From Candidatus Schekmanbacteria bacterium (GTDB lineage Bacteria; CSSED10-310; JACPHN01), in assembly GCA_016188575.1 (NCBI GenBank), contig JACPHN010000097.1, positions 10,606 to 74,605 on the forward strand: a stretch of 64,000 nucleotides of DNA, in the 5' to 3' direction. A program made the translations under genes and the position numbers. The notes beneath the pieces were generated by a model that saw only the letters and a list, made by a program, of their open reading frames with translations, had not been told where the DNA came from and did not search any database. Below, piece by piece: positions 1 to 64,000 of the stretch. Numbering within the stretch: the stretch's first letter is position 1; every line of letters begins with the position of its first letter.

Positions 1-314
1 TCATGATTCAAGGCGGCGATCCCCAGGGCACCGGGCGCGGCGGACCTGGGTATCGGTTTGCAGATGAGCTCGTGCCCACGCTTCGGCATGATCGCCCGGG
101 TATTCTGAGCATGGCGAACGCCGGACCTGATTCCAACGGCAGTCAGTTCTTCATCACCGAAACGCCGACTCCGCACCTCAACAACCACCACTCCGTGTTC
201 GGTCATTGCGATGACGTCGAGCTCGTCAAGAAGATCGCTCGGGTAGATCGTACTCCGGGCGATCGTCCGGCACAGCCTGTGACCCTGGAATCGGTTGAAA
301 TCGAGCGTCGCTAG
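1..314 (+). CDS. Cyclophilin-type peptidyl-prolyl cis-trans isomerase, 3' part
   Basis: C-terminal 103 residues of a cyclophilin, cut by the window edge; the reading frame is open from base 3 and continues upstream. The visible MIQGGDPQGTGRGGPGY stretch is the cyclophilin core motif, followed by LSMANAGPDSNGSQFFIT, which contains the conserved active-site Gln/Phe region, and then the HSVFG block. Cyclophilins isomerise Xaa-Pro bonds during protein folding. Without the N-terminus it cannot be said whether the protein is exported or cytoplasmic. The stop codon lies about 20 nt before the next gene, suggesting co-transcription. Confidence 0.93.
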   Translation, partial: MIQGGDPQGTGRGGPGYRFADELVPTLRHDRPGILSMANAGPDSNGSQFFITETPTPHLNNHHSVFGHCDDVELVKKIARVDRTPGDRPAQPVTLESVEIERR

Positions 315-334
315 TTGTTAGGAGCATGCAAGGG

Positions 335-1177
335 ATGCAAATCACGGAGTGTGTATCGGCCAACAGCGTGGTAACGGAGCTTCAGGGCAAGGATCGGCAC
401 GACGTGCTGCGCGAGCTTGTGGAGCTTCTGGCCGCCAACGGCCACGTTCCCGATTATGAGACGGCGCTCGAACATGTGCTTGAACGTGAGAGTCTCGAGT
501 CGACCTGCATTGGTCAGGGCCTGGCGATCCCGCACGCGCGGGTGGCCGGGCTTTCCAACATGGCGGTCGCTTTCGGTCGCTCGCGCCCGGGTATTGATTT
601 CAACGCGCTTGACGGATTCCCTGCGCATCTTGTTTTTCTGCTTCTCTATCCGCCTAAGGATGCCGCCAAACACCTGTCGTTTCTGTCCGAGCTGTCCACG
701 TTGGCGGTCCGCCACAACCTGGTCGCGCGACTCATGGAGGCCCCGGATGCCGGCACAATCCTCCGCGTGCTTGCCGACGCCGACGCCGAGCACGAAGCGT
801 CCATTGCCCGCGGCGCTCAGCAGAGTGTGGCCGGCGCCAGCGAGCAACGGGCGGACGAGGGAGGCCTCGTCAACCCCGTGATCGCGCTCCTGGCGCGACT
901 CCAGCGATTTGAGCAGCACAAGGCCGCAATCGCCGGCGAACCTATTCCGGATGCTCTCGACGAGAAGATTCTCAACATCAAGTCGCTGGTGCCAAAACGC
1001 CATCTGGATCACTTCTACAAGCTGATGGATCGGCGAGGCCTCGCAGTGGTCCCAGTGGAGCGCGGCGCCTGCCAGGGCTGCCACATGCAGTTCTCGAGCG
1101 CATTCAATCAGGAGATTTCAAATCCTCGCCGAATCTTCAACTGCCCGAGTTGCCGGCGTTTTCTCTTTATTGTCTAG
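335..1177 (+). CDS. PTS EIIA (type 2) domain fused to a C4 zinc-ribbon domain
   Basis: About 280 residues. Residues 1-150 resemble the fructose/nitrogen-type PTS EIIA domain, with the phospho-acceptor motif GLAIPHAR (His near residue 67). The C-terminal part has a helical segment and then a four-cysteine ribbon (CQGC near residue 246, CPSC near 270) of the zf-RING_7 / DUF164-like type. An EIIA without a cognate permease nearby usually has a regulatory role; the zinc ribbon may bind nucleic acid or protein (inference). The ATG at 335 is preferred over the one at 326, because AGGAG at 320-324 is 10 nt from 335 but only 1 nt from 326. Confidence 0.8.
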   Translation: MQITECVSANSVVTELQGKDRHDVLRELVELLAANGHVPDYETALEHVLERESLESTCIGQGLAIPHARVAGLSNMAVAFGRSRPGIDFNALDGFPAHLVFLLLYPPKDAAKHLSFLSELSTLAVRHNLVARLMEAPDAGTILRVLADADAEHEASIARGAQQSVAGASEQRADEGGLVNPVIALLARLQRFEQHKAAIAGEPIPDALDEKILNIKSLVPKRHLDHFYKLMDRRGLAVVPVERGACQGCHMQFSSAFNQEISNPRRIFNCPSCRRFLFIV

Positions 1178-1334
1178 GCGCGCGGCCTGAACAAGACGAG
1201 TGGCGCGCCACCGGGCCGTCCAATGGGTCCTAAAGCGCGGGGCGACCGGTGCCGATGAGATCGACAGGTCCGCCGATGCTGTGACCTTTGTGTATCTCTC
1301 AGAACTTGCGCCGCACCCCAAGAATGGTGTTCGA

Positions 1335-2033
1335 ATGCGACTGACCGTTTCGAGCCTCGCTGCTCTGCTCGTATGTACTGCGATGTGGATTCCCCGCGCA
1401 GGCGCTACGGGTGGGTTTTTGGGTGCGAGCGATGAGGCGCGAGCCGGGTTTGATCCCGGAGTGGAGCTCCACTACGGCAACTTCGAGATCCACCAGATTG
1501 GCGGACCATTTCACAAGTTTTCCGGGCAGATGCTGGGGGCTCAGGGGCAGCTCCATTTGACCACCGGCCTGAGCGTGGTATTCGGCAACGACCTGATGGA
1601 CGGCGAGCGGACCACGACGACTGCGCGCACCGATCTCGGAACCGACTTCTCCCAGCAGGATCATAGCGGTCTCAAAGCAGTCCTGTGGGGCGGGTCGTTT
1701 CGCTTACATCTGCTCTTTTTTCGAAAAGAGATCCGCCGGCTGTTCGATCCGTTCGTCGAGGCCGGGGTCATGGGCACCTCAGTGCGTATCGAAAACCGCA
1801 CCGTCCTCACCGGCAACGGAATTCGCACCGAGGCCTTTGTGCGCGACACCCAGTGGGATGTCGGGTATTTCGGCGCCCTGGGTATGCAGGTCGCGGTGCA
1901 CTCCCGAGTGATGTTGCAGGCAGTCTTGCGCTACGATTATCTTGTGGTCGAGATGCCGCGCAGTAACTTGCCCCCGACTCTCGACATGGAGGGGGCGCGG
2001 CTGCTAGGCGGGATCCGCTACCGCTTTCGCTAG
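1335..2033 (+). CDS. Small outer-membrane beta-barrel protein (hypothetical)
   Basis: 232 residues. It begins with a basic residue and a hydrophobic signal sequence (LTVSSLAALLVCTAMW) ending near ALA-like residues. The rest alternates polar and aromatic residues with Gly turns, and the last strand ends in GGIRYRFR, typical of an 8-stranded barrel inserted by the BAM complex. The frame is open upstream to about 1200, but the signal peptide argues for the ATG at 1335. There is no recognisable catalytic motif. It could be an OmpW/OmpA-like porin or a lineage-specific surface protein; family unassigned. Confidence 0.6.
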   Translation: MRLTVSSLAALLVCTAMWIPRAGATGGFLGASDEARAGFDPGVELHYGNFEIHQIGGPFHKFSGQMLGAQGQLHLTTGLSVVFGNDLMDGERTTTTARTDLGTDFSQQDHSGLKAVLWGGSFRLHLLFFRKEIRRLFDPFVEAGVMGTSVRIENRTVLTGNGIRTEAFVRDTQWDVGYFGALGMQVAVHSRVMLQAVLRYDYLVVEMPRSNLPPTLDMEGARLLGGIRYRFR

Positions 2034-2108
2034 GCTTCGGCGCCAGCCGGTCTCGACATCGACCAGCGAAGAGCCTAAACTGCGCAGTCGTATTTTGTAC
2101 CGCGAAAC

Positions 2109-2137
2109 TTGACAGTACTACACTCAGGTCCTATGTA
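2109..2137 (+). promoter_or_regulatory. Sigma-70-type promoter of lon
   Basis: TTGACA at 2109-2114 and TATGTA at 2132-2137, separated by exactly 17 nt, about 37 nt before the lon start codon. The -35 box is a perfect consensus match. No CIRCE-type inverted repeat is visible. Confidence 0.7.
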
Positions 2138-2173
2138 AAGAGTGATGTATACCCGCAAAACCGAGGCCGCACA

Positions 2174-4696
2174 ATGACGCTCGAAAACACCCTGGAGCCG
2201 GAGGACCCGGGAACCGAGGCCGGTTCCGGGCCCGAGGAGCTTCCCATTCTGCCCATCCGGGGAACGGTGCTGTATCCCCGTCTGATCATGCCCATGGTCG
2301 TGGGGCGGCGCAAGTCAGTCAAGCTCATCAACGAGGCGATGCGCGGCTCCCGCTTGATCGGCATCGTCGCACAGCGCAATCCCGAAGACGATGACCCCGA
2401 GTTCGAGGATCTCTACTCGATCGGCTGCGCAGCGACGATCCTCAAGATGATTCGTATGCCCCAGGGTGAGCTTCGGGTCATCGTGCAGGGACTCCGCCGC
2501 GTGCACCTCGACGAGGTCGTCACCCGAGAACCGTACTGGGTCGCACGGGTCACGACAGTCACCGACCAGGTTGGTGAGTCTGCCGATCTGAATGCCGTGG
2601 TCGCCCACGTCAAGCAGCAGTTTCAGCGCGCGGTGGAAGAAAGCTCATACCTCTCCGATGACATCCTGACGGCGCTGAACAACGTGGAGAGCCCGGGCGG
2701 CATCGCGGACCTCATCGCCTTCCAGATCAACGCCGCGCTTCCCGACAAACAGGCGGTTCTGGAATCGCTGGGCGTCACCGAGAGGCTTAACAAGGTAGCG
2801 CTCATGCTGGCCAAGGAGCTCGAGCTCATCGAGCTATCGCAGCGCGTGCAGTCCCAGGTCAAGGATGAGATGAGCCGCAGCCAGCGCGAGCACCTGATCC
2901 GGGAGCAGATGAAGGCGCTGCAGCGAGAGCTTGGCGAGGAAGACGACCACGCGGCGGAGATTACCGAGCTGCAGGAAAAGATCGAAAAGGCGGGCATGCC
3001 TGAGGACGTGAAGAAGGAGGCTGACCGCGAGCTCAAGCGCCTGAGCCGGATTCATCCGTCAAGCGCCGAGTACACCGTGGCGCGCACGTATCTCGATTGG
3101 CTCACCTATATGCCCTGGGCGATCCTCACCGAGGATGTGCTCGACATCGCTCAGGCGCGGAGGATCCTGAACGAGGACCACTACGACCTCGAGAAAGTCA
3201 AGAAGAGGATCCTCGAGTATCTGGCGGTGCGAAAGCTCAAGAGCGAGATGAAAGGGCCGATCCTGTGCTTTGTTGGCCCTCCCGGCGTCGGCAAGACGAG
3301 CCTCGGCAAATCCATCGCGCGGGCGATGGAGCGAAAGTTCATTCGCATCAGCCTCGGCGGGGTGCGCGACGAGGCCGAGGTCCGGGGACACCGGCGAACC
3401 TATATCGGTGCGCTTCCCGGCCGCATTATCCAGGGCATCCGCAAAGCGGGTAGTCGAAACCCGGTGTTCATGCTCGACGAAGTCGACAAGATGTCGATGG
3501 ACTTTCGCGGCGACCCCTCCGCGGCGCTCCTGGAAGTGCTCGATCCAGAGCAAAACCACGGGTTCAGCGATCACTATCTGGACGTGGCGTTTGACCTCTC
3601 CAAGGTCTTGTTTATCGCCACGGCGAATTTTCTGGACCCCATTCCGCCCGCCCTACTGGACCGCATGGAGGTCATCCGGCTCCCAGGATACACGAGCGAA
3701 GAGAAGGTTACGATCGCCAAGACCTATCTGGTCACCAAACAGCTCGAAGAGCATGGACTGACGGCGGAGAAGCTCGAGCTCACCGACGATACCCTGCGCC
3801 GCATCGTGTCGGACTACACGAAGGAGGCCGGGGTGCGCAATTTCGAGCGCCGGATCGCCGCCATCTGCCGGGCCGTCGCAATGAAGGTCGCGGAAGGCGA
3901 GGAAAGCAAGCAGGTGATCGAGCCCGAGCAGTTGTTCGACCTGCTCGGACCGCAATCGCACTTTCCCGAAGTGGCGGAGCGGACGGGAATCCCAGGAGTG
4001 GCGACCGGGCTGGCCTGGACCGCGGCGGGCGGGGAGATCCTCTTCATCGAGGCCACGCGCATGCCCGGGAAGGGAGTAATCTCGCTGACGGGGCAGCTCG
4101 GCGACGTGATGAAAGAATCCGCTCACGCCGCGCTCAGCTATCTGCGTTCGCGCGCCCAAGAGCTGGGCATTGACGCCCGCTTCCTGCAGCGCTGGGACCT
4201 ACACATCCACATTCCTTCCGGGGCCATTCCGAAAGATGGGCCATCCGCGGGCATCACGCTGTTTTCCGCGGTGCTCTCGCTGCTGACGGGCTGGATCGTG
4301 CGGAAAGATTTCGCCATGACCGGCGAGATCTCCTTGCGGGGGCTGATTCTCCCCGTAGGCGGAATCAAGGAAAAAGTCCTTGCCGCAAAACAGGCGGGAA
4401 TCCCCAACGTCCTGCTGCCGGAGCTCAACCGGAAGGACCTGGAAGAGGTCGGCGAGGAGCTGCGCAAGGACATGATCTTTCACTTCGCCAAGAACGTGGA
4501 AGAGGCGATGGAAATCGTTTTCGACCAGGCGTCCGTGGAAGAGCGAAAGAAGGCTGCCGCAGTCGCCGCGGTAGGCGGTGGCATGCCGGATGCCCAGCGC
4601 CCCGCCGGTGGTCGAAGACGTCGGCGCAACCGGCACCTGGATCACCTCGACACCCCGGACAAGCAGCCGCCACCGCCATCTCGCCTTGGCGCCTGA
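2174..4696 (+). CDS. lon: ATP-dependent protease Lon
   Basis: 840 residues, close to the usual 780-830 with a short low-complexity Arg/Pro tail. Order: N-terminal LAN substrate-binding domain (about 23-215), coiled-coil region rich in Glu/Lys (225-300), AAA+ module with Walker [10 protein letters not shown] (about 367) and Walker [10 protein letters not shown], then the Ser-Lys protease domain with [10 protein letters not shown] (Ser about 691) and GGIKEK (Lys about 734). Lon degrades misfolded and regulatory proteins in the cytoplasm using ATP. It has its own consensus promoter and appears monocistronic or leading into the next gene, which starts 51 nt after its stop with its own RBS. Confidence 0.98.
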
Positions 4697-4747
4697 CAGA
4701 TAGACCGCAATCCCCCTCGCTAGCTCGCGATCAAGAGGAGAAGACTG

Positions 4748-6970
4748 ATGGGCTCTAGACTATCCCGGTGGATAGGTTGTCTCATGCTGATCACGGTTGC
4801 CGTGATGATTCTGGGAATCACGGGTGACGCGGGAGCCAAAGACAAGGAACCGGCATCGACAGATACGAGCAACTACTCGGTCACGGTTTCGTCGACATTT
4901 GTCCAGGTGCCGGTCACGGTCGTGGATGGCGACGGCAAGCCGGTCGCCAACCTCACCGCAGGTGATTTCACGCTGCTCGACAATGGCGACGAGCAAAAGG
5001 TCACATCCTTCGAGACCGTGGACCTTGGCGCGGAGACCGCCCGGGAGGCGGTGCGGGCGACGCCGGCTGCCCGCCGCAACGTGATCTTCTTATTCGACCT
5101 CACGTTCACCACCCTCTCCGGCCTCTTGCGGGCTCAGGAAGCCGTGCTCGAGGCGTTGGATAGCGAGCTCGGCGCTGCCGATCTCGCCGGGGTCGCGACC
5201 TTCTCCGCGAAAAGTGGGCTCAGGTTCCTGGTCACTCTGACGTCGGACCGCAATCAGCTACGCGGGGCAGTGGGCGGCCTCGGTCTGGACAAGGCGGACC
5301 GCCTCACGGACCAGCTCGGGTTAGTGTATTCCCTGATGTCGCCGGCGCAGGCGCTGACGGGAGGCGAGAAAAAAGCGGCGGTCACCGAGGCTTTGCGCGA
5401 GCAGCTCAGCAGTATCGCACAGGCAGGCGGCCGCAATGATGAGGCCCGGTATGAGGCCGACGTCTCCTCGCTGACCGATGCGCTGGTCGCTATTGCTGCT
5501 GGCCTCGACCCCGTTGCCGGGCGCAAGCACGTGATCCTGTTGTCCTCGGGTTTCAGCGACCGCTTGCTTTCGGGCGACACCTCCATGGAGGCGATGCGAA
5601 CCGAGGCAGTGGCGCGAGAAGAGGGGGAGGTCTGGGAGGCCGACTCGAACCGGACGTTTGGCTCGAGCACCCTCAAGCGACGCCTGTCGATGGCGCTGGA
5701 AGCTATTCAAAAATCCGACGTAGTGGTTGACACGGTCGACACCGCCGGCCTGCGGGCGGGAGGCGCCATCGGCGCCGCTCAGGCCGCGTCGATGGCCGTG
5801 GGCAGCAAGGCAGGGGCGGGCAGCGTTTCCGAGTCGGTCGCGGAGAGCACCGGTCCGGCCGAGGGTAAGGCCTCCCTCTCCTTGATCGCGCGGGACACGG
5901 GCGGCACGTTTCACCAGAACTCGAACGACCTCAAGAAGCCGCTGGCGGACATCTCAGCGGCGACCCGCTACGTCTACGTGCTCGGGTATCAGCCTTCGGA
6001 GCAGGAGGGTCCCGGCGAATACCACAAGCTCAAGGTCAAACTGAATGACCGAAAGATGGAACCGGCCCACCGCGCCGGGTACTTCGAGCCGCGGCCGTAC
6101 GAGCAGCTCGCGCCCATAGCCCGGCAGCTCAGTGCCGCGAGCTTCCTGACCAGCAGCCCGGTCCGCGAAGACCTCGCTGTAAAGGTGCTGGCTCAGCCGT
6201 TCAAGCAAGCTGGCGACAAGGCGCTCGTCCCCGTGATTTTGGAAGCCGCCAACGCGTTTACGACCAAAACCGGGGAGGACACCGCCGTTGCGCTAGAGCT
6301 CTTTGGTTATGCGACGACACCGGAGGGGGCAGTGGCCGACTTCTTCAACCAGAATCTCGGCTTCGACCTGACCAAGCTGCCACCGCAGCTCAAGGGGGCC
6401 GGGCTGCGCTATTACGGCGTCTTCCAACTGCCCGCCGGCACGTACACATTGCGCTTCCTACTGCGCAATGCCAGGACCGGCCATTCCGGGTTGCTTGCCG
6501 AGGAGTTGGTGGTGCCCTCGTTTGGCGCGAAGGACCCCGTAGTTCTCGCGCCGCTATTTCTGGATCCCGAAACCCCGTGGGTGCTCGCTCGAAATCCCAA
6601 TGCGACGGCTCCGAACCTGTTTCCTTTTTGGCTGACCGGAAGTCCGTACATCCCCGCCGCGGGACCTCAGTTCGATCGCGGTGTCAAGAAGAACGTGTGC
6701 GTCGTGTCCTACAATCTTCAGGATGCCGTGAAAGCGGGAACGCTAAACGTTACAGGCCAGGTAGTCGGCCCGGACGGCAACCCCGCGAAGGATCCGACAG
6801 TAACACTCAAGGGAAAGGATGTGGCGGAGGACTCACCCGACCAGGTGCGGTTCGTCTTCGAATTGGCGACGGCCGAAGCGGTGTCGGGGCGCTACGAGCT
6901 CCGGGTAACAGTGGAAGACCAGTCGACGGGAACCAAGTATGAGCGCTCGGCCCCATTCTTGATTCGCTAG
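4748..6970 (+). CDS. VWFA-related exported protein (TIGR03436-like)
   Basis: 740 residues with an N-terminal hydrophobic signal or anchor. The segment VPVTVVDGDGKPVANLTAGDF followed by LLDNGDEQKVTSFE is the hallmark beta-sandwich that precedes the VWA fold in the VWFA-related family best known from Acidobacteriota. The VWA core follows (RNVIFLFDLTF, with a degenerate MIDAS), then a C-terminal beta-rich region (residues about 430-740). AAGAGGAG lies 7 nt before the ATG. Function in this family is unknown; extracytoplasmic metal-dependent adhesion or protein binding is inferred. Confidence 0.82.
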   Translation: MGSRLSRWIGCLMLITVAVMILGITGDAGAKDKEPASTDTSNYSVTVSSTFVQVPVTVVDGDGKPVANLTAGDFTLLDNGDEQKVTSFETVDLGAETAREAVRATPAARRNVIFLFDLTFTTLSGLLRAQEAVLEALDSELGAADLAGVATFSAKSGLRFLVTLTSDRNQLRGAVGGLGLDKADRLTDQLGLVYSLMSPAQALTGGEKKAAVTEALREQLSSIAQAGGRNDEARYEADVSSLTDALVAIAAGLDPVAGRKHVILLSSGFSDRLLSGDTSMEAMRTEAVAREEGEVWEADSNRTFGSSTLKRRLSMALEAIQKSDVVVDTVDTAGLRAGGAIGAAQAASMAVGSKAGAGSVSESVAESTGPAEGKASLSLIARDTGGTFHQNSNDLKKPLADISAATRYVYVLGYQPSEQEGPGEYHKLKVKLNDRKMEPAHRAGYFEPRPYEQLAPIARQLSAASFLTSSPVREDLAVKVLAQPFKQAGDKALVPVILEAANAFTTKTGEDTAVALELFGYATTPEGAVADFFNQNLGFDLTKLPPQLKGAGLRYYGVFQLPAGTYTLRFLLRNARTGHSGLLAEELVVPSFGAKDPVVLAPLFLDPETPWVLARNPNATAPNLFPFWLTGSPYIPAAGPQFDRGVKKNVCVVSYNLQDAVKAGTLNVTGQVVGPDGNPAKDPTVTLKGKDVAEDSPDQVRFVFELATAEAVSGRYELRVTVEDQSTGTKYERSAPFLIR

Positions 6971-6994
6971 GCGCGCGCGCAGGTTTAGATCGTC

Positions 6995-7024
6995 TTGAAC
7001 TGTCGCGGTGCGGCAAAGTAAACT
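6995..7024 (+). promoter_or_regulatory. Possible sigma-70 promoter of the TPR gene
   Basis: TTGAAC at 6995-7000 and TAAACT at 7019-7024 with an 18-nt spacer, about 36 nt upstream of the TPR gene start. Each box matches the consensus only in part, so this is tentative. Confidence 0.35.
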
Positions 7025-7059
7025 GCCTGTATGAGCCGCTTCCCTCCGGAGAGAACAAC

Positions 7060-8094
7060 ATGTCGCGCAAGCAAGGCCCTCCGAGTCTGACGCCTGAAGC
7101 CATCCTCGAGAGAGGCAACGAATATCTCGACGCCGGTGAGATCGAGGAAGCCAAGCGCTGCTTCGAAGAGGCCATCGGGTTGTCTCCAGACTTCGCCGAT
7201 GCCTATGTAAACCTCGCTCTCATCTACTTCGATCACCGAGAATTCGTGGCGGCGAAAGTGTTGTTCGAGCGGGCGCTCGACCTGATCGACCGGCGGGACA
7301 GAGCGGAAGGGCGGCGCGGCGAAGAGGACGCCAAACCGGCGGGACGGCGGGCGCGGCGGCGGCGCGGCGAGGAAGCACCCGTTTCTCCTGCAGCCCCGCC
7401 TACCGCGGCGCCCGCGGCGCTTGCGATTCCCAAGGCCAATCCGGCGACGGAGAATCTGGTGCTGCGGGCACTACACGGCATCGGGCTCTGCGGCTACTGG
7501 CTCGGCAACTACAGCGAAGCATTGGCCGTATATCATGAGATGCTGGGCCGCGATCCCTCGGATTCAATGGGCGTTCGCTATCTCGTCGGCGAGCTCTACC
7601 ACCGCCTCGGGCAGCTCCACAAGGCGCTTGCATCGTACGCCGCCAATCCGGATGACCCGCACGTCGCCTACAACCATGCGCTGGCGCTCCACTCCATGGG
7701 GCGCACGAGGGAGGCGACGGAGCAAATCCTGCGGGCCTTTTTTGTGAACTTGTATATCGCCGCCTTTCTGCTCAATGACAACCGCCCGTGGATTCGCAGC
7801 GCCAAGCAGTGGCACGTGAGCTCTGTGCAGTGGCCCGATCTGGCTGTCCAGTACATCGAGCTATGCGCCGACCTCTGGCAGGAAACACCCGGCGCGACCG
7901 CGTTCCTGAACCAGGTATGGCGCGACGGCGAAACGCAGCGAGCGGTGGAGAATTTCATCCTCACGGCCACGAGACTGGCGCAGGAGCCCGACTTTCGCCG
8001 GCGGTCCGAGCTGCAGCAGCGTATCGCTGACATGCAGTCGGATGAAATCGTGTCAGAGCTGGCCGCGAATATCAATCGCAGGTTTGTGAGCTAG
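7060..8094 (+). CDS. Tetratricopeptide-repeat protein
   Basis: 344 residues. TPR units are seen at about residues 12-80 (GNEYLDAGEIEEAKRCFEEA and the following repeat) and again at 130-225 (ALHGIGLCGYWLGNYSEALA and following). They are separated by an Arg/Ala/Pro-rich linker (about 85-125). The last 100 residues are helical without clear repeats. No signal peptide, so a cytoplasmic scaffold is likely. A GGAG ribosome site lies about 10 nt before the ATG. Partner unknown. Confidence 0.8.
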   Translation: MSRKQGPPSLTPEAILERGNEYLDAGEIEEAKRCFEEAIGLSPDFADAYVNLALIYFDHREFVAAKVLFERALDLIDRRDRAEGRRGEEDAKPAGRRARRRRGEEAPVSPAAPPTAAPAALAIPKANPATENLVLRALHGIGLCGYWLGNYSEALAVYHEMLGRDPSDSMGVRYLVGELYHRLGQLHKALASYAANPDDPHVAYNHALALHSMGRTREATEQILRAFFVNLYIAAFLLNDNRPWIRSAKQWHVSSVQWPDLAVQYIELCADLWQETPGATAFLNQVWRDGETQRAVENFILTATRLAQEPDFRRRSELQQRIADMQSDEIVSELAANINRRFVS

Positions 8095-8292
8095 CCGCTC
8101 CGCGCCGAGACCCACGTTATTGCCCAGCGCCGAGTGACTGCTTCGCCGGGGCGATGGTTGGCGCACAGGGGCGGTGAGCAGGTGACGGGCCTTGGTCGCA
8201 CGCCAAAGGGTCACGCCGCTTTGGGGTGAAAATAGGGGACAGAATTGCTTCGGGCGCCCTTTCGAGCACCCGAAAACCGTTTGCTAATGCTA
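8095..8292. other. Intergenic region between the TPR gene and tRNA-Asp
   Basis: About 200 bases with no supported reading frame. No strong terminator hairpin with a T-run was found by eye. Confidence 0.5.
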
Positions 8293-8367
8293 CGGGAGCG
8301 ACGAGACTTGAACTCGCGACCTCCGGTGTGACAGACCGGCGTTCTAACCGAGCTGAACTACGCCCCC
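8293..8367 (-). tRNA. tRNA-Asp (GTC)
   Basis: Read on the minus strand: 7-bp acceptor stem GGGGGCG/CGCTCCC (one G-U pair), D arm GTTC...GAAC, anticodon stem CCGGT/ACCGG with loop CTGTCAC giving anticodon GTC, and T arm GCGAG-TTCAAGT-CTCGT. Total 75 nt with discriminator G. The 3' CCA is not encoded. It lies alone between two plus-strand genes. Confidence 0.95.
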
Positions 8368-8428
8368 TGATTTCAAGATGCTCTGTAGTTTAGATGGCGG
8401 CGCCAAGGTTGTCAATGGTCCGGGAGAA

Positions 8429-8443
8429 CCTAAATCCACCGCC
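8429..8443 (+). repeat. Dispersed repeat, copy A (CCTAAATCCACCGCC)
   Basis: One mismatch to the core CCTGAATCCACCGCC found at four other intergenic sites. Downstream bases also align with the copy at 26677 (CACCGCC, then GACTGCAAG versus CACTGCAAG). It sits between the tRNA and the carboxypeptidase gene. Confidence 0.6.
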
Positions 8444-8622
8444 GGTTCGACTGCAAGTTGTGCGTAGCCCACCACCTGTCAGGGCGGCGATCGCGCTTCC
8501 GTTGCGCCGGGCGATTGGATCATGTACCTGTTGAGCAAAAGGACGCGGCCGCGCGAGGCGACCGCGAACCGCCCTGCGGCGGATGGCAAGCGGCGAGCTA
8601 CGTACGGGAAAGGAACCTGGCG

Positions 8623-11610
8623 GTGCGGATGGCAAGAAGGCGAGCACGGGTGCTCCGGGTCGCGCTCATGATGGTGATGCTGGTTTGGGGGCGTCCGGGG
8701 CGCTCCGACTCCGGCGGTGAGGCACTGCAGGTCGATCCCGACGTCCCCGCGCCGGCCGCGGTCCTGGGGTTCGAGCCGGGCGCACGGCCTGCGACCGGCG
8801 AGGAGATTCTGCGCTACCTGGAGCGGTTGGCGGCGGCGACGCCGCGGGTGCGGCTGCGGGAGTACGCCCGCTCGCACGAAGGCCGCCCGCTCGTTGTGCT
8901 GACGATCAGCTCCACGGTGAATATCAACAATCTCGAGCGCATCCAGGCGGATTTGCGCCGCCTTGGGGATCCCCGATCGCCGGCACCCGCGCCGGCGGGG
9001 AAGCAGCTCGAGGCGCTGCCCGCAGTCATCTGGCTCGAGTATTCGATCCATGGTGATGAGCCGTCCGGAGCCGACGCGTCCCTGGCGCTCGCCTACCGCC
9101 TTGCGGCCGGCACCGACGCCGCCACGGAGCGCTTGCGCGACCGTCTGATCGTCAGCATCGACCCGAACCAGAACCCCGACGGACGCGCGCGCTACCTCGC
9201 TCAGACCACGGCCTTTTCCAAGGCCGTGCCCGACCCCGACATGGAGGGTCTCGTCCACCGCGGCCTGTGGCCGTGGGGCCGCGGCAACCACTACCTGTTC
9301 GATCTCAACCGTGACTGGTTCGCGCAGGTGCAGCCCGAGAGCCGCGGCCGCGTGCAGGCGGTCGCCTCCTGGACGCCGCAGCTCATCGTCGACGCTCACG
9401 AGATGGAGAGCTCGGACAGCTTCCTGTTTTCGCCGCCCCGACATCCGTTCAATCCCCACGTCCCGCCCGAGATCCGCGTCTGGTGGGAGCGCTTCGCCGG
9501 CGACCAGGCCCGCGCCTTCGACGCTCGCGGCTGGAGCTACTACACCCGTGAGTGGAATGAGGAGTTCTTCCCGGGTTACGGGACGAGCTGGGCGGCGAAC
9601 ACCGGAGCCGTCGGAGTCCTGTACGAACAGGGCGCCACCAACGGCGGGGTGGTCCGGCAGCGCGGCGGCGGGTTGGTCACCTTTGCCGAGGCGGTCGCGC
9701 ACCAGCTCACGAGCTCGCTCGCGAATCTGCAGACCGCGGCCGAGCACAAGACCGCGCTGCTCACCGACTGGGCCGCGGCCCGGCGGCGCGCCGCTACGCG
9801 TGGGGCGGACGGCGGACCGCGCAGTTTCATCATTCTCCGCGGGGAAAACCCCGAGCCGGCGCGGCGGCTCGTCGAAGCGCTGCTCACTCAGGGGATCGAA
9901 GTCCTGGAGAACGAGGCCGCCGTCGAAGCGCGAAACCTCATGGGTTACTTCGATGAGCGCCCGACCAGAGCCGCGCTGCCGTCGGGTTCGTGGCTCGTGC
10001 CAACCGCGCAACCTTTGGGGGCGTTGGTCCGCAACCTGTTCGATGTCCATGTCCCGATGGCGGAAGATTTCCTGGGCGAAGAGCGGGAATGGCTCGAGCG
10101 CGGTCAGGGGTCACGCCTGTACGACGTGACGGCCTGGTCGGTGCCGCTGGCGTTTGGCGTGCAGGCGTACTGGTCGGCCGAGATTCCGGGTGGGGACTGG
10201 CGCCCGGTTGCATCGGTGCCGCCGCCAGCCGGCCAGTTGGAGAACGAGCGTGGGCGGTATGGTTTCTTGCTCGACGGCCGCTCGGAAAAGGCGATGTTTG
10301 TCGCCGCGTCACTGCTCAGCGAGGGCGTCCGCATGCGCGTGGCAACCGATCCCTTCGTTTTCGGCGGCACGTCGTACGAGCGCGGGGCGCTGCTGGTGCG
10401 GCGGGATGAGAACGAACGCGCTGATATTCAAGCGCTGCTGGCGGACCTCGCGCGGCGACATGGCGTGACGGTTCAGGGTGTCGACGGGGCCCGAGCCAAC
10501 GATGGGCCGGACCTGGGCGGAAACCAGTTCGCGCCGCTGGCGCCGCTGCGCATCGGGGTCTTCGCCGGAGACCCGATCCATCCCTCCGTGTTCGGTGCCG
10601 TCTGGCACCTGCTCGACGTCGAGATGAAGGTGCGAAGCTCCAACCTCGACATCGGCCAGCTCGCGGACATCGACCTCGATCGCTACACCGTGCTCGTCCT
10701 GCCGCCGACCTACGCCGAACCCGAAGCGCTACGGGAGCGCCTGGGAGCGAAGGGGCTGGCGCGCCTGCGCGAATGGGCGAACGCCGGTGGCACGCTCATC
10801 GGCATCGGGACTGCCGCCGAGCTGCTCGCCGACGCTGATAGCGGTGTTTTGGAGAGCCGCCCGAGACGCCAGGTGCTCGACCGCTTTCCCCCAGTGGTCC
10901 TGGGCCTGGGTCGCGCGGAGGTCGCCGCATCGGGGCCGCTGCAGGCGCGGGGGGTGGCGGCGCCGGCGCCGTCTCCGGTCGCGGGGACGGATGAGAAAGC
11001 CCGTGGCAGAAGCAACGAGATGACGAAGCCACCGCTCCGCTGGCACGACCCCAAGGTATACGCCGTGGCGCCTGTGGTCGGCCCCGCCGCGCGCCCCTTT
11101 CTCCCCAAGGACGCCGCTACGTTTGCCCTTCCGGATCGACTTGTGAGCCTCGACGCGTGGCTCGGCGAGGAGCTCGCGGCGGCGGGGACCGACGAGCTCA
11201 AGGCGCAACTTCGCGGGGCCGCCGACGCCCGGCTCCGGTCCTTCCACCCGCAAGGTGCCTACCTTCGCGTGGAGCTGGATCCCCGGCACTGGGTCGCCTA
11301 TGGAGCGGGCAAGTCGATCGCGGCGCTCATGGATGCGAGCGAAGTCTTCCTGGGACTGGGTGCCGCCGAGGTCCCGGGGCGCTTCGCGGATCTCGCCGAC
11401 TTGCATCTGTCCGGCCTGTTGTGGCCCGAGGCCGCCGGGAGAATCGCCCATTCCGCGTATGCGCTACGCGAGTCGATCGGGCGCGGTCAGGCCATTCTCT
11501 TCGCAGCCAATCCGCTCTTTCGCGGCTACGCGCTCGCGACCCGGCGGCTGTTCATCAATGCGGTGGTGCTCGGGCCCGGCATGGGCACCCGCTACCCGTC
11601 GCCCTGGTGA
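8623..11610 (+). CDS. Exported M14-type zinc carboxypeptidase-like protein
   Basis: About 995 residues, long for M14. The GTG at 8623 or ATG at 8629 follows AAAGGAA and begins a basic, hydrophobic signal peptide; the frame remains open further upstream without a ribosome site. The catalytic domain is in the first 400 residues: SIHGDEPSG (zinc His and Glu), DPNQNPDGRARY, FDLNRDWF, VDAHEMES (third zinc ligand His) and the late VLYEQGA, which may carry the catalytic Glu. The remaining about 600 residues are beta/alpha segments including a ThuA/glutamine-amidotransferase-like stretch (VLVLPPTYAEPEALRERL). Such proteins cleave C-terminal residues or peptidoglycan peptides outside the cytoplasm; substrate unknown. 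Confidence 0.82.
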   Translation: MRMARRRARVLRVALMMVMLVWGRPGRSDSGGEALQVDPDVPAPAAVLGFEPGARPATGEEILRYLERLAAATPRVRLREYARSHEGRPLVVLTISSTVNINNLERIQADLRRLGDPRSPAPAPAGKQLEALPAVIWLEYSIHGDEPSGADASLALAYRLAAGTDAATERLRDRLIVSIDPNQNPDGRARYLAQTTAFSKAVPDPDMEGLVHRGLWPWGRGNHYLFDLNRDWFAQVQPESRGRVQAVASWTPQLIVDAHEMESSDSFLFSPPRHPFNPHVPPEIRVWWERFAGDQARAFDARGWSYYTREWNEEFFPGYGTSWAANTGAVGVLYEQGATNGGVVRQRGGGLVTFAEAVAHQLTSSLANLQTAAEHKTALLTDWAAARRRAATRGADGGPRSFIILRGENPEPARRLVEALLTQGIEVLENEAAVEARNLMGYFDERPTRAALPSGSWLVPTAQPLGALVRNLFDVHVPMAEDFLGEEREWLERGQGSRLYDVTAWSVPLAFGVQAYWSAEIPGGDWRPVASVPPPAGQLENERGRYGFLLDGRSEKAMFVAASLLSEGVRMRVATDPFVFGGTSYERGALLVRRDENERADIQALLADLARRHGVTVQGVDGARANDGPDLGGNQFAPLAPLRIGVFAGDPIHPSVFGAVWHLLDVEMKVRSSNLDIGQLADIDLDRYTVLVLPPTYAEPEALRERLGAKGLARLREWANAGGTLIGIGTAAELLADADSGVLESRPRRQVLDRFPPVVLGLGRAEVAASGPLQARGVAAPAPSPVAGTDEKARGRSNEMTKPPLRWHDPKVYAVAPVVGPAARPFLPKDAATFALPDRLVSLDAWLGEELAAAGTDELKAQLRGAADARLRSFHPQGAYLRVELDPRHWVAYGAGKSIAALMDASEVFLGLGAAEVPGRFADLADLHLSGLLWPEAAGRIAHSAYALRESIGRGQAILFAANPLFRGYALATRRLFINAVVLGPGMGTRYPSPW

Positions 11611-11647
11611 TTGATGACGGCGAGGGGCCGGCGATTTCCGAGGGCGT

Positions 11648-11662
11648 CCTGAATCCACCGCT
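11648..11662 (+). repeat. Dispersed repeat, copy B (CCTGAATCCACCGCT)
   Basis: 14 of 15 bases match the core CCTGAATCCACCGCC. It begins 38 bases after the carboxypeptidase stop codon, in a non-coding region. Confidence 0.6.
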
Positions 11663-12107
11663 GGTTTGGTGCGAGGACTCCGTCATCGTCATGCCGGAGA
11701 GGATGTCAAAGTTTCCACATTGGGATTGGCGCACCCGCGCCATCCGGGCTTCGCGCATGGTGAGAGGGCCGTGCGCAGTGAAGTAGGCGTTTTGCCAGCG
11801 ACGATGGTCGTTGCGGCAGCGCCCCTGTCCGGTCCGCCCGGCATGCGCCTGGCCCTGCTTTCCGGGTCGACACCGGTAGCAACGGTTGAGCCTTGTACAA
11901 GCAAATCGACACCAGTTTGTACAACTTCGTCCGGTTAGGCCGATAGCGGTCTCACTTCGGGCCATCGCGATGCCCGCGTTTCTGTTCTCTGCCGAGCTTC
12001 TCTGTTGGCGAGTAAGTGGTACGGATATTGCAACACCACGCATGTCGCGAAACTTCCGACAGGCAGCAAGGCTTCGTGTTTCCTGTGCATCGCCTTCCGG
12101 ATCTACT
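11663..12107. other. Intergenic region upstream of the C39-like gene
   Basis: About 450 bases without a supported gene. It contains the left TTGTACAA pair and ends in a strong GGAGGT ribosome site (12108-12113). The last 100 bases are clearly less GC-rich than the surroundings. Confidence 0.5.
11893..11924. repeat. Left paired TTGTACAA box
   Basis: Two perfect 8-bp palindromes TTGTACAA at 11893-11900 and 11917-11924, 16 nt apart. The right box sits in CAGTTTGTACAAC, identical over 13 nt to the box at 14939-14951. Operator or element boundary; see findings. Confidence 0.6.
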
Positions 12108-12118
12108 GGAGGTAAAAC

Positions 12119-14404
12119 ATGTGTATAGAAGTGAAATGTCAAAGATATGAACAAGCTACATACGTGGCAGCATGTGCCAAAGGCTCTTTCTACGCGCGTT
12201 GTCTCTGTGCAGCTCTAGTTTTCTGTTCGTTGAGCGCTTACGGAAACGTGCAGGCGAAGCAGAGCTGGAGCACCAAGATCACCGGCGTGCCCGACTATGA
12301 TCAGAAACGGGACGACCTGCCGAAAAATGGCAAGAACTATTGCGTTCCCACAGTGACAATGAACGGTTTCTCCTACGCCGCCTACCACGGCTGGCTACAA
12401 GCGATCTATCCTTTCTACTTGATGTGGTTTGACCTCTGGGACACCTACGACGGAATCACGTCTGGCATTAACCTGCTAGGTGCGTTCATGGACACGGATG
12501 CCGATAGTGGTACCAACCACTCAGACGCTATCGATGGAATCTATGATTGGCTCTCCGTTTCGCCGGGACATCCGTTCTCTGCTGTTTTCGAAATCGAAGC
12601 CGAAGATGTTGGCGGAGGCTACGGCGGACCTGGCTGGATGCAGGAGTGGCTCCTGGCTGGGGCCCAGATCCGCATGGGAGTCCTGTGGTGCAAGGGCGAG
12701 GACCACGACGATTGCGATGGCGGTCACGCGCGGTCGTTGGTCGGTGTTGGGTATGGAGCATGGTCAGGAGGTGGCGAAGGTTCTATTGTCTGGTACAGGG
12801 ACCCTGCCAAGGACGACGGCGACATTAATAAGCAGTCCACATGGAAGACGCACAAGCAGCGAGCATATTGGAATCCAGAGGCAGAGATGTACTGCATTGG
12901 CGCAAAGAAACCGGCCAACAAGTCGCAGGCATGCATCAAGCGCTATGCACTCATGGTCCCATGGTTGGGCGCGGAAACCTGGGACGAAGCAACCGCCGAG
13001 GCCGCTGTCCCCTACAACTACAACTCCGCCTCCAGTGCTACCTCGCTGGTCATTACCAGGCCGGCATTTTCGGTAGATGGCTTCGGTAGCATAGAGTCCA
13101 TGGTTGTAAAGCTGCCCCGGGGCGCGTCCATCGATGGCGTGGTCTTCGACCCGATCCGCCCGCGGGTTCTGGTGGCTTCGGCGATGAGCAACGCCGTGTT
13201 GGCCGCGCACGTGGTGTCGGGTGAGGTCGAGACCGTTGCCAATGTGGCGGGGCCCCGCGCGCTGGCGCTGGGGGGCCACGACAAGACGCTTTACGTCCTC
13301 GCCAAGAATGGCCTGCTGGGTTTGGACCGTCACGGCCGGACCGTCGCTCGCGCCGCCGTATCGGGCGACACTACGGCGCTGGCCTATGATCCCGTGGCAC
13401 AACGCGTGGTGACGGCGTCAGCCTCCGGGCTGCGTTTCTTCGATACGCGCCTTCGCGCGCTCTACTCGGTGGCCCTCACCGGGTTGGGCGGAAGGGAAGA
13501 GGTGCTCCTGCAGGCGGACCCGTTGCGCGGCGGCCTGTGGGTCCTGAAACGAGGAGCTGCCACAGCCAAGCGAGTTGTCGTCAAGTCAGCGCGCGATATC
13601 CAGGTTGCCGACATTGCCCTGGACGGCGTAGTGGCGGCGCGCGCACTCGCCGTGGATACCTCCGGGAATCTACTCCTGAGCGACGAAGGCGTGGTCAAGG
13701 TGTTCTCCGCCGAGGGAAAACGGCGTTTGGGCGCCTCCGTTCTCGATGGTTCCCGCGCTGGCCGCATTCTCGCCGTGCCTCGGAGCTTTAACTCGGTTGA
13801 CCCCAACGAACCGCGCGAAGAAGAGCGGAACACCCTGCCGCCCGAAATCTATGGCGACGAGGAGCTCGGGATCGTCGGACACGGCGAGGAGGAAGAGCCC
13901 ACAGAGGACGACCTCCCCCAACTCGCGAGAGCGCATGATCGCCAGTTCCGCATGAGCTGCCTGAATGTGGCCGACCGCGCTGCCTGCGAAAAGCTGGTGG
14001 CGGAGATCGGCGTTGCCTACCTCCGGGTGACGGAGAGCCAGGAGCCTGGCGCCGGCCCCACCCTCGCCATCTGGAAAGGCCGTGAGGCTTTCGAGAATTG
14101 CGGCAGTGAGGATGGCCCGGATTGGAATGAGAGCGCCACCTGCCCCTTGCAGCACGACGGCACGCCCGAGGGGCTGGCCGCGCGTCTGCCGCTGCGGGAC
14201 GACGGCACCATGTATGCCGCCCAGCGGAGCTACGAAGACTCGGACGAGCTCGGCAAATGCAGGCGTACGGGCGTCGAGCGCGTCTTCATCCACGGAGACC
14301 ATGACGAGCTCGACATCGTCGCCAAGTTCATGAACGAGCGCCTCGATTCCTGCGCCGGGAGTCAATGGCAAGCGTTTGCGGTGGGGTTCGCTGCTATCCA
14401 TTGA
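12119..14404 (+). CDS. Exported orphan protein: C39-like papain-fold domain plus beta-propeller
   Basis: 761 residues; GGAGGT sits 5 nt before the ATG, so the start is secure. After a hydrophobic segment (about 27-45) comes a domain with Cys in NYCVPTVTMN, His in GGHARSLVGVGYG and Asp in VWYRDPAK. This matches the Cys-His-Asp order of C39-like papain-fold peptidases. Residues about 330-590 carry repeats (FDPIRPRVLVASAMSNAVL and similar) like an NHL/SMP-30 propeller. The C-terminal 170 residues contain several Cys and are not recognised. The N-terminal third has lower GC than its neighbours. Peptidase activity is inferred from residue spacing only. Confidence 0.62.
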   Translation: MCIEVKCQRYEQATYVAACAKGSFYARCLCAALVFCSLSAYGNVQAKQSWSTKITGVPDYDQKRDDLPKNGKNYCVPTVTMNGFSYAAYHGWLQAIYPFYLMWFDLWDTYDGITSGINLLGAFMDTDADSGTNHSDAIDGIYDWLSVSPGHPFSAVFEIEAEDVGGGYGGPGWMQEWLLAGAQIRMGVLWCKGEDHDDCDGGHARSLVGVGYGAWSGGGEGSIVWYRDPAKDDGDINKQSTWKTHKQRAYWNPEAEMYCIGAKKPANKSQACIKRYALMVPWLGAETWDEATAEAAVPYNYNSASSATSLVITRPAFSVDGFGSIESMVVKLPRGASIDGVVFDPIRPRVLVASAMSNAVLAAHVVSGEVETVANVAGPRALALGGHDKTLYVLAKNGLLGLDRHGRTVARAAVSGDTTALAYDPVAQRVVTASASGLRFFDTRLRALYSVALTGLGGREEVLLQADPLRGGLWVLKRGAATAKRVVVKSARDIQVADIALDGVVAARALAVDTSGNLLLSDEGVVKVFSAEGKRRLGASVLDGSRAGRILAVPRSFNSVDPNEPREEERNTLPPEIYGDEELGIVGHGEEEEPTEDDLPQLARAHDRQFRMSCLNVADRAACEKLVAEIGVAYLRVTESQEPGAGPTLAIWKGREAFENCGSEDGPDWNESATCPLQHDGTPEGLAARLPLRDDGTMYAAQRSYEDSDELGKCRRTGVERVFIHGDHDELDIVAKFMNERLDSCAGSQWQAFAVGFAAIH

Positions 14405-14504
14405 CGCGGGGAGCATTGCCGTGGACTCTTGCACCTACCCAGCGTGAGTGATGGTCACTGCCCAAAGTCAAGCGACCGGCTACGCGGGAGTGAGCATGTA
14501 AGGA

Positions 14505-14524
14505 CGCCGGCCTTGGGGCCGGCG
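14505..14524 (+). terminator. GC-rich hairpin downstream of the C39-like gene
   Basis: CGCCGGCC, loop TTGG, GGCCGGCG: a perfect 8-bp stem, with an outer CATGT/ACATG pair. It is 100 bases after the stop codon. There is no long T-run, so it may be a weak terminator or an RNA-end stabiliser. Confidence 0.4.
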
Positions 14525-14921
14525 ACATGTTTGGGCGGGGTTGCGGACATCCGCCGCACAAAGGGCCACGCCACGACAACGAATTGGCGCGAAATGCTGC
14601 CCAGATGAAACGTGAATGCCCTGCCCGGGGTCGTCCACCGCCGCGCGTTGCCTGATTACTCCTCCGACAGGCGTGGCGCCTGCCCAGAGCGGACGACCCT
14701 CGGGCGAGGCTTTTTTCGCCGGAGCGAGCGCGGCAGCGAGTAGGCGTCGGGTCGGCGTTCGTCCGCGGCGCGCTGGCGATGGTGCCGCAGCTCCAGCTCG
14801 GACGGCTGCAGCTCGGATTCGACCGCGCCGCAGATAGCGGAGGATATCTGGTTTGCGCAGCGCAACCTCGCAAGTGTCCAGAGCGAGGGCGATGCCGCCT
14901 GCGAGAATGCCGGCGGACGAT

Positions 14922-14949
14922 TTGTACAAACCGATGTCAGTTTGTACAA
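14922..14949. repeat. Right paired TTGTACAA box
   Basis: TTGTACAA at 14922-14929 and 14942-14949, 12 nt apart, in the same orientation and sequence context as the pair at 11893-11924. The two pairs enclose only the C39-like gene. Confidence 0.6.
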
Positions 14950-15330
14950 CCCGTGGCGCCTGACGATGGGAGAGACGCCGGCGGCAGGCACGGAGTCACC
15001 GACGCCAATTGCGCGCCATGCGCGGGCTGCCCGGATTTGCGAGGTTTCGCTTGTCGCCCAGGTGTGGCACCCCGATTGCAGTTACTGGCCCGATGATCAC
15101 CATGCACGAAATCGCCGCACCCGATGCCGGGACGCCACGACGCGAGGCGCTACCGGGCGCCCAGTCGGCGCACGCCCGCTTGATGTTCTTCGTGCCGGTG
15201 AATAGCCTGGTTTTCGTGGTTACACCGACCGAGGGTCGGGGCAGTCGGTGCCATGGGGCGACGCAGAGTCGATGCGTTCTCGACACGACGGCCAAGGGAG
15301 ATGGGAGCGACGGGCGCACGGAGGATCGGC

Positions 15331-18300
15331 ATGAGTAGACGGGAGATCGGCAAGCGCAGAACGAGCCGGGGATCGGTGACTTCCTGCGGACGACCGACTC
15401 GTTTGGCCGGGATCCTGTCGCTGGCGCTCGCCGCGGCTGCGGCTGGTGCCGCGACAGCCCACGCTCTGTCTCCCGGTACCGCGGCAGAAGTCAGCGCCGA
15501 GCTCAACCGGTTCGATACTCTTCCGCACTATGGCGATGAAACCCTAACGCCGACGTCGACGCCAACGCCCACCGCCACTCCGACCTCCGCAGGCAGCTAC
15601 CGCAACGTCCTCGTCCGCGACGTGGACGGCGATGGCCGCAACGAAGTGTTGCTCGGGACTGGTGGGGACGGTGGGGGCCACGGCTTCGAAATACGAAGGA
15701 TCGTCGATGCCACTGGGGAGTACGAGCTCATTTTCAATTACTCGCGGCCCGACTGGACAGAGGTCGCGCCGTACGCCGGCGATGTCGACAACGACGGCGA
15801 CGACGAAATCGTCGCCGCGTGGGTCGGCCTTGACGGCGTCTCCGGTGGCGTGAGCATCTTTGAGCGCCAGGATTCGCCTTTCCCCGGCTGGTTTGAGGTC
15901 TGGTCCCTCCCCCTGTGGTTGCCGTTGGGCGGCACGAACGTGATGATCGGCGATGTCAACGCCGACGGTCTCAACGAGATCGTGGTGGGCGAGGCCAGCG
16001 AGAGCGTCTCGGCCAATGGGCTCCACCTCATCGAGCACACGGGCGGCAACAGCTATGCGGATACGATGATTGGCGCTGGACGGCAGTTCTTCGGCGGCCG
16101 GATCTACAATGCGGATGGAGCAAGCGGCAACGAGATCGTGACTGCCACTCGGCAACCCGGAAACCTCCCGGATGGCTTCCAGATTTACCGATGTGTCGGA
16201 GGTGCCGGGGCGATAACGTGCCCGATGCTCCCGGAGGTGGAAGTCGGGGGAACCAGCCTCACCCGCCTGACTACCTCGAACCTGGATGGCGCCTTCCTTC
16301 CCGAAATCGTGGTGACAGAAGGGGTCGAAGGAGTGCAGGAGCCCAAGGTCTACCGGTGGAATGGCAGCGAGTTTCTGCTCGTAGGCGCGGGATGGCAAGG
16401 TGCTTTTGCGACTGGCCATCCCTTCACGGGGAACCTCTCGAACGATGGATGCGTTGAGCTCGCCATGTTCTCCAATGGCGAGCTGACCCTATGGCGGTGG
16501 GATGGTGCGGCGGCGACCAAGGTGTGGAGCAACGCCGATCTCGGGGACACCGCCGTGTTCGATCCCACCGCTTCCGGTCGGCGGCTCGTGGTCCAAGATG
16601 CCGACAACAGCGGCCTGAAAGACCTCGTGGCGATTCCGACCGGTGGAGGCTCCGTAGCGGGCCAGTTGATCGTCTATCGGGACCCGGTGCTACCGCCATG
16701 CGGGGCGGCCAGTCCCACCCCGACCCCCACCGGCACACCGCCGACGCCGACCGCCACGCCGACGCCGACCCCGACGGCCGTGGCCGGCGCGCCCACCAAC
16801 CTCAGGGTGATCCCGGCAGGCCCATTCGTGCACCTGTTCTGGGACTTGCCCGCGAGCTGGGCCGCCAATCCGCCCACCGGATACCGCGTCTATCGCAAGA
16901 GCCACCCGCCCGACACCGCTGACTTCGCGGCCATCGGCGAGACGCAAGCGACGTACGCCCGATATTTCCTCGACGACTTGCGCAACGCCGACCGCGAGCT
17001 CGCTCACGACTATACCGTGACCGCGCTCTATGACTCGGGCGAGAGCGTGCCGTGCAATCCGGTGCGCAATGTGCGCATCTGGCACGCCACCGGGGCGCTG
17101 GCGCAAGCGCGGCGCGCGCCCGCCCCCGCGCCGGACGGTCGGGCGGACGCCGAGGTCGTGCTCCCCATTGCGCTCGGCAGCGCCGGCGGTCTCACCCTCA
17201 ACGCCATGGACATCTGGATCAACTACGATCCGGCGGCGCTGTGCCCCGCCCGCATCGAGCGCTCGGCGCTCGCCGTGGGCCTGCAGATTACCGACAACAT
17301 CGGCGCTACCGATACGTGCTCCGGCCTCCTGAAAATCTCGGTTCTGAGCCCCGACCTCGAAAACCCGATCACGCTCTCCGGCCTGGGGCGCTTCCTCGAC
17401 GCCGTATTCGCAGTGTCTCCGAGCGTCACCGAGGACATCGAGCTCCCGGTAACCTTCAAGAAATTCCTGTCCTACATCGTCGTCGGCGACGAAATCGGTG
17501 AACTCGCGATGGATCTCGAGGACAGCTCCTTCGTGGCCAGCGACGTTCACCGCCTCGGAGACGTCGACGGCGACCAGGACGTCACTACCGCCGACGCGCT
17601 GCTGGCGCTCATGATCGCCGCGGGCAAGATGGAGCCGACCGCCCTGCAATCGGTCTCCGGTGACATCAATCGCGATCAGCGCATGACTGCAGGCGACGTG
17701 GTGGGGATCCAGCGGCTCGCCGTAGGGCTTTCCGTCAATCCCCCCGAGGGAACGGCGCGGCACGTAGAGACGGCGGGGGACGGCTATCACATTCGCGCCG
17801 GAAAAGTCGTCTGGAGAGGAGAAAGTCAGGTCGAGGTCCCCTTGGTGCTCGATGATGCCGCAGGGGTGGCCGCGGTGCAGCTCGAGGTCGGGCGGACGGC
17901 GCCGGCGGCCCTCAGCCTGGCCTCGATCACGGCGAGCCCCGCGTTTTCGCAGCAGAGCCGGGAGCTCGACGGGAGCATCACGCTGTCGCTGAGCCGCGCC
18001 GAGGCGCTGCCTGCGGGGCCGGTTGAGCTGGCGACGCTCGTGTTCGACGTGGATCCGGCCGCGATGGCTGCGCTCGGCCGGCTTGACATCGTCATCGGTA
18101 GCGTGGCCGTCTACGGGCAGTATGCCGAGGACCTCTCCTGGAACCGCGAGGTCACCGCCGAGAACGGATGGGTAGCGGGTGGGGCCAGCGTCCCCGCAGG
18201 TGGCGTTGGCAGTGTGGTGGGCCTGGCGGCACTGGCGGCGGCGTTGCTCGTGCCGGCCAGGTCGCCGCGGCGGCGGAGAACACCGGGGAGTGTATCATGA
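15331..18300 (+). CDS. Exported FG-GAP / Fn3 / cohesin-dockerin-like surface protein
   Basis: 989 residues; GGAGG at 15320-15324 fixes the ATG at 15331, which begins a basic N-region and signal peptide. Order: a PTSTPTPTATPT linker; FG-GAP/VCBS repeats with DVDGDGRNEV-type calcium loops (about 85-450); a second Pro/Thr linker; an Fn3 domain (about 486-590); a cohesin-like beta-sandwich (about 600-735); two dockerin-type loops (LGDVDGDQDVTTADALLALM and SGDINRDQRMTAGDVV, about 743-800); and a second cohesin-like domain (about 825-950). The end is a hydrophobic stretch followed by PARSPRRRR, a sorting-tail architecture. Probably surface-anchored. It shares its stop with the next gene's start (ATGA). 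Confidence 0.78.
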   Translation: MSRREIGKRRTSRGSVTSCGRPTRLAGILSLALAAAAAGAATAHALSPGTAAEVSAELNRFDTLPHYGDETLTPTSTPTPTATPTSAGSYRNVLVRDVDGDGRNEVLLGTGGDGGGHGFEIRRIVDATGEYELIFNYSRPDWTEVAPYAGDVDNDGDDEIVAAWVGLDGVSGGVSIFERQDSPFPGWFEVWSLPLWLPLGGTNVMIGDVNADGLNEIVVGEASESVSANGLHLIEHTGGNSYADTMIGAGRQFFGGRIYNADGASGNEIVTATRQPGNLPDGFQIYRCVGGAGAITCPMLPEVEVGGTSLTRLTTSNLDGAFLPEIVVTEGVEGVQEPKVYRWNGSEFLLVGAGWQGAFATGHPFTGNLSNDGCVELAMFSNGELTLWRWDGAAATKVWSNADLGDTAVFDPTASGRRLVVQDADNSGLKDLVAIPTGGGSVAGQLIVYRDPVLPPCGAASPTPTPTGTPPTPTATPTPTPTAVAGAPTNLRVIPAGPFVHLFWDLPASWAANPPTGYRVYRKSHPPDTADFAAIGETQATYARYFLDDLRNADRELAHDYTVTALYDSGESVPCNPVRNVRIWHATGALAQARRAPAPAPDGRADAEVVLPIALGSAGGLTLNAMDIWINYDPAALCPARIERSALAVGLQITDNIGATDTCSGLLKISVLSPDLENPITLSGLGRFLDAVFAVSPSVTEDIELPVTFKKFLSYIVVGDEIGELAMDLEDSSFVASDVHRLGDVDGDQDVTTADALLALMIAAGKMEPTALQSVSGDINRDQRMTAGDVVGIQRLAVGLSVNPPEGTARHVETAGDGYHIRAGKVVWRGESQVEVPLVLDDAAGVAAVQLEVGRTAPAALSLASITASPAFSQQSRELDGSITLSLSRAEALPAGPVELATLVFDVDPAAMAALGRLDIVIGSVAVYGQYAEDLSWNREVTAENGWVAGGASVPAGGVGSVVGLAALAAALLVPARSPRRRRTPGSVS

Positions 18301-21300
18301 GCATGAAGCGGGGTCTTTTTTGTCCTGTGATGGGGCTGCTGTGCGGCCTGGCGCCGTGCCTCCTCGACGTTCCAGCATCCTCCGTGGCCGCCACGCCCCA
18401 ACCCCGTCCCGCCGTCATCGCCGGGCTCGGCGACGCGAGCCCGCTCCCGGCGGAAGACGCGATGCGCTCAATTCTTTCCCCGAGCCACCGCGTCCGCGGC
18501 GTACGCCTCGTCCACCGCCACGCGCTGAGCGCGCTCGCCGCCCGTCGCGACACGGTTTTCGCGGCGCGGCTCGCGTCGCGACTGCGGCAGGTGGTCCTCA
18601 TCGAGCTCGACAGTCCGGCGGAAATACCCGGAGTGCTCTCGACCCTGCGCCGCCACCCGCACGTCGCGTGGGCCGAGGCGAACGGCGTGATGCGGCAGGC
18701 GGCGACCTTTCCCGATGACGACCGCTTTCCCGATCAGTGGGGGCTCCACAACACGGGACAGGAAGGGGGCACGGCGGACGCCGACATCGACGCCCCCGAG
18801 GCGTGGGATGTGACCATGGGCAGCGAGGACATCGTCATCGCGATCGTGGATAGCGGCGTCGACCTCGACCATGAGGAGCTCTCCGACCGGATCACGCTCG
18901 TCGCCGGGTCCGATCTGGTCAACGGCGACAACACCCCCGACGACGACAGCGGCCACGGCACGCACGTCGCCGGCACCAGCGCCGCGCGTGGGCAAAACGG
19001 GCGCGGCGTTGCCGGGGTGTGCTGGGAGTGCCGGATCATGCCGATCAAGGTGCTGGACGCGAGTGGTACCGGCACCTTCGACAAGATCGCCGCGGGGATT
19101 GCTCTGGCGGCTGCGGCCGGTGCGCGTGTGATCAATCTCTCTCTGGGCTCCCATTCGCCCTCCGAGTCCATTGCGGACGCGATCGCCGTGGCCGCGGACG
19201 CGGGCGCGGTCGTCGTTGCCGCGGCGGGAAACGAGGGCACGGACCAGCCGTTCTATCCCGCCGCCGATGTGGGCGTCGTCGCGGTCGCGGCGCTCGGGCG
19301 CGACGGAGAGCGGGCCAGCTTTTCGAGCTACGGGAGTTGGGTCGACCAGGCCGCGCCGGGTGTCGAGATCTGGAGCACGGTGCCGGGCGATGCCTACGCG
19401 ATCAGGGAGGGCACGAGCATGGCGGCGCCGTTTGTCAGCGGTGCGCTCGGACTGCTGGCGGCAGCCCATCCCGACTGGAACCCCCACCTGCTCGCCGAGC
19501 ACCTGCGCCGGACATCGAAAGCCTCTGTCGCCAGAAACGGAGGCACCGGCGCCGGCCTGATCAGCGCCGACGCCGCGCTGCGCACGGCCGTATCTCCGGA
19601 AGCGAGCGTCGCCCAGACGGCGGTTTCCGATCCCGGTGGCGACGGCGATGGCCGGCTCGACCTGACTGACGGCACGGTCACGCTGACGGTGGCGCTGCGC
19701 AGCGACTACGGCAACCTGACCTCGCTCCGCGGGACGTTGACGACCCAGACCGCGGGGGTTGCGATCTCGGACAGCGCGGGGACCTGGGACGACTTGCCCT
19801 CCGGAGCGACTGCCAGCAACGCAGCCGATGGCTTCGCGCTCACGGTCGCCGGACCTCTCCAGGCGGGGGACGACATCTCGCTGACCCTGGAGCTGGCGGC
19901 GGACGGCGAATTCGCCGCCAGCTTCCCCTTGTCGCTGCGGATCGACGGCGGCGTGGAGCTGCCCACGAACATCTTCTGTACGGACACGACGCTAGCCGCC
20001 AACGTCTACATGGTCCGGGAAGACGTCGCGGTGTGCGAGAATACCGTGCTGACGCTGGAGCCGGGCACCGAATTCCGCTTCGTGCGCCGGAATCCGGCGA
20101 TCACCTTCACGGTAAACGGCACGCTGGCCGCGGAGGGAGAGGAGAATGGACGCATTCGGTTCACGTCCGCGGAATCGGCGCCCGCTGCCGGAGACTGGGG
20201 CGTGCTGCACCTGACCGACACCAGCCCTGATGCGGTGGGATGGGAGGCGGCGGAGTCGATCCCGGTGGGTATGGAACCGTACGGGCTCGCCAGCGGCGAC
20301 ACGGACGGCGACGGGGATACGGATCTGCTGGTCGCGACGAGCCTGGCGCAGAATTCCGTGACGATCTCGAGGTGGGAGGGTTCGAGCTGGGCGAGCACGA
20401 GCGCAGCCGTCGGCCTTGAGCCCGTGGCGGTGGCCGTGGGCGACGCCGACAACGACGGCTCGACCGACATCGTCGTCGCCAACGAATCGTCGAACGACCT
20501 GACGATCCTGCGCTGGAACGGCATCGGGTGGGATCGCGAGGACTTCGGCGACCAGGATGTGCCTGCGTCGGTGCCCCAGGCGGTAGCCATCGGGGATGCC
20601 GACAACGATGGCGAGAACGAGGTGGTCGCGGCGCTCGGCGGGCTCGACGTGGCGGCGGTGTTCGAGTGGACGGTGGGCGCGGGCTGGCAGCGCACCGACC
20701 TGGCGGTGGGTTCGTGGGCGCGCGGCGTCGCAATTGGGGACGCGGACAACGACGGGGACAATGACATCGTGGTGAGCAATGGTCTGGGCAGCTCCGTTTC
20801 GTTCGTCGCGTGGAGCGGGAGCACGTGGGATCCGCAGGTGGAGATTCCAGTAGCCGTCAATGGGGCATCAGGGCCGTGGGGTGTCGCCATCGGCGACGTG
20901 GACGGTGACGGTGACCAGGATATCGCCGCCGCAAGCACAGGCAATGGCACCACCCTTCCCCACGCCGTTTCGGCGCTCCGCTGGACGGCTGGCCGCTGGG
21001 TGCGGTCCGACCTCCAGCTCGAAGACGCGACGCCGATGGGCCTGGCACTGGCCGATGTCGGCGGGAGCTCGACACCCGAGATCCTGGTGTCCATCGAAAC
21101 CGGCTACGGAAGCTCTCCGAGCGCTTTCAACGTGTTACCGTGGGGCGGCGCGCCACAGGCTGCTTCGGTGGGGGTCCAGTACTCTGGCTCACCGGGAATC
21201 ACGGTTATCGATCTCGGCGCCGACGGGCTGCGAGTTGCGGTCGCCATGCTCAACCTTGACGTGGTGCAAACCTTCCGCCCCAGGCAAGGCACCGAAGGCT

Positions 21301-23018
21301 CGCGCCTGGCGCACGTCGACTTCGAGTACGGCGGCGGGCTCCAGCTCTCGGCTACGAGCCCCGCCATCATCGATGCCGCCTTCCGCCACCAGGCGGCCGC
21401 TATCGCGGGCGACAGCGCGTCACACCCCGCGATCGACGGGTTGACGGTGGAGGACCCCAGCGGGACCACGGTGGTGTCTGGCGGAACCGGCACGGTGCTC
21501 GCGAACGGCCTGATCCCCTCCGGTATGGTCACCGCGGGAGCCATTCAAGATAGCACCCTCAGTAATTGCAGCATCAGCGCCCAGTTCGTGTCGAGCTCGA
21601 CGCTGGATTCCTGCAGCAGCATCACGGCGCGCCTGGTGGGCTCCAGCGTCACGGGTGGCGAGTCCATCATCGGTGACCTCGACGACACGACGGTGTCCAA
21701 CTGCGGCACGGTCTCGGCCGCGACGATCGTCTCCTCGACGATCACGGGCTGCTCGGGAGGCGTCGCGAACACCACGACCGTCGTCGATTCCACGATCGCC
21801 GACAATGGCGCCGGCATCTCCAAGGCGAGCGGCACCATCAGCGGCACCCTGGTTTTGCGAAACGGCGGACCAGGCGTATCGGGGGCGGCGGCCATTGCCG
21901 ACTCCACGATCGTGGGCAATACGGGCTCCGGCGTGGTCGCCGGCGACGCTGCGCTGCCCGGCAATGCCAGCGCCGAGCGCTCGATCATCGACAACGGAGA
22001 CGGCACCGTGGGGCGATACGCCGTCGCGAACACCGCTTCCACGCCCGCGAGCTTCCTGGGCAACTACTGGGGAACTGCCGCGACGGCGCAAATGGTCGCC
22101 GCCGACACTGATGCCGATGGAACCAACGACGAAAATGCGGATATCGAGGCCATCTACGACTGGTTCGATACCGCGACCGCGCTCGGCAAGGTCACCTACG
22201 ACCAGTGGCTCTCGGCTCCACCCACCTCGGCGCCAGCCTACCTGATGTCCGTGGCGCTGGACCCGCCGAGCCCCGTCAGCGCGCAGCCCGTGAGCTTCAC
22301 GTTCCGCTTCAGCCGCAGCATGGATACCGCGGTCACCCCGGACATCGCCTTCGAGCTTTCCGAGGTTCCCGAGATCCCCTCGGCCGAGTTTCCGCTGGAA
22401 AATCCGGTGTGGTCCACCACGGCTGTCGAGAACGACACGCTGACGATGAGCCATGCGATCCTCACCGAAACCCCGGACGGCACGCACCGGATCGTCGTCT
22501 CCGGCGCGGTCGACAGCGCCGGAAGGACCATCCCCGATGACCGGTCGGCCACCTTTGTGATCGACACGCCGGTGGGCATTGCGCGCGGCGTGGCGCTCGG
22601 CTTTGGCGCGTTTCGGCACGGGACGATCGGGAGGACCTGCCCGGGAGGCGATGGCGACGGCGGCGCGGCGATCCTTTCCTGGCAGCAAGTCGCCGAAAAC
22701 GATCTCGGCGGATACGACGTGCTGTGGGGACTTGGCGCGACCCAGCTCGCCAGCTCGCAGGACGCCGAGCTCGCCACGAGCGCGACCGTCTGCGGGCTGA
22801 GCCCCGGCGTGACGTATTACTTCGCGGTCCAGACGCGCGAGAAAAACGGCAACTCCGGCCCGATTTCCGAGATCGTGAGCGGCACGGTGCCCATCCCGCC
22901 GGGTCAGGTACCGCTGGGCGAAGGCGCCTGGGCGTTGGCGATGCTCCTGGCCCTGGGATTGGCGCTCCCGCTCGAGTGGCGACGGCGCGGCCGGTGGCGG
23001 CCACCGAAGCGTGTGTAA
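18297..23018 (+). CDS. Giant exported subtilase (S8) with FG-GAP, beta-helix and Fn3 domains
   Basis: 1573 residues; ATG at 18297 overlaps the upstream stop by 4 bp, with GGGGAG 7 nt before it. Signal peptide, an I9-like propeptide (about 60-130), then the S8 catalytic domain with Asp in IAIVDSGVDLD (about 185), His in GHGTHVAGT (about 220) and Ser in GTSMAAPFVSG (about 373). Downstream: FG-GAP repeats with GDADNDG loops (about 640-940), Ser/Thr-rich parallel beta-helix repeats (about 1040-1270), an Ig-like domain, Fn3, and a C-terminal hydrophobic helix followed by RRRGR. An extracellular protease, probably retained at the surface and co-translated with the cohesin/dockerin-like protein. Confidence 0.9.
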   Translation: MSMKRGLFCPVMGLLCGLAPCLLDVPASSVAATPQPRPAVIAGLGDASPLPAEDAMRSILSPSHRVRGVRLVHRHALSALAARRDTVFAARLASRLRQVVLIELDSPAEIPGVLSTLRRHPHVAWAEANGVMRQAATFPDDDRFPDQWGLHNTGQEGGTADADIDAPEAWDVTMGSEDIVIAIVDSGVDLDHEELSDRITLVAGSDLVNGDNTPDDDSGHGTHVAGTSAARGQNGRGVAGVCWECRIMPIKVLDASGTGTFDKIAAGIALAAAAGARVINLSLGSHSPSESIADAIAVAADAGAVVVAAAGNEGTDQPFYPAADVGVVAVAALGRDGERASFSSYGSWVDQAAPGVEIWSTVPGDAYAIREGTSMAAPFVSGALGLLAAAHPDWNPHLLAEHLRRTSKASVARNGGTGAGLISADAALRTAVSPEASVAQTAVSDPGGDGDGRLDLTDGTVTLTVALRSDYGNLTSLRGTLTTQTAGVAISDSAGTWDDLPSGATASNAADGFALTVAGPLQAGDDISLTLELAADGEFAASFPLSLRIDGGVELPTNIFCTDTTLAANVYMVREDVAVCENTVLTLEPGTEFRFVRRNPAITFTVNGTLAAEGEENGRIRFTSAESAPAAGDWGVLHLTDTSPDAVGWEAAESIPVGMEPYGLASGDTDGDGDTDLLVATSLAQNSVTISRWEGSSWASTSAAVGLEPVAVAVGDADNDGSTDIVVANESSNDLTILRWNGIGWDREDFGDQDVPASVPQAVAIGDADNDGENEVVAALGGLDVAAVFEWTVGAGWQRTDLAVGSWARGVAIGDADNDGDNDIVVSNGLGSSVSFVAWSGSTWDPQVEIPVAVNGASGPWGVAIGDVDGDGDQDIAAASTGNGTTLPHAVSALRWTAGRWVRSDLQLEDATPMGLALADVGGSSTPEILVSIETGYGSSPSAFNVLPWGGAPQAASVGVQYSGSPGITVIDLGADGLRVAVAMLNLDVVQTFRPRQGTEGSRLAHVDFEYGGGLQLSATSPAIIDAAFRHQAAAIAGDSASHPAIDGLTVEDPSGTTVVSGGTGTVLANGLIPSGMVTAGAIQDSTLSNCSISAQFVSSSTLDSCSSITARLVGSSVTGGESIIGDLDDTTVSNCGTVSAATIVSSTITGCSGGVANTTTVVDSTIADNGAGISKASGTISGTLVLRNGGPGVSGAAAIADSTIVGNTGSGVVAGDAALPGNASAERSIIDNGDGTVGRYAVANTASTPASFLGNYWGTAATAQMVAADTDADGTNDENADIEAIYDWFDTATALGKVTYDQWLSAPPTSAPAYLMSVALDPPSPVSAQPVSFTFRFSRSMDTAVTPDIAFELSEVPEIPSAEFPLENPVWSTTAVENDTLTMSHAILTETPDGTHRIVVSGAVDSAGRTIPDDRSATFVIDTPVGIARGVALGFGAFRHGTIGRTCPGGDGDGGAAILSWQQVAENDLGGYDVLWGLGATQLASSQDAELATSATVCGLSPGVTYYFAVQTREKNGNSGPISEIVSGTVPIPPGQVPLGEGAWALAMLLALGLALPLEWRRRGRWRPPKRV

Positions 23019-23593
23019 CAAGGGGGATGTGGAGCTCGACTCAGATGGTAGGGATTGGGAGATGGACACGGTGCCCTCGGTTGCCGGCACCATCGCTTTG
23101 CATGCAGTCGGCAAGGTCGTCCAGGCGCAGTGGGGCAGCCACTGCCTCCCGTAGCCGGGCGTTCCTCTTACCTCCGCCGCCATCTCGGCAAGGACTGCCC
23201 GCGCCCCCTCAATGCATCGGGACAGAGACCTTGCAGGGGCGTCAACGAGGTGCTACGCTCCGCCACTGGCACACGCACCATGTCGTCGTTTCTCGGGCGT
23301 CGGTCGAATGTCGGGTGATGCTCCTTTACAAGTGCCCACGCGTATTGCGCTCGCCGTGGTGTAAACCACATTCCGCCGACGCTGTTTCTCGGGGGGATAA
23401 GCCGCCTGATCTTGGGCGAATCAGATGACCCCATTTCACCACAGGGAGCCCGCGAAAGCCGGCGCTATGCGGCGGTGTTGAGGGGCGCGCGCTCGACCAG
23501 ATCCTTGCGGGGGCGTCCAGCTCACCCACGGCAAGACCTGATGCTTGCGGCGGCTGCCGCCCCGAATTTGGACCGGACCTGGATGGAGAATCT
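23019..23593. other. Intergenic region upstream of the cbb3 locus
   Basis: About 575 bases with no supported gene. It probably holds the ccoNO promoter, but no confident -35/-10 pair and no FNR box (TTGAT-N4-ATCAA) could be seen. Confidence 0.5.
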
Positions 23594-25807
23594 ATGACTG
23601 CGACTGCGCATCTGGAGAAATTCTCGTACGATGAAGACGTCGTCAGAAAGTTTGCACTGGCGACGGTCGTATGGGGCGTCGTCGGGATGCTCGTCGGCGT
23701 CGTTCTGGCGGTGGAGCTCTTCTTTCCCGCGGCAAGCCTCGGCCTGCCGTTTCTGACCTTCGGACGGCTGCGCCCACTTCATACCAATGCGGTGATCTTC
23801 GCTTTCGCCGGCAACGCTATCTTTGCCGCCATCTACTACTCGAGCCAGCGTCTCCTCAAGGCGCGCATGTTCAGCGACCTGCTCAGTCGGGTTCATTTCT
23901 GGGGCTGGCAACTGATCATCGTCTCCGCCGCCCTGACCTTGCCCCTGGGCATCACCCAGTCCAAGGAATACGCCGAGCTCGAGTGGCCTATCGACATCGC
24001 CATCGCCGTCATCTGGGTCGTCTTTGCGGTCAACCTCTTTGGGACGATCGCCAGGCGGCGTGAGCGCCACCTCTACGTGGCGATCTGGTTCTACATCGCC
24101 ACTGTGGTCACCGTCGCCATCCTGCACATCTTCAACAACCTCGTGGTGCCGGTCGAATTCCTCAAGAGCTACACGATCTACGCCGGCGTGCAGGATGCGT
24201 TCATGCAATGGTGGTACGGCCACAACGCGGTGGCGTTCTTCCTGACCACGCCATTCCTGGGTCTGATGTATTACTTCTTGCCGAAGGCCGCGGAACGTCC
24301 GGTCTTCTCGTACAAGCTCTCCATACTCCACTTCTGGACGCTCGTCTTTCTCTACATCTGGGCCGGACCGCACCATCTCCACTATACCGCCTTGCCTTCG
24401 TGGGCCTCCACGCTCGGCATGATCTTCTCGGTGATGCTGTGGATGCCCTCCTGGGGTGGCATGATCAACGGTCTGCTGACCCTGCGCGGCGCCTGGAACA
24501 AGGTCGCCGAGGAGCCGATCCTGAAGTTCTTCGTCGTGGGCGTCACGTTCTACGGGATGAGCACCTTCGAAGGCCCGATGATGTCGATCAAGACGGTCAA
24601 CGCGCTCTCTCACTATACCGACTGGACCATCGCCCACGCTCACGCCGGGGCGCTCGGGTGGAACGGATTCCTGACCTTCGGGATGCTCTACTGGCTGCTG
24701 CCGCGGCTATTCCAGACGCCATTGTGGAGCAAGAAGCTGTCAGGCGCTCATTTCTGGGTCGGAACGATCGGTATTCTACTCTACGTGGTCTCCATCTACA
24801 CCGCCGGAATCACGCAGGGGCTGATGTGGCGCGCGTTCGATGAGACGGGCAGACTCGCTTACCCCGACTTCGTGGAGACTGTCTTGCGCCTCGTTCCCAT
24901 GTATTGGGTGCGCGCGCTCGGCGGTCTGCTCTTCTTGACCGGCATCTTGATGCTCGGATTGAACATGCTGATGACCTGGAAGGCCCGGCCCGCGGCGTAT
25001 ACCGAGACGGTTTACGAGGCGCCTGCGCTCGCCGCCGAGCACGGCGACAGCGAGGCCGCCGCGGAGCCAGGCGCTTCCGCGTGGAAGCGGTTTGTCGGGA
25101 TTCGCTGGCACCGATCCTGGGAAGGCCTTCCGGTGACCTTCACCGTGCTCGTCGCCGTGGCCGTCATCGTGGCTTCCCTGTTTGAAATCGTGCCGCTGTT
25201 CCTGATCCGCTCAAACGTCCCCACGATCGCCGCGGTCAAGCCGTACACGCCGCTCGAAGTCGCCGGACGGGACATCTACGTTTCCGAGGGATGCTACAAC
25301 TGCCACTCGCAGATGGTCCGCCCGCTGCGTGCCGAAACCGAGCGGTACGGCGAGTACAGCAAGCCAGGCGAATTCGTCTACGACCATCCCTTCCAGTGGG
25401 GTTCCCGCCGGATCGGGCCGGACCTGCACCGGGTCGGTGGCAAGTATCCGCACCTTTGGCACGTCCGGCACATGCAAGATCCGCGCTCCACGACGCCGCA
25501 ATCGATCATGCCGCCCTATCCGTGGCTGCTCGAGGACGAGCTCGATTTCGCCGGCATTCAGCCCCGCGTCGACGTCCTCGCCATGCTTGGCGTTCCCTAC
25601 GGCGACGCCGTCGGACACGCCGAAGAGATGGCGAGAAAGCAGGCGCAGACCATCGCCGACGACGTCGCCTCCCAGGGGGGGCCGACCGGACTGGGGCAGC
25701 GGAAAATTGTCGCGCTGATCGCATACCTCCAGCGGCTCGGAATTGACATCAAAGGGCAACAGACCGCGGACGCTTCGGCGGCTCCGGTCGTCGTCACGAG
25801 AAACTAG
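23594..25807 (+). CDS. ccoNO: Fused cbb3 cytochrome c oxidase subunits I and II (CcoN-CcoO)
   Basis: 737 residues in one frame. Residues 1-475 are CcoN: a 12-helix haem-copper oxidase core with [27 protein letters not shown] and [17 protein letters not shown], which hold the haem b, b3 and CuB histidines. A linker (about 475-500) leads to CcoO: one membrane helix and a haem c site [12 protein letters not shown] (Cys about 567). The complex reduces O2 to water and pumps protons at low oxygen. CcoN and CcoO are normally separate genes; fusions are known in a few lineages. First gene of a tight nine-gene locus. Confidence 0.95.
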
Positions 25808-25819
25808 GGGAGCGCGGCG

Positions 25820-26074
25820 GTGTCGCTAGGGGACGTGATGGCGCAGGCGCGGCTCGAGCTCTTTGCAGAGATCGGGCTCATCATCTTCCTCGCGGTCTTT
25901 GTCACGATCGTGATTCATGTCTTTGTCGGCCGCGGACAGCATCAGGACGAGCTGCTCCGCATGCTGCCGCTCGCCGACGACACTGCCGAGAGCCGGACCG
26001 CGGACGCCACCATGTCCCCGCTGCCCACCGCCGCCGACAAGGAGCAGATCGATGAGCACGACAGAGCGCGATAG
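25820..26074 (+). CDS. ccoQ: CcoQ/FixQ-like small membrane subunit
   Basis: 84 residues, starting at GTG 25820 with AGGGGAG 7 nt upstream. One transmembrane helix (LFAEIGLIIFLAVFVTIVIH) followed by a short polar tail, as in CcoQ, which stabilises the oxidase and its interaction with CcoP. The tail is longer than usual. It overlaps ccoP by 23 bp. The assignment rests on position, size and topology. Confidence 0.75.
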   Translation: MSLGDVMAQARLELFAEIGLIIFLAVFVTIVIHVFVGRGQHQDELLRMLPLADDTAESRTADATMSPLPTAADKEQIDEHDRAR

Positions 26075-26633
26075 AGTTTTCGATCACGACTACGACGGTA
26101 TTCGGGAGTACGACAACCCATTACCGGCGTGGTGGCTGTGGATTTTCTACGCCACGATTGCCTTTTCGGGCGTCTACTTCCTATACTATCAGGTGACCGG
26201 CATGGGCCCCTCGATTCATCAGGAGTACCAGACGGACATGGCGGCAGCGGCCGAGCAGAAGGCGGCCGCACCCGTCCCGGCGGGTCCCACGGCGGCCACC
26301 CTGGCGCAGCTCGCGGCCGACGCCGCACAGGTCTCCGCGGGGCAGGCCGTGTTTGTTGCGCGCTGCGCTCCCTGCCACACACCAACGGGCGCGGGGCTCA
26401 TTGGGCCCAACCTCACCGATGACTACTGGATTCACGGAGATGGCAGTATCTCCGCGATCTACGCGGTCGTCCGTGATGGTGTGCCCGAAAAAGGCATGAT
26501 TCCGTGGAAAACTACGATTTCCGAAACCGAAATGATGCAAGTAACGGCGTTCGTCCACACCCTCCTCGGGACCAATCCGCCGGGCGCGAAGGAGCCGCAA
26601 GGCAACAAGATCGAGCGCCCAGCACAAAACTGA
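26052..26633 (+). CDS. ccoP: cbb3 oxidase subunit III (CcoP), monoheme form
   Basis: 193 residues. The N-terminus DHDYDGIREYDNPLPAWW followed by one transmembrane helix is the CcoP hallmark. Only one haem c motif is present (CAPCH, near residue 105), with methionines at KGMIPW as likely axial ligand. Standard CcoP proteins have two CXXCH and about 300 residues, so one cytochrome domain is absent. AAGGAG lies before the ATG at 26052, inside the end of ccoQ. It passes electrons from soluble cytochromes to CcoO. A separate cytochrome c at 50326 might complement it (inference). Confidence 0.9.
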   Translation: MSTTERDRVFDHDYDGIREYDNPLPAWWLWIFYATIAFSGVYFLYYQVTGMGPSIHQEYQTDMAAAAEQKAAAPVPAGPTAATLAQLAADAAQVSAGQAVFVARCAPCHTPTGAGLIGPNLTDDYWIHGDGSISAIYAVVRDGVPEKGMIPWKTTISETEMMQVTAFVHTLLGTNPPGAKEPQGNKIERPAQN

Positions 26634-26676
26634 TCGACGCCGCGCGCGGCGAAACCGCCGGGAGCGCCGTTACGGG

Positions 26677-26795
26677 CCTGAATCCACCGCCTGTGCCACT
26701 GCAAGCAGCGCTGAATGCGCATCGCGAAGACCACCCACCGCTCCTCCCCGCGCCAGTGGGCGGAGGGACGGGGGCGGATGGGCGGCGGATTCAGG
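26677..26795 (+). repeat. MITE-like 119-bp element, copy C of the dispersed repeat
   Basis: CCTGAATCCACCGCC (26677-26691) and, inverted, GGCGGCGGATTCAGG (26781-26795) match at 14 of 15 positions and bound a 119-bp segment. The interior is GC-rich and can itself fold (CCGCTCC against GGCGGAG). It lies 43 bases after the ccoP stop and overlaps the possible start region of ccoG. No transposase is encoded. Confidence 0.65.
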
Positions 26796-28219
26796 CGGGT
26801 GCTCAAAGCAGCGACGAGGGCCGCGCGCTATCGACGCTCAACCGCGACGGGTCGCGGCGCTGGCTCAATCCCCGCCCGAGCAGCGGCATCTTTTCACGGT
26901 ACCGGCGCGCCGTCGCGTGGGCGCTGATTGCCATCTTCACCGCGCTACCCCATCTGACGATCCGCGGACGCCCCATCCTGCTGCTCGACCTGCCGCATCG
27001 ACAGTTCACGATCCTCGGGGTCACGTTCTTGCCGACGGACACGGTTCTGTTGATGCTCCTCGGCCTGTCGCTGCTGATCGGGATCTTCGCCGTCACGGCG
27101 CTGTTCGGGCGTATCTGGTGCGGCTGGGCCTGCCCCCAGACCGTATACATGGAGCTCCTCTTTCGCCCGCTCGAACGACTGATCGCGGGGACGCCCGCGC
27201 AACAACGCTCGCAAACCGCAGCCGAGCGCCGGTTGCGCAGCCTGGTCAAGTACGGTGTCTACCTGGCTTGCTGCCTCTTCCTGGCGCACACTTTCCTGGC
27301 CTACTTTGTCCCGCCCGCCGAGCTGCTACAGTGGGTAACCTCGTCCCCGCGCGACCACCCCGCCGGATTCGCCGTCGTCATGATCACCACCGCGCTGATG
27401 ATGATCGACTTTGCGCTCTTTCGCGAGCAAATGTGCCTGGTTGCCTGCCCGTACGGCCGCTTTCAATCCGTGTTGCTGGACCGCCAATCGCTGATCGTCG
27501 GCTACGATTTCGCACGCGGCGAGCCGCGCTCAAAGCCCGGGCGCCGTTCTCCGGGTCAGCAGGAGCCGGCGGGAGGTGATTGCGTCGACTGTCGCGCCTG
27601 CGTGCTCACCTGTCCCACCGGGATCGATATTCGCGATGGCCTGCAGATGGAGTGCATCCACTGCACGCAATGCATCGACGCCTGCGATGCGATCATGTTG
27701 AAGATGGGCCGACCCCGCGGTCTGATCCGCTACTCGTCCAAGGCCGAGCTCGACGGGAGCCCGCGGCGGTTCGTGCGGCCGCGGCTCGTCGCGTACTGCG
27801 TGCTGCTTCTCCTGCTGTCGGGGGTGTTTGCCGCCGCGCTCGCGGAAAGAGGCCGGGCGGACGTGACGGTTCTTCGCGGTATCGGCGGCCCGTTCACCGC
27901 GACCGGCGACGGCCAGGTTGCGAACCAGATTCGCGTCAAGATTACCAACCGGACCGCTGCCGACCGCACCTACCGAATCGCGCTGCCAGACGCCGATGGG
28001 AGAGACACCGTCATCATTCCCGAGAACCCCTTGACCATCCAGAGCTTCAAGACGCGGGAGGCCACGGTCTTCATTCTCTCGCCGCATGACGCGTTCCCGG
28101 GCGGCCGGCGCGAAGCACGGTTTCGCGTCGACGACGAGGACGGCGTGGTGGCGGAGCCGGCGTATCGCCTCCTGGGTCCAGCCGGCGCGCCCGGGCAAGC
28201 GGGCCGAGCCGCACCATGA
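26693..28219 (+). CDS. ccoG: cbb3 oxidase accessory ferredoxin-like membrane protein CcoG
   Basis: Conserved CcoG sequence starts at STLNRDGSRRWLNPRPSSG (about base 26831). It includes LFGRIWCGWACPQTVYMELL, several membrane helices, and two 4Fe-4S motifs (CVDCRACVLTCPTGID and CIHCTQCIDACDAIM), then a C-terminal Ig-like domain. CcoG is implicated in copper reduction during cbb3 assembly. The start is uncertain: in-frame candidates are GTG 26693 or GTG 26756, both within the repeat element, without good ribosome sites; no ATG exists between ccoP and the conserved region. The stop overlaps ccoH by 4 bp. Confidence 0.9.
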   Translation: MPLQAALNAHREDHPPLLPAPVGGGTGADGRRIQAGAQSSDEGRALSTLNRDGSRRWLNPRPSSGIFSRYRRAVAWALIAIFTALPHLTIRGRPILLLDLPHRQFTILGVTFLPTDTVLLMLLGLSLLIGIFAVTALFGRIWCGWACPQTVYMELLFRPLERLIAGTPAQQRSQTAAERRLRSLVKYGVYLACCLFLAHTFLAYFVPPAELLQWVTSSPRDHPAGFAVVMITTALMMIDFALFREQMCLVACPYGRFQSVLLDRQSLIVGYDFARGEPRSKPGRRSPGQQEPAGGDCVDCRACVLTCPTGIDIRDGLQMECIHCTQCIDACDAIMLKMGRPRGLIRYSSKAELDGSPRRFVRPRLVAYCVLLLLLSGVFAAALAERGRADVTVLRGIGGPFTATGDGQVANQIRVKITNRTAADRTYRIALPDADGRDTVIIPENPLTIQSFKTREATVFILSPHDAFPGGRREARFRVDDEDGVVAEPAYRLLGPAGAPGQAGRAAP

Positions 28220-28716
28220 AGGCGGCGTGGGTCTGGCCGGCGATCATCGTCACCCTTCTGGCCGCGCACTGCTCGGTGACGGGGTTCCTCCTGGTCGCGG
28301 CAACGACGGATCCGTCATTTGCGGTCGAGGACCGGTATTACGAGAAGGCGCTGTCGTGGGACGCCGAGCTCGCCCAGCGAAAGCGAAATGACGAGCTGGG
28401 TTGGCGGCTGCTCGTGCAGCCGCCGGGTGGTCTTGCAGGTCTCGAGACGCAGGAGGTTCCGCTCGTGGTCCGGCTGACCGACCGCTCGGGCGCGCCCATT
28501 CAACAGGCCGAGGTCACCGTTGCCGCCTTCCACAACGCCCGGGCCGCGCAGGTCACGACCCGGGCGCTGCGAGAACGGGCGCCGGGGCAATACGAGGCGC
28601 TGTTTCCGTTCGTCCGCGCCGGCATCTGGGAGCTACGCTGCGCCGCGACGAGCCGCGGGCAGGTCTTTACCCGGGTGGTGCGGGCCACCTTGCCAGGCAC
28701 GGGGGACAGCGTGTGA
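28216..28716 (+). CDS. ccoH: FixH/CcoH-like assembly protein
   Basis: 166 residues. One N-terminal membrane helix (WPAIIVTLLAAHCSVTGFLL) and an extracytoplasmic beta-rich domain containing DRYYEKALSWD, characteristic of FixH. CcoH is needed for stable cbb3 assembly. The start ATG overlaps the ccoG stop (ATGA) and the end overlaps the next gene (GTGA), giving clear translational coupling. Confidence 0.88.
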   Translation: MKAAWVWPAIIVTLLAAHCSVTGFLLVAATTDPSFAVEDRYYEKALSWDAELAQRKRNDELGWRLLVQPPGGLAGLETQEVPLVVRLTDRSGAPIQQAEVTVAAFHNARAAQVTTRALRERAPGQYEALFPFVRAGIWELRCAATSRGQVFTRVVRATLPGTGDSV

Positions 28717-29417
28717 ACGAGTGGTCGATGACCGCGGTTTGCCTCGCGGCTTTCCTGGGAAGTGCGCACTGCGTGGGGATGTGTGGCCCGTTTGCGGGAC
28801 TTGCGGTCGGGAGCGCGCGTGCGGGCCGCGGTGGCAGTGGCGGCGGCGGCGCGGCACGGATCGCGGCGTATCAGGCGGGGAGGCTAGCGGCCTACGTGTC
28901 CCTTGGGGTTACCGCGGGCTGGCTTGGTTCCAGTTTCCTGGGATTCCTCGGCGACTTCGCTCGCTGGGCGGCCGTCGCGCTGGGGACGGTGATGATCGCC
29001 GTGGGAGCAGGCATGCTGGTGGGCGTCGGGCGCGGCTCTCCCCCGTGGTGGCGTGGCCGGCTGCTCGCCGGGGGGTTCGGCGCGGCGGTTGCCGGCGTCG
29101 CCCGCCGGGTGCGCGCGTGGCCGTCACTGCTTCGCGCGGCCGCGATTGGATCGTCGAGCGGGCTGCTACCGTGCGGCTGGCTCTATGGCTTCGTCGCAGT
29201 CGCCGCGGCGACTGCCGGTCCGCTTCGCGGCGGCGAGACGCTCTTTGCGTTCTGGCTCGGTTCCGCGCCCGCGCTCGTCGGCCTCGGCGCTGGCCTGACT
29301 CGCGTTCTCGCGCGCTTTTCCCGATACCGCCGAGTCGCATCCGGTGCGCTGCTGATCACCGCCGGTCTGGTCGCCATCGCCATGCGCGCCCACCTCGGCT
29401 CCCCCACCTGCCACTGA
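28713..29417 (+). CDS. SafE/TauE-type membrane protein of the cbb3 locus
   Basis: 234 residues; GTG at 28713 overlaps the ccoH stop. Six or so membrane helices, with conserved SAHCVGMCGPFAGL at the start and SGLLPCGWLYGFVA in the middle, the paired signature of the COG2836 (sulfite-exporter-like, DsbD_2-type) family. Members are common in cbb3 gene clusters next to ccoI and are thought to help copper or thiol handling. Exact substrate unknown. Confidence 0.85.
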   Translation: MNEWSMTAVCLAAFLGSAHCVGMCGPFAGLAVGSARAGRGGSGGGGAARIAAYQAGRLAAYVSLGVTAGWLGSSFLGFLGDFARWAAVALGTVMIAVGAGMLVGVGRGSPPWWRGRLLAGGFGAAVAGVARRVRAWPSLLRAAAIGSSSGLLPCGWLYGFVAVAAATAGPLRGGETLFAFWLGSAPALVGLGAGLTRVLARFSRYRRVASGALLITAGLVAIAMRAHLGSPTCH

Positions 29418-29434
29418 TTGCGAAGCCCTGTGCC

Positions 29435-31936
29435 ATGCCGCACAGCACGGACGATTCCCAGGACTCCCGCTGTGCCCATTGCCGGCTCCCCGTGCCGCCG
29501 GCGCTGCTCCGTGCCGGCGCCGGCGAGCAGTTTTGCTGTCAGGGCTGCCGCACCGTTCATGCGGTACTGCACGAGCACGGCCTCGAGCGCTACTACGAGC
29601 TGGCGGCGGAGGCAGACCCGACGCCGCGGCCACCGGACGTCAGCGGCCGCTCCTTCGCGGAGCTCGACTCCGAGACCTTCCGGGAGCGCTACTGCACCGC
29701 TGTCCCTGGTGGCCTCCGCGCGGTCGAGCTGTACCTGGAGGGCGTCCACTGCATTGCCTGCCTCTGGCTCCTCGAAAACCTCGGTGCCGTCGTTGCTGGA
29801 GTGGGTTCGCTCCGCCTCGATTTCGGCCGCGCCGTGGCGCGCGTCGTCTGGAACCCCGACGAGGTTGCTCTCAGCGCGATCGCGCGCATGCTGGATCGCA
29901 TGGGGTATTTGCCCCACCCCTACCGCGCCCGCGACCTCCATGCACTGAGGCGGCGCGAAAACCGCGCTTTGCTGGCGAGAATCGGCGTTGCCGGCGCCGC
30001 CGCCGGAAACGTCATGTTGCTGTCCGTCGCGCTCTACGCGGGCCTGTTTACCGGCATCGACCCGGAGCTGCGGACGCTCTTCCGCTGGACCTCCCTCGCG
30101 GTCAGCCTGCCGGCGTCGCTGTGGGCGGGAAGCGTGTTTTTCCGGAATGCTCTCGCGGCTCTGCGCGTGCGCCGGGTCCACATGGACATTCCTATTGCGA
30201 TCGGCATTGCCGCGGGGCTCGCCGGCGGCGCCGTGAATACCGTATCGGGCACCGGCGAGATCTATTTCGATTCGATCATGACGCTCGTATTCCTGCTGCT
30301 CGTAGGCCGATGGCTGCAGCTCAGGGCGCAGCGGCGCGCCGCGGAGATCACCGAGCGGCGGCTATCGCTGGTGCCTTCGAGCGCGCGCCTGGTGGTCGGA
30401 GATGAGATCCAGGAGGTGCTGCTGGAGGCTCTGGTTCCCGGCGCCCTGGTGGAAGTTCGCGCCGGCGAGACGGTGCCGGCGGATGGCACCGTGAGCTCGG
30501 GCGAAACCGAGCTCGACGCCTCGATGCTGACGGGCGAAAGCGCGCCCCGGGTCGCGCGTGCGGCTGACACCTTGCTGGCGGGAATGATCAATCTGAGCGG
30601 GGCAATTCGCATGCGCGTGGACGCGGCCGGAGAGGAAACGCGCGTGGGTCGCTTGCTCGCGTCGGTGGCGGAGCACCAGCGGCGCCGGGCTCCCATCGTG
30701 TCCCTGGCGGATCGCGTATCGGGATACTTTGTTGCCGTCGTCCTGGTCGCCGCGGTCCTGACCTTCCTGGCGTGGTGGGAGGCGGGCGGTCCCGCAGTGG
30801 CGCTCGACCGCGCGCTCGCGTTGCTGATCGTAACCTGCCCATGCGCACTTGGCATGGCGACGCCGCTGGCCGTGTCGGCGGCGCTTGGCAAGGCCGCCGC
30901 CGCCGGCATTCTGATCCGCGGCGGCGACGCGCTGGAGTCGCTCTCGCGATGCGGCAGGATGTGGCTCGACAAGACCGGCACCTTGACCGAGGGAAAGCTC
31001 CGCCTCGAATCGTGGGTGGGAGCGGACGCGGTGCTTCGCCGCCTCAGGCGCGCGGAGGCCGAATCCGCACACCCAATTGCCGCGGCACTGCGCCGCGGCG
31101 CCGGCGCCGGCGGTCCCGCGGACATTGCACGCGCGGCAGGCATGCCGGAGCCCGAGCTGAGCCGCTGCGAACAGGTGCTCGGTGCCGGTCTGCGCGCTAC
31201 GGTTGACGGCCGCGAGCTGGTTGCGGGGAGCCCGGCTTTCGTCGCCGGTGAGATCCCCGGCGCCTTCCCGGCCTGGGTCGACGCCTGCGTGCGCGCCGCG
31301 GCGGCCGCCGGCCAGACGCCGGTGGTGGTTGCGGAGAGCGGGATCCCTGAAGGCGTTGCCGTGCTGGCCGACGCGCTTCATGCGGACGCGGAGGAAATGG
31401 TTGCCAGGCTCGGCGAGCGCGGGTGGCAGGTGGGGATTCTCTCGGGCGACCACCCGGAGGCCGTGAAATCAGTTGCCGCGACGCTCGGCATCGCGCGCGA
31501 CGAGGCGTTCGGCGGGCTGACCCCGGAGCAAAAGCGGGACGTCGTCGCACGCGGGGGCGACGGCGGAGTCGTCGTCATGGTGGGCGACGGGATCAACGAC
31601 GCCGCTGCCCTCGGTGCCGCTCAGGTCGGCATTTCGGTGCACGGCGGCGCCGAGGCCAGCCTGCAGGCGGCCGACGTCTTCTTGCAGCGCCCCGGGCTTC
31701 GACCCATAATCGAGCTTCTGGACGGTGCGCGGCGATCACTCGGCGCCGTCCGCCGTAATCTGGCCATCTCGCTTCTCTACAACCTGGTCGCGGGAGCTCT
31801 CGCGATGTCCGGCCTCATTCACCCGCTGATCGCGGCCGTGCTGATGCCGCTCAGCTCGCTGACGGTCGTCAGCCTCTCGTTTCGCGCGCGCACCTTCGAG
31901 GCGGCGGCGGAGCGCTCAGGAAGGCGTGCTCAATGA
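29435..31936 (+). CDS. ccoI: Copper-type P1B ATPase for cbb3 assembly (CcoI)
   Basis: 833 residues from ATG 29435. N-terminal Cys cluster (CAHC, FCCQGC) and a heavy-metal-binding domain with CIAC are typical of CcoI. The ATPase core has TGES, the intramembrane TCPCALG metal site, the phosphorylation motif DKTGTLTEG (Asp about 512) and VGDGINDAAAL. CcoI moves copper across the inner membrane for the CuB centre. The frame is open far upstream, but that region codes for the previous genes. It overlaps ccoS by 4 bp. Confidence 0.95.
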   Translation: MPHSTDDSQDSRCAHCRLPVPPALLRAGAGEQFCCQGCRTVHAVLHEHGLERYYELAAEADPTPRPPDVSGRSFAELDSETFRERYCTAVPGGLRAVELYLEGVHCIACLWLLENLGAVVAGVGSLRLDFGRAVARVVWNPDEVALSAIARMLDRMGYLPHPYRARDLHALRRRENRALLARIGVAGAAAGNVMLLSVALYAGLFTGIDPELRTLFRWTSLAVSLPASLWAGSVFFRNALAALRVRRVHMDIPIAIGIAAGLAGGAVNTVSGTGEIYFDSIMTLVFLLLVGRWLQLRAQRRAAEITERRLSLVPSSARLVVGDEIQEVLLEALVPGALVEVRAGETVPADGTVSSGETELDASMLTGESAPRVARAADTLLAGMINLSGAIRMRVDAAGEETRVGRLLASVAEHQRRRAPIVSLADRVSGYFVAVVLVAAVLTFLAWWEAGGPAVALDRALALLIVTCPCALGMATPLAVSAALGKAAAAGILIRGGDALESLSRCGRMWLDKTGTLTEGKLRLESWVGADAVLRRLRRAEAESAHPIAAALRRGAGAGGPADIARAAGMPEPELSRCEQVLGAGLRATVDGRELVAGSPAFVAGEIPGAFPAWVDACVRAAAAAGQTPVVVAESGIPEGVAVLADALHADAEEMVARLGERGWQVGILSGDHPEAVKSVAATLGIARDEAFGGLTPEQKRDVVARGGDGGVVVMVGDGINDAAALGAAQVGISVHGGAEASLQAADVFLQRPGLRPIIELLDGARRSLGAVRRNLAISLLYNLVAGALAMSGLIHPLIAAVLMPLSSLTVVSLSFRARTFEAAAERSGRRAQ

Positions 31937-33219
31937 GCACCGTCTATATCATTTTGCCGTTGGCGCTGATGCTCGGGGGACTCGCTCTTGCGGCGTTCAT
32001 TGCAGCCCTGCGCAGCGGCCAGTTCGACGACCTCCAGACGCCGGCCATGCGCATCCTCCTGGACGAGGCAACCCACCAGCGGCCCGCGCGGTTGAGCACC
32101 GTTGCGAGTCGCGAGACCACCGAGCCCCCAGGCCAGGGCGGCAGCCCCACCCCCCGCGATTTCCTCGCGCCACCGCATGAGCACGGGCCGGAGCGACCTG
32201 TCGACCTCGTGACGGGCGCGACCGGGCTGGTCGGCGGCAACCTGGTGCGCGAGCTCGTGGGGCGAGGCGAGCGCGTGCGCGTCCTGGCGCGCTTGACCTC
32301 GCGGCAGGGACATCTTGCGGAGCTGGCCGGCATCGAATGGGTGCAGGGCGACATTACGGACGCCGCCTCGCTTTCCGCGGCATGCGCCGGTATCCGGCGT
32401 GTCTATCATTGCGCGGCCCTGGTCTCGATGTGGCCGGGCGATGCCGGCGCCATGATGGCGGTGAACGCCGGCGGCACGGAGAACATGCTGGCCGCGGCGC
32501 GCGCGGGTGGCGTGGAGCGGTTTGTCCATTGCAGCTCCGTCGACGCGATCGGCCTGCCGGAACCGGGTGGCCCGCCGGCCACGGAATCCACGCCCTGGAA
32601 CTGGGAGCACATGGGCGTCGCGACGGGGTACGCCCGGAGCAAACTGGCGGCCCAGGACCGCGTGCTCGCCGCGGTTGCCCAGGGGCTCGACGCCGTGATC
32701 GTCAATCCCGCCCTGATGTTCGGACCTTACGACCAGAAACCGTCCAGCGGCCGAATGATCCTGGAGGTGGCCCGCGGGTGGCTCGTGGCCTTTCCCGGCG
32801 GGGGCAACAACGTCGTGGACGTCCGGGACGTCGCCGCCGCCATGGTCGCTGCGGCCGAGCGCGGCCGGTGCGGCGAGCTGTATATTCTCGGCAACGCCAA
32901 CATGACCTACCGGGAGATTTTCTCGGTCATGGCGGACGTCACCGGCGTCGCACCGCCGTGGCTGCCCGTCCCGCGCCTGGTAGGAATCGCTGCGGGCATG
33001 GCCGCCGAGGCGTTCGGGTGGCTGACTGGTAAGCCGGTCGAGCTCAACCGCGAGAGCGCCCGCATGGGTTTCGTCGAGCACTACTACGATGCGAGCAAGG
33101 CCCGGCGCGAGCTGGGGCTGGCGGCATCGCCGGTGCGCGGGGCCGTGGAGAGCGCGGTGGCGTGGCTGCGGAGTCAGCGCATGTTGCCGCCCGCAAGCGC
33201 GCCATTCATCGGGCGCTGA
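31933..33219 (+). CDS. ccoS: CcoS fused to an NAD-dependent epimerase / 3beta-HSD domain
   Basis: 428 residues in one open frame. Residues 1-45 are a complete CcoS: one helix (IILPLALMLGGLALAAFIAA), then RSGQFDDLQTPAMRILLDE. After a 40-residue Pro/Thr-rich linker, residues 90-428 form an extended-type SDR with TGATGLVGGNLV (Rossmann loop) and later 3beta-HSD-like features. The candidate catalytic Tyr/Lys are in YARSK (about residues 235-239). No ATG or GTG with a ribosome site separates the two parts. CcoS is needed for cofactor insertion into cbb3. The SDR substrate is unknown; it would face the cytoplasm. Start overlaps ccoI (ATGA). Confidence 0.85.
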   Translation: MSTVYIILPLALMLGGLALAAFIAALRSGQFDDLQTPAMRILLDEATHQRPARLSTVASRETTEPPGQGGSPTPRDFLAPPHEHGPERPVDLVTGATGLVGGNLVRELVGRGERVRVLARLTSRQGHLAELAGIEWVQGDITDAASLSAACAGIRRVYHCAALVSMWPGDAGAMMAVNAGGTENMLAAARAGGVERFVHCSSVDAIGLPEPGGPPATESTPWNWEHMGVATGYARSKLAAQDRVLAAVAQGLDAVIVNPALMFGPYDQKPSSGRMILEVARGWLVAFPGGGNNVVDVRDVAAAMVAAAERGRCGELYILGNANMTYREIFSVMADVTGVAPPWLPVPRLVGIAAGMAAEAFGWLTGKPVELNRESARMGFVEHYYDASKARRELGLAASPVRGAVESAVAWLRSQRMLPPASAPFIGR

Positions 33220-34045
33220 TTCCCGAACGGACAGGTCCGCCTGCCGGTGCGCCGAGAAAGTCGACGCGGTCCGTGAACAGATAGGGAAAGCCGCGATTCC
33301 GAAAGGCGACAGCGGTGCTCGGCCAGTTGATGAAGCCGACGCCTTCCACCAGGCCGTGTCGGTGAAGGAGCTGGCGGCAACCCTCCGGAAATGCCGCGTA
33401 CCAGCCGACGAGCCCCGTGTCGCGGCAGTGCTCGACGTATTCTCGGGCGCGCCGCGGTGAGGCCAGGAAGATCAGCGCTCTTGTCGCTTCCGGGAAAACG
33501 TCGCGCACGACGTCGATCACCGCCGTGTCCAGACTGATCAGCGTGCACTTCGCGACGAGACCGCGTGCGCACAGTGCGTCGCGAACCAGGCCGACCAACG
33601 TGCGGAGCTTCGCGCCGATGTGCTTGACCTCGATGAAAATCGCCGGAGCCGCGTCGCCAAGCTGCGCGAGCACCTCGCCCAGGGTGGGAACCGCCGGGGC
33701 CGCGGCCCGAAGCTCGGCGACGGAGAGGGCCGATACGAGCTCCGAGCGGCCGTGAGCTCTGCTCAGCGAAGCGTCGTGGCACACGACCACCACGTCGTCC
33801 GCGGTCAGCCTGACGTCAAGCTCGAAGCCCGCGCCGCGGTCGACCGCGAGCTGGAACGCACCCAGCGTATTCTCAACTACGGACGGGTGCCCGGTCAGGC
33901 CGCGGTGGCCGACCAGAGTCGGCGCTGCGACGCTACTGAGCACCGTGCGCCGTGGCCACGCGTACACCGCGTCGAAGACCCGCCGGGCCTTGTCGTAGAG
34001 CAGGTTCTCCGCGATTCTTTCGATCAGCGTAGCGGGTTCCGCCAC
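33206..34045 (-). CDS. Glycerophosphodiester phosphodiesterase family protein
   Basis: 279 residues. GTG at 34045 has AGGAGGT 5 nt upstream; longer readings of the frame run into the upstream gene. Motifs: GHRGLTGHPSVVENTLGAF, FELDVRLTADD and VVCHDASLSR, which carry the metal- and acid-base residues of the GDPD TIM barrel (His-Arg, Glu-Asn, Glu-x-Asp, His-Asp). It hydrolyses glycerophosphodiesters to glycerol-3-phosphate and an alcohol. No signal peptide. Its 3' end overlaps the convergent ccoS-epimerase gene by 14 bp. Confidence 0.9.
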   Translation of the reverse strand: MAEPATLIERIAENLLYDKARRVFDAVYAWPRRTVLSSVAAPTLVGHRGLTGHPSVVENTLGAFQLAVDRGAGFELDVRLTADDVVVVCHDASLSRAHGRSELVSALSVAELRAAAPAVPTLGEVLAQLGDAAPAIFIEVKHIGAKLRTLVGLVRDALCARGLVAKCTLISLDTAVIDVVRDVFPEATRALIFLASPRRAREYVEHCRDTGLVGWYAAFPEGCRQLLHRHGLVEGVGFINWPSTAVAFRNRGFPYLFTDRVDFLGAPAGGPVRSGISAR

Positions 34046-34055
34046 CGGCCACCTC

Positions 34056-34859
34056 CTAAACCGCCTCACGGCGGTGCATTTGCTCGATGATGAGGTTCCT
34101 GACGCGCTCGGGCGCGGGAATCTTGTACAGGACGTACATGCTGAGCTCGCGGGGGACGTTGACGGTCTTGCCTCCGGCGGCGAAGAGGCCGGCGCCGGCC
34201 AGACGGGAACCGCCGCGAACGTCGACGCCCGCCACCGCCAAATCCTGGCCCATACCGATGCCGGTGGCGGTAACCGGAATGACCGTGCCGAAACCGACGA
34301 GCCGACCGAACAGGCTCCGCGATAGCAGGAGGTCGTCGATCTTCGAGAAAAACGTGTTGCGCTCGCTGAGGCGGAGCCGGCCGAAGCGTGCGATGATGCG
34401 ATGGCTCGTGACGTAGTACCGGTGGCCGCGGCGAAAGATCTCACAGCCCACGACACCGAGCAGGCCTACCGCGATCAGCATGAGGTTTTCGAGGTGCGGG
34501 TAGTGGGGAAGCGCGAGCTGAGGCTCGACGTAGCACCGAAGCAGGAGGTGTCCCGCCGTCAGCGCCAGCAAGGTGAGCACGTAGCCGAAGCGCACCTGAC
34601 GGAGCGCCATGACCACCATCGGGACGAGCACCGCGGTGAACCAGACGACCGAGTAGAAATGGCTGCTCAGGAGCTCGCCAAGCGGCAACCGGGTGGGAAC
34701 CAGGAGCAGGTCGTCGCGCCAGATGATGAACGACGCTCCGAGCGCCGCGGTTCCGAGCCAGAAGAGCATCAAGCCGACCATCGCGAAGACGTGCGGGCGC
34801 GTCGCGCACAGCAGGTGCTCGCCGGTCGCGAGCGCGAACGGCAGGCGCTCACTCGACAC
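34056..34859 (-). CDS. Bacterial PH-domain (DUF304-like) membrane protein
   Basis: 267 residues, GTG start. Three or four membrane helices in residues 20-150, then a PH-like domain containing YYVTSHRIIARFGRLRLSER and FFSKIDDLLLSRSLFGRLVGFG, the bPH2 signature. These proteins are thought to act in membrane or stress functions; the specific role is unknown. It overlaps the upstream gene by 11 bp and the GDPD gene follows 10 bp after, so the three form an operon. Confidence 0.78.
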   Translation of the reverse strand: MSSERLPFALATGEHLLCATRPHVFAMVGLMLFWLGTAALGASFIIWRDDLLLVPTRLPLGELLSSHFYSVVWFTAVLVPMVVMALRQVRFGYVLTLLALTAGHLLLRCYVEPQLALPHYPHLENLMLIAVGLLGVVGCEIFRRGHRYYVTSHRIIARFGRLRLSERNTFFSKIDDLLLSRSLFGRLVGFGTVIPVTATGIGMGQDLAVAGVDVRGGSRLAGAGLFAAGGKTVNVPRELSMYVLYKIPAPERVRNLIIEQMHRREAV

Positions 34860-35490
34860 CGCGCGGCTCCGCGAGCGTGCTCACGGCCGACCGATTCCGG
34901 TACAGCCGCCGGTCGACGACCGCGGCCATCGCCGGGACGTCCAGTTTCAGGTCCACAAAGGCGGCAATACGTTCCGCGCAGCCTGGCGCGTCCGCGAGCA
35001 CGGTGGAATATGGCAGCACCACGTGCTCGAAGCAGCGGCGGAATCGAAGTTGAAAGAGCACCTTGTCGAGATGCTGAGCATAGAGCGTTCGCAGGCGCTC
35101 GTCGGAAACTTCCGTCGCCTCCCCTCGGCGCGCCAACATCTTTGCCTGCGATGCCAGCACTTCGTCCAGGTCGCGATCCATGAAGATGACTTTGTAGCTG
35201 TACGCCGGCGGGAGGAACTGTAGCAGCGATGACACGATCTTGATGGCCTTGCCGCGGGTGTCCGCAAGCCAATTCGTCGCGGCGCCGCTCGCGAGCTCCT
35301 TGACCCTTTCGTCTTCGAAGTACCCGCCCGGGTTGTCCTCGTCCGCTCCTCGCACCCCGTCGGTAACTGTGCTCATGCCGCCGGCTGCCAGCATCTTCAT
35401 CGCCAGCGAGGTGCCCGAGCGCGGGAGACCCGACACGACCACGATGGGCTTTCCATATCGCAGGCGTCTGGCGGCTTGAAGCAAGGGCAT
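34849..35490 (-). CDS. Sulfotransferase-like P-loop protein
   Basis: 213 residues from ATG 35490. N-terminal VVVSGLPRSGTSLAMKML is a PAPS-binding P-loop of the sulfotransferase type. FMDRDLDEVLASQAKML follows as the 3'-phosphate-binding-type helix. It is short for the family, and no catalytic His could be assigned. May transfer sulfate to a lipid or glycan, or be another P-loop enzyme. First gene of a three-gene minus operon. Confidence 0.65.
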   Translation of the reverse strand: MPLLQAARRLRYGKPIVVVSGLPRSGTSLAMKMLAAGGMSTVTDGVRGADEDNPGGYFEDERVKELASGAATNWLADTRGKAIKIVSSLLQFLPPAYSYKVIFMDRDLDEVLASQAKMLARRGEATEVSDERLRTLYAQHLDKVLFQLRFRRCFEHVVLPYSTVLADAPGCAERIAAFVDLKLDVPAMAAVVDRRLYRNRSAVSTLAEPRGVE

Positions 35491-35600
35491 GGAGCAATCT
35501 TCGCGGGGCACCGGCGGGCGGCGCGTTGATTCGGTTACGGAGCCGCTCGTATAATACAACGGCGCGCCCGCAAAGTCACTTCGGAAGGAGCACTCAGCAG

Positions 35601-35795
35601 ATGTTCGGTCATACCAAAGTGCGGCTCGAAACCGCCCTGATCGAAAAGGTCCGGCGCTACTCCGAGATCGCCGGGTATTCGTCTCCCGAGGAATTCATCA
35701 CGCACGCGTTGGAAAAGGAGCTCGCCAAGCTCGAAGGTGCGGAGACGGAGGAGGAAATCCGCAAACGCCTTCAGGGGCTCGGATACATTTCGTGA
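35601..35795 (+). CDS. Small RHH-like protein
   Basis: 64 residues; GGAAGGAG about 10 nt before ATG 35601. The sequence TKVRLETALIEKVRRYSEI followed by SSPEEFITHALEKEL resembles a ribbon-helix-helix fold (one strand, two helices), usual in small DNA-binding regulators. Its stop overlaps the GTG start of the glycosyltransferase gene (GTGA), so the two are translationally coupled. Regulator or small partner of the enzyme; not resolved. Confidence 0.6.
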   Translation: MFGHTKVRLETALIEKVRRYSEIAGYSSPEEFITHALEKELAKLEGAETEEEIRKRLQGLGYIS

Positions 35796-36604
35796 GCCAA
35801 TTCCTTCCAGCGCCTGACGGGGCCGAAGCTGCCGCTGCCGCCGCGACCGTGCCGCGACTTTCCATCATCATCCCGGTGTATCAGGAGGCGGGACACCTCC
35901 GCCGCTTCCTTGACCAGCTTCTCGCCGTGAGCTTTCCCTGGGCGGTGGAGCTAGTCGCCGTAGACGACTGCAGCAGCGACGGATCGTGGGAAATCCTCGG
36001 CGAATACGCCGCGCGGCCGGGATTCGTCGCGGTCCGCCAGGAGCAGAACCGGGGAAAGGGCGCCGCGCTACACCGCGGCTTCGCGCTCGCGCGCGGCGAG
36101 CTCATCGTCGTGCAGGACGCGGACTTCGAGTACGACCCGGGCGATCTCGTGCGCCTGGTCATGCCCGTGCTGGACGACAAGGCCGACATCGTTTACGGTA
36201 GCCGCTTTTCGCGCTCGAGCCCGCAAGTCCATCGCACCTTTCACTACCTGGGAAACCGCCTTCTGACCCTGTTCTCCAACCTCCTGAGCGGCCTGTACCT
36301 CTCGGACATGGAAACGTGCTACAAGGTCTTTCGCTCCGAGATCCTGAAGGGCCTGCGCCTGGACAGCCGGCGCTTTGGGTTTGAGCCGGAGGTGACGGCG
36401 AAGATCGCCAAGCTCAAGGTGCGCGTCCACGAATACCCGATCTCGTACTTTCCGCGCACCTATGCGGAAGGGAAAAAGATCAACTGGCGAGACGGTGTCG
36501 CGGCCTTGTGGTTCATCGCGAAGTACAACTTGCAGCCGCTGTCGCGCGCGGTGCGGGAGACACTGCCGCGCAAATACGTTCCCGCCCGCCGGCAGTGGCT
36601 GTGA
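35792..36604 (+). CDS. GT2 glycosyltransferase (dolichyl-phosphate-mannose-synthase-like)
   Basis: 270 residues, GTG start overlapping the previous stop. GT-A fold motifs: LSIIIPVYQEAGHLRRFL, VDDCSSDGSW, RGKGAALHRGF and VQDADFEYDP (metal-binding Asp pair). No C-terminal membrane helices, as in the short Dpm1 group. Likely moves a sugar from a nucleotide donor to a polyprenyl phosphate on the inner face of the membrane. A sugar-acceptor enzyme is not adjacent. Confidence 0.87.
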   Translation: MSQFLPAPDGAEAAAAAATVPRLSIIIPVYQEAGHLRRFLDQLLAVSFPWAVELVAVDDCSSDGSWEILGEYAARPGFVAVRQEQNRGKGAALHRGFALARGELIVVQDADFEYDPGDLVRLVMPVLDDKADIVYGSRFSRSSPQVHRTFHYLGNRLLTLFSNLLSGLYLSDMETCYKVFRSEILKGLRLDSRRFGFEPEVTAKIAKLKVRVHEYPISYFPRTYAEGKKINWRDGVAALWFIAKYNLQPLSRAVRETLPRKYVPARRQWL

Positions 36605-36618
36605 GTACCTGGTCATCT

Positions 36619-36637
36619 CCCCCTCGCTTGCGGGGGG
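36619..36637 (+). terminator. GC stem-loop after the GT2 gene
   Basis: CCCCC(T)CGC-TT-GCG-GGGGG, 15 bases after the stop codon. No T-run follows. A related CATCTCC-led hairpin lies at 50789-50814 after the cytochrome c gene. Confidence 0.35.
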
Positions 36638-36661
36638 GACAGAGGGGGGAACAGATACCAT

Positions 36662-36698
36662 GAAAATGAAAAGCGCCCCTCCTTTGGGGGAGGGGCGC
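36662..36698 (-). terminator. Rho-independent terminator of the Cys-tail subtilase gene
   Basis: On the minus strand: GCGCCCCTCC and GGAGGGGCGC form a perfect 10-bp stem, followed by TTTTCATTTTCA. It lies about 30 bases after the stop codon of the 36730-38334 gene. Confidence 0.8.
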
Positions 36699-36729
36699 CG
36701 TGGCTAGGATCTACTCGGGGAGATCGTTA

Positions 36730-38334
36730 CTATTGGCAGGTGCCGACACCGCGGCGGACTCGGCAGGAGCCCGAGCAGCAGTCGCTGTCGCTGCTGCAGG
36801 ACTCGCCGGCCGCCGAGCAGCTTCCGCCGCCGCCGCAAGGATTGGCGGTCAAGTAGTCGTAGGCTGCCTTGGCCTGAATGAGGCCGTATCCGTAGGAGGT
36901 GTCGCGTCCGGCAGCGCCGAGGTCCTGGGCGGAAGCACCGAGCGCCGTGCGGATGTCGGCGTTGGTGCAGCTCGGGAAGTGGCTCCACACCAGGGCAGCG
37001 ACGCCGCTGACGTGCGGGGTGGCCATCGACGTGCCGTCCCAGCTCGCGTAGTTGTCGGCGGCGACGGCCAGAGTGGCGCTGGCGCCGGCGAGCGTCAGCA
37101 GCTCGGCGCCGTCGACATCGGAGACACCGGCCGAAGGAATCGTGGTCGCGGTCTCGCCCAGGGTTCCGTAGAGCATGCCGGCTTCGTTGTTGTAGACAAC
37201 CGCAGCGGCGCCGCCACCGGCCTGGCAGTTGAGGACCTTGTCGGCGAAGGAGATGGTGCCGCGCTGAATCAGGCAGACCTGGCCACCGCCACCCGGGCAG
37301 GCGGAATCGCCGATGCCGCAGTCGACGAGCGGGCCGGTCGCGGTGCCGAGCGGGGAGCCGTCCATTGCGGAGGACTCGAAGGAGCCGGCGCCGACGGTGA
37401 GCGTGGTCAGGCTACCGGTGCCCATCGGAACCGTGGACTTGATGGCGACGCCGGGCGCGGCAACTTCGACCTGCGAGTTTTTCTGGGAGAAGTCGGCGAC
37501 GGCCTTGTTCGCATCGATGGCGGCCACAGACACGACCGAGGCGTAGGAAGCGGGGTAGGACATTCGCGTGTTCCCATCGTTGCCGGCAGCGGCGATCGAC
37601 AGGACGCCGGCGGCGTAGGCGCTCTTGAAGGCGTTTTCTTCGAACCTGCTCTTCGTTGAACCGCCGAGGCTCATGCTGATGACGTCGGCGCCGTTGTTGC
37701 GGCAGGTTTCCACGGCGGTGATCAGGGACGAGGAGTAGGCCCAGGTGCCGTCATCGCCGAAGACGCGGACGATGTGCAGCTTGACGGTTCCGTTGGGGAG
37801 CACGCCGACCACGCCCGTGCCGTTGGCGAGCGCGGAAATCGTGCCAGCGACGTGGGTGCCGTGGCCCGAGCCGTCCTGATTCCATGGTCCGGAGCCGGAG
37901 TCGTTGGTGCCCGTGACGTTGCTCGCCGTCGAGAGGTCCTCGTGGCCGTAGTTATATCCCGAGTCGATGATGCAGACCTTGATGCCGGCGGCCGCGGCGT
38001 CGCTGAGCTGGTCGGCCTGGACCATGCTGATTCCGAAGGGCACGACCTCGGCGGCGCCGGCGAACATGTAGCGCCGGGCATCGACTTCGATCGTGAGGTT
38101 GGCGTCCTTGCGCAGCTCGGCGACGGCGGCGTCGGAGAGGTTCGCCACCACAGCGCTGTGGCGGGACAGCTCCAGGGCAATCGACTTACCCCGCGCCATG
38201 ACCACCTCACGGGCGTGCGCGGTGCCGCGCTTGGAACCGATGATGTAGCGCTCGTCGGCGGACGCCGAAAGCGCGGAGGCGGCGAGCACGGTGAGCACGA
38301 CAGCGGAAACCAGGGCGTTGCGGTGCAATCTCAC
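36730..38334 (-). CDS. Secreted subtilase (S8) with PA insertion and Cys-rich C-terminal module
   Basis: 534 residues; GTG start with AAGGAGAT upstream, and a clear signal peptide (LVSAVVLTVLAASALSASA). Catalytic Asp in ICIIDSGYNYGHED, His in GHGTHVAGT and Ser in GTSMATPHVSG. A PA-like insertion (about 335-400, AAVVYNNEAGMLYG) separates His and Ser. The last about 25 residues contain seven Cys in a CSAAGESCSSDSDCCSGSC pattern, a knottin-like module. Extracellular protease. Upstream is a 285-base intergenic region; downstream a strong terminator makes it monocistronic. Confidence 0.92.
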   Translation of the reverse strand: MRLHRNALVSAVVLTVLAASALSASADERYIIGSKRGTAHAREVVMARGKSIALELSRHSAVVANLSDAAVAELRKDANLTIEVDARRYMFAGAAEVVPFGISMVQADQLSDAAAAGIKVCIIDSGYNYGHEDLSTASNVTGTNDSGSGPWNQDGSGHGTHVAGTISALANGTGVVGVLPNGTVKLHIVRVFGDDGTWAYSSSLITAVETCRNNGADVISMSLGGSTKSRFEENAFKSAYAAGVLSIAAAGNDGNTRMSYPASYASVVSVAAIDANKAVADFSQKNSQVEVAAPGVAIKSTVPMGTGSLTTLTVGAGSFESSAMDGSPLGTATGPLVDCGIGDSACPGGGGQVCLIQRGTISFADKVLNCQAGGGAAAVVYNNEAGMLYGTLGETATTIPSAGVSDVDGAELLTLAGASATLAVAADNYASWDGTSMATPHVSGVAALVWSHFPSCTNADIRTALGASAQDLGAAGRDTSYGYGLIQAKAAYDYLTANPCGGGGSCSAAGESCSSDSDCCSGSCRVRRGVGTCQ

Positions 38335-38535
38335 GGTCTATCTCCTTGCGAGGCTGGTAGCACGAAATGTGACCAGGGATGATCTCGTCCCAGATGCGAA
38401 ACATAGGAGCAAACCACGTGCCAAGTGCGGCCTGGCGGAATCGATGATCTATTCATGCGATTTGCGGCCTGTCGGGAGGGAAGGACGGCGCCGGCGTCCC
38501 GTGACATAAGCGGCACACCGTAGCGCCCCCTCCAC

Positions 38536-38570
38536 AACAAAACAGCGGCGGGGTGTGTCCCCCGCCGCTG
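38536..38570 (-). terminator. Rho-independent terminator of the pilin operon
   Basis: CAGCGGCGGGG (38543-38553), loop, CCCCGCCGCTG (38560-38570): an 11-bp stem. Reading the minus strand, it is followed by TTTTGTT. It lies 50 bases beyond the stop of the PilX-like gene. Confidence 0.8.
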
Positions 38571-38619
38571 CGGTCTTTCGCCGGATCACGCGCACCCGGC
38601 GGCGATGGAAAGTCGTGAC

Positions 38620-40479
38620 TTAAATCTCGCGCCAGTCGGCGATCCGGAAGTAATTCCCGGGGAAATACTGCTTGTCGGCGGCATAGACCTCGTCGAAAAG
38701 CACGTTCAGGTTGGAATTGACCTCCACGTCGTTCCCCATGATCCGACCGAAGATGTCTTCGTTCGAGGCGAGCTCGGCATTCGACTCGGGGCTGTAGAGA
38801 TCGAGGTAATAGGCGTTATTGGAATGGATGTATACCGGCGGATTGCCACTGCAGGCCGGATTCGAGTTTTGATTGCCGATGACGAAAATGCTGAACGATT
38901 TGCTCAGCCACTCGTCCCCGGTGGTAGGTGTACTGCTCCCGTCCCAGAACCCGGAGCCACCGGATTCATAATAGTTGAACTGCGTATTCGATCCCGTCTG
39001 GAAACAACCATCTATGTAGATCTTCACGGGATCGCTCGTGCTGGCAGTGATGTTGATCACGGCCGAGTTGTCCGTGGCGAAATCGGTGAAGTAATAGGAT
39101 CCGGGCTGAATGTTGATAATCTTGTTGAAGGCGTTTCCCGATACATTGATCGTCGGATTCACACCACCACTCGGCGGGTTTCCCACGTCCCCGGCAGCTC
39201 CGGCCGGGCAGGCGGCCAGACCCGGCGGCACGGCCCACGTGTAGGCGTTGATATCGCAAATGAGGTCGTTGTCGTTGACCAACGGATCGTCGATGCCGGT
39301 TGGCGGGTCCTTGATCTGCCAGCTTTCGCAGGCGCACGGCTTGTGCATATCCGTGCTGTTCGGCGTCGCCCCGCCCTGGAAGATCCCGGTGTCCGAGTAG
39401 TTCTGAATGCCCTCTCTGGATTCCGCCGGTCCCAGGACCTGGGTGCTCGTGCCCCCACCACTGAAGCAAAGACCTTGCGGGTCGTCGCAAATCCCGCTGC
39501 CGCTCGCCCCGTACGCGTCGACCGCTCCGTTGATCACGCTCGAGCTGGACAGCTCCATGTCGCCATTGGAGCCGAGATTGCCATCGCCGCCCGCCGGGTA
39601 GCTCGACACGGCGATGGTGGGCCCCATCTCGAGCTTGTTGCACGAACAAATCGCGTGGCTCCCATACAGGTCGAACGCGTTGTAGACTCGTGCCACGATG
39701 GTTCTGCGGACGGGCGAGCCGCCATGCTCGGGGGGAACCTTGCCGGTGGAGGTAATCTGATACACCGGCGAGGCGTGCGACACGTCCGTGATGGTGTTCA
39801 CGGCGTAATTGTTTACGTCGCGGTCGGTACCGGCGTAGTCAGGGTGCAAGCCGAGCCGGCCGAATTCGGCGAGGAGAACCCAGTCATCGGTTCCACCGGC
39901 GGAGATGATCTGATTCACAAACTGGTTATCCAGAATGCCGTCGTCGTCTTCGTCCAGATACGGAAACAGATCCTCGAATAGTGTGGAGCCCGCCGCCCCG
40001 TTCTCTCTGGGTCGCACGTAGCTCACGGTCACCTCATAATCCATTGAGCTGCCCCCACCGAACGAGGTGAAGCAGGTATCCGGTGCGCCGCAGCTCGTCT
40101 GGTTGATGCGCCACACCTTGCTCGCATCGGCCACGTCTGTATAGTCGGGGCCATTGTCCGTCCAGAACGTGTCGTAAATGGCGTCGGGATCGCTCGAACC
40201 GTTGACGCGCCCGAGGTAGAGGCGGTGCAGCGCCTCGTGCACGCCCGCTTCCGCGGATTGGAGAGCGAGCTGCCAGCGCATCTCGTTCGCCTGTAGGTTG
40301 CTTTCCGTGAAGGATACCGTGCTGAGCATGATACCCAGGCCGGTAAACGCGACCAGCAGCAGCATGACCAGAAGCAAGGCGAAAGCCCGCTCGTCACGGC
40401 TTCGGAGTCGTTTGATGAGAGCACACGGCGCTGGCGGCGAATCCGGTCCGCCGCCACGAAGGTTGCGTTGGCGTGGCAT
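38620..40479 (-). CDS. PilX-like type IV pilus assembly protein
   Basis: 619 residues from ATG 40479, with GAGGAGA upstream. N-terminal ERAFALLLVMLLLVAFTGLG and FTESNLQANEMRWQLALQSAEAGVHEAL fit the PilX N-terminal family of minor pilins, which lack the usual prepilin glutamate context. A very long beta-rich region (about 150-600) far exceeds the usual 150-200 residues, so the extra part is likely displayed at the pilus tip and may act as an adhesin (inference). Last gene of the pilin operon. Confidence 0.75.
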   Translation of the reverse strand: MPRQRNLRGGGPDSPPAPCALIKRLRSRDERAFALLLVMLLLVAFTGLGIMLSTVSFTESNLQANEMRWQLALQSAEAGVHEALHRLYLGRVNGSSDPDAIYDTFWTDNGPDYTDVADASKVWRINQTSCGAPDTCFTSFGGGSSMDYEVTVSYVRPRENGAAGSTLFEDLFPYLDEDDDGILDNQFVNQIISAGGTDDWVLLAEFGRLGLHPDYAGTDRDVNNYAVNTITDVSHASPVYQITSTGKVPPEHGGSPVRRTIVARVYNAFDLYGSHAICSCNKLEMGPTIAVSSYPAGGDGNLGSNGDMELSSSSVINGAVDAYGASGSGICDDPQGLCFSGGGTSTQVLGPAESREGIQNYSDTGIFQGGATPNSTDMHKPCACESWQIKDPPTGIDDPLVNDNDLICDINAYTWAVPPGLAACPAGAAGDVGNPPSGGVNPTINVSGNAFNKIINIQPGSYYFTDFATDNSAVINITASTSDPVKIYIDGCFQTGSNTQFNYYESGGSGFWDGSSTPTTGDEWLSKSFSIFVIGNQNSNPACSGNPPVYIHSNNAYYLDLYSPESNAELASNEDIFGRIMGNDVEVNSNLNVLFDEVYAADKQYFPGNYFRIADWREI

Positions 40480-40511
40480 TCGCGGTTCTCCTCTTGATCG
40501 TAGGCACAAGC

Positions 40512-41990
40512 TCATATATTTGATCGCGGCGGCGTCGGTGTCGGCTGGACCCGGAGCTCGGGAGCCGGCGGCGGCACCGCGGTCTCCGTTGTCGTCGGTT
40601 CCGCGGTGGGGACGTAGACGCCGAGCAGGCGGATTTTCACTTCGGAGACGAGCTGCGCGTGGAGGTAGCGGTAGTCGATCGAGCTGCTCGCGCGCAGCGG
40701 GTTATTGTAGTCGACCGCTTCCACGGGAGATTCTGCGGTCACGGTGACGGTGACTCGCGAGACCGCGCCGGCGAGCCACATAGGGTTGAAGCCCGCATCG
40801 GCGAACAGATCGCCGAGCCGGCAATCGGCGTTGCGCTGGCCAACCGGAATGCCGATGCTGCCGCGTGTATCGGCCACCAGGAGCGCGGCGATCTCGTCCT
40901 GATTCAGCACCCCGTCGTTGGCGTTGGCCAACGTGCCGGCGCCGTCGTCGCCGAACAACAGCTCGTCGGCGATATCGCCGTCGCCCGAGTAGTCGGGCTC
41001 GGTTCCGGCCGTACAACTGCTCGACCCGCCGGCGATATCCGCCATCTCCTTGGCGGCCGCCTCGGCAATTCCGGCCTCTATGAGCCGGTAGTACAGCGCT
41101 TCCTCCGAGATCCAGTACTGGAACAGCGGCTGCGGCAGCTCGCCGTTGGGGTAGGTATCCGCGGCCGCAGTGTACGCGCGGATCTTGCCGAGCGGCCTGG
41201 TGTAAGCGGCGTTTTGCCGGTTGTCGCAGGCGGCCGAGTCGAGATCATTTACCACGGGGCAGCCGCTCCGAGTGAGGATCAGCGTGTAGTCCGACGGATT
41301 GATCGAAAACGCCGCTTCGGCGTTTCCGTCGTTGCTGGCATCGTCGCTATCGATGATGAACTTGCCCGTATTCTCGCTCATCGCGACGGAGCTCGAGTCG
41401 ATCGTGATCCGCAGCGTTTCTGCCAGCCCGCCGTACGCATACTGCGTCCTGAACCTCAGTGTGGGCTCGCCCGAGTCACAGTAGTAATTGAGCCAGGGTT
41501 TGGCACAATCCGCGGAGCAATCATCCGTCGATCCGCCATTGTCGATATCCTCCGCATACCCCGGGAAGCAGTAGCCGCCGTCCAGCGCGTATTCACGCTC
41601 GCTCGCCGTCTCCAGGTCGTGGTCGATATCGGCGTTGAACGCGACTTCGTAGGGGGACGCGTAGATGATGGGCGTCTGCTCGTAGCGCTTGCCGGAGCCC
41701 GCTTCCCGCAGCAGCGACGTTATCTCGTCGAGAATGAATCGGGCCTCCTGTCCGACTTCCACGCGCGCGCGCTCGATCTCCGTGGTCTTCTTCATGCCGG
41801 ACGCAGCGATGGCCACGAAGGTCAGCACGATCGCGAGAATGAGGATGGAGATGAGCAACTCGAGAAGCGTGAACCCCGAGCTTGAGCGGTGGCCTGCCGC
41901 GCATGGGAATCCGCCGCCCAATAGCCCCCGGCTCGCCGCCGGCCCAAGCATCCGCAGCCCCTTTGTCCCGGGCGCTTCCGTGGTTCTCAT
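40512..41990 (-). CDS. PilW-like minor pilin (prepilin N-terminal cleavage domain)
   Basis: 492 residues. Prepilin motif SSGFTLLELLISILILAIVL near residue 38-58, with Glu at position 5 of the mature form. Then an N-terminal helix and a large, Cys-containing beta-rich domain with a calcium-like DYSGDGDIADELLFG loop (about 333-347). The C-terminus is Pro/Thr-rich (PTPTPP). Length is unusual for PilW (about 300-350). A GGGGAG site lies 11 nt before ATG 41990. Confidence 0.8.
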   Translation of the reverse strand: MRTTEAPGTKGLRMLGPAASRGLLGGGFPCAAGHRSSSGFTLLELLISILILAIVLTFVAIAASGMKKTTEIERARVEVGQEARFILDEITSLLREAGSGKRYEQTPIIYASPYEVAFNADIDHDLETASEREYALDGGYCFPGYAEDIDNGGSTDDCSADCAKPWLNYYCDSGEPTLRFRTQYAYGGLAETLRITIDSSSVAMSENTGKFIIDSDDASNDGNAEAAFSINPSDYTLILTRSGCPVVNDLDSAACDNRQNAAYTRPLGKIRAYTAAADTYPNGELPQPLFQYWISEEALYYRLIEAGIAEAAAKEMADIAGGSSSCTAGTEPDYSGDGDIADELLFGDDGAGTLANANDGVLNQDEIAALLVADTRGSIGIPVGQRNADCRLGDLFADAGFNPMWLAGAVSRVTVTVTAESPVEAVDYNNPLRASSSIDYRYLHAQLVSEVKIRLLGVYVPTAEPTTTETAVPPPAPELRVQPTPTPPRSNI

Positions 41991-42009
41991 GGCTTATTTT
42001 TCGCTCCCC

Positions 42010-42594
42010 TCATAGGTCTTCCGCGGACGGGATGTGCATGACAAAGGTGCGCAGCTCCATCACCGGGCGCACACCGGAGAAGTCGTACAGCTCGTCCGCA
42101 GGATTGTACAGCGCGCCGGTGTTGGTGCTTTCCACGGCCCCTGTGCGCTTCCACAGGACTTGCACGCGGATCTCCGCCATGGTGGCGGTCGGCACACCCG
42201 AGCGCACGTGGGTCACCATCTTGTAACCGGTGTAGGCGGGCGTCTCGCAACCCGAGGTCGAGTCACACAGCACGGTCAGCGAGAAGCCGCCCGTGGCGAG
42301 CTCTCGCGCCTCCTGGATCGTGTAGGTGGGCATCGCCACCAGGTTGTCATAAGACAGACTCCGCAGCTCCTCCATTCGCCCCGTGGCCAGCGCCAGCGCG
42401 TTGGCGCGGGTGCGCGAGTCACTCACCTGCACGGAGGAGTGCAGAAACATCTGCGACACTCCGGCCGTGATCACCACGAGCAGCGTGATGGCGATGAGCA
42501 GCTCGATCAACGTCATGCCTCGCTCGCCCTGCCATCGCGATTTGCTCGGCAACGGTCCGCCCCCGCAAGCTCTCTTTCGCATCGTCATTTCCAC
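42010..42594 (-). CDS. PilV-like minor pilin
   Basis: 194 residues. ERGMTLIELLIAITLLVVIT is the prepilin cleavage and helix motif, followed by SRTRANALALATGRMEELRS, typical of PilV/type II pseudopilin helices. Overlaps the upstream FimT-like gene by 10 bp. Minor pilins prime pilus assembly and sit at the tip. Confidence 0.85.
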   Translation of the reverse strand: MEMTMRKRACGGGPLPSKSRWQGERGMTLIELLIAITLLVVITAGVSQMFLHSSVQVSDSRTRANALALATGRMEELRSLSYDNLVAMPTYTIQEARELATGGFSLTVLCDSTSGCETPAYTGYKMVTHVRSGVPTATMAEIRVQVLWKRTGAVESTNTGALYNPADELYDFSGVRPVMELRTFVMHIPSAEDL

Positions 42595-43325
42595 CGCTTG
42601 TTGTTGGCCGAGGTCAAGCGGTCATCCGCCTTTCGCACGTAGCGAAAGATCCGCACTCCCCCCCGACCGGATACGCGCACCGCCCGGAAGGGGGGCACGT
42701 CCTCGCTCCCCGCGATATCGACGGGAATGTCGTCAATGATGTAGACGTGGCAGTTGAAGGCCGGCGAAGCGGTGCGCTCGCCGCGAGGGTGGAAGACCAC
42801 GTGGCTGTCGTTCATGGCGGCTCCCCCGCAGGTGACGGGCTCGGCGCCTCCCGGGAATGTCGAGGAGCTATCGATCTTGTACGCCTGTGTCGAGGTGCCG
42901 AACCTGACCAGCCCGGGTAGCCTGACGGTGCCGAGCGCCACGTCGTCCGTGTCGTCATACTTGTTATCGCCATCGAAGATGTTCGCCGTACCCGTTGTCT
43001 CGCTGTCCTTGAACAGCGTGAAGCTCCGATCGTCGACGTCGAAGTAGACGCCGTGGCGAATCTCCGTATTGATCGAGAGCATTCTGGCCATGCGGATCTG
43101 CGCCGCGACTTGCTCGGCCGCGCCATCCACCTCGTAATTGGTGCCGAAGAGCCCGGTCGACGCCAGCGCCGCGCCCATGAGAATCAGCATCATCATGATG
43201 ACGATGAGGAGCTCGAGAAGCGTCACGCCGGCCTGTGAGCCGGGTTGAGCGCCCGCGACGCGCGTTGCCCGGCACGGCGCGGAACCCGCTGGACAGCGTT
43301 CCCCGCCGGCAAGTAGTTGATTCAT
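42585..43325 (-). CDS. GspH/FimT-like minor pseudopilin
   Basis: 246 residues from ATG 43325; a GGGGGT sequence precedes it. An ATG at 43364 in the same frame cannot be excluded. Prepilin motif QAGVTLLELLIVIMMMLILM followed by QVAAQIRMARMLSIN and a beta-rich domain with VYFDVDDRSFTLF, the GspH/FimT fold. First gene of a four-gene pilin operon (FimT-, PilV-, PilW-, PilX-like) closed by the terminator at 38536-38570. Confidence 0.8.
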   Translation of the reverse strand: MNQLLAGGERCPAGSAPCRATRVAGAQPGSQAGVTLLELLIVIMMMLILMGAALASTGLFGTNYEVDGAAEQVAAQIRMARMLSINTEIRHGVYFDVDDRSFTLFKDSETTGTANIFDGDNKYDDTDDVALGTVRLPGLVRFGTSTQAYKIDSSSTFPGGAEPVTCGGAAMNDSHVVFHPRGERTASPAFNCHVYIIDDIPVDIAGSEDVPPFRAVRVSGRGGVRIFRYVRKADDRLTSANNKRWK

Positions 43326-43589
43326 AATCGCGACCCCCGGTACAGGTTTCTGCGGGAGGACCATATCTCTTGAGCATAAGGATTCGCCGGGTCGCGCGCA
43401 AGTGGGAGCACGACCGAGGCGAGGCTCATTCGGAGCTTGTCTGCTACGTAGGGGTAGATTCAGGAAGCGCCGGGTTCTTGCCAAACGATAACGTCCCATG
43501 TAATTGGTTAGGCACCAATCCCGCGGGTGGCATCAAGCGAGCTCGATGCGTCAGCCACACGGTGTCCCCGCGGTCCCGTCGCGTCCGCC
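43326..43589. other. Divergent intergenic region between pilin operon and pseudokinase
   Basis: About 260 bases holding both promoters, presumably. No clear -35/-10 pair seen. GTAGATTCAGGAAG at 43451-43464 loosely resembles the inverted core of the dispersed repeat but is too short to call. Confidence 0.4.
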
Positions 43590-45473
43590 ATGTCTCGCAC
43601 TGTCACCAGCCGTAACCCAGTGGACAACCCCGAGATTCCGATCAGGAACGATGTAAGCGGCGACAAGGCCGGCGCGGCGGATGCCGGCGCCAGCGACGGC
43701 GCGCTGCTCGGCGGCCGCTACCGCGTGGTCCGCAAGATCGGCGAAGGGAATTCGGCATCCGTCTACCTGTGTCGCGATGAAACCCACGACCGCCTGGTCG
43801 CCGTCAAGCGCCTGCGGCGCGAGCTGCTCACGGACGCCAATCCGGTTACCGGCGTCTTGCGGGAATGGCGCGCTCAGGTGCGCTTGCGCCACGCCAAGCT
43901 CACCACGGTGCTCGGCGCCTTCGTGGACGATGCGGGAGCGCCCTGTCTGGTGATGCAGCACCTCACCGAGGGCACGTTGGCCGCACTGCTCCGCGCCCGC
44001 GGTCCCCTCGCAATGAGCGACGCCCTGTCCCTTGCGGGTCAGATCGCCGATGGCCTGGACTACCTGCACGGCGAAGATCTCGTTCACGGCAACCTGAACC
44101 CCGCCAACGTCTTCGTCAGTGAAAACTTGCGTGCCAAGCTCTCGGAGCTCGCCCCCCGCGGCCGCGGCCGAGCTACCGGGCAGTCGGCGGGGCAGGCGCC
44201 GGCCCGGCAGAGCCCCTATCTGGCGCCGGAGCAGCTCCAGGGACAACCTGCGTCGGCAGCCGGCGACGCGTACGCTCTCGGGATGATCTTGCTGCAGATG
44301 GTCACCGGGGAACCACCGCCGACCGGCCGGGTACCGGGCAGCGACGTCAGGATAACCGATAGCGCCGAGCCTCACCTTGATCCCCGCCGCCTGGGCGCCA
44401 CCGTGACGGCCGCCCTACGGCCCCTCCTCGACGAGCTGACCGCCGCTGATCCCGCGCAGCGCGTGCGCTCGCTCGCAACTGTCTCTCGCGCGATCAAGGA
44501 GCTGCAGAAGATCGCGACAACGCCGCCGGAAGGGGCTGCGGGGGCGGCGGCAGCGCCGCAGAAGCGGGGCGAGGGGACCGGTGGCGAGGCGGCGAGGCGC
44601 GGCGCGATCGCGGTCGGCCAGAAACCCTCCGCGACCTCGGCGAGGCGCCTGCCGCGGTTCGCTCTGGGCGTGTCCGCAGTGCTGGCCGCGGGCGCGGCCT
44701 TGTGGTTCGCGCTGGCGCCCCCTGGCCCGCCCCCCGGCCGCGGTCTTGCGGAACCCGGCGCCGCCACGACGCCCCTGCCAGCCGCAACAGCGATCGAGAG
44801 CTGGGAGGGCGTTGGGTTTGCGGAGGAGCCGAAAGCGATCCCGGGCATTCGCCTCGCCGTGGATCTGGCGGCACTGTTTGACGTTGCTCGCCTGCAGAAA
44901 AATGCGGCGCACTACGCGGAGCAGATCAAGGACCCGTGGATCTGTACGCCGCGGCAAGGCTTGACCTACGGGCTGAGCATTGCGCCGGGCAGCGCCACGA
45001 TATCGCCCGAAATGACGCTCTTCGCGACCTTTCAGGATACCGGTCCCGCGAGCGCCGCGACGCTCGCGAGCTTCGCGGCGCTCATTCCGTTGGTGCCGAT
45101 CGATGGCGGGATCGCGGAGCCGGACCCGAGTGAGGTGCTGCGGCGCGCGCACGACATCGGGTGCCGCTGTCTGGTCGCCTTCAATTTCGACGAATACGCG
45201 CTCGACATGGCCGTTGTCGGCGAGGATGGCCTGGGCGTCGCGGCGCGGTTGTCCGGGATGGCGCGGGTCTGGGATGCCGAAAAGCGGGAGCTCGTTGCGG
45301 AGGCGCCGGCCGGGCACGCGGCCACGATCACGTTGCACCCGCGGCGGGACGAGCAAGTGCGGCTGACCGCGGAGCTCGAGTCCTTTCTCCACGACCGGCT
45401 GATGGTTCCGGCCATGACGCGGGCGGCCGAGGAGCTGCGGCCGTTCAGAGCCCGCTTCGCAAAGCGGTGGTGA
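43590..45473 (+). CDS. Membrane-anchored protein pseudokinase
   Basis: 627 residues from ATG 43590; an in-frame GTG at 43527 is an alternative. Residues 40-290 fold as a Ser/Thr kinase: glycine loop IGEGNSASVY and the VAVK lysine (about 73). The catalytic loop reads HGNLNPANV instead of HRDLKPENV, and there is no DFG (KLSELAP instead), so catalysis is not expected. A Pro/Ala/Arg-rich linker leads to one membrane helix (about 354-375) and an extracytoplasmic domain of about 250 residues without recognised family. Likely a binding or sensing scaffold. Convergent with the large kinase gene. Confidence 0.8.
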   Translation: MSRTVTSRNPVDNPEIPIRNDVSGDKAGAADAGASDGALLGGRYRVVRKIGEGNSASVYLCRDETHDRLVAVKRLRRELLTDANPVTGVLREWRAQVRLRHAKLTTVLGAFVDDAGAPCLVMQHLTEGTLAALLRARGPLAMSDALSLAGQIADGLDYLHGEDLVHGNLNPANVFVSENLRAKLSELAPRGRGRATGQSAGQAPARQSPYLAPEQLQGQPASAAGDAYALGMILLQMVTGEPPPTGRVPGSDVRITDSAEPHLDPRRLGATVTAALRPLLDELTAADPAQRVRSLATVSRAIKELQKIATTPPEGAAGAAAAPQKRGEGTGGEAARRGAIAVGQKPSATSARRLPRFALGVSAVLAAGAALWFALAPPGPPPGRGLAEPGAATTPLPAATAIESWEGVGFAEEPKAIPGIRLAVDLAALFDVARLQKNAAHYAEQIKDPWICTPRQGLTYGLSIAPGSATISPEMTLFATFQDTGPASAATLASFAALIPLVPIDGGIAEPDPSEVLRRAHDIGCRCLVAFNFDEYALDMAVVGEDGLGVAARLSGMARVWDAEKRELVAEAPAGHAATITLHPRRDEQVRLTAELESFLHDRLMVPAMTRAAEELRPFRARFAKRW

Positions 45474-45496
45474 GCCGCCCGCCGCGGTGCGGCGCT

Positions 45497-48400
45497 TCAC
45501 TCTGATCTCGGCGCGCCCGCCGCCGCCTGGCTCGGCGCCACTTCCGCGAGAAACGCCGCGCCAAGATCGGCGCGGAGCTCGCCGCGAAAGAGCGGCTCGC
45601 CGCGCTCGATCCCCGCCATTGCCCGCGCGAGTCGCCGCAAGGTCGGGCCGAGATCGCCGTCGGAGCCCGGAGCCTCGCCGATCTCGCGGCCGGCAGCAAG
45701 TGCGCGCGCGCCGAGCTCGGCGGCGTCCGCGCCCCGCGCCATGGCCAGGTGGGCGCGCTCGCACTGGAGAATGACCGATTCCGCCACGGCCGGATGCTGC
45801 CCGAGAAGCTCGGCCGCCGCGGTGAGCCCGCTTTCGGCGGTTTCCAGATCGCCGCCGGCGAGGCGCGCGTGGCGCGCGAGAACGAGCAGCGAGTAGGCTT
45901 CAAACGCGCGATCCGGGAGCTCGCGAAACGCCCGCAACGCCGCTTCGGCGAGGGCGCGCGCCGCGGCGACGCTACCCTCCTGAGGGTAGAGCTCGGCGAG
46001 CGAAATGCGGCTCGCCGCCGCCACCCTCGTCTCCTCGGCGGCGGTAGCCACGTTCAGCGCTTCCGTGAAGGCGGCCCGCGCGCGGCCGGCGTCCGCCCAC
46101 GCGTTCAACAGCGACGCCTTGCTGTGCAGAATGGTTGCCTCGGCGCGGCGATCGCCGGTTTCGCGCACGGCGCCCAGCACCCGCTCGATGCACGCCGCCG
46201 CATCGTCGCGGCGTCCGGCATGGCGATAGGCGGTCGCGAGCGTGCCGTCGGCGGAGACTTCTCCCGTCCGGTAGGCGATCACGCCAAATATCCCCCGGCT
46301 TCGTTCCGCGAGCTCGATGGCGGCCGCGGTCTCGCCGCGATCGAGCTTGACGGTCGCCAGATTGATCATCGCGTTGGCTCGCCCGCGCTGATTCTGGATT
46401 TCGGTGTAGATGTCCAGCGCCTCCCGGAGGCACCGCTCGGCGCGCGAGTGCACGCCGAGCATGCGGTAACACACGCCCTTGTTGACGAGCAGGTCGGCCT
46501 CGCCGCGGCGGTCGCCCGCGGAGCGATACAGCGCCAACGCCTCGTTCGCCAGCGCCATGCTTTTCTTTTGCGACCCCCGATCGGCGACCACGTTGGAGAG
46601 GATGCGCAGCGCCTCGGCGAGGTCGCGCTTGCCGGCGACCGTGCGCGCGAGCGCCACGGCGCGCCGCGCCGCGGTCTCCGCCGGTGACAGCTCCCCGAGC
46701 CGATACAGCGCCTGCGCCAGGCCCCGCAGCCCGCGCGCCTCCGCATCTTCCGCCTCGCTGCTCTTCGCCAGCGCGATGGCGTCGCGAAACCACTGCGCGG
46801 CCTCCGGATACTGGCAGGCCGCGAGCAACGCGTCCTCGGCGCTTTCCAGCAGCAAGGAGATGCGGCTGACCCCCTCTTCCGACAGGCGCAGCGCGTGCTC
46901 GAAAGCCTCCTTGGCGTCGCGGAAGGCGAAGTGTTCCGCCAGCCATCTTCCCGCCGCCCGATACCTCGCCGCCGCCTTGCGGGGGCTGCCCAAGCGTTCC
47001 CAGTGGCGGCCGAGGTCGCCGAGGAAGCGCATGCGCGCGGTTGCCGGCAGGCGCTCGAGGCACTGCGCTGCGCGCCGGTGCAGGCGGATGCGTTCCGCCT
47101 CCGGAAGCGCGCTGTACGCTACCTCCCACAGGACGTCGTGAGCAAAGCCCAGACGGCCCCCGCCGCGCTCCGTGAGGATGCGCCGCGTCAACAGCTCGGC
47201 GGTGCCCTCGGCGCTGTCGTCGCCGCCCAGCGCCGAGACTACCGCGACCAGCTTGGGAGGCACCGGTTTGCCGAGAACGGCAAGCGCCGCGACCACCGCT
47301 CCCGGCTTCTGTCCGAGCCGCCGCAGCCGCCCGGCCATGGTTTCACGCACGACCACCGGCAGCGGGAGGTCCTCGGCGGCCCCCGGGCCACCCGCGTCGC
47401 TTTGCCAGCTCCACGCCCCGCCGCTACGGCGCACCAGCGCGCCGGTTTCCACCGCTCCGCGCAACAGCTCGGCGACCAGAAACGGATTCCCCTGCGACCT
47501 GCCGACGATCGCGCGAATCCGCTGGTCCGTAAGCGCCCGCTGCGCCAGCATGCTTGCCGCCATGGCTTCCACCTGGGGCAGCTCCAGCGGGTCCAGCAAG
47601 AGCGGCCGGCTGGTCGTCGATTCGCCCGTCAGACTCGCGGCGACGCCAGCATCCGTGGCGCGCAGGAAGGCGAGAAAGAGCAGCGGGGCCTCGCGCACGC
47701 GCGGCGAGCGCAGCAGCCCCGCGGCGAGCGCCACGGTGTGCTCGTCCGCCGCATGCACGTCATCCACGATCAACAACATTGGCTGGCGCCGCGCCGTCGC
47801 CAGCACCAGGTCGATACCGCCGTGGATCAGCCGGTCGCGGGCTTCCTCCGCCAGCAGCTCCGCCGTGGATTCACTGTCCGGGAGATCGCCGAAGAGACGC
47901 TCGAGCTCGGCATCGAAGCGCGCGAAAAGGCGCAACGCCGGTCCATACACGCGCAGCGCCTGGGCGCTGCCGAGCTGCTGCGCCTCCTGGCCGACGAAGC
48001 GGAACAGCTCGGAAAAGCCGGAAAACGGCGCGCCATGGCTGCCGTCGCCCTGGCAGGCGATGGCGTTGAAGCTCTGGCGGCGCGCGACCCGCCCAGCCTC
48101 CAGTGCGAGGCGCGTTTTTCCGGTGCCCGCCTCCCCGATTACCGCGATTGCCTTGCCGATACCGATCTTCACCGCGGCGAGCGGCTCGGTGAGCAAGGCG
48201 AGCTCGCGCTCCCGACCCACGAAGTCAGGCCGGTAAAGGTAGCCGGAGCGCGCCGGTTGCGCCGTTTTCATGGGGTCGCCGATGCCGAAATCCGCCAGCG
48301 CCTCCGCGACATCCCGCGCGTACCCCATGCGCTCGCTCTTGTTGCGCGCCAGCAGCTTCATGATCAGCGCTTCCAGAGCGGGCGGCCACTCCGGGTTGAG

Positions 48401-49399
48401 CTCGCGCGGCGGCGTGGGCCGGCCGAGCATGTGGCCGCGCGCGATGACGCTGTCGGATCCCTCGAACGGCCAGCGGTCCGTGGCCAACTCGTAGAGCATG
48501 ATCCCCAGCGCGTACAGATCGGCCCGCGCGTCGACGAGCTCGCCCAGGATTTGCTCGGGCGCCATGTAGGCGATGGTTCCAGAACCGCGGTCGATGACGT
48601 CCACGCGCTCGCGCCACCACCCCCCGTCGCCACCGCGGTCACCGCCAAAGCGGGAGGCGAGGCCGAAGTCGACGAGCACCGGGTGCCCTCCCGGGCGCAC
48701 CAGGACGTTTTCGGGCTTCAGATCCCGGTGCACCAGACCCTGCTCGTGCAAATAGACCAGCGCATCGCACAACAGTCGAATCGGCAAGAGCTCGCGGACG
48801 AGCAGGTCAATTGGATTCTCCTCGCGCAGCGCGGGCCGGCTCGTCGCGGTCTGTTCGGCGGCAGTGGCGGCTGCCGCTTCCTCCTCGTTTGCCCACCGCC
48901 ACGTCGTCCCAATCGCCTGCGCCTCCAGGTCGGCCGCCGTCGCCAGCGCCGCGGCCGGCATCGTGCCGGCGTGCGTGGAAGCCGCAAGCGTGGATGGGGA
49001 GTGGTCGATGAGCTGCTCGGGGGATAGCGCGTGCTGGCACGCGTACCAGTAGGTGCGCAGCGTGATGCCTTCGATCCATTCCATGGCGTACCAGGGGCGC
49101 CCGCCGTCCGTGCCGAAGTCGGTGATGGCGACGATGCCACGGTGGCGCAATCGCGCCAAACTGCGCACCTCGCGGTGAATACCGTCGAGGGCGTGACGGT
49201 CGAACGTGCGAATCGTCTTGAGCGCGACCTCCTGGCCTGTGTCGTCGCAGACGGCACGGAATACGGTTCCCATGCCGCCCTCGCCAAGGCAGCACAGGAT
49301 GCGGTACTTGCCGATGTGGCTGCCGGCGGCGTAGGTTTCCGTCTCGGGCACAGCGCGGGTTCCGAAGTAGGGGTGGATCGATCGCGTTTTCCACATCAT
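45497..49399 (-). CDS. Ser/Thr protein kinase with AAA ATPase and TPR domains
   Basis: About 1300 residues from ATG 49399 (ATG 49396 also possible; a GTG at 49429 lies in a repeat). Kinase: GEGGMGTVF loop, ALKTI lysine, active HRDLKPENV (Asp about 226) and DFGLASR. An Ala/Glu-rich insertion of about 90 residues sits before the catalytic loop. Then an NTPase with GEAGTGKTR (Walker A) and [12 protein letters not shown] (Walker B), as in MalT/STAND-like proteins, and about 400 residues of TPR helices. Cytoplasmic signalling hub: phosphorylates substrates and senses ligand through the STAND/TPR part (inference). Ends 24 bp from the pseudokinase stop. Confidence 0.92.
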
Positions 49400-49428
49400 A
49401 GCGCCGCCGACCACAGTCGCAAGCGCCA

Positions 49429-49443
49429 CCTGAATCCACCGCC
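49429..49443 (+). repeat. Dispersed repeat, copy D (CCTGAATCCACCGCC)
   Basis: Exact 15-base core. The following bases (CTCTTCGCCGTCGGCG) align with copy E at 62949. It lies just upstream of the large kinase gene, in the divergent intergenic region 49400-49670. Confidence 0.65.
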
Positions 49444-49670
49444 TCTTCGCCGTCGGCGCGACTGTGCCCCCTCCGCGGTCGCGCTCGATGGACGACAGGG
49501 ACGGAAGGCAGGCGGTAGTTGCAAAGCTCCGGCTGGTGCAACTACACTACCGGCTGACTTGGCCGGCCAGGTAGCGTCGGATCGCGAGCCGATCGCCGCC
49601 CGCCGCCGCTGCAAACCGGCTCCCACCAGGGAGGGAGAAACCAATCGATCCGATACCCGAGCTTCGCAAC

Positions 49671-50141
49671 ATGACCCGGCGCTTTGCTGCCGGAACGGTG
49701 CTGTTCGCGCAGGACGATACCACCCTGGACCTGTTCATTCTCATGTCCGGCAAGGTTGAGGTGATCAAGGAGGGGCAGATCATCAGTGTCATCGACTCGC
49801 CAGGGGCGTTTCTGGGCGAGATCTCCACGTTGCTCGGCCAACCCCGATCCGCGCTGATCAGGACCGCGACGGCGAGCCGCATTGTCTGTATTCCTGAAGA
49901 CCAGGTTTCTTCGTTCGTCCAGAAGGTTCCCGGAATTGGCCTCCGGCTCGCGCGCCAGCTCGCCCAGCGGCTCACGGAGACGACGAACACCTTGTTGCAG
50001 GCGCGGGAAATCGGCCGCCGCCACCAGACCCTGTATTTGAACTTGTATAATGAGCTCAGCCGGCAACTCGAGAAGAATCCGACGCCGGAGCTGAGGGCGC
50101 TGCTTGAACGTCACGAAACCGTGCGGACCGACCTGACGTAG
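49671..50141 (+). CDS. Cyclic-nucleotide-binding domain protein
   Basis: 156 residues. Crp-type sensor fold: AAGTVLFAQDDTTLDLFILMSGKV, then the phosphate cassette-like AFLGEISTLLGQPRSALIRT (Gly-Glu...Arg-Ser-Ala). A helical C-terminus replaces the DNA-binding helix-turn-helix, so it is probably not a transcription factor. Candidate signalling partner for the adjacent kinase. The start may lie slightly upstream (in-frame bases read PIDPIPELRN before this Met), but no better initiator was seen. Confidence 0.82.
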   Translation: MTRRFAAGTVLFAQDDTTLDLFILMSGKVEVIKEGQIISVIDSPGAFLGEISTLLGQPRSALIRTATASRIVCIPEDQVSSFVQKVPGIGLRLARQLAQRLTETTNTLLQAREIGRRHQTLYLNLYNELSRQLEKNPTPELRALLERHETVRTDLT

Positions 50142-50174
50142 GGCGGCTGCCAAAGGTAAGGGGCGTAAGCCCTG

Positions 50175-50194
50175 GCCCGCGAGATCTCGCGGGC
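50175..50194. promoter_or_regulatory. Perfect 20-bp palindrome
   Basis: GCCCGCGAGATCTCGCGGGC, a perfect inverted repeat without loop, 33 bases after the CNB gene stop and 131 before cytochrome c. Consistent with an operator or, folded, a hairpin. Confidence 0.4.
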
Positions 50195-50325
50195 AGCGCA
50201 AGGTAGTGACTGCGGCCATGCGGCCGTGGCCCTTGCAATGCGCTCCGCGACCGCTACAATATGGCGGGCTTTTCATCGCGGAATGCAAGATCCAATTCTC
50301 CTATTTCTCGTTTCGGAGGACAGGA

Positions 50326-50751
50326 ATGATGACTCGACCGCACGTTCTCACTGTTCGCAATTTGCTCGGCGTGTTGCTCGTCGTGGGCCTCGCTGCGGTC
50401 TGCGCCACCGCCGTGTTGGCGCTCGAACCCTGGGTGGCGCCCGACGACGCTGCGGCGAAGGCCAATCCGGTCGCCGGCAAGGCAGAGGCCACCGAAAAAG
50501 GCAAGACAGTTTTCACCACCAACTGTGTGCCCTGCCACGGCGAGCTGGGGAAGGGCGATGGCGCAGCCGGCCAATATCTCGATCCGAAGCCGAAAGACCT
50601 GTCAGCAGAAGCCACCCAATCCCAGAAGGACGGCGCGCTCTTCTGGAAGATCACCAACGGCCGCGGCGTCATGCCTGCATTTGGCGCCATGATCCCGGAA
50701 GAGGATCGCTGGGCGGCGATCAACTATATTCGGCAGCTCGCCAAGAAGTAG
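50326..50751 (+). CDS. Exported monoheme cytochrome c
   Basis: 141 residues; GGAGGA about 5 nt before ATG 50326. Signal or anchor helix (LLGVLLVVGLAAVCATAVLA) and a class I cytochrome c domain with haem motif CVPCH and probable axial Met in GVMPAFG. Periplasmic electron carrier; possible electron donor to the cbb3 oxidase or functional partner for the one-haem CcoP (inference). A GC stem-loop follows. Confidence 0.9.
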   Translation: MMTRPHVLTVRNLLGVLLVVGLAAVCATAVLALEPWVAPDDAAAKANPVAGKAEATEKGKTVFTTNCVPCHGELGKGDGAAGQYLDPKPKDLSAEATQSQKDGALFWKITNGRGVMPAFGAMIPEEDRWAAINYIRQLAKK

Positions 50752-50788
50752 GCGGAAGCCCCACCGATGCGGTAGGGGGCCATCTCCA

Positions 50789-50814
50789 CCTCCCCCCGCT
50801 CACCCGGGGGGAGG
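50789..50814 (+). terminator. GC stem-loop after cytochrome c
   Basis: CCTCCCCCC (50789-50797) pairs with GGGGGGAGG (50806-50814), loop of 8. No T-run. Resembles the hairpin at 36619-36637, including the preceding CATCTCC. Confidence 0.45.
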
Positions 50815-50905
50815 AAGGAAGGCAGCGCTCACGCGGGCGTGCTCGGCGACCGGCGCCGTTTGCGCCCGCCATGGTCTCCCTGCCAAGACGCTCGGAGCCC
50901 CAACC

Positions 50906-52657
50906 GTGCCACCCCGACTATCCGACAGCCGCCTCGCCAACATCGCGGCTGAAGCTATCCTGAGCGGCTACGCCACCTACGCGGCCACATTCCGGGCCAT
51001 CACGCGCCGGGCACATCAGCGCTTTCTCAGCCAGGACTGGCAGGGGCGCCGCGCTGACGTCACCGAGCGTCTCGATCTATACGCCCTCGTCGTCGGCGGC
51101 GTCGTCGAAAAAGTAAGAGACCTGCTTGCCGACCGCGTCGAGGAGAAGCTCGTGTGGGCCGGAATGAAGGCCGTCTATTCGGGTCTCATCCTGCGGCGAG
51201 ACGATTGGGAGCTCGCCGAGACGTTTTTCAACTCCATCACGCGCCGGGTCTTCTCCACCATCGGGGTCGATCCACACATCGAGTTCGTCGACACCGATTT
51301 CGAAACGCCGCCGACCGATCCGGTGCGCTCCCCGTACCGCTCCTACCCTCGCCCCGAGCACACCGCCGACCTCGCCGTTCGGGTCCTTGCCGACCTGGGC
51401 TTCGCGGGCGAGTTCGCCGACCTGGCGCGCGACGTGAGCCGTGTTACCGAGCGTATCGACGAAACGCTGCTGCGCGTTGCTGGCGTCCATCGAATCCAGT
51501 GGTTGCAGGTTCTGGATTCCGCGTTCTATCGCGGAAAGGCGGCCTACATTATCGGTCGGCTCGCCGCCGGCGGCCGCGTTTTTCCGCTCGTGATCGCGCT
51601 TCGACACCCGGAGGGCGGCATTGTAGCCGACGCCGTGCTGATGACCGAAAACGACGTCAGCATCCTGTTTTCCTTTACGCGCTCGCACTTCCACGTTTGT
51701 TTTGAGCGCTCGTACGACATGATCAGCTTTCTGCGCTCCTTGATGCCGCGAAAGCGCGTCGCCGAGCTGTACATCGGCGTGGGTTGCGACAAGCACGGCA
51801 AGACCGAGCTCTATCGCGATCTCATGCGTCACCTGGGCACGACCGACGAGCGTTTCGACACCGCATCCGGCGCCGCGGGGATGGTCATGGAGGTGTTCAC
51901 CATGCCCTCGTACGACGTGGTCTTCAAGGTGATCAAGGACCGCTTTGCGCCGCCCAAACAGACCACGCGCGAGCTCGTCATGGAAAAATACCGCATGGTT
52001 TCCAAGCATGAACGCGCCGGCCGTCTGGTGGAGGCGCAGGAATTTGAGCACCTGGAGCTCGAGCGCCGGCGGTTTTCCCCGGAGCTGCTCGCGCGTCTGT
52101 TGCAGACCGCGTCCCATGCGGTGTCGGTCGAGGCGGAGAAGGTGGTCATTCACCACGCCTACCTCGAGCGCCAGGTCACGCCGCTCGACGTCTACATCCG
52201 CGACGCCTCGGATCCGGCGGCGGCCGCCGCCGTCATCGACTACGGCCACGCCATCAAGGAGCTCACCGTCTCCAACATCTTTCCAGGCGACATGCTGCTG
52301 AAGAATTTTGGAGTGACGCGCCACGGACGCGTGGTGTTCTACGACTACGATGAGCTCTCCCGAATGACGGAATGTCGATTCCGCAGACTGCCTCCGGCGC
52401 GCTCCCCGGAAGAGGATCTTGCTCCGGGCGTGTGGTTCGGAGCCGGCCAGAACGATGTGTTTCCCGAGGAATTTCCGCGGTTTCTCGGCCTGCCGCCCCA
52501 CCTGAGAAAGATCTTCGACGAGCACCACGGCGACCTGTTCACGCCGCGTTTCTGGCGCGACGTTCAGGAGCGCGTTCGGGCTGGCGAGTACATCGAGATC
52601 TATCCCTACGAGGCCGAGCGCAGGCTCGGAAATCCGGGCCCGAAGGTCTTCGGATAA
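50906..52657 (+). CDS. aceK: Isocitrate dehydrogenase kinase/phosphatase
   Basis: 583 residues, matching the usual about 580, GTG start. Characteristic blocks: WAGMKAVYSGLILRRDDWELAETFFNS, FKVIKDRFAPPKQTTRELV, RMVSKHERAGRLVEAQEFEH, VFYDYDELSRMTECRFR and DVFPEEFPRFLG (each recognised in part). AceK phosphorylates and dephosphorylates isocitrate dehydrogenase, switching flux to the glyoxylate bypass. The glyoxylate genes aceA/aceB are not adjacent. Convergent with the RmlC gene, 10 bp between stops. Confidence 0.93.
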   Translation: MPPRLSDSRLANIAAEAILSGYATYAATFRAITRRAHQRFLSQDWQGRRADVTERLDLYALVVGGVVEKVRDLLADRVEEKLVWAGMKAVYSGLILRRDDWELAETFFNSITRRVFSTIGVDPHIEFVDTDFETPPTDPVRSPYRSYPRPEHTADLAVRVLADLGFAGEFADLARDVSRVTERIDETLLRVAGVHRIQWLQVLDSAFYRGKAAYIIGRLAAGGRVFPLVIALRHPEGGIVADAVLMTENDVSILFSFTRSHFHVCFERSYDMISFLRSLMPRKRVAELYIGVGCDKHGKTELYRDLMRHLGTTDERFDTASGAAGMVMEVFTMPSYDVVFKVIKDRFAPPKQTTRELVMEKYRMVSKHERAGRLVEAQEFEHLELERRRFSPELLARLLQTASHAVSVEAEKVVIHHAYLERQVTPLDVYIRDASDPAAAAAVIDYGHAIKELTVSNIFPGDMLLKNFGVTRHGRVVFYDYDELSRMTECRFRRLPPARSPEEDLAPGVWFGAGQNDVFPEEFPRFLGLPPHLRKIFDEHHGDLFTPRFWRDVQERVRAGEYIEIYPYEAERRLGNPGPKVFG

Positions 52658-52667
52658 GCGTTCGCCG

Positions 52668-53219
52668 TCAGGCGAAGACCGCACCCACCGCAGCGAATGG
52701 GGGTAGCGCGGCGTCCTTGGCGGAAAGCACGGGCGCCCTCACCGGCCAGCGCACCCCGATCGCCGGGTCGTCGTAGCGAATGCCGCCGTCGTGCCCCGGT
52801 GAATACACCTCGGTCGTCTTGTACAGCACGAGCGCCGAAGTGCTGACGACCACAAAACCGTGGGCAAAGCCAACGGGCACGTACAGCGCCCGGCGATTTG
52901 CGGCGCTGAGCTCGACCGCGTACCACTGTCGATACGTGGGCGAGCTCGGGCGGATGTCAACCGCGACGTCGAAGACAGCTCCGGCGAGCGCCCGGACGAG
53001 TTTCCCCTGCGCCCGCGGCGGGCACTGAAAGTGTAGTCCCCGCAGCACGTGCTGCCGGGAGCTCGAGATGTTATCCTGCACGAACTGCACCGCAATACCC
53101 GCGGCGCTGAACTCGTGCTCCTTGTACGCTTCCAGAAAGTACCCTCTGTCGTCATCGAAGACTTTGGTCTCGATCAGCGTCAGCCCGGCAAAGCCCGTGT
53201 CGTGGAATGTGCATGGCAT
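52668..53219 (-). CDS. rfbC: dTDP-4-dehydrorhamnose 3,5-epimerase
   Basis: 183 residues, full length. DRGYFLEAYKEHEF, QDNISSSRQHVLRGLHFQ (catalytic His) and VDIRPSSPTYRQWYAVELS are RmlC/RfbC signatures; YVPVGFAHGFVV follows. It makes dTDP-4-keto-L-rhamnose for surface polysaccharide. rmlA, rmlB and rmlD are not nearby. Single gene on this strand. Confidence 0.95.
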   Translation of the reverse strand: MPCTFHDTGFAGLTLIETKVFDDDRGYFLEAYKEHEFSAAGIAVQFVQDNISSSRQHVLRGLHFQCPPRAQGKLVRALAGAVFDVAVDIRPSSPTYRQWYAVELSAANRRALYVPVGFAHGFVVVSTSALVLYKTTEVYSPGHDGGIRYDDPAIGVRWPVRAPVLSAKDAALPPFAAVGAVFA

Positions 53220-53400
53220 GCTCGTTTCCTATCCGTTACCGTGATCGCCGCGACTGGACACGAGCAGGATCGCCGGCATGGCCGCCCGTCACCCGACCTT
53301 CGCCCCTTGCCGCAGCTCGTCTGGACGTCGTTGCTTTGAACACGCGTGCGGCACTACCATCAAGCAACACAAATAACAACCCCCATCGCTAGGGCGAAAC

Positions 53401-54324
53401 TTGGATCAGTCCCGCGAGAAGCCCACGTGCCCGGCGTTCGAGATCGTGTCGACGCCACGCGAGGTCGCGGCGTTGTGCGGCCGAATTGCTGCGGACCGCG
53501 GCGCCTGGGGGTTGGATGTCGAGCTTACGCTGACCGGCGTCCACGACTGCCGACTCGCGCTTGTTCAGGTTTCTGACGGCATCAAGGCGTGGCTCGTCGA
53601 CTCTCTGCAGGTCGATCCCACGCAAGTCTTTAGTGCCTTGTTTGCGAATGCCGAGCCCGTCGTGCTTCACGACGGCCGCAACGACCTCATTGTCGTGAAG
53701 CGGTTGTGCGGCGTGATTCCCGAGGTGTTTTTCGACACCATGATCGCCGCGACGCTCATTGGGGAAGCGACGCCCAATCTGCGCGACCTGGCGGAGCGCT
53801 ACCTCGACAATCTGCACATGGGCAAGCAGCTCGCCTCGTCGAATTGGTGCCGCCGCCCGCTGGCGCGAAGTCAGGCCTGCTACGCCGCTCTGGACGCCTT
53901 CGTGTTGCCGGCGCTGCGCGGCCGCTTGCTTCCTGTGCTTCGCGAACGGCAGCTCGAGACCGTTCTCGACGAGGCCCAGCAGCGCGCACTGCAAGCGGTG
54001 CACCACTATGTCAGGCCGGCGCGCAATGCGTTCGAGCGGCGGTTTGCCAAGCGCTGTCATGACCACGAAGCTCAGATGCGCCTGCAGCGCCTGCTGGCCT
54101 GGCGAACGGCGCTCGGCAACGAGGGCAACCTTGAAGTCATCATGGGATTCGGCAATCGGGCGCTCGCTGACCTGGCCCGGCGCTCACCGCAGAGCTGCGA
54201 GAGCTTGCTCCGGGACCACGACATCTCCCCTGAGCTCGTGCGCCGATACGGCGAGCGGTTGCTCGCAATCGTGCGCGGGGACAGTGTCACGAGCGATGCC
54301 GCTCCAGTTTCCAGCGGCAGTTGA
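53401..54324 (+). CDS. rnd: RNase D-like 3'-5' exonuclease
   Basis: 307 residues. TTG start at 53401, which is uncertain. DEDD exonuclease motifs: WGLDVELTLTG (Exo I), VLHDGRNDLIVVKRL (Exo II) and CYAALDAFVLPAL (Exo III, YxxxD; the Exo III region gives a DEDDy-type assignment). Exo I reads D-x-E. An HRDC domain follows (about 210-300, LLAWRTALGNEGN). Matures tRNA and other RNA 3' ends. Shorter than E. coli RNase D, which has two HRDC domains. An IscB remnant begins 5 bases after the stop. Confidence 0.85.
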   Translation: MDQSREKPTCPAFEIVSTPREVAALCGRIAADRGAWGLDVELTLTGVHDCRLALVQVSDGIKAWLVDSLQVDPTQVFSALFANAEPVVLHDGRNDLIVVKRLCGVIPEVFFDTMIAATLIGEATPNLRDLAERYLDNLHMGKQLASSNWCRRPLARSQACYAALDAFVLPALRGRLLPVLRERQLETVLDEAQQRALQAVHHYVRPARNAFERRFAKRCHDHEAQMRLQRLLAWRTALGNEGNLEVIMGFGNRALADLARRSPQSCESLLRDHDISPELVRRYGERLLAIVRGDSVTSDAAPVSSGS

Positions 54325-54328
54325 AACG

Positions 54329-54662
54329 ATGCAGAACCGAGTGTTCGTGCTCGATAGCGAACGGCGCCCGCTCATGGCGTGCCACCCGGCGCGGACGGCG
54401 CTCCCGCAAGGTCCGGCACCGCGCGCCCCGGTTCGCGAATCGGCGGCGGCCCGAAGGGTGGCTCCCTCCGTCGCTCGAGAGCCGCGTCCGGCAGGTCGAG
54501 GCCTGGACGAGGCGGCTCATCCGATGGGCGCCGGTGAGCACGATCGAGATCGAGACGGCGCGATTCGATACGCACGTCCTCTCCGCCGGCCACGACCTCG
54601 AGGGCGTCGAGCCGAAGTACCTGACGCTCCTTCAGAAGGCAGACGGGTATGAGTACGCGTAA
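54329..54662 (+). pseudogene. Decayed IscB (IS200/IS605-associated RNA-guided nuclease)
   Basis: From ATG 54329 the frame reads MQNRVFVLDSERRPLMACH and PAR, the PLMP/RRXRR start of IscB. Homology then continues in another frame: RRSRKVRHRAPRFANRRRPEGWLPPSLE and onward to ARFDTHVL (frame of base 54321), the IscB segment after the bridge helix. About 120-plus residues, including RuvC-I and much of the bridge helix, are missing at the junction near 54398, and the HNH and C-terminal parts are absent. The reading frame is broken, so it is a fossil. The 3' end overlaps the start of the acyltransferase gene. Confidence 0.75.
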
Positions 54663-55743
54663 CGAAGGCAAGAGCGCCGCTTCCGCACCCCCCAACCGCG
54701 GCGCGGTATGGGAGGAGCACCCGCGGCGCGATCCGGCGGAGCCCGTGTCGCCGCTGCTCCGCGCCGGGCACGTGGCCTTTCTCTTCCCCTCCCAGGGGAG
54801 CGAGCAGCCGGCGATGCCGGCATCGCTGCTTTCGGCTCTAGGCGAGGACGAGGCCGCGGGGTGTAAGGCCACGATCGGGTGCTCGGCGGAAAGGCTGCTC
54901 GCGCACGCGGAACGCGTGGCCGCGGCTGGCGGTCCGGCCGGTCTCGGTGATGAGGTGCTGGTGCAAGCGGCAATGCACCTGTGCGCCATGCTCGCGCTCC
55001 GTTGCCTGCGGCGCACCCTTCCGCCGCCCGCTGCCGTGCTCGGCTACAGCTCCGGCGTCTACGCGGCGCTCTCGGCCGCGGGCTGCCTGTCGTTCGCGGA
55101 CGGCCTGCGCTGCGTCTGGCGCGCCGGCGAGCTGCTCTCCGCGGCGGCAATGGCCGGACCGCGCTCCGGCATGACCGCGGTGATCGGGGTGCCGCCGGAG
55201 AAGTTGGCCGACGCGGTGGCGAGAGCTTGCGGAAGCGCGCCAGGCCAGGGGGCGCAAGGCACCCTGGTAATATCGCACTGGAACGCGAGCCGACAGCACA
55301 TTCTCGCGGGAGATGTGGAGAGCCTCAGCCGCGCCGAGGCCGTGCTGGCGAACCATGGAGCGCTCGCGATCAAGCGCCTGCCGTATCGGCTCGCCTACCA
55401 CAGTCCGCTCGTCCACGAGGCTGCCGCAGCGTTCGCTCAGTTTGCCAGCACCTTGGAGATTGGCGATCCAGAGGTTCCGGTAATTGACGCAGCAGCGGTT
55501 CGAGTGCTACTGTCCCGTGCCGAGATTCGGGAGTATCTCGCGCGCCAGCTCGCGGCCCCGGTGCGCTTCGCTGACAGCGTCGCCATGCTCGCCGCTCAGG
55601 GCTGCCTAACGTATTGCGAGGTGGGTCCCGGCCAAAACCTGGGACGTTTGGTGCGTTGGACGGACCGTCGGGCACGCGTGCTGAGCTGTGGCGACACGCC
55701 TGAAATTCAGCGAGCGGTAGAGATTCTCGGACAACCGGCCTGA
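54649..55743 (+). CDS. FabD-like malonyl/acyl-CoA:ACP acyltransferase
   Basis: 364 residues from ATG 54649. FLFPSQGSEQ, nucleophile GYSSG (Ser about 134), YHSPLV (His of the Ser-His dyad) and EVGPGQNLGRLV are acyltransferase-fold landmarks. The sequence differs from housekeeping FabD, which usually shows GHSLG, and is closer to polyketide-type AT domains. Transfers an acyl unit from CoA to a carrier protein. The FabG gene follows after 57 bp, suggesting a dedicated acyl-chain or polyketide-like step. No ACP gene is seen nearby. Confidence 0.82.
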   Translation: MSTRNEGKSAASAPPNRGAVWEEHPRRDPAEPVSPLLRAGHVAFLFPSQGSEQPAMPASLLSALGEDEAAGCKATIGCSAERLLAHAERVAAAGGPAGLGDEVLVQAAMHLCAMLALRCLRRTLPPPAAVLGYSSGVYAALSAAGCLSFADGLRCVWRAGELLSAAAMAGPRSGMTAVIGVPPEKLADAVARACGSAPGQGAQGTLVISHWNASRQHILAGDVESLSRAEAVLANHGALAIKRLPYRLAYHSPLVHEAAAAFAQFASTLEIGDPEVPVIDAAAVRVLLSRAEIREYLARQLAAPVRFADSVAMLAAQGCLTYCEVGPGQNLGRLVRWTDRRARVLSCGDTPEIQRAVEILGQPA

Positions 55744-55800
55744 AGTAGGGAACGGTCCTCCCATACTGGACCGGTGGGTACGCGTGATCGAGAGGAAAGC

Positions 55801-56580
55801 ATGGCGGCATCAATAGTCGATCTGAGAGATTCCGCTGCGGTCGTCACGGGCGGCACGCGAGGTATCGGACGCGCCATTGCCGAAAGACTGGCGCTGGCCG
55901 GCGCGCGCGTGACCGCGGTGTTCCGTTCCGAGACCAGGGCCGCGACGGAGCTTTCGGAATGGGCGGCGGCTGCCGGTTTGCAAGTCCGCGTGGAGCAGGC
56001 CGACGTCTCGCGATCCGAAGACGTCGAAGCCGTGTTCGATCGCCACCTCGCCGCTTATGGCACCTGCGACATCCTCGTCAACAATGCGGCGGTCCTCAAG
56101 GACGCTCTCGCGCCGATGATGAAGCTGGAGGACTGGGACCGGCTCCTGGCCGTAAATCTTACCGGCCCGTTTCTGTGCTCCCGCCGGGCGATTCGCGCAA
56201 TGATTCGCCAGCGGCGCGGCAGGATCGTCAACGTCATCTCCCCGAGCGCACTGAGCGGGCGGATCGGCCAGGCCGCGTACAGCGCTTCGAAGGGCGGGTT
56301 GCTCAGCCTGACGAAAACCCTGGCCATCGAGGTGGGCCGGTTCGGAATTCTGGTCAATGCCATCGCGCCCGGAGTGGTGCGCACGGAAATGCTCAAGGAC
56401 GTCCCCGAGGACGTTCTCGCCAAGCTGCGGTCCAACGTCCCGATGGAGCGCTTCGGGCAGCCAGGCGAGATTGCCGACGCCGTCCTGTTTCTGGTCGGTC
56501 CGGACAGCGGCTACATCACCGGCCAGCTCCTGTGCATCGACGGTGGCATTTCCTTGATGGGCGCGGCCGAAACGCGTTGA
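55801..56580 (+). CDS. fabG: 3-oxoacyl-ACP reductase (FabG-type SDR)
   Basis: 259 residues; GAGAGGAAA before ATG 55801. Rossmann motif TGGTRGIGRAIAERL, NNAAV, catalytic Ser in the SALSG region, and YSASK (Tyr about 160, Lys about 164). Reduces 3-oxoacyl-ACP with NADPH. Paired with the upstream acyltransferase; the downstream membrane-protein gene starts 3 bp after its stop. Other SDR activities are possible. Confidence 0.88.
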   Translation: MAASIVDLRDSAAVVTGGTRGIGRAIAERLALAGARVTAVFRSETRAATELSEWAAAAGLQVRVEQADVSRSEDVEAVFDRHLAAYGTCDILVNNAAVLKDALAPMMKLEDWDRLLAVNLTGPFLCSRRAIRAMIRQRRGRIVNVISPSALSGRIGQAAYSASKGGLLSLTKTLAIEVGRFGILVNAIAPGVVRTEMLKDVPEDVLAKLRSNVPMERFGQPGEIADAVLFLVGPDSGYITGQLLCIDGGISLMGAAETR

Positions 56581-56582
56581 CC

Positions 56583-58718
56583 GTGCAGACCTCACTGCTC
56601 ATTCTCCGCTGGTATGCGGTGCTCGCGGCGCTCGGCCTGGTGGCGAGCACCTTTGGCCCCTGGGTACTGCGAGGCTTCGCGGCACCCGAGCGCACCGGCA
56701 CCTATCGGGCCCTGGGAGTCTTCGTCTTTGGATACTTCGTCTGGCTCGGCGGTTCGGCGGGGATTCTGCCGTTCAATCCCCAGGTGCTCAGACTTGCGCT
56801 GGCCGGCGCGTTGCTGCCGGCGGTGTGCCGCCTGGCGTTGCGGGTAGCGGCGCGGCCGCCGCGTTGGCGATTCCCAACGGTGCACCTGCGCGGCGTCCTC
56901 GCGTACGAGGCCTTGTTTGCGTCGAGCTTTGCGCTTTTCGTGCTCATTCGCGCCACCAACCCGGACATCTGGGGTGCAGAGAAATTCATGGACGCCGCGT
57001 TTTTCAACGGCGTGCGCACGAGCGAGACGTTCCCGCCCCACGACCCGTGGTTTTCTGGAGGGGTAATCAACTACTACTACTTCGGATATCTGCTGTCCGC
57101 GATGCTCGCGCACCTCTCCGGAGTGCCGTTTCGCATCGCCTACAATCTCAGCGTGGCGACGCAGTTCGCGCTGACCGTGACGGCGACGGCGGCGGTGGGG
57201 GCGACACTGACCCGGCGGTTTCGCGGCGGGCTCGCCGCGTCTTTGGTGGTGTGTTGCTTCGGCAATTACCACGTTTTCGGGCAACTGCTCGGCGGTACGC
57301 ACGGCCCCGGAAACATCGACATCTTCGGCGCGACGCGCGTCATCAAGGACACGATCAACGAGTTTCCCTTCTTTTCGTTTCTGTGGGCGGACCTCCATCC
57401 CCACCTGCACGCCTTGCCCTACGTCATCGTCTTGCTCGGCTGCTACCTTTCCCGAGCGCTCGCGCCACGCTTCCGCGGTCGCTGCGCCGGCCGGCTCCTG
57501 GGCGACGAGCTCCCGGTAGCGCTGCTGGCCGGCGGTCTCGGATTCATGAACGCCTGGGACGTGCCGTCCTACACTCTTCTCGGCCTGGCGACCGCCCTGT
57601 GTTGGCGCGGCGCACGCGCCAGGACTTTGGGGATTTCCGTCATCATCGGACCGGTGTTTTACCTTCCGTTCTATCTCGGGTTCACGCCGCAAGGGCAGGG
57701 CCTGCGTCTGGTGCCCGCGGAGCTGCGGTCGGGTCTGTTCCCGTTCCTGATCGTCATGGGCTTCTTCTTGCTGGTCCACGGCGTCGAGCTGCTGCGCCCC
57801 CTTTCGGAGGCGTTGCGCCGCGAGCGCGAGTTGCCTGCACGCGAGCGCGCCGCGCTCCTGCACGCAGCGATCGCGCTGCTGGTGCTCGGCGCGCTCGTCG
57901 CGACCGCCGCGAACGGGGTAGTGGCGGCGATGATCTTTGCGCTCCTGGCACTGGCCGCTCAACGGCTCGTCGCGGCGTTCGGGGAATCCACGCGCGAGCG
58001 CTTCACGTGGCTGTTGTCGTCGCTCGGGCTGGCGATCCTGCTCGGGTGCGAAGTCGTCTACATGAAGGACTTCTACGGCGATGCACTGGCGCGCATGAAT
58101 ACGGTATTCAAATTTCACTTCCAGGCGTGGGTTCTGCTCGGGATCAGCGGTGCCGCCATCATCGCTCGATACTGGCACGCCTGGGTTCTCGACGTGAAAA
58201 CCGCGGTCGGCGTGCTGGCCCTTGGAGCTCTGGTCTTTCCGGCGCTCGGACCGCTGGGCGCCGCCACGGACCAGCCGCTCTCGCTGGATGGCATGCGTCA
58301 CATGCAGTTTTACCACGGCGAGGATTACGCCCTGGCCTTGTGGATCGACGACCACCTTCCGCCCGAAGCCACCCTGCTGGAGGCCGTTGGCAAGCCGTAC
58401 CAGTACGCGGGACGCATCAGCGCCAACACGGGCCGCCAGACGGTGCTCGGATGGTCCCAGCACGAGGCGCTGTGGCGCAATGACTGGTCCGTGGCACGCG
58501 ACCGCGAGTCGCTCGTCGAACGCGCCTACAAAGCTCCTGACCTGGAGGAAATGAGGCGCCTCCTGGAGCCGTTCGGCAGCGATTATGTCGTCTTCGGCGA
58601 GACGGAGCGCACCACCTACGGGGCGGCGGCGGAGGAGAAGTTACGGCCGCTTCCCGTGTCGTTCGCGCAAGGCCAGACCCGGCTCTATCAGCTCGGGACC
58701 GCGGGCGGGAGCCGGTAG
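56583..58718 (+). CDS. YYY-domain (DUF2298) polytopic membrane protein
   Basis: 711 residues from GTG 56583, immediately after fabG. At least 12 hydrophobic segments; GVINYYYFGYLLSAMLAHLS is the YYY signature of the Chlor_Arch_YYY family. The C-terminal about 200 residues are soluble (GEDYALALWIDDHLPPEA and onward), resembling the periplasmic part of GT-C oligosaccharyltransferase-like enzymes. A glycosyltransferase or lipid-linked transfer role is possible (inference). Its end overlaps the convergent GT2 gene by 31 bp. Confidence 0.85.
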   Translation: MQTSLLILRWYAVLAALGLVASTFGPWVLRGFAAPERTGTYRALGVFVFGYFVWLGGSAGILPFNPQVLRLALAGALLPAVCRLALRVAARPPRWRFPTVHLRGVLAYEALFASSFALFVLIRATNPDIWGAEKFMDAAFFNGVRTSETFPPHDPWFSGGVINYYYFGYLLSAMLAHLSGVPFRIAYNLSVATQFALTVTATAAVGATLTRRFRGGLAASLVVCCFGNYHVFGQLLGGTHGPGNIDIFGATRVIKDTINEFPFFSFLWADLHPHLHALPYVIVLLGCYLSRALAPRFRGRCAGRLLGDELPVALLAGGLGFMNAWDVPSYTLLGLATALCWRGARARTLGISVIIGPVFYLPFYLGFTPQGQGLRLVPAELRSGLFPFLIVMGFFLLVHGVELLRPLSEALRRERELPARERAALLHAAIALLVLGALVATAANGVVAAMIFALLALAAQRLVAAFGESTRERFTWLLSSLGLAILLGCEVVYMKDFYGDALARMNTVFKFHFQAWVLLGISGAAIIARYWHAWVLDVKTAVGVLALGALVFPALGPLGAATDQPLSLDGMRHMQFYHGEDYALALWIDDHLPPEATLLEAVGKPYQYAGRISANTGRQTVLGWSQHEALWRNDWSVARDRESLVERAYKAPDLEEMRRLLEPFGSDYVVFGETERTTYGAAAEEKLRPLPVSFAQGQTRLYQLGTAGGSR

Positions 58719-59455
58719 AGGTGACGCCGGAAACCGCGGCGGATTCTGGCCAGATCGATGATCATGCGGGCGGAATCCCGTGCCGGGTTCACGGTAGTCG
58801 CCGCCGAGTTGCGCCAGCGAATCGGAATCTGCTCGACGCACAACTGCAGGTGCTGCGCGAGCAGCAGGAGCTCGACATCGAACGCGAAACGGTCGAGGCG
58901 CTGTCGAGAGAACAGCAGCTCACGGGCGCGGCGATTGAAACTTTTGAATCCGCACTGTGAGTCCGGAATCCCGTGGAGACCAGCCAGCGCCTTCAAGGCG
59001 CCGAAGGTCTTGCCCATGTGCTCGCGAACCCAGCTCTGATGCAGCTCTATGGTGGAGTCCGCGAGCGCCCGCGAGCCGATGCAGACGTCGGCACCGGCAT
59101 CATGGCGGTGCGCGAAGCGGTCCCATTCCTCAATGGGCGTCGACAGGTCGGCGTCGGTGAACAGGGCAAAGTCGCCGCTACAGGCGTGCATGCCGCGGCG
59201 CACCGAGAAGCCTTTGCCGCGATTGCGGCCGTTTACGAGCAGAGCAAACGCAAGCCGAGGGCTCGCAGCGGCCGCACGGGCGGCGAGCGCGGCAACCCGG
59301 GCCGTGTCGTCGGTGCTACCGTCATCCACGACGATGAGCTCGCTCGCGTAGTCCTGTGATAGCAGGAACTGGGCGATCTTCTGGATAGACTCGCCGATTC
59401 GGCGCTCCTCTCGGTACGCCGGGACGATGATCGACAGGTGCGGGACGGGGATCAT
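58688..59455 (-). CDS. GT2 glycosyltransferase (ALG5/DPG-synthase-like)
   Basis: 255 residues. LSIIVPAYREERRIGESI, VVDDGSTDDTARVAAL, RGKGFSVRRGMHA and FTDADLSTPIEEW (metal-binding DxD-type Asp) are typical of ALG5-like dolichyl- or polyprenyl-phosphate glucosyl/mannosyltransferases; GFKSFNRRARELLF further supports this group. No membrane helices. Its ATG overlaps the DUF2520 gene stop (ATGA). Together with the YYY protein it may supply polyprenyl-phosphate sugars (inference). Confidence 0.88.
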   Translation of the reverse strand: MIPVPHLSIIVPAYREERRIGESIQKIAQFLLSQDYASELIVVDDGSTDDTARVAALAARAAAASPRLAFALLVNGRNRGKGFSVRRGMHACSGDFALFTDADLSTPIEEWDRFAHRHDAGADVCIGSRALADSTIELHQSWVREHMGKTFGALKALAGLHGIPDSQCGFKSFNRRARELLFSRQRLDRFAFDVELLLLAQHLQLCVEQIPIRWRNSAATTVNPARDSARMIIDLARIRRGFRRHLYRLPPAVPS

Positions 59456-60342
59456 GGCGCCTGTATCCTGGCAGGAATCGAGGTAAGCGCCGCAGAGACG
59501 GCGTCGAGCTCCTCGGCGCTGGCCTCGCCGAGCTCTCTTGCCAGCCGAACCGTCTCCTTGGCAAGCACGGTGTATGCCTCGCGCACGTCGGGGACGACGG
59601 CGGCGAGCGCGCGCACGTGGGCGGCCACGACGGCCGCGTCGCCGCGCGCAATGGGGCCAGTGAGGGCTCGCGGCAGGCCTTCCGCCGCCAGGTTCCGCAC
59701 GGCCGCGCTCATGAGCGGCAGTAGCGCCGCGAGCGCCTCCTCGCGACCCAATCCCACTGGCCCGAGCGCACGCGTGGCTGCGCTCGCCAGGGCAACGAGG
59801 GCGTTTGACGCGAGCACGGCGGCCGCGTGATAGAGCGCCCGGTCCTTAGTTGGCAGAGGCCTGGTGCGCGCTCCGCAACCGTGCAGCAACTCACGCACCC
59901 GCGACTGGGCCTCCGCGTCCCCTTCGAGGAACCAGACCGCCTCGCGCGCCATCTGCGGTCCGCGACGGCTGTCGGCAAACGTCTGCAGTGGGTGCGCGGC
60001 CGCGACGCCGCCGGCGGAGGGCACCGCGTTGCGTAGCACCGCCGCCGGCAGGGCACCCGCCGCATGCACGAGCACCGTGGAAGGGGGAATCGGCGACTGT
60101 GCGTGCATGGCCGCCGCCACCGACGCGATGTTGCGATCCGGGACCGTGATCCATACCATGTCGACCGCGGCGGGGAGCACAGGGCTGCTCGATACGACCG
60201 CGTCCACCCCGGTGCGTTCGCGAGCAGCGGCCGCGCCTGCGGCGGTGCGGTTGCTGGCACCGACAATCTCATGCCCGCCTTGCGCAAAAAATGCGATCAG
60301 CGCCCGACCGAGTCGCCCTGCTCCAACCACGAATATCTTCAC
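59452..60342 (-). CDS. Rossmann-like DUF2520 oxidoreductase
   Basis: 296 residues. N-terminal NADP-binding motif VVGAGRLGRALIAFF, then a helical C-terminal domain with LYHAAAVLASNALVALAS, the DUF2520 signature, related to 6-phosphogluconate/ketopantoate-type dehydrogenases. Substrate unknown; in many genomes it lies near pantothenate genes, which are not seen here. Coupled with the downstream GT2. Confidence 0.85.
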   Translation of the reverse strand: MKIFVVGAGRLGRALIAFFAQGGHEIVGASNRTAAGAAAARERTGVDAVVSSSPVLPAAVDMVWITVPDRNIASVAAAMHAQSPIPPSTVLVHAAGALPAAVLRNAVPSAGGVAAAHPLQTFADSRRGPQMAREAVWFLEGDAEAQSRVRELLHGCGARTRPLPTKDRALYHAAAVLASNALVALASAATRALGPVGLGREEALAALLPLMSAAVRNLAAEGLPRALTGPIARGDAAVVAAHVRALAAVVPDVREAYTVLAKETVRLARELGEASAEELDAVSAALTSIPARIQAP

Positions 60343-60356
60343 GTGCTCCCCCGCCC

Positions 60357-60860
60357 TTATTCGCGGGCGCCGCTTTTCCAGATGCGCAGCGAGATCGAGA
60401 TCATGATGACGACGAAAACGATCGGCAGCGACAGGAAGAGCGCTGCCTTGCCGAGGCTCGTGAAGAGAACGAACGTGACGGACACACCGGCAAGGATGGC
60501 CAACACTGCCGGCGATCGCTCGGCCAAACGACTGAAAAAAAGTGCCATGCCGCGGCGCAGCGCGGGATTGCCGGGCGCGTGCAGCGGTTCGGAGAAAGGA
60601 GGCGCGCCGGGGCGCTCACCGGGCCAGGCAAGCTCGCGGCGGCTCCGGACGACGTGCGCGGGGAGTAGGGGGTTTCGCCCGTCCCCCAGGGCGGCAATGG
60701 CGACAATGTCGATGGGCATGCCACAGAAGTCGCAAAAATTAGCCTGCGGCAAGAGCGGTCGCCGGCAGTGTGGACAGTCGTCTCGCTGGGCAGTACCGCA
60801 TGCATGGCAAAAGTTTGCACCCTCCCGCAACGGCGCGTCGCATTCGCGGCATTGGCTCAA
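60357..60860 (-). CDS. Zinc-ribbon membrane protein
   Basis: 167 residues. TTG start at 60860 with AAAGGAGA about 9 nt upstream; an ATG at 60953 lies inside purC and lacks a site. Four CxxC pairs (CREC, CHAC, CPHC, CDFC) form a double zinc ribbon, then two hydrophobic helices at the C-terminus (SPAVLAILAGVSVTFVLF and LFLSLPIVFVVIMISISL). Function unknown; possibly a membrane chaperone or regulator. Confidence 0.75.
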   Translation of the reverse strand: MSQCRECDAPLREGANFCHACGTAQRDDCPHCRRPLLPQANFCDFCGMPIDIVAIAALGDGRNPLLPAHVVRSRRELAWPGERPGAPPFSEPLHAPGNPALRRGMALFFSRLAERSPAVLAILAGVSVTFVLFTSLGKAALFLSLPIVFVVIMISISLRIWKSGARE

Positions 60861-60915
60861 GAGCGTGGTCTCCTTTGGGCGGCGCCGCCTTGCGAGCTCG
60901 ACCGACCCAAGCGGC

Positions 60916-61821
60916 TCAATCGGCTTCCAGCAGTCGGTCGCGAAGCGCCGCATATCGCCGCCGCAGCTCCTCGACTACCTTGTGCGGCAGCGGTGGAGGC
61001 GGCACCGTGCGGTCGGTCTTCGCCCAGGGCGTTGATTCCAGATAGGCGCGCACGTACTCCTTGTCCCAGTGCACGCCACCTTCGCCAGCAACGTAGGATT
61101 CCGCCGGCCAGAAGCGGGAGGAATCCGGCGTCAAGACCTCGTCGACCAGCGTGAAGACGCCGTTGACATAGCCGAACTCGAACTTGGTGTCGACCAGTAC
61201 CAGTCGCGCCTTCTCCGCCAGCGACTGGGCGTACGAGAAGATGCTGATTGCCGCGTCTTCGAGCCGCTGCGCGAGATCGGCGCCGACAAGCTCCACGAGC
61301 GCGGCCGGAGACAGCGGCACGTCGTGGCCGATGTGCGCCTTGGTCGTCGGGCAGAACAAGGGCGCCGGCAGCCGCGCAAAGCGCTCCAGCCCTGGCGGCA
61401 GCAGCTCGCCGTTTACCGTCCCGTGCTCGCGGTATTCGCGCCACGCGGACCCGGTGAGGTAGCCGCGGACCACGCATTCGACCGGCACGACGTCCGCACG
61501 CGACACGACCAGACTGCGGTACGCGAGATCTTCGCCAAAACGTTCCACCAGCGCCGGCCAAGCGGACGGCTTTGCCTTGCGCACGTGGTTGGGAACGATC
61601 CCCTCCAGGCGAGGAAACCAGTATTCGGAGATTTCCGTGAGGATTCTGCCCTTCTCGGGAATCGGCGGCGCGAGCATGCAATCAAAGGCAGAGATGCGGT
61701 CGGTGGCGACGAGCAACAGCGTGTCCGCGTCCAGCTCGTACACGTCGCGCACCTTGCCGCGTTTGAACAACCGCAGACCCGCCTCTTCGAGGTTGCTTGC
61801 GGAAAGAACGGTATCCGGCAT
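60916..61821 (-). CDS. purC: Phosphoribosylaminoimidazole-succinocarboxamide synthase (PurC)
   Basis: 301 residues, as in the yeast-type long form. LFKRGKVRDVYELD, LLVATDRISAFDCML, EYRSLVVSRADVVPVECVVRG (in part) and LVLVDTKFEFG are SAICAR synthase signatures. Makes SAICAR from CAIR and aspartate with ATP in purine synthesis. The bactofilin gene ends 6 bp upstream of it and the zinc-ribbon gene starts 55 bp after its stop; likely one minus-strand operon. Confidence 0.96.
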   Translation of the reverse strand: MPDTVLSASNLEEAGLRLFKRGKVRDVYELDADTLLLVATDRISAFDCMLAPPIPEKGRILTEISEYWFPRLEGIVPNHVRKAKPSAWPALVERFGEDLAYRSLVVSRADVVPVECVVRGYLTGSAWREYREHGTVNGELLPPGLERFARLPAPLFCPTTKAHIGHDVPLSPAALVELVGADLAQRLEDAAISIFSYAQSLAEKARLVLVDTKFEFGYVNGVFTLVDEVLTPDSSRFWPAESYVAGEGGVHWDKEYVRAYLESTPWAKTDRTVPPPPLPHKVVEELRRRYAALRDRLLEAD

Positions 61822-61827
61822 CGTCGT

Positions 61828-62208
61828 TCAGCTTCGGAACGTGCCGACCGTCACCCGGCCATTCACGGAAGCGCCGTCGGCGATCGCAATGTTGGGAACG
61901 GTGATGTCTCCCGAGATGCGGCCGGTTCCCAGAATCTCCACCGACTTGGTGGCGGTCGTGTTTCCGGTAAGACTGCCGGCAACCTGCACAGACTCGCCGG
62001 ATACGTTTCCCTTCACGACCCCGGATTCAGCCACGGTGCAGGAACCTTGGATGACGATGTCGCCATCCATCTCACCTTCGATGCGCACATCCCCCTCGCC
62101 CTTGATCTCGCCGGTGATCATCAGGCCTTTTTGAATGATACTTTGACCGCGCGCGCCGGTACCCGGCTGGGCGCGGATCGTGCTCAGGTCTCGGACGAGA
62201 TCGCTCAT
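61828..62208 (-). CDS. Bactofilin
   Basis: 126 residues. A polar N-terminus (about 1-25), then a repetitive beta-helix of 15-18-residue turns (ITGEIKGEGDVRIEGEMDG and onwards, VKGNVSGESVQVAGSLTG), the polymer-forming cytoskeletal family signature. Forms cytoplasmic filaments that organise cell shape, stalk or polar machinery. Six bases separate it from purC. Confidence 0.95.
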   Translation of the reverse strand: MSDLVRDLSTIRAQPGTGARGQSIIQKGLMITGEIKGEGDVRIEGEMDGDIVIQGSCTVAESGVVKGNVSGESVQVAGSLTGNTTATKSVEILGTGRISGDITVPNIAIADGASVNGRVTVGTFRS

Positions 62209-62346
62209 GCCCGCCTGCCTTGAAAATGGGTTCCTCGGTTACCTCGCGGGAGGGTACTCGTGCCGCGCGAAGGTGTCAAGAACGCAACGGCCTCCGGCGG
62301 CCTCTGACGGGCACCCACCCGCCCGGCTGAGTGTCGCGTTACCCGC

Positions 62347-62850
62347 CTATTCGGGCTTGGCTCCTCCACCCTCTTGCGTAGCGGTGTTGTCAAACGATTG
62401 CAACGCGAGATACCGCTCGCCAAACCGCTGGATGTGCTCGAGCTGCTTGTCGAAGAGATCGAAGTGACGCTCCTCATCCTGCACCAGCCGCTCGAAAATC
62501 TGCTTGGACGCGGAATCCGCGAGCTGGGCGCACTCCCGCGCAACCGTATTGTATTGGCCGATCGCCTGGCTTTCCATCTCGGCAGCCCTGCGCAGGATCG
62601 CTTCCGGGTCGCGAATCGGCTCGACCGGCGCCGCGGCCTTCAGGACGACGTCGCCCTTGAGAAACAAAATTCGCTCCGACAGCACCTCGATGTGCCCCAT
62701 CTCGTCGATTGCGGAGCGCTTGAGGAGCATGGACAGCCGACCGTATCCCTGATCCGCGAGGTGGAAGTGAAAATACATGTACTGGTGAACCGCCTGAAGC
62801 TCGTCGGCGACGCCCAGGTTCAACAGCTCGATACTGCGGCTTCTGTCCAT
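62347..62850 (-). CDS. bfr: Bacterioferritin
   Basis: 167 residues; AAGGAG about 8 nt before ATG 62850. Four-helix ferritin fold with iron ligands in DELQAVHQYMYFHFH, DEMGHIEVLSERILFL and DEERHFDLFDKQ (E-x-x-H pairs). Met in the MLLKRSAIDEMGH region is a candidate haem ligand. Stores iron with ferroxidase activity. Stands alone upstream of bactofilin, 138 bp away. Confidence 0.93.
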   Translation of the reverse strand: MDRSRSIELLNLGVADELQAVHQYMYFHFHLADQGYGRLSMLLKRSAIDEMGHIEVLSERILFLKGDVVLKAAAPVEPIRDPEAILRRAAEMESQAIGQYNTVARECAQLADSASKQIFERLVQDEERHFDLFDKQLEHIQRFGERYLALQSFDNTATQEGGGAKPE

Positions 62851-62948
62851 CAGGTAGTCTCCTTCTTTGCCGGAAACGTGAGCGCTCTGAGCGCTAATCG
62901 CCCCCAGGATAGTGTTGGCGGGGGGGTAATTGCCAGGGTGCATGGCGG

Positions 62949-62963
62949 CCTGAATCCACCACC
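62949..62963 (+). repeat. Dispersed repeat, copy E (CCTGAATCCACCACC)
   Basis: 14 of 15 bases match the core. Followed by TGCTCGACGTCGACGCC, similar to copy D and, in inverted orientation, to 63482-63523. It sits 99 bases upstream of bfr's start. Confidence 0.6.
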
Positions 62964-63481
62964 TGCTCGACGTCGACGCCACAGCGCCCCTTCCGTCCCT
63001 CCACCCGCTTGCGGCCCGCGCGTCCCGCAACGATGCTTCATGTTGAGAAATCAGGCGTTGGCAGAATGTGGGTGTGTCCCGCTCGGTCAACCGCATCGCC
63101 GCAGGCTTTCGCCGCCGGTAGTCTATTTCCCGGGAGTTGCTTGACCTTGCTCGCGGGGTCTCCGCGACACGCTCGGAAGGCGCACGAGTTGCGCAACGGC
63201 TCATCCCGCCGCTGTGTAAGAGCGGCCTGCCATGCGCGTCTTGAAGGAGCAGAGATGGGGCGTTGTTTTTCATGCCGCTTTGCGCCTCACCGCCAGGTTT
63301 CGGATCAGGGCAAGAACGGCTCCTGGCACACCACTGACATCAAGCACCGGGTGGCGGTCCACAGGGCCACTGGCGTGGCGCCATTGCTGCTGTTTTCATG
63401 TCATCCACGCCGCCCAAAACCGCCGACAGACAACCGGAGAGAGCAGCCGCCTGAAACACCTACCCCTGAAAGACGTCCGGA
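62964..63481. other. Intergenic region bounded by repeat arms
   Basis: About 520 bases. A short frame from ATG 63255 (AAGGAG upstream, 95 residues, one CxxC) is open but Arg/Pro-rich without a recognised family, so it is not called. No RNA gene seen. Confidence 0.4.
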
Positions 63482-63523
63482 GGGGGCGCTATCGCGTCGA
63501 CGTCGGACGGGCAGTGAACTGAG
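63482..63523 (-). repeat. Inverted arm related to repeat copy E
   Basis: GGGGGCGCTATCGCGTCGACGTC and onward resembles the reverse complement of 62949-62995 (GGGGCGCT and GCGTCGACGTC are shared at the same spacing), giving roughly 28 matches in 41. May be the other end of a 575-bp element. Confidence 0.45.
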
Positions 63524-63619
63524 ATCCTGCTCCGCGCCTTGACAGCCGAGGAGCGCGCGCGTAGCCTGGCTGGAGACGATTGGAGAAATCGACCAGGTCG
63601 GGCAGGGCAGGGGGAGGGC

Positions 63620-64000
63620 ATGTTGGATCGCACGGATTGGCGGCGGGAGGCGTGGGTTTCTGGCGCGGCGAGCTCCGCGTGGATGACGTTGTTGGCAGGG
63701 AGCGCGGCCGCGGCGGGGCCGGCGACGGCGATTTCCGGGCACGCCTACCTGGCGGCGCCGCGGACCATACCGGCATCGCGGTGTCCTTGTCGCAAGTGTA
63801 TGTGGGGATCTCCGGCACGGCGCTTGGGGCGCTGCTGATCGCGTTGGCAGCGGTCCTGGCGGTGGCGTGGCGGCGCGGGGCCGGGCGGCGGGCGCGTCTT
63901 GCGGTCGCGGGAGCGATTGGGCTTATCATGGTTTCGGGGGGGGGACGAATTCCGCGTTGCCGATGCCCTGGTCGAACCCCTCGAGACCGTGACCGGCGCG
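63620..64000 (+). pseudogene. Start of an exported/membrane protein gene with apparent frameshifts (partial)
   Basis: ATG 63620 follows GGGGGAGGG and reads MLDRTDWRREAWVSGAASS, then a signal-like AGSAAAAG and ISGHAYLAA. From about base 63755 the plausible coding frame is shifted by one and reads ADHTGIAVSLSQVYVG and a membrane helix (GTALGALLIALAAVLAVAW). Beyond the 9-G run at 63936-63944 the plausible coding frame is shifted again: DEFRVADALVEPLETVTGA. Either a decayed gene or sequence errors in G-runs. Family not assigned; runs off the window. Confidence 0.4.

Follow-up and report, generated by a model that had tools for sequence, protein, structure and literature searches.

CcoS (FixS) is needed for the loading of haem b and CuB into CcoN, according to work with R. 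capsulatus and C. jejuni, and in C. jejuni the protein supports copper supply together with CcoI (PMC8267372). The locus described here carries a gene that resembles CcoS/FixS in possessing the whole domain, the motif RSGQFDDLQTPAMRIL and a place directly after ccoI. However, the known copies that were read out are stand-alone proteins of 41-86 amino acids counted from the domain start, whereas here a 330-amino acid enzyme follows. No paper on any CcoS fusion was found in the literature searched.

The enzyme is an SDR with two described points of comparison. No reaction has been demonstrated for HpnA (TIGR03466), the hopanoid-associated sugar epimerase, and a study of Burkholderia cenocepacia reported that bacteriohopanetetrol synthesis does not require hpnA (PMC5462960). 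The SDR part has HpnA as its best NCBIfam match, but lies under the cutoff of that family, is encoded in a genome that lacks a hopene cyclase over cutoff, and clusters in the tree with stand-alone SDRs that form an unnamed set. The second is Gox2253 (PDB 3wj7), a putative oxidoreductase which is the closest solved structure to the SDR part, but is itself single-domain; no paper on Gox2253 was found in the literature searched.

An Open Frame Joining CcoS to an SDR in a cbb3 Oxidase Cluster

The fused gene is the last of an ordinary ccoNO-Q-P-G-H-I-S cbb3 oxidase cluster in the window, that is, the whole stretch of 64,000 nucleotides that was analysed. The relevant features are as follows.

23594-29417, forward strand: ccoNO, ccoQ, ccoP, ccoG, ccoH and the gene for a sulfite-exporter-like membrane protein, in that order (order and similarity as in Gemmatimonadota loci L053 and L059)
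29435-31936, forward strand: ccoI, copper P-type ATPase (tblastn to ccoI of related cco clusters)
31933-33219, forward strand: fused gene ccoS-SDR (ATG to TGA open frame; both parts in one structure model)
31933-32067, forward strand: CcoS (FixS) part, residues 1-45 (PF03597, TIGR00847, modelled helix, identity to stand-alone CcoS)
32074-32190, forward strand: linker, residues 48-86, rich in P, R, T and G (predicted disordered)
32200-33183, forward strand: extended SDR domain, residues 90-417 (Pfam, NCBIfam, PDB and fold matches; alignment A1)
Within the SDR domain, forward strand: first strand at residues 90-94, TGATGLVGG at 94-102, Ser201/202, Tyr233 and Lys237 (alignment A1 and motif positions)

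The fused gene follows ccoI, whose TGA overlaps its ATG (ATGA). The order of the cluster is that of Gemmatimonadota loci, and CcoNO is 72-73% identical to the proteins encoded there. The fused CcoS is the sole CcoS found in the genome (9.2 Mb, 93.8% complete, 275 contigs).

The region 31933-33219 on the forward strand is a single open frame of 428 codons, and its 428-amino acid product has a calculated mass of 45.0 kDa; the preliminary description had recognized the frame but put the product at 46 kDa. That description had also proposed that a complete CcoS continues in the same frame into a full extended SDR, and that both halves be compared with Pfam, and on these points it was borne out. 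The FixS model (PF03597) matched residues 2-45 over model positions 1-44 of 44 (E 4.8e-17; 61.8 bits, cutoff 23.1) and the Epimerase model matched residues 92-320 over model positions 2-240 of 240 (E 2.7e-37; 128.9 bits, cutoff 20.9). The fused protein also scored above the cutoff of the NCBIfam ccoS model (TIGR00847; 53.1 versus 28.35), and carries RSGQFDDL at residue 27, TGATGLVGG at residue 94 and YARSK at residue 233. The CcoS part is 64-67% identical to stand-alone CcoS in Phycisphaerae, Myxococcales and SAR324 records and displays the family's characteristic traits: a score over the cutoff, a modelled N-terminal helix succeeded by GQFDDL, and cbb3 genes with an adjoining ccoI. Both domains, each full length and over its curated cutoff, are beyond chance. 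A proline-rich linker of ~40 residues separates them.

Starts, Reading Frames and Composition Across the Join

Two further features bear on where translation might begin.

31918-31924, forward strand: Shine-Dalgarno-like AGGAAGG, 8 nt upstream of the fused gene's ATG (sequence)
32177-32180, forward strand: out-of-frame ATG in frame 2, reading MSTGRSDLSTS and then a stop, which overlaps a frame-3 TGA (ATGA; three-frame translation)

The candidate internal starts at 32048, 32092 and 32177 all lack a Shine-Dalgarno-like site upstream. The first two are in frame, an ATG inside CcoS and a TTG, respectively. Related SDRs begin 2-6 residues ahead of LVTG or the first strand, and the fused gene has no in-frame ATG, GTG or TTG at that position. 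The out-of-frame ATG at 32177, ~20 nt upstream of the first SDR strand, may be a relic of a separate SDR start, or chance. A TGAGCAC repeat at the three possible starts also looks like chance, as there are 10 plus-strand copies in the window.

The alternative frames have stops in the linker at 32093 (frame 2) and 32178 (frame 3). The first strand of the SDR (residues 90-94) is encoded in the ccoS frame with a pLDDT of about 98 in the structure model. In the linker, the codon score of the fusion frame was -0.15 per codon versus -0.44 and -0.67 in the other two, which is weakly in favour of the fusion frame; from about 32128 to 32160, frame 2 scored equally to frame 1. Composition agrees across the join (tetranucleotide r 0.87; r 0.90 for codon usage in the cco genes versus the SDR), and a chimeric assembly was rejected because base composition and codon usage are continuous there. 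The fused gene is located mid-contig, at about 42.5-43.8 kb of 74.6 kb, and the window contains no N. Tails of stand-alone CcoS proteins bring their totals to 76-86 amino acids with similarly disordered-looking sequence. Thus, a long tail is normal for CcoS, and the linker resembles a continuation of one. Judged from the sequence, the in-frame join looks real, albeit known, for the bases of the linker (32068-32196) in particular, from one assembly.

A competing explanation is that ccoS and the SDR gene are truly two adjacent genes and that the continuous frame reflects a base-level mistake in this assembly, or else a frameshift or lost stop of recent date. The stop at 32093, the ATG at 32177 that overlaps the stop at 32178, and the weak codon evidence in the linker would suit two genes, as would the stand-alone state of every CcoS copy read out elsewhere. 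However, three-frame translation argues that a single indel does not restore a normal gene pair: a shift upstream of 32093 would produce a 54-amino acid CcoS, but would leave the SDR with a TTG start that has no ribosome-binding site and with a long N-terminal extension unlike its relatives, whereas the ATG at 32177 would be usable just with a second change and likewise has no ribosome-binding site. The position of the gene in the middle of a contig with no N also speaks against a sequence artifact, and overall we regard the two-gene explanation as unlikely.

Identity of the SDR Part

The SDR part displays the TGxxGxxG nucleotide-binding motif, the Ser, YxxxK and the Rossmann fold of an extended SDR. 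The nucleotide motif and the catalytic Ser, Tyr and Lys are kept, and the enzyme should be active; it is probably a reductase or dehydrogenase of the HpnA/Gox2253 type. The match to HpnA covers model positions 4-326 of 327, but the score of 290.7 bits is beneath the cutoff of 367.65 bits. Squalene-hopene cyclase is absent above cutoff in the genome, at 93.8% assembly completeness, with one 21.5-bit partial match against a cutoff of 431.1. A hopanoid role is therefore unlikely and was rejected. Gox2253 matches the SDR part with 38% identity, Z of 37.8 and rmsd of 3.9 over 326 residues. Epimerases and cinnamoyl-CoA-type reductases come next at similar Z values, and so the two classes are not separable by fold alone. 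The CcoS part had no sequence match among solved structures.

The nearest SDRs (L002, L003, L004, L005, and L064) are 44-49% identical to the SDR part, have the motif GPYDxKPSSG in common and are stand-alone. The SDR part forms a clade with stand-alone SDRs of genomes G021, G027, G042, and G047 (bootstrap 99, aLRT 97). Thus, the fusion SDR has the motifs and clade of this unnamed GPYDxKPSSG subfamily, but the other members are stand-alone. The neighbors of the nearest SDRs differ, comprising histidine kinase and MobA-like genes, a FAD-binding oxidase-like gene, di-haem peroxidase and DsbD-like genes, a nucleoside kinase gene, or a cytidylate kinase-like gene; no common genomic partner emerged among them and no cco genes were found around them. 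At L062:7236-10977, a stand-alone SDR of the nearest subfamily is situated between a MauG/CCP di-haem peroxidase gene and a DsbD-thioredoxin gene.

Search for the Fusion in Other Genomes

About 1,300 other genomes were searched for CcoS: 386 spread over the domain, 395 from Gemmatimonadota (the phylum of genome G209, and of genome G667 which carries L053), 195 from a phylum taken to be Myxococcota and 345 from one taken to be Pseudomonadota, with a few small phyla in addition. The protein was present in about 440 of these. An open frame above 350 codons was required for an SDR fusion. The strong copies listed with frames of ~200 codons or more were read out together with a few shorter ones, a set that covers long-frame matches down to about 30 bits and, for the last large phylum, omits ~80 copies of lower rank. 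All 53 loci read out in this way, strong copies among the matches listed, encode stand-alone CcoS, in agreement with the earlier assertion that this is the normal state of the protein. Long frames around CcoS elsewhere, of up to 1047 amino acids, were rejected as fusions as they extend upstream in out-of-frame overlap with the preceding gene.

The preliminary description had suggested that related genomes be inspected for the same fusion, and none was seen. No second CcoS-SDR fusion appeared among genome contigs, viral contigs or plasmids, or in whole-genome searches with either CcoS or the fused protein. Matches to the fused protein in the set of 386 genomes were to the SDR part only, the best at 49% identity, and none reached CcoS. 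Plasmid matches likewise were confined to the SDR part, and the genome-contig scan yielded SDR-only or CcoS-only matches, none with both. The phylum to which the genome belongs is represented by eight genomes, just one other of which (G002) has CcoS, a stand-alone and divergent copy. In genomes G182 and G134, CcoS and an SDR of the fusion's kind are on different contigs, and no SDR of this kind was found beside ccoS in the other loci read. Nine Chitinophaga loci (L025-L030, L036, L037, and L046) possess a distant SDR relative that is ~10 kb away from ccoS and in the opposite orientation; hemN- and lpxD-like genes separate it from the cco cluster in L025. This arrangement was rejected as a precursor of the fusion in view of the distance, the other strand and, in L025, the intervening genes.

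Predicted Structure and Topology

In the structure model of the fused protein, a helix at the N-terminus is followed by a disordered linker and then by an SDR fold predicted with confidence. Residues 2-27 are predicted to form a transmembrane helix, with the GQFDDL motif next at residues 27-34 as placed by the model and the motif position, and pLDDT is <50 at linker residues 48-84. The model, together with the arginine and positive charge after the helix, suggests that the CcoS helix would tether the SDR to the cytoplasmic side of the membrane. The earlier proposal of an oxidoreductase anchored at the cytoplasmic face is upheld as far as the in-frame fusion within the cco cluster is concerned, and its topological part is consistent with the model and the charge distribution.

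Origin and Possible Function of the Fused Protein

We consider it somewhat probable that the gene is a genuine, lineage-private fusion in which CcoS function is kept and the SDR is a passenger carried at the membrane. The fusion may have arisen when the stop of ccoS was lost next to an SDR gene that had been transposed or acquired, such that the frame now continues, via a tail of 40 disordered residues, into an unrelated SDR of the extended type. Translation would begin solely at the start of ccoS. The chain would be held in the membrane by the CcoS helix, with its C-terminus on the cytoplasmic side, and the CcoS part would still serve cofactor loading of CcoN. The linker would let the soluble NAD(P)-dependent SDR fold at the cytoplasmic face, where the enzyme would be carried along and not perform a step in oxidase assembly. 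In this scheme we infer expression as one chain, the topology, enzyme activity and the independence of the two functions.

As the CcoS part is complete and the sole copy in the genome, it probably still does its maturation job. A passenger SDR is favored because nothing found ties SDR activity to oxidase assembly, the nearest SDRs have no common neighbors, and CcoS and the SDR are on different contigs in G182 and G134. Against the passenger fusion, it is one sequence with no second genome; the codon evidence in the linker is weak, with the equal scores of frames 1 and 2 noted above; and replacement of a stand-alone CcoS by a 45-kDa version is unusual.

Alternatively, the two parts may be functionally coupled, with the SDR contributing a redox or cofactor-related reaction (haem, copper or lipid) where cbb3 matures, along the lines of the preliminary description. 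The fused gene as sole CcoS, the overlap of its start with the ccoI stop, and the one nearest-subfamily SDR that adjoins di-haem peroxidase and DsbD-like genes fit such coupling. However, the fusion lacks a second example, no such SDR is beside ccoS in the other loci read, and the nearest SDRs have no consistent partners; coupling is judged quite improbable. The same evidence did not favor the preliminary suggestion of a haem-related or maturation enzyme, a tie that is possible but unsupported. It is also very doubtful that an NAD(P)H-dependent SDR was taken up by a cbb3 assembly factor as a covalently attached domain, one that links oxidase maturation to cellular redox or to a small-molecule step at the membrane. 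Improbable to a similar degree is that one gene gives two products, the fusion being an expression device whose linker is cleaved or whose in-frame TTG at 32092 also yields free SDR, which the disordered 40-residue linker would permit but which the TTG, lacking a ribosome-binding site, does not favor.

The fusion looks to be a real and so far unique union of two known families, interesting as an oddity, and argues only weakly for a new maturation enzyme. The natural occurrence of CcoS with a large domain in the cytoplasm would demonstrate that its C-terminus lies free on that side of the membrane and can carry cargo. If both parts work together, the SDR would point to a partner activity for CcoS. 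As a single case without linkage elsewhere, the fusion is chiefly a curiosity, and a tool for experiments on topology.

Other Features of the Locus

CcoN and CcoO are encoded by one 737-codon frame (23594-25807, forward strand). A continuous CcoNO match also was observed in Gemmatimonadota, Planctomycetota, SAR324, Myxococcales and Chitinophaga loci, and the single frame is therefore a common arrangement. Downstream, a convergent glycerophosphodiesterase-like frame (33206-34456, reverse strand) shares 14 nt with the 3′ end of the fused gene. As the first ~150 residues of this frame overlap a bacterial PH-domain gene (34056-34859, reverse strand), the true start of the glycerophosphodiesterase-like gene probably is near 34003.
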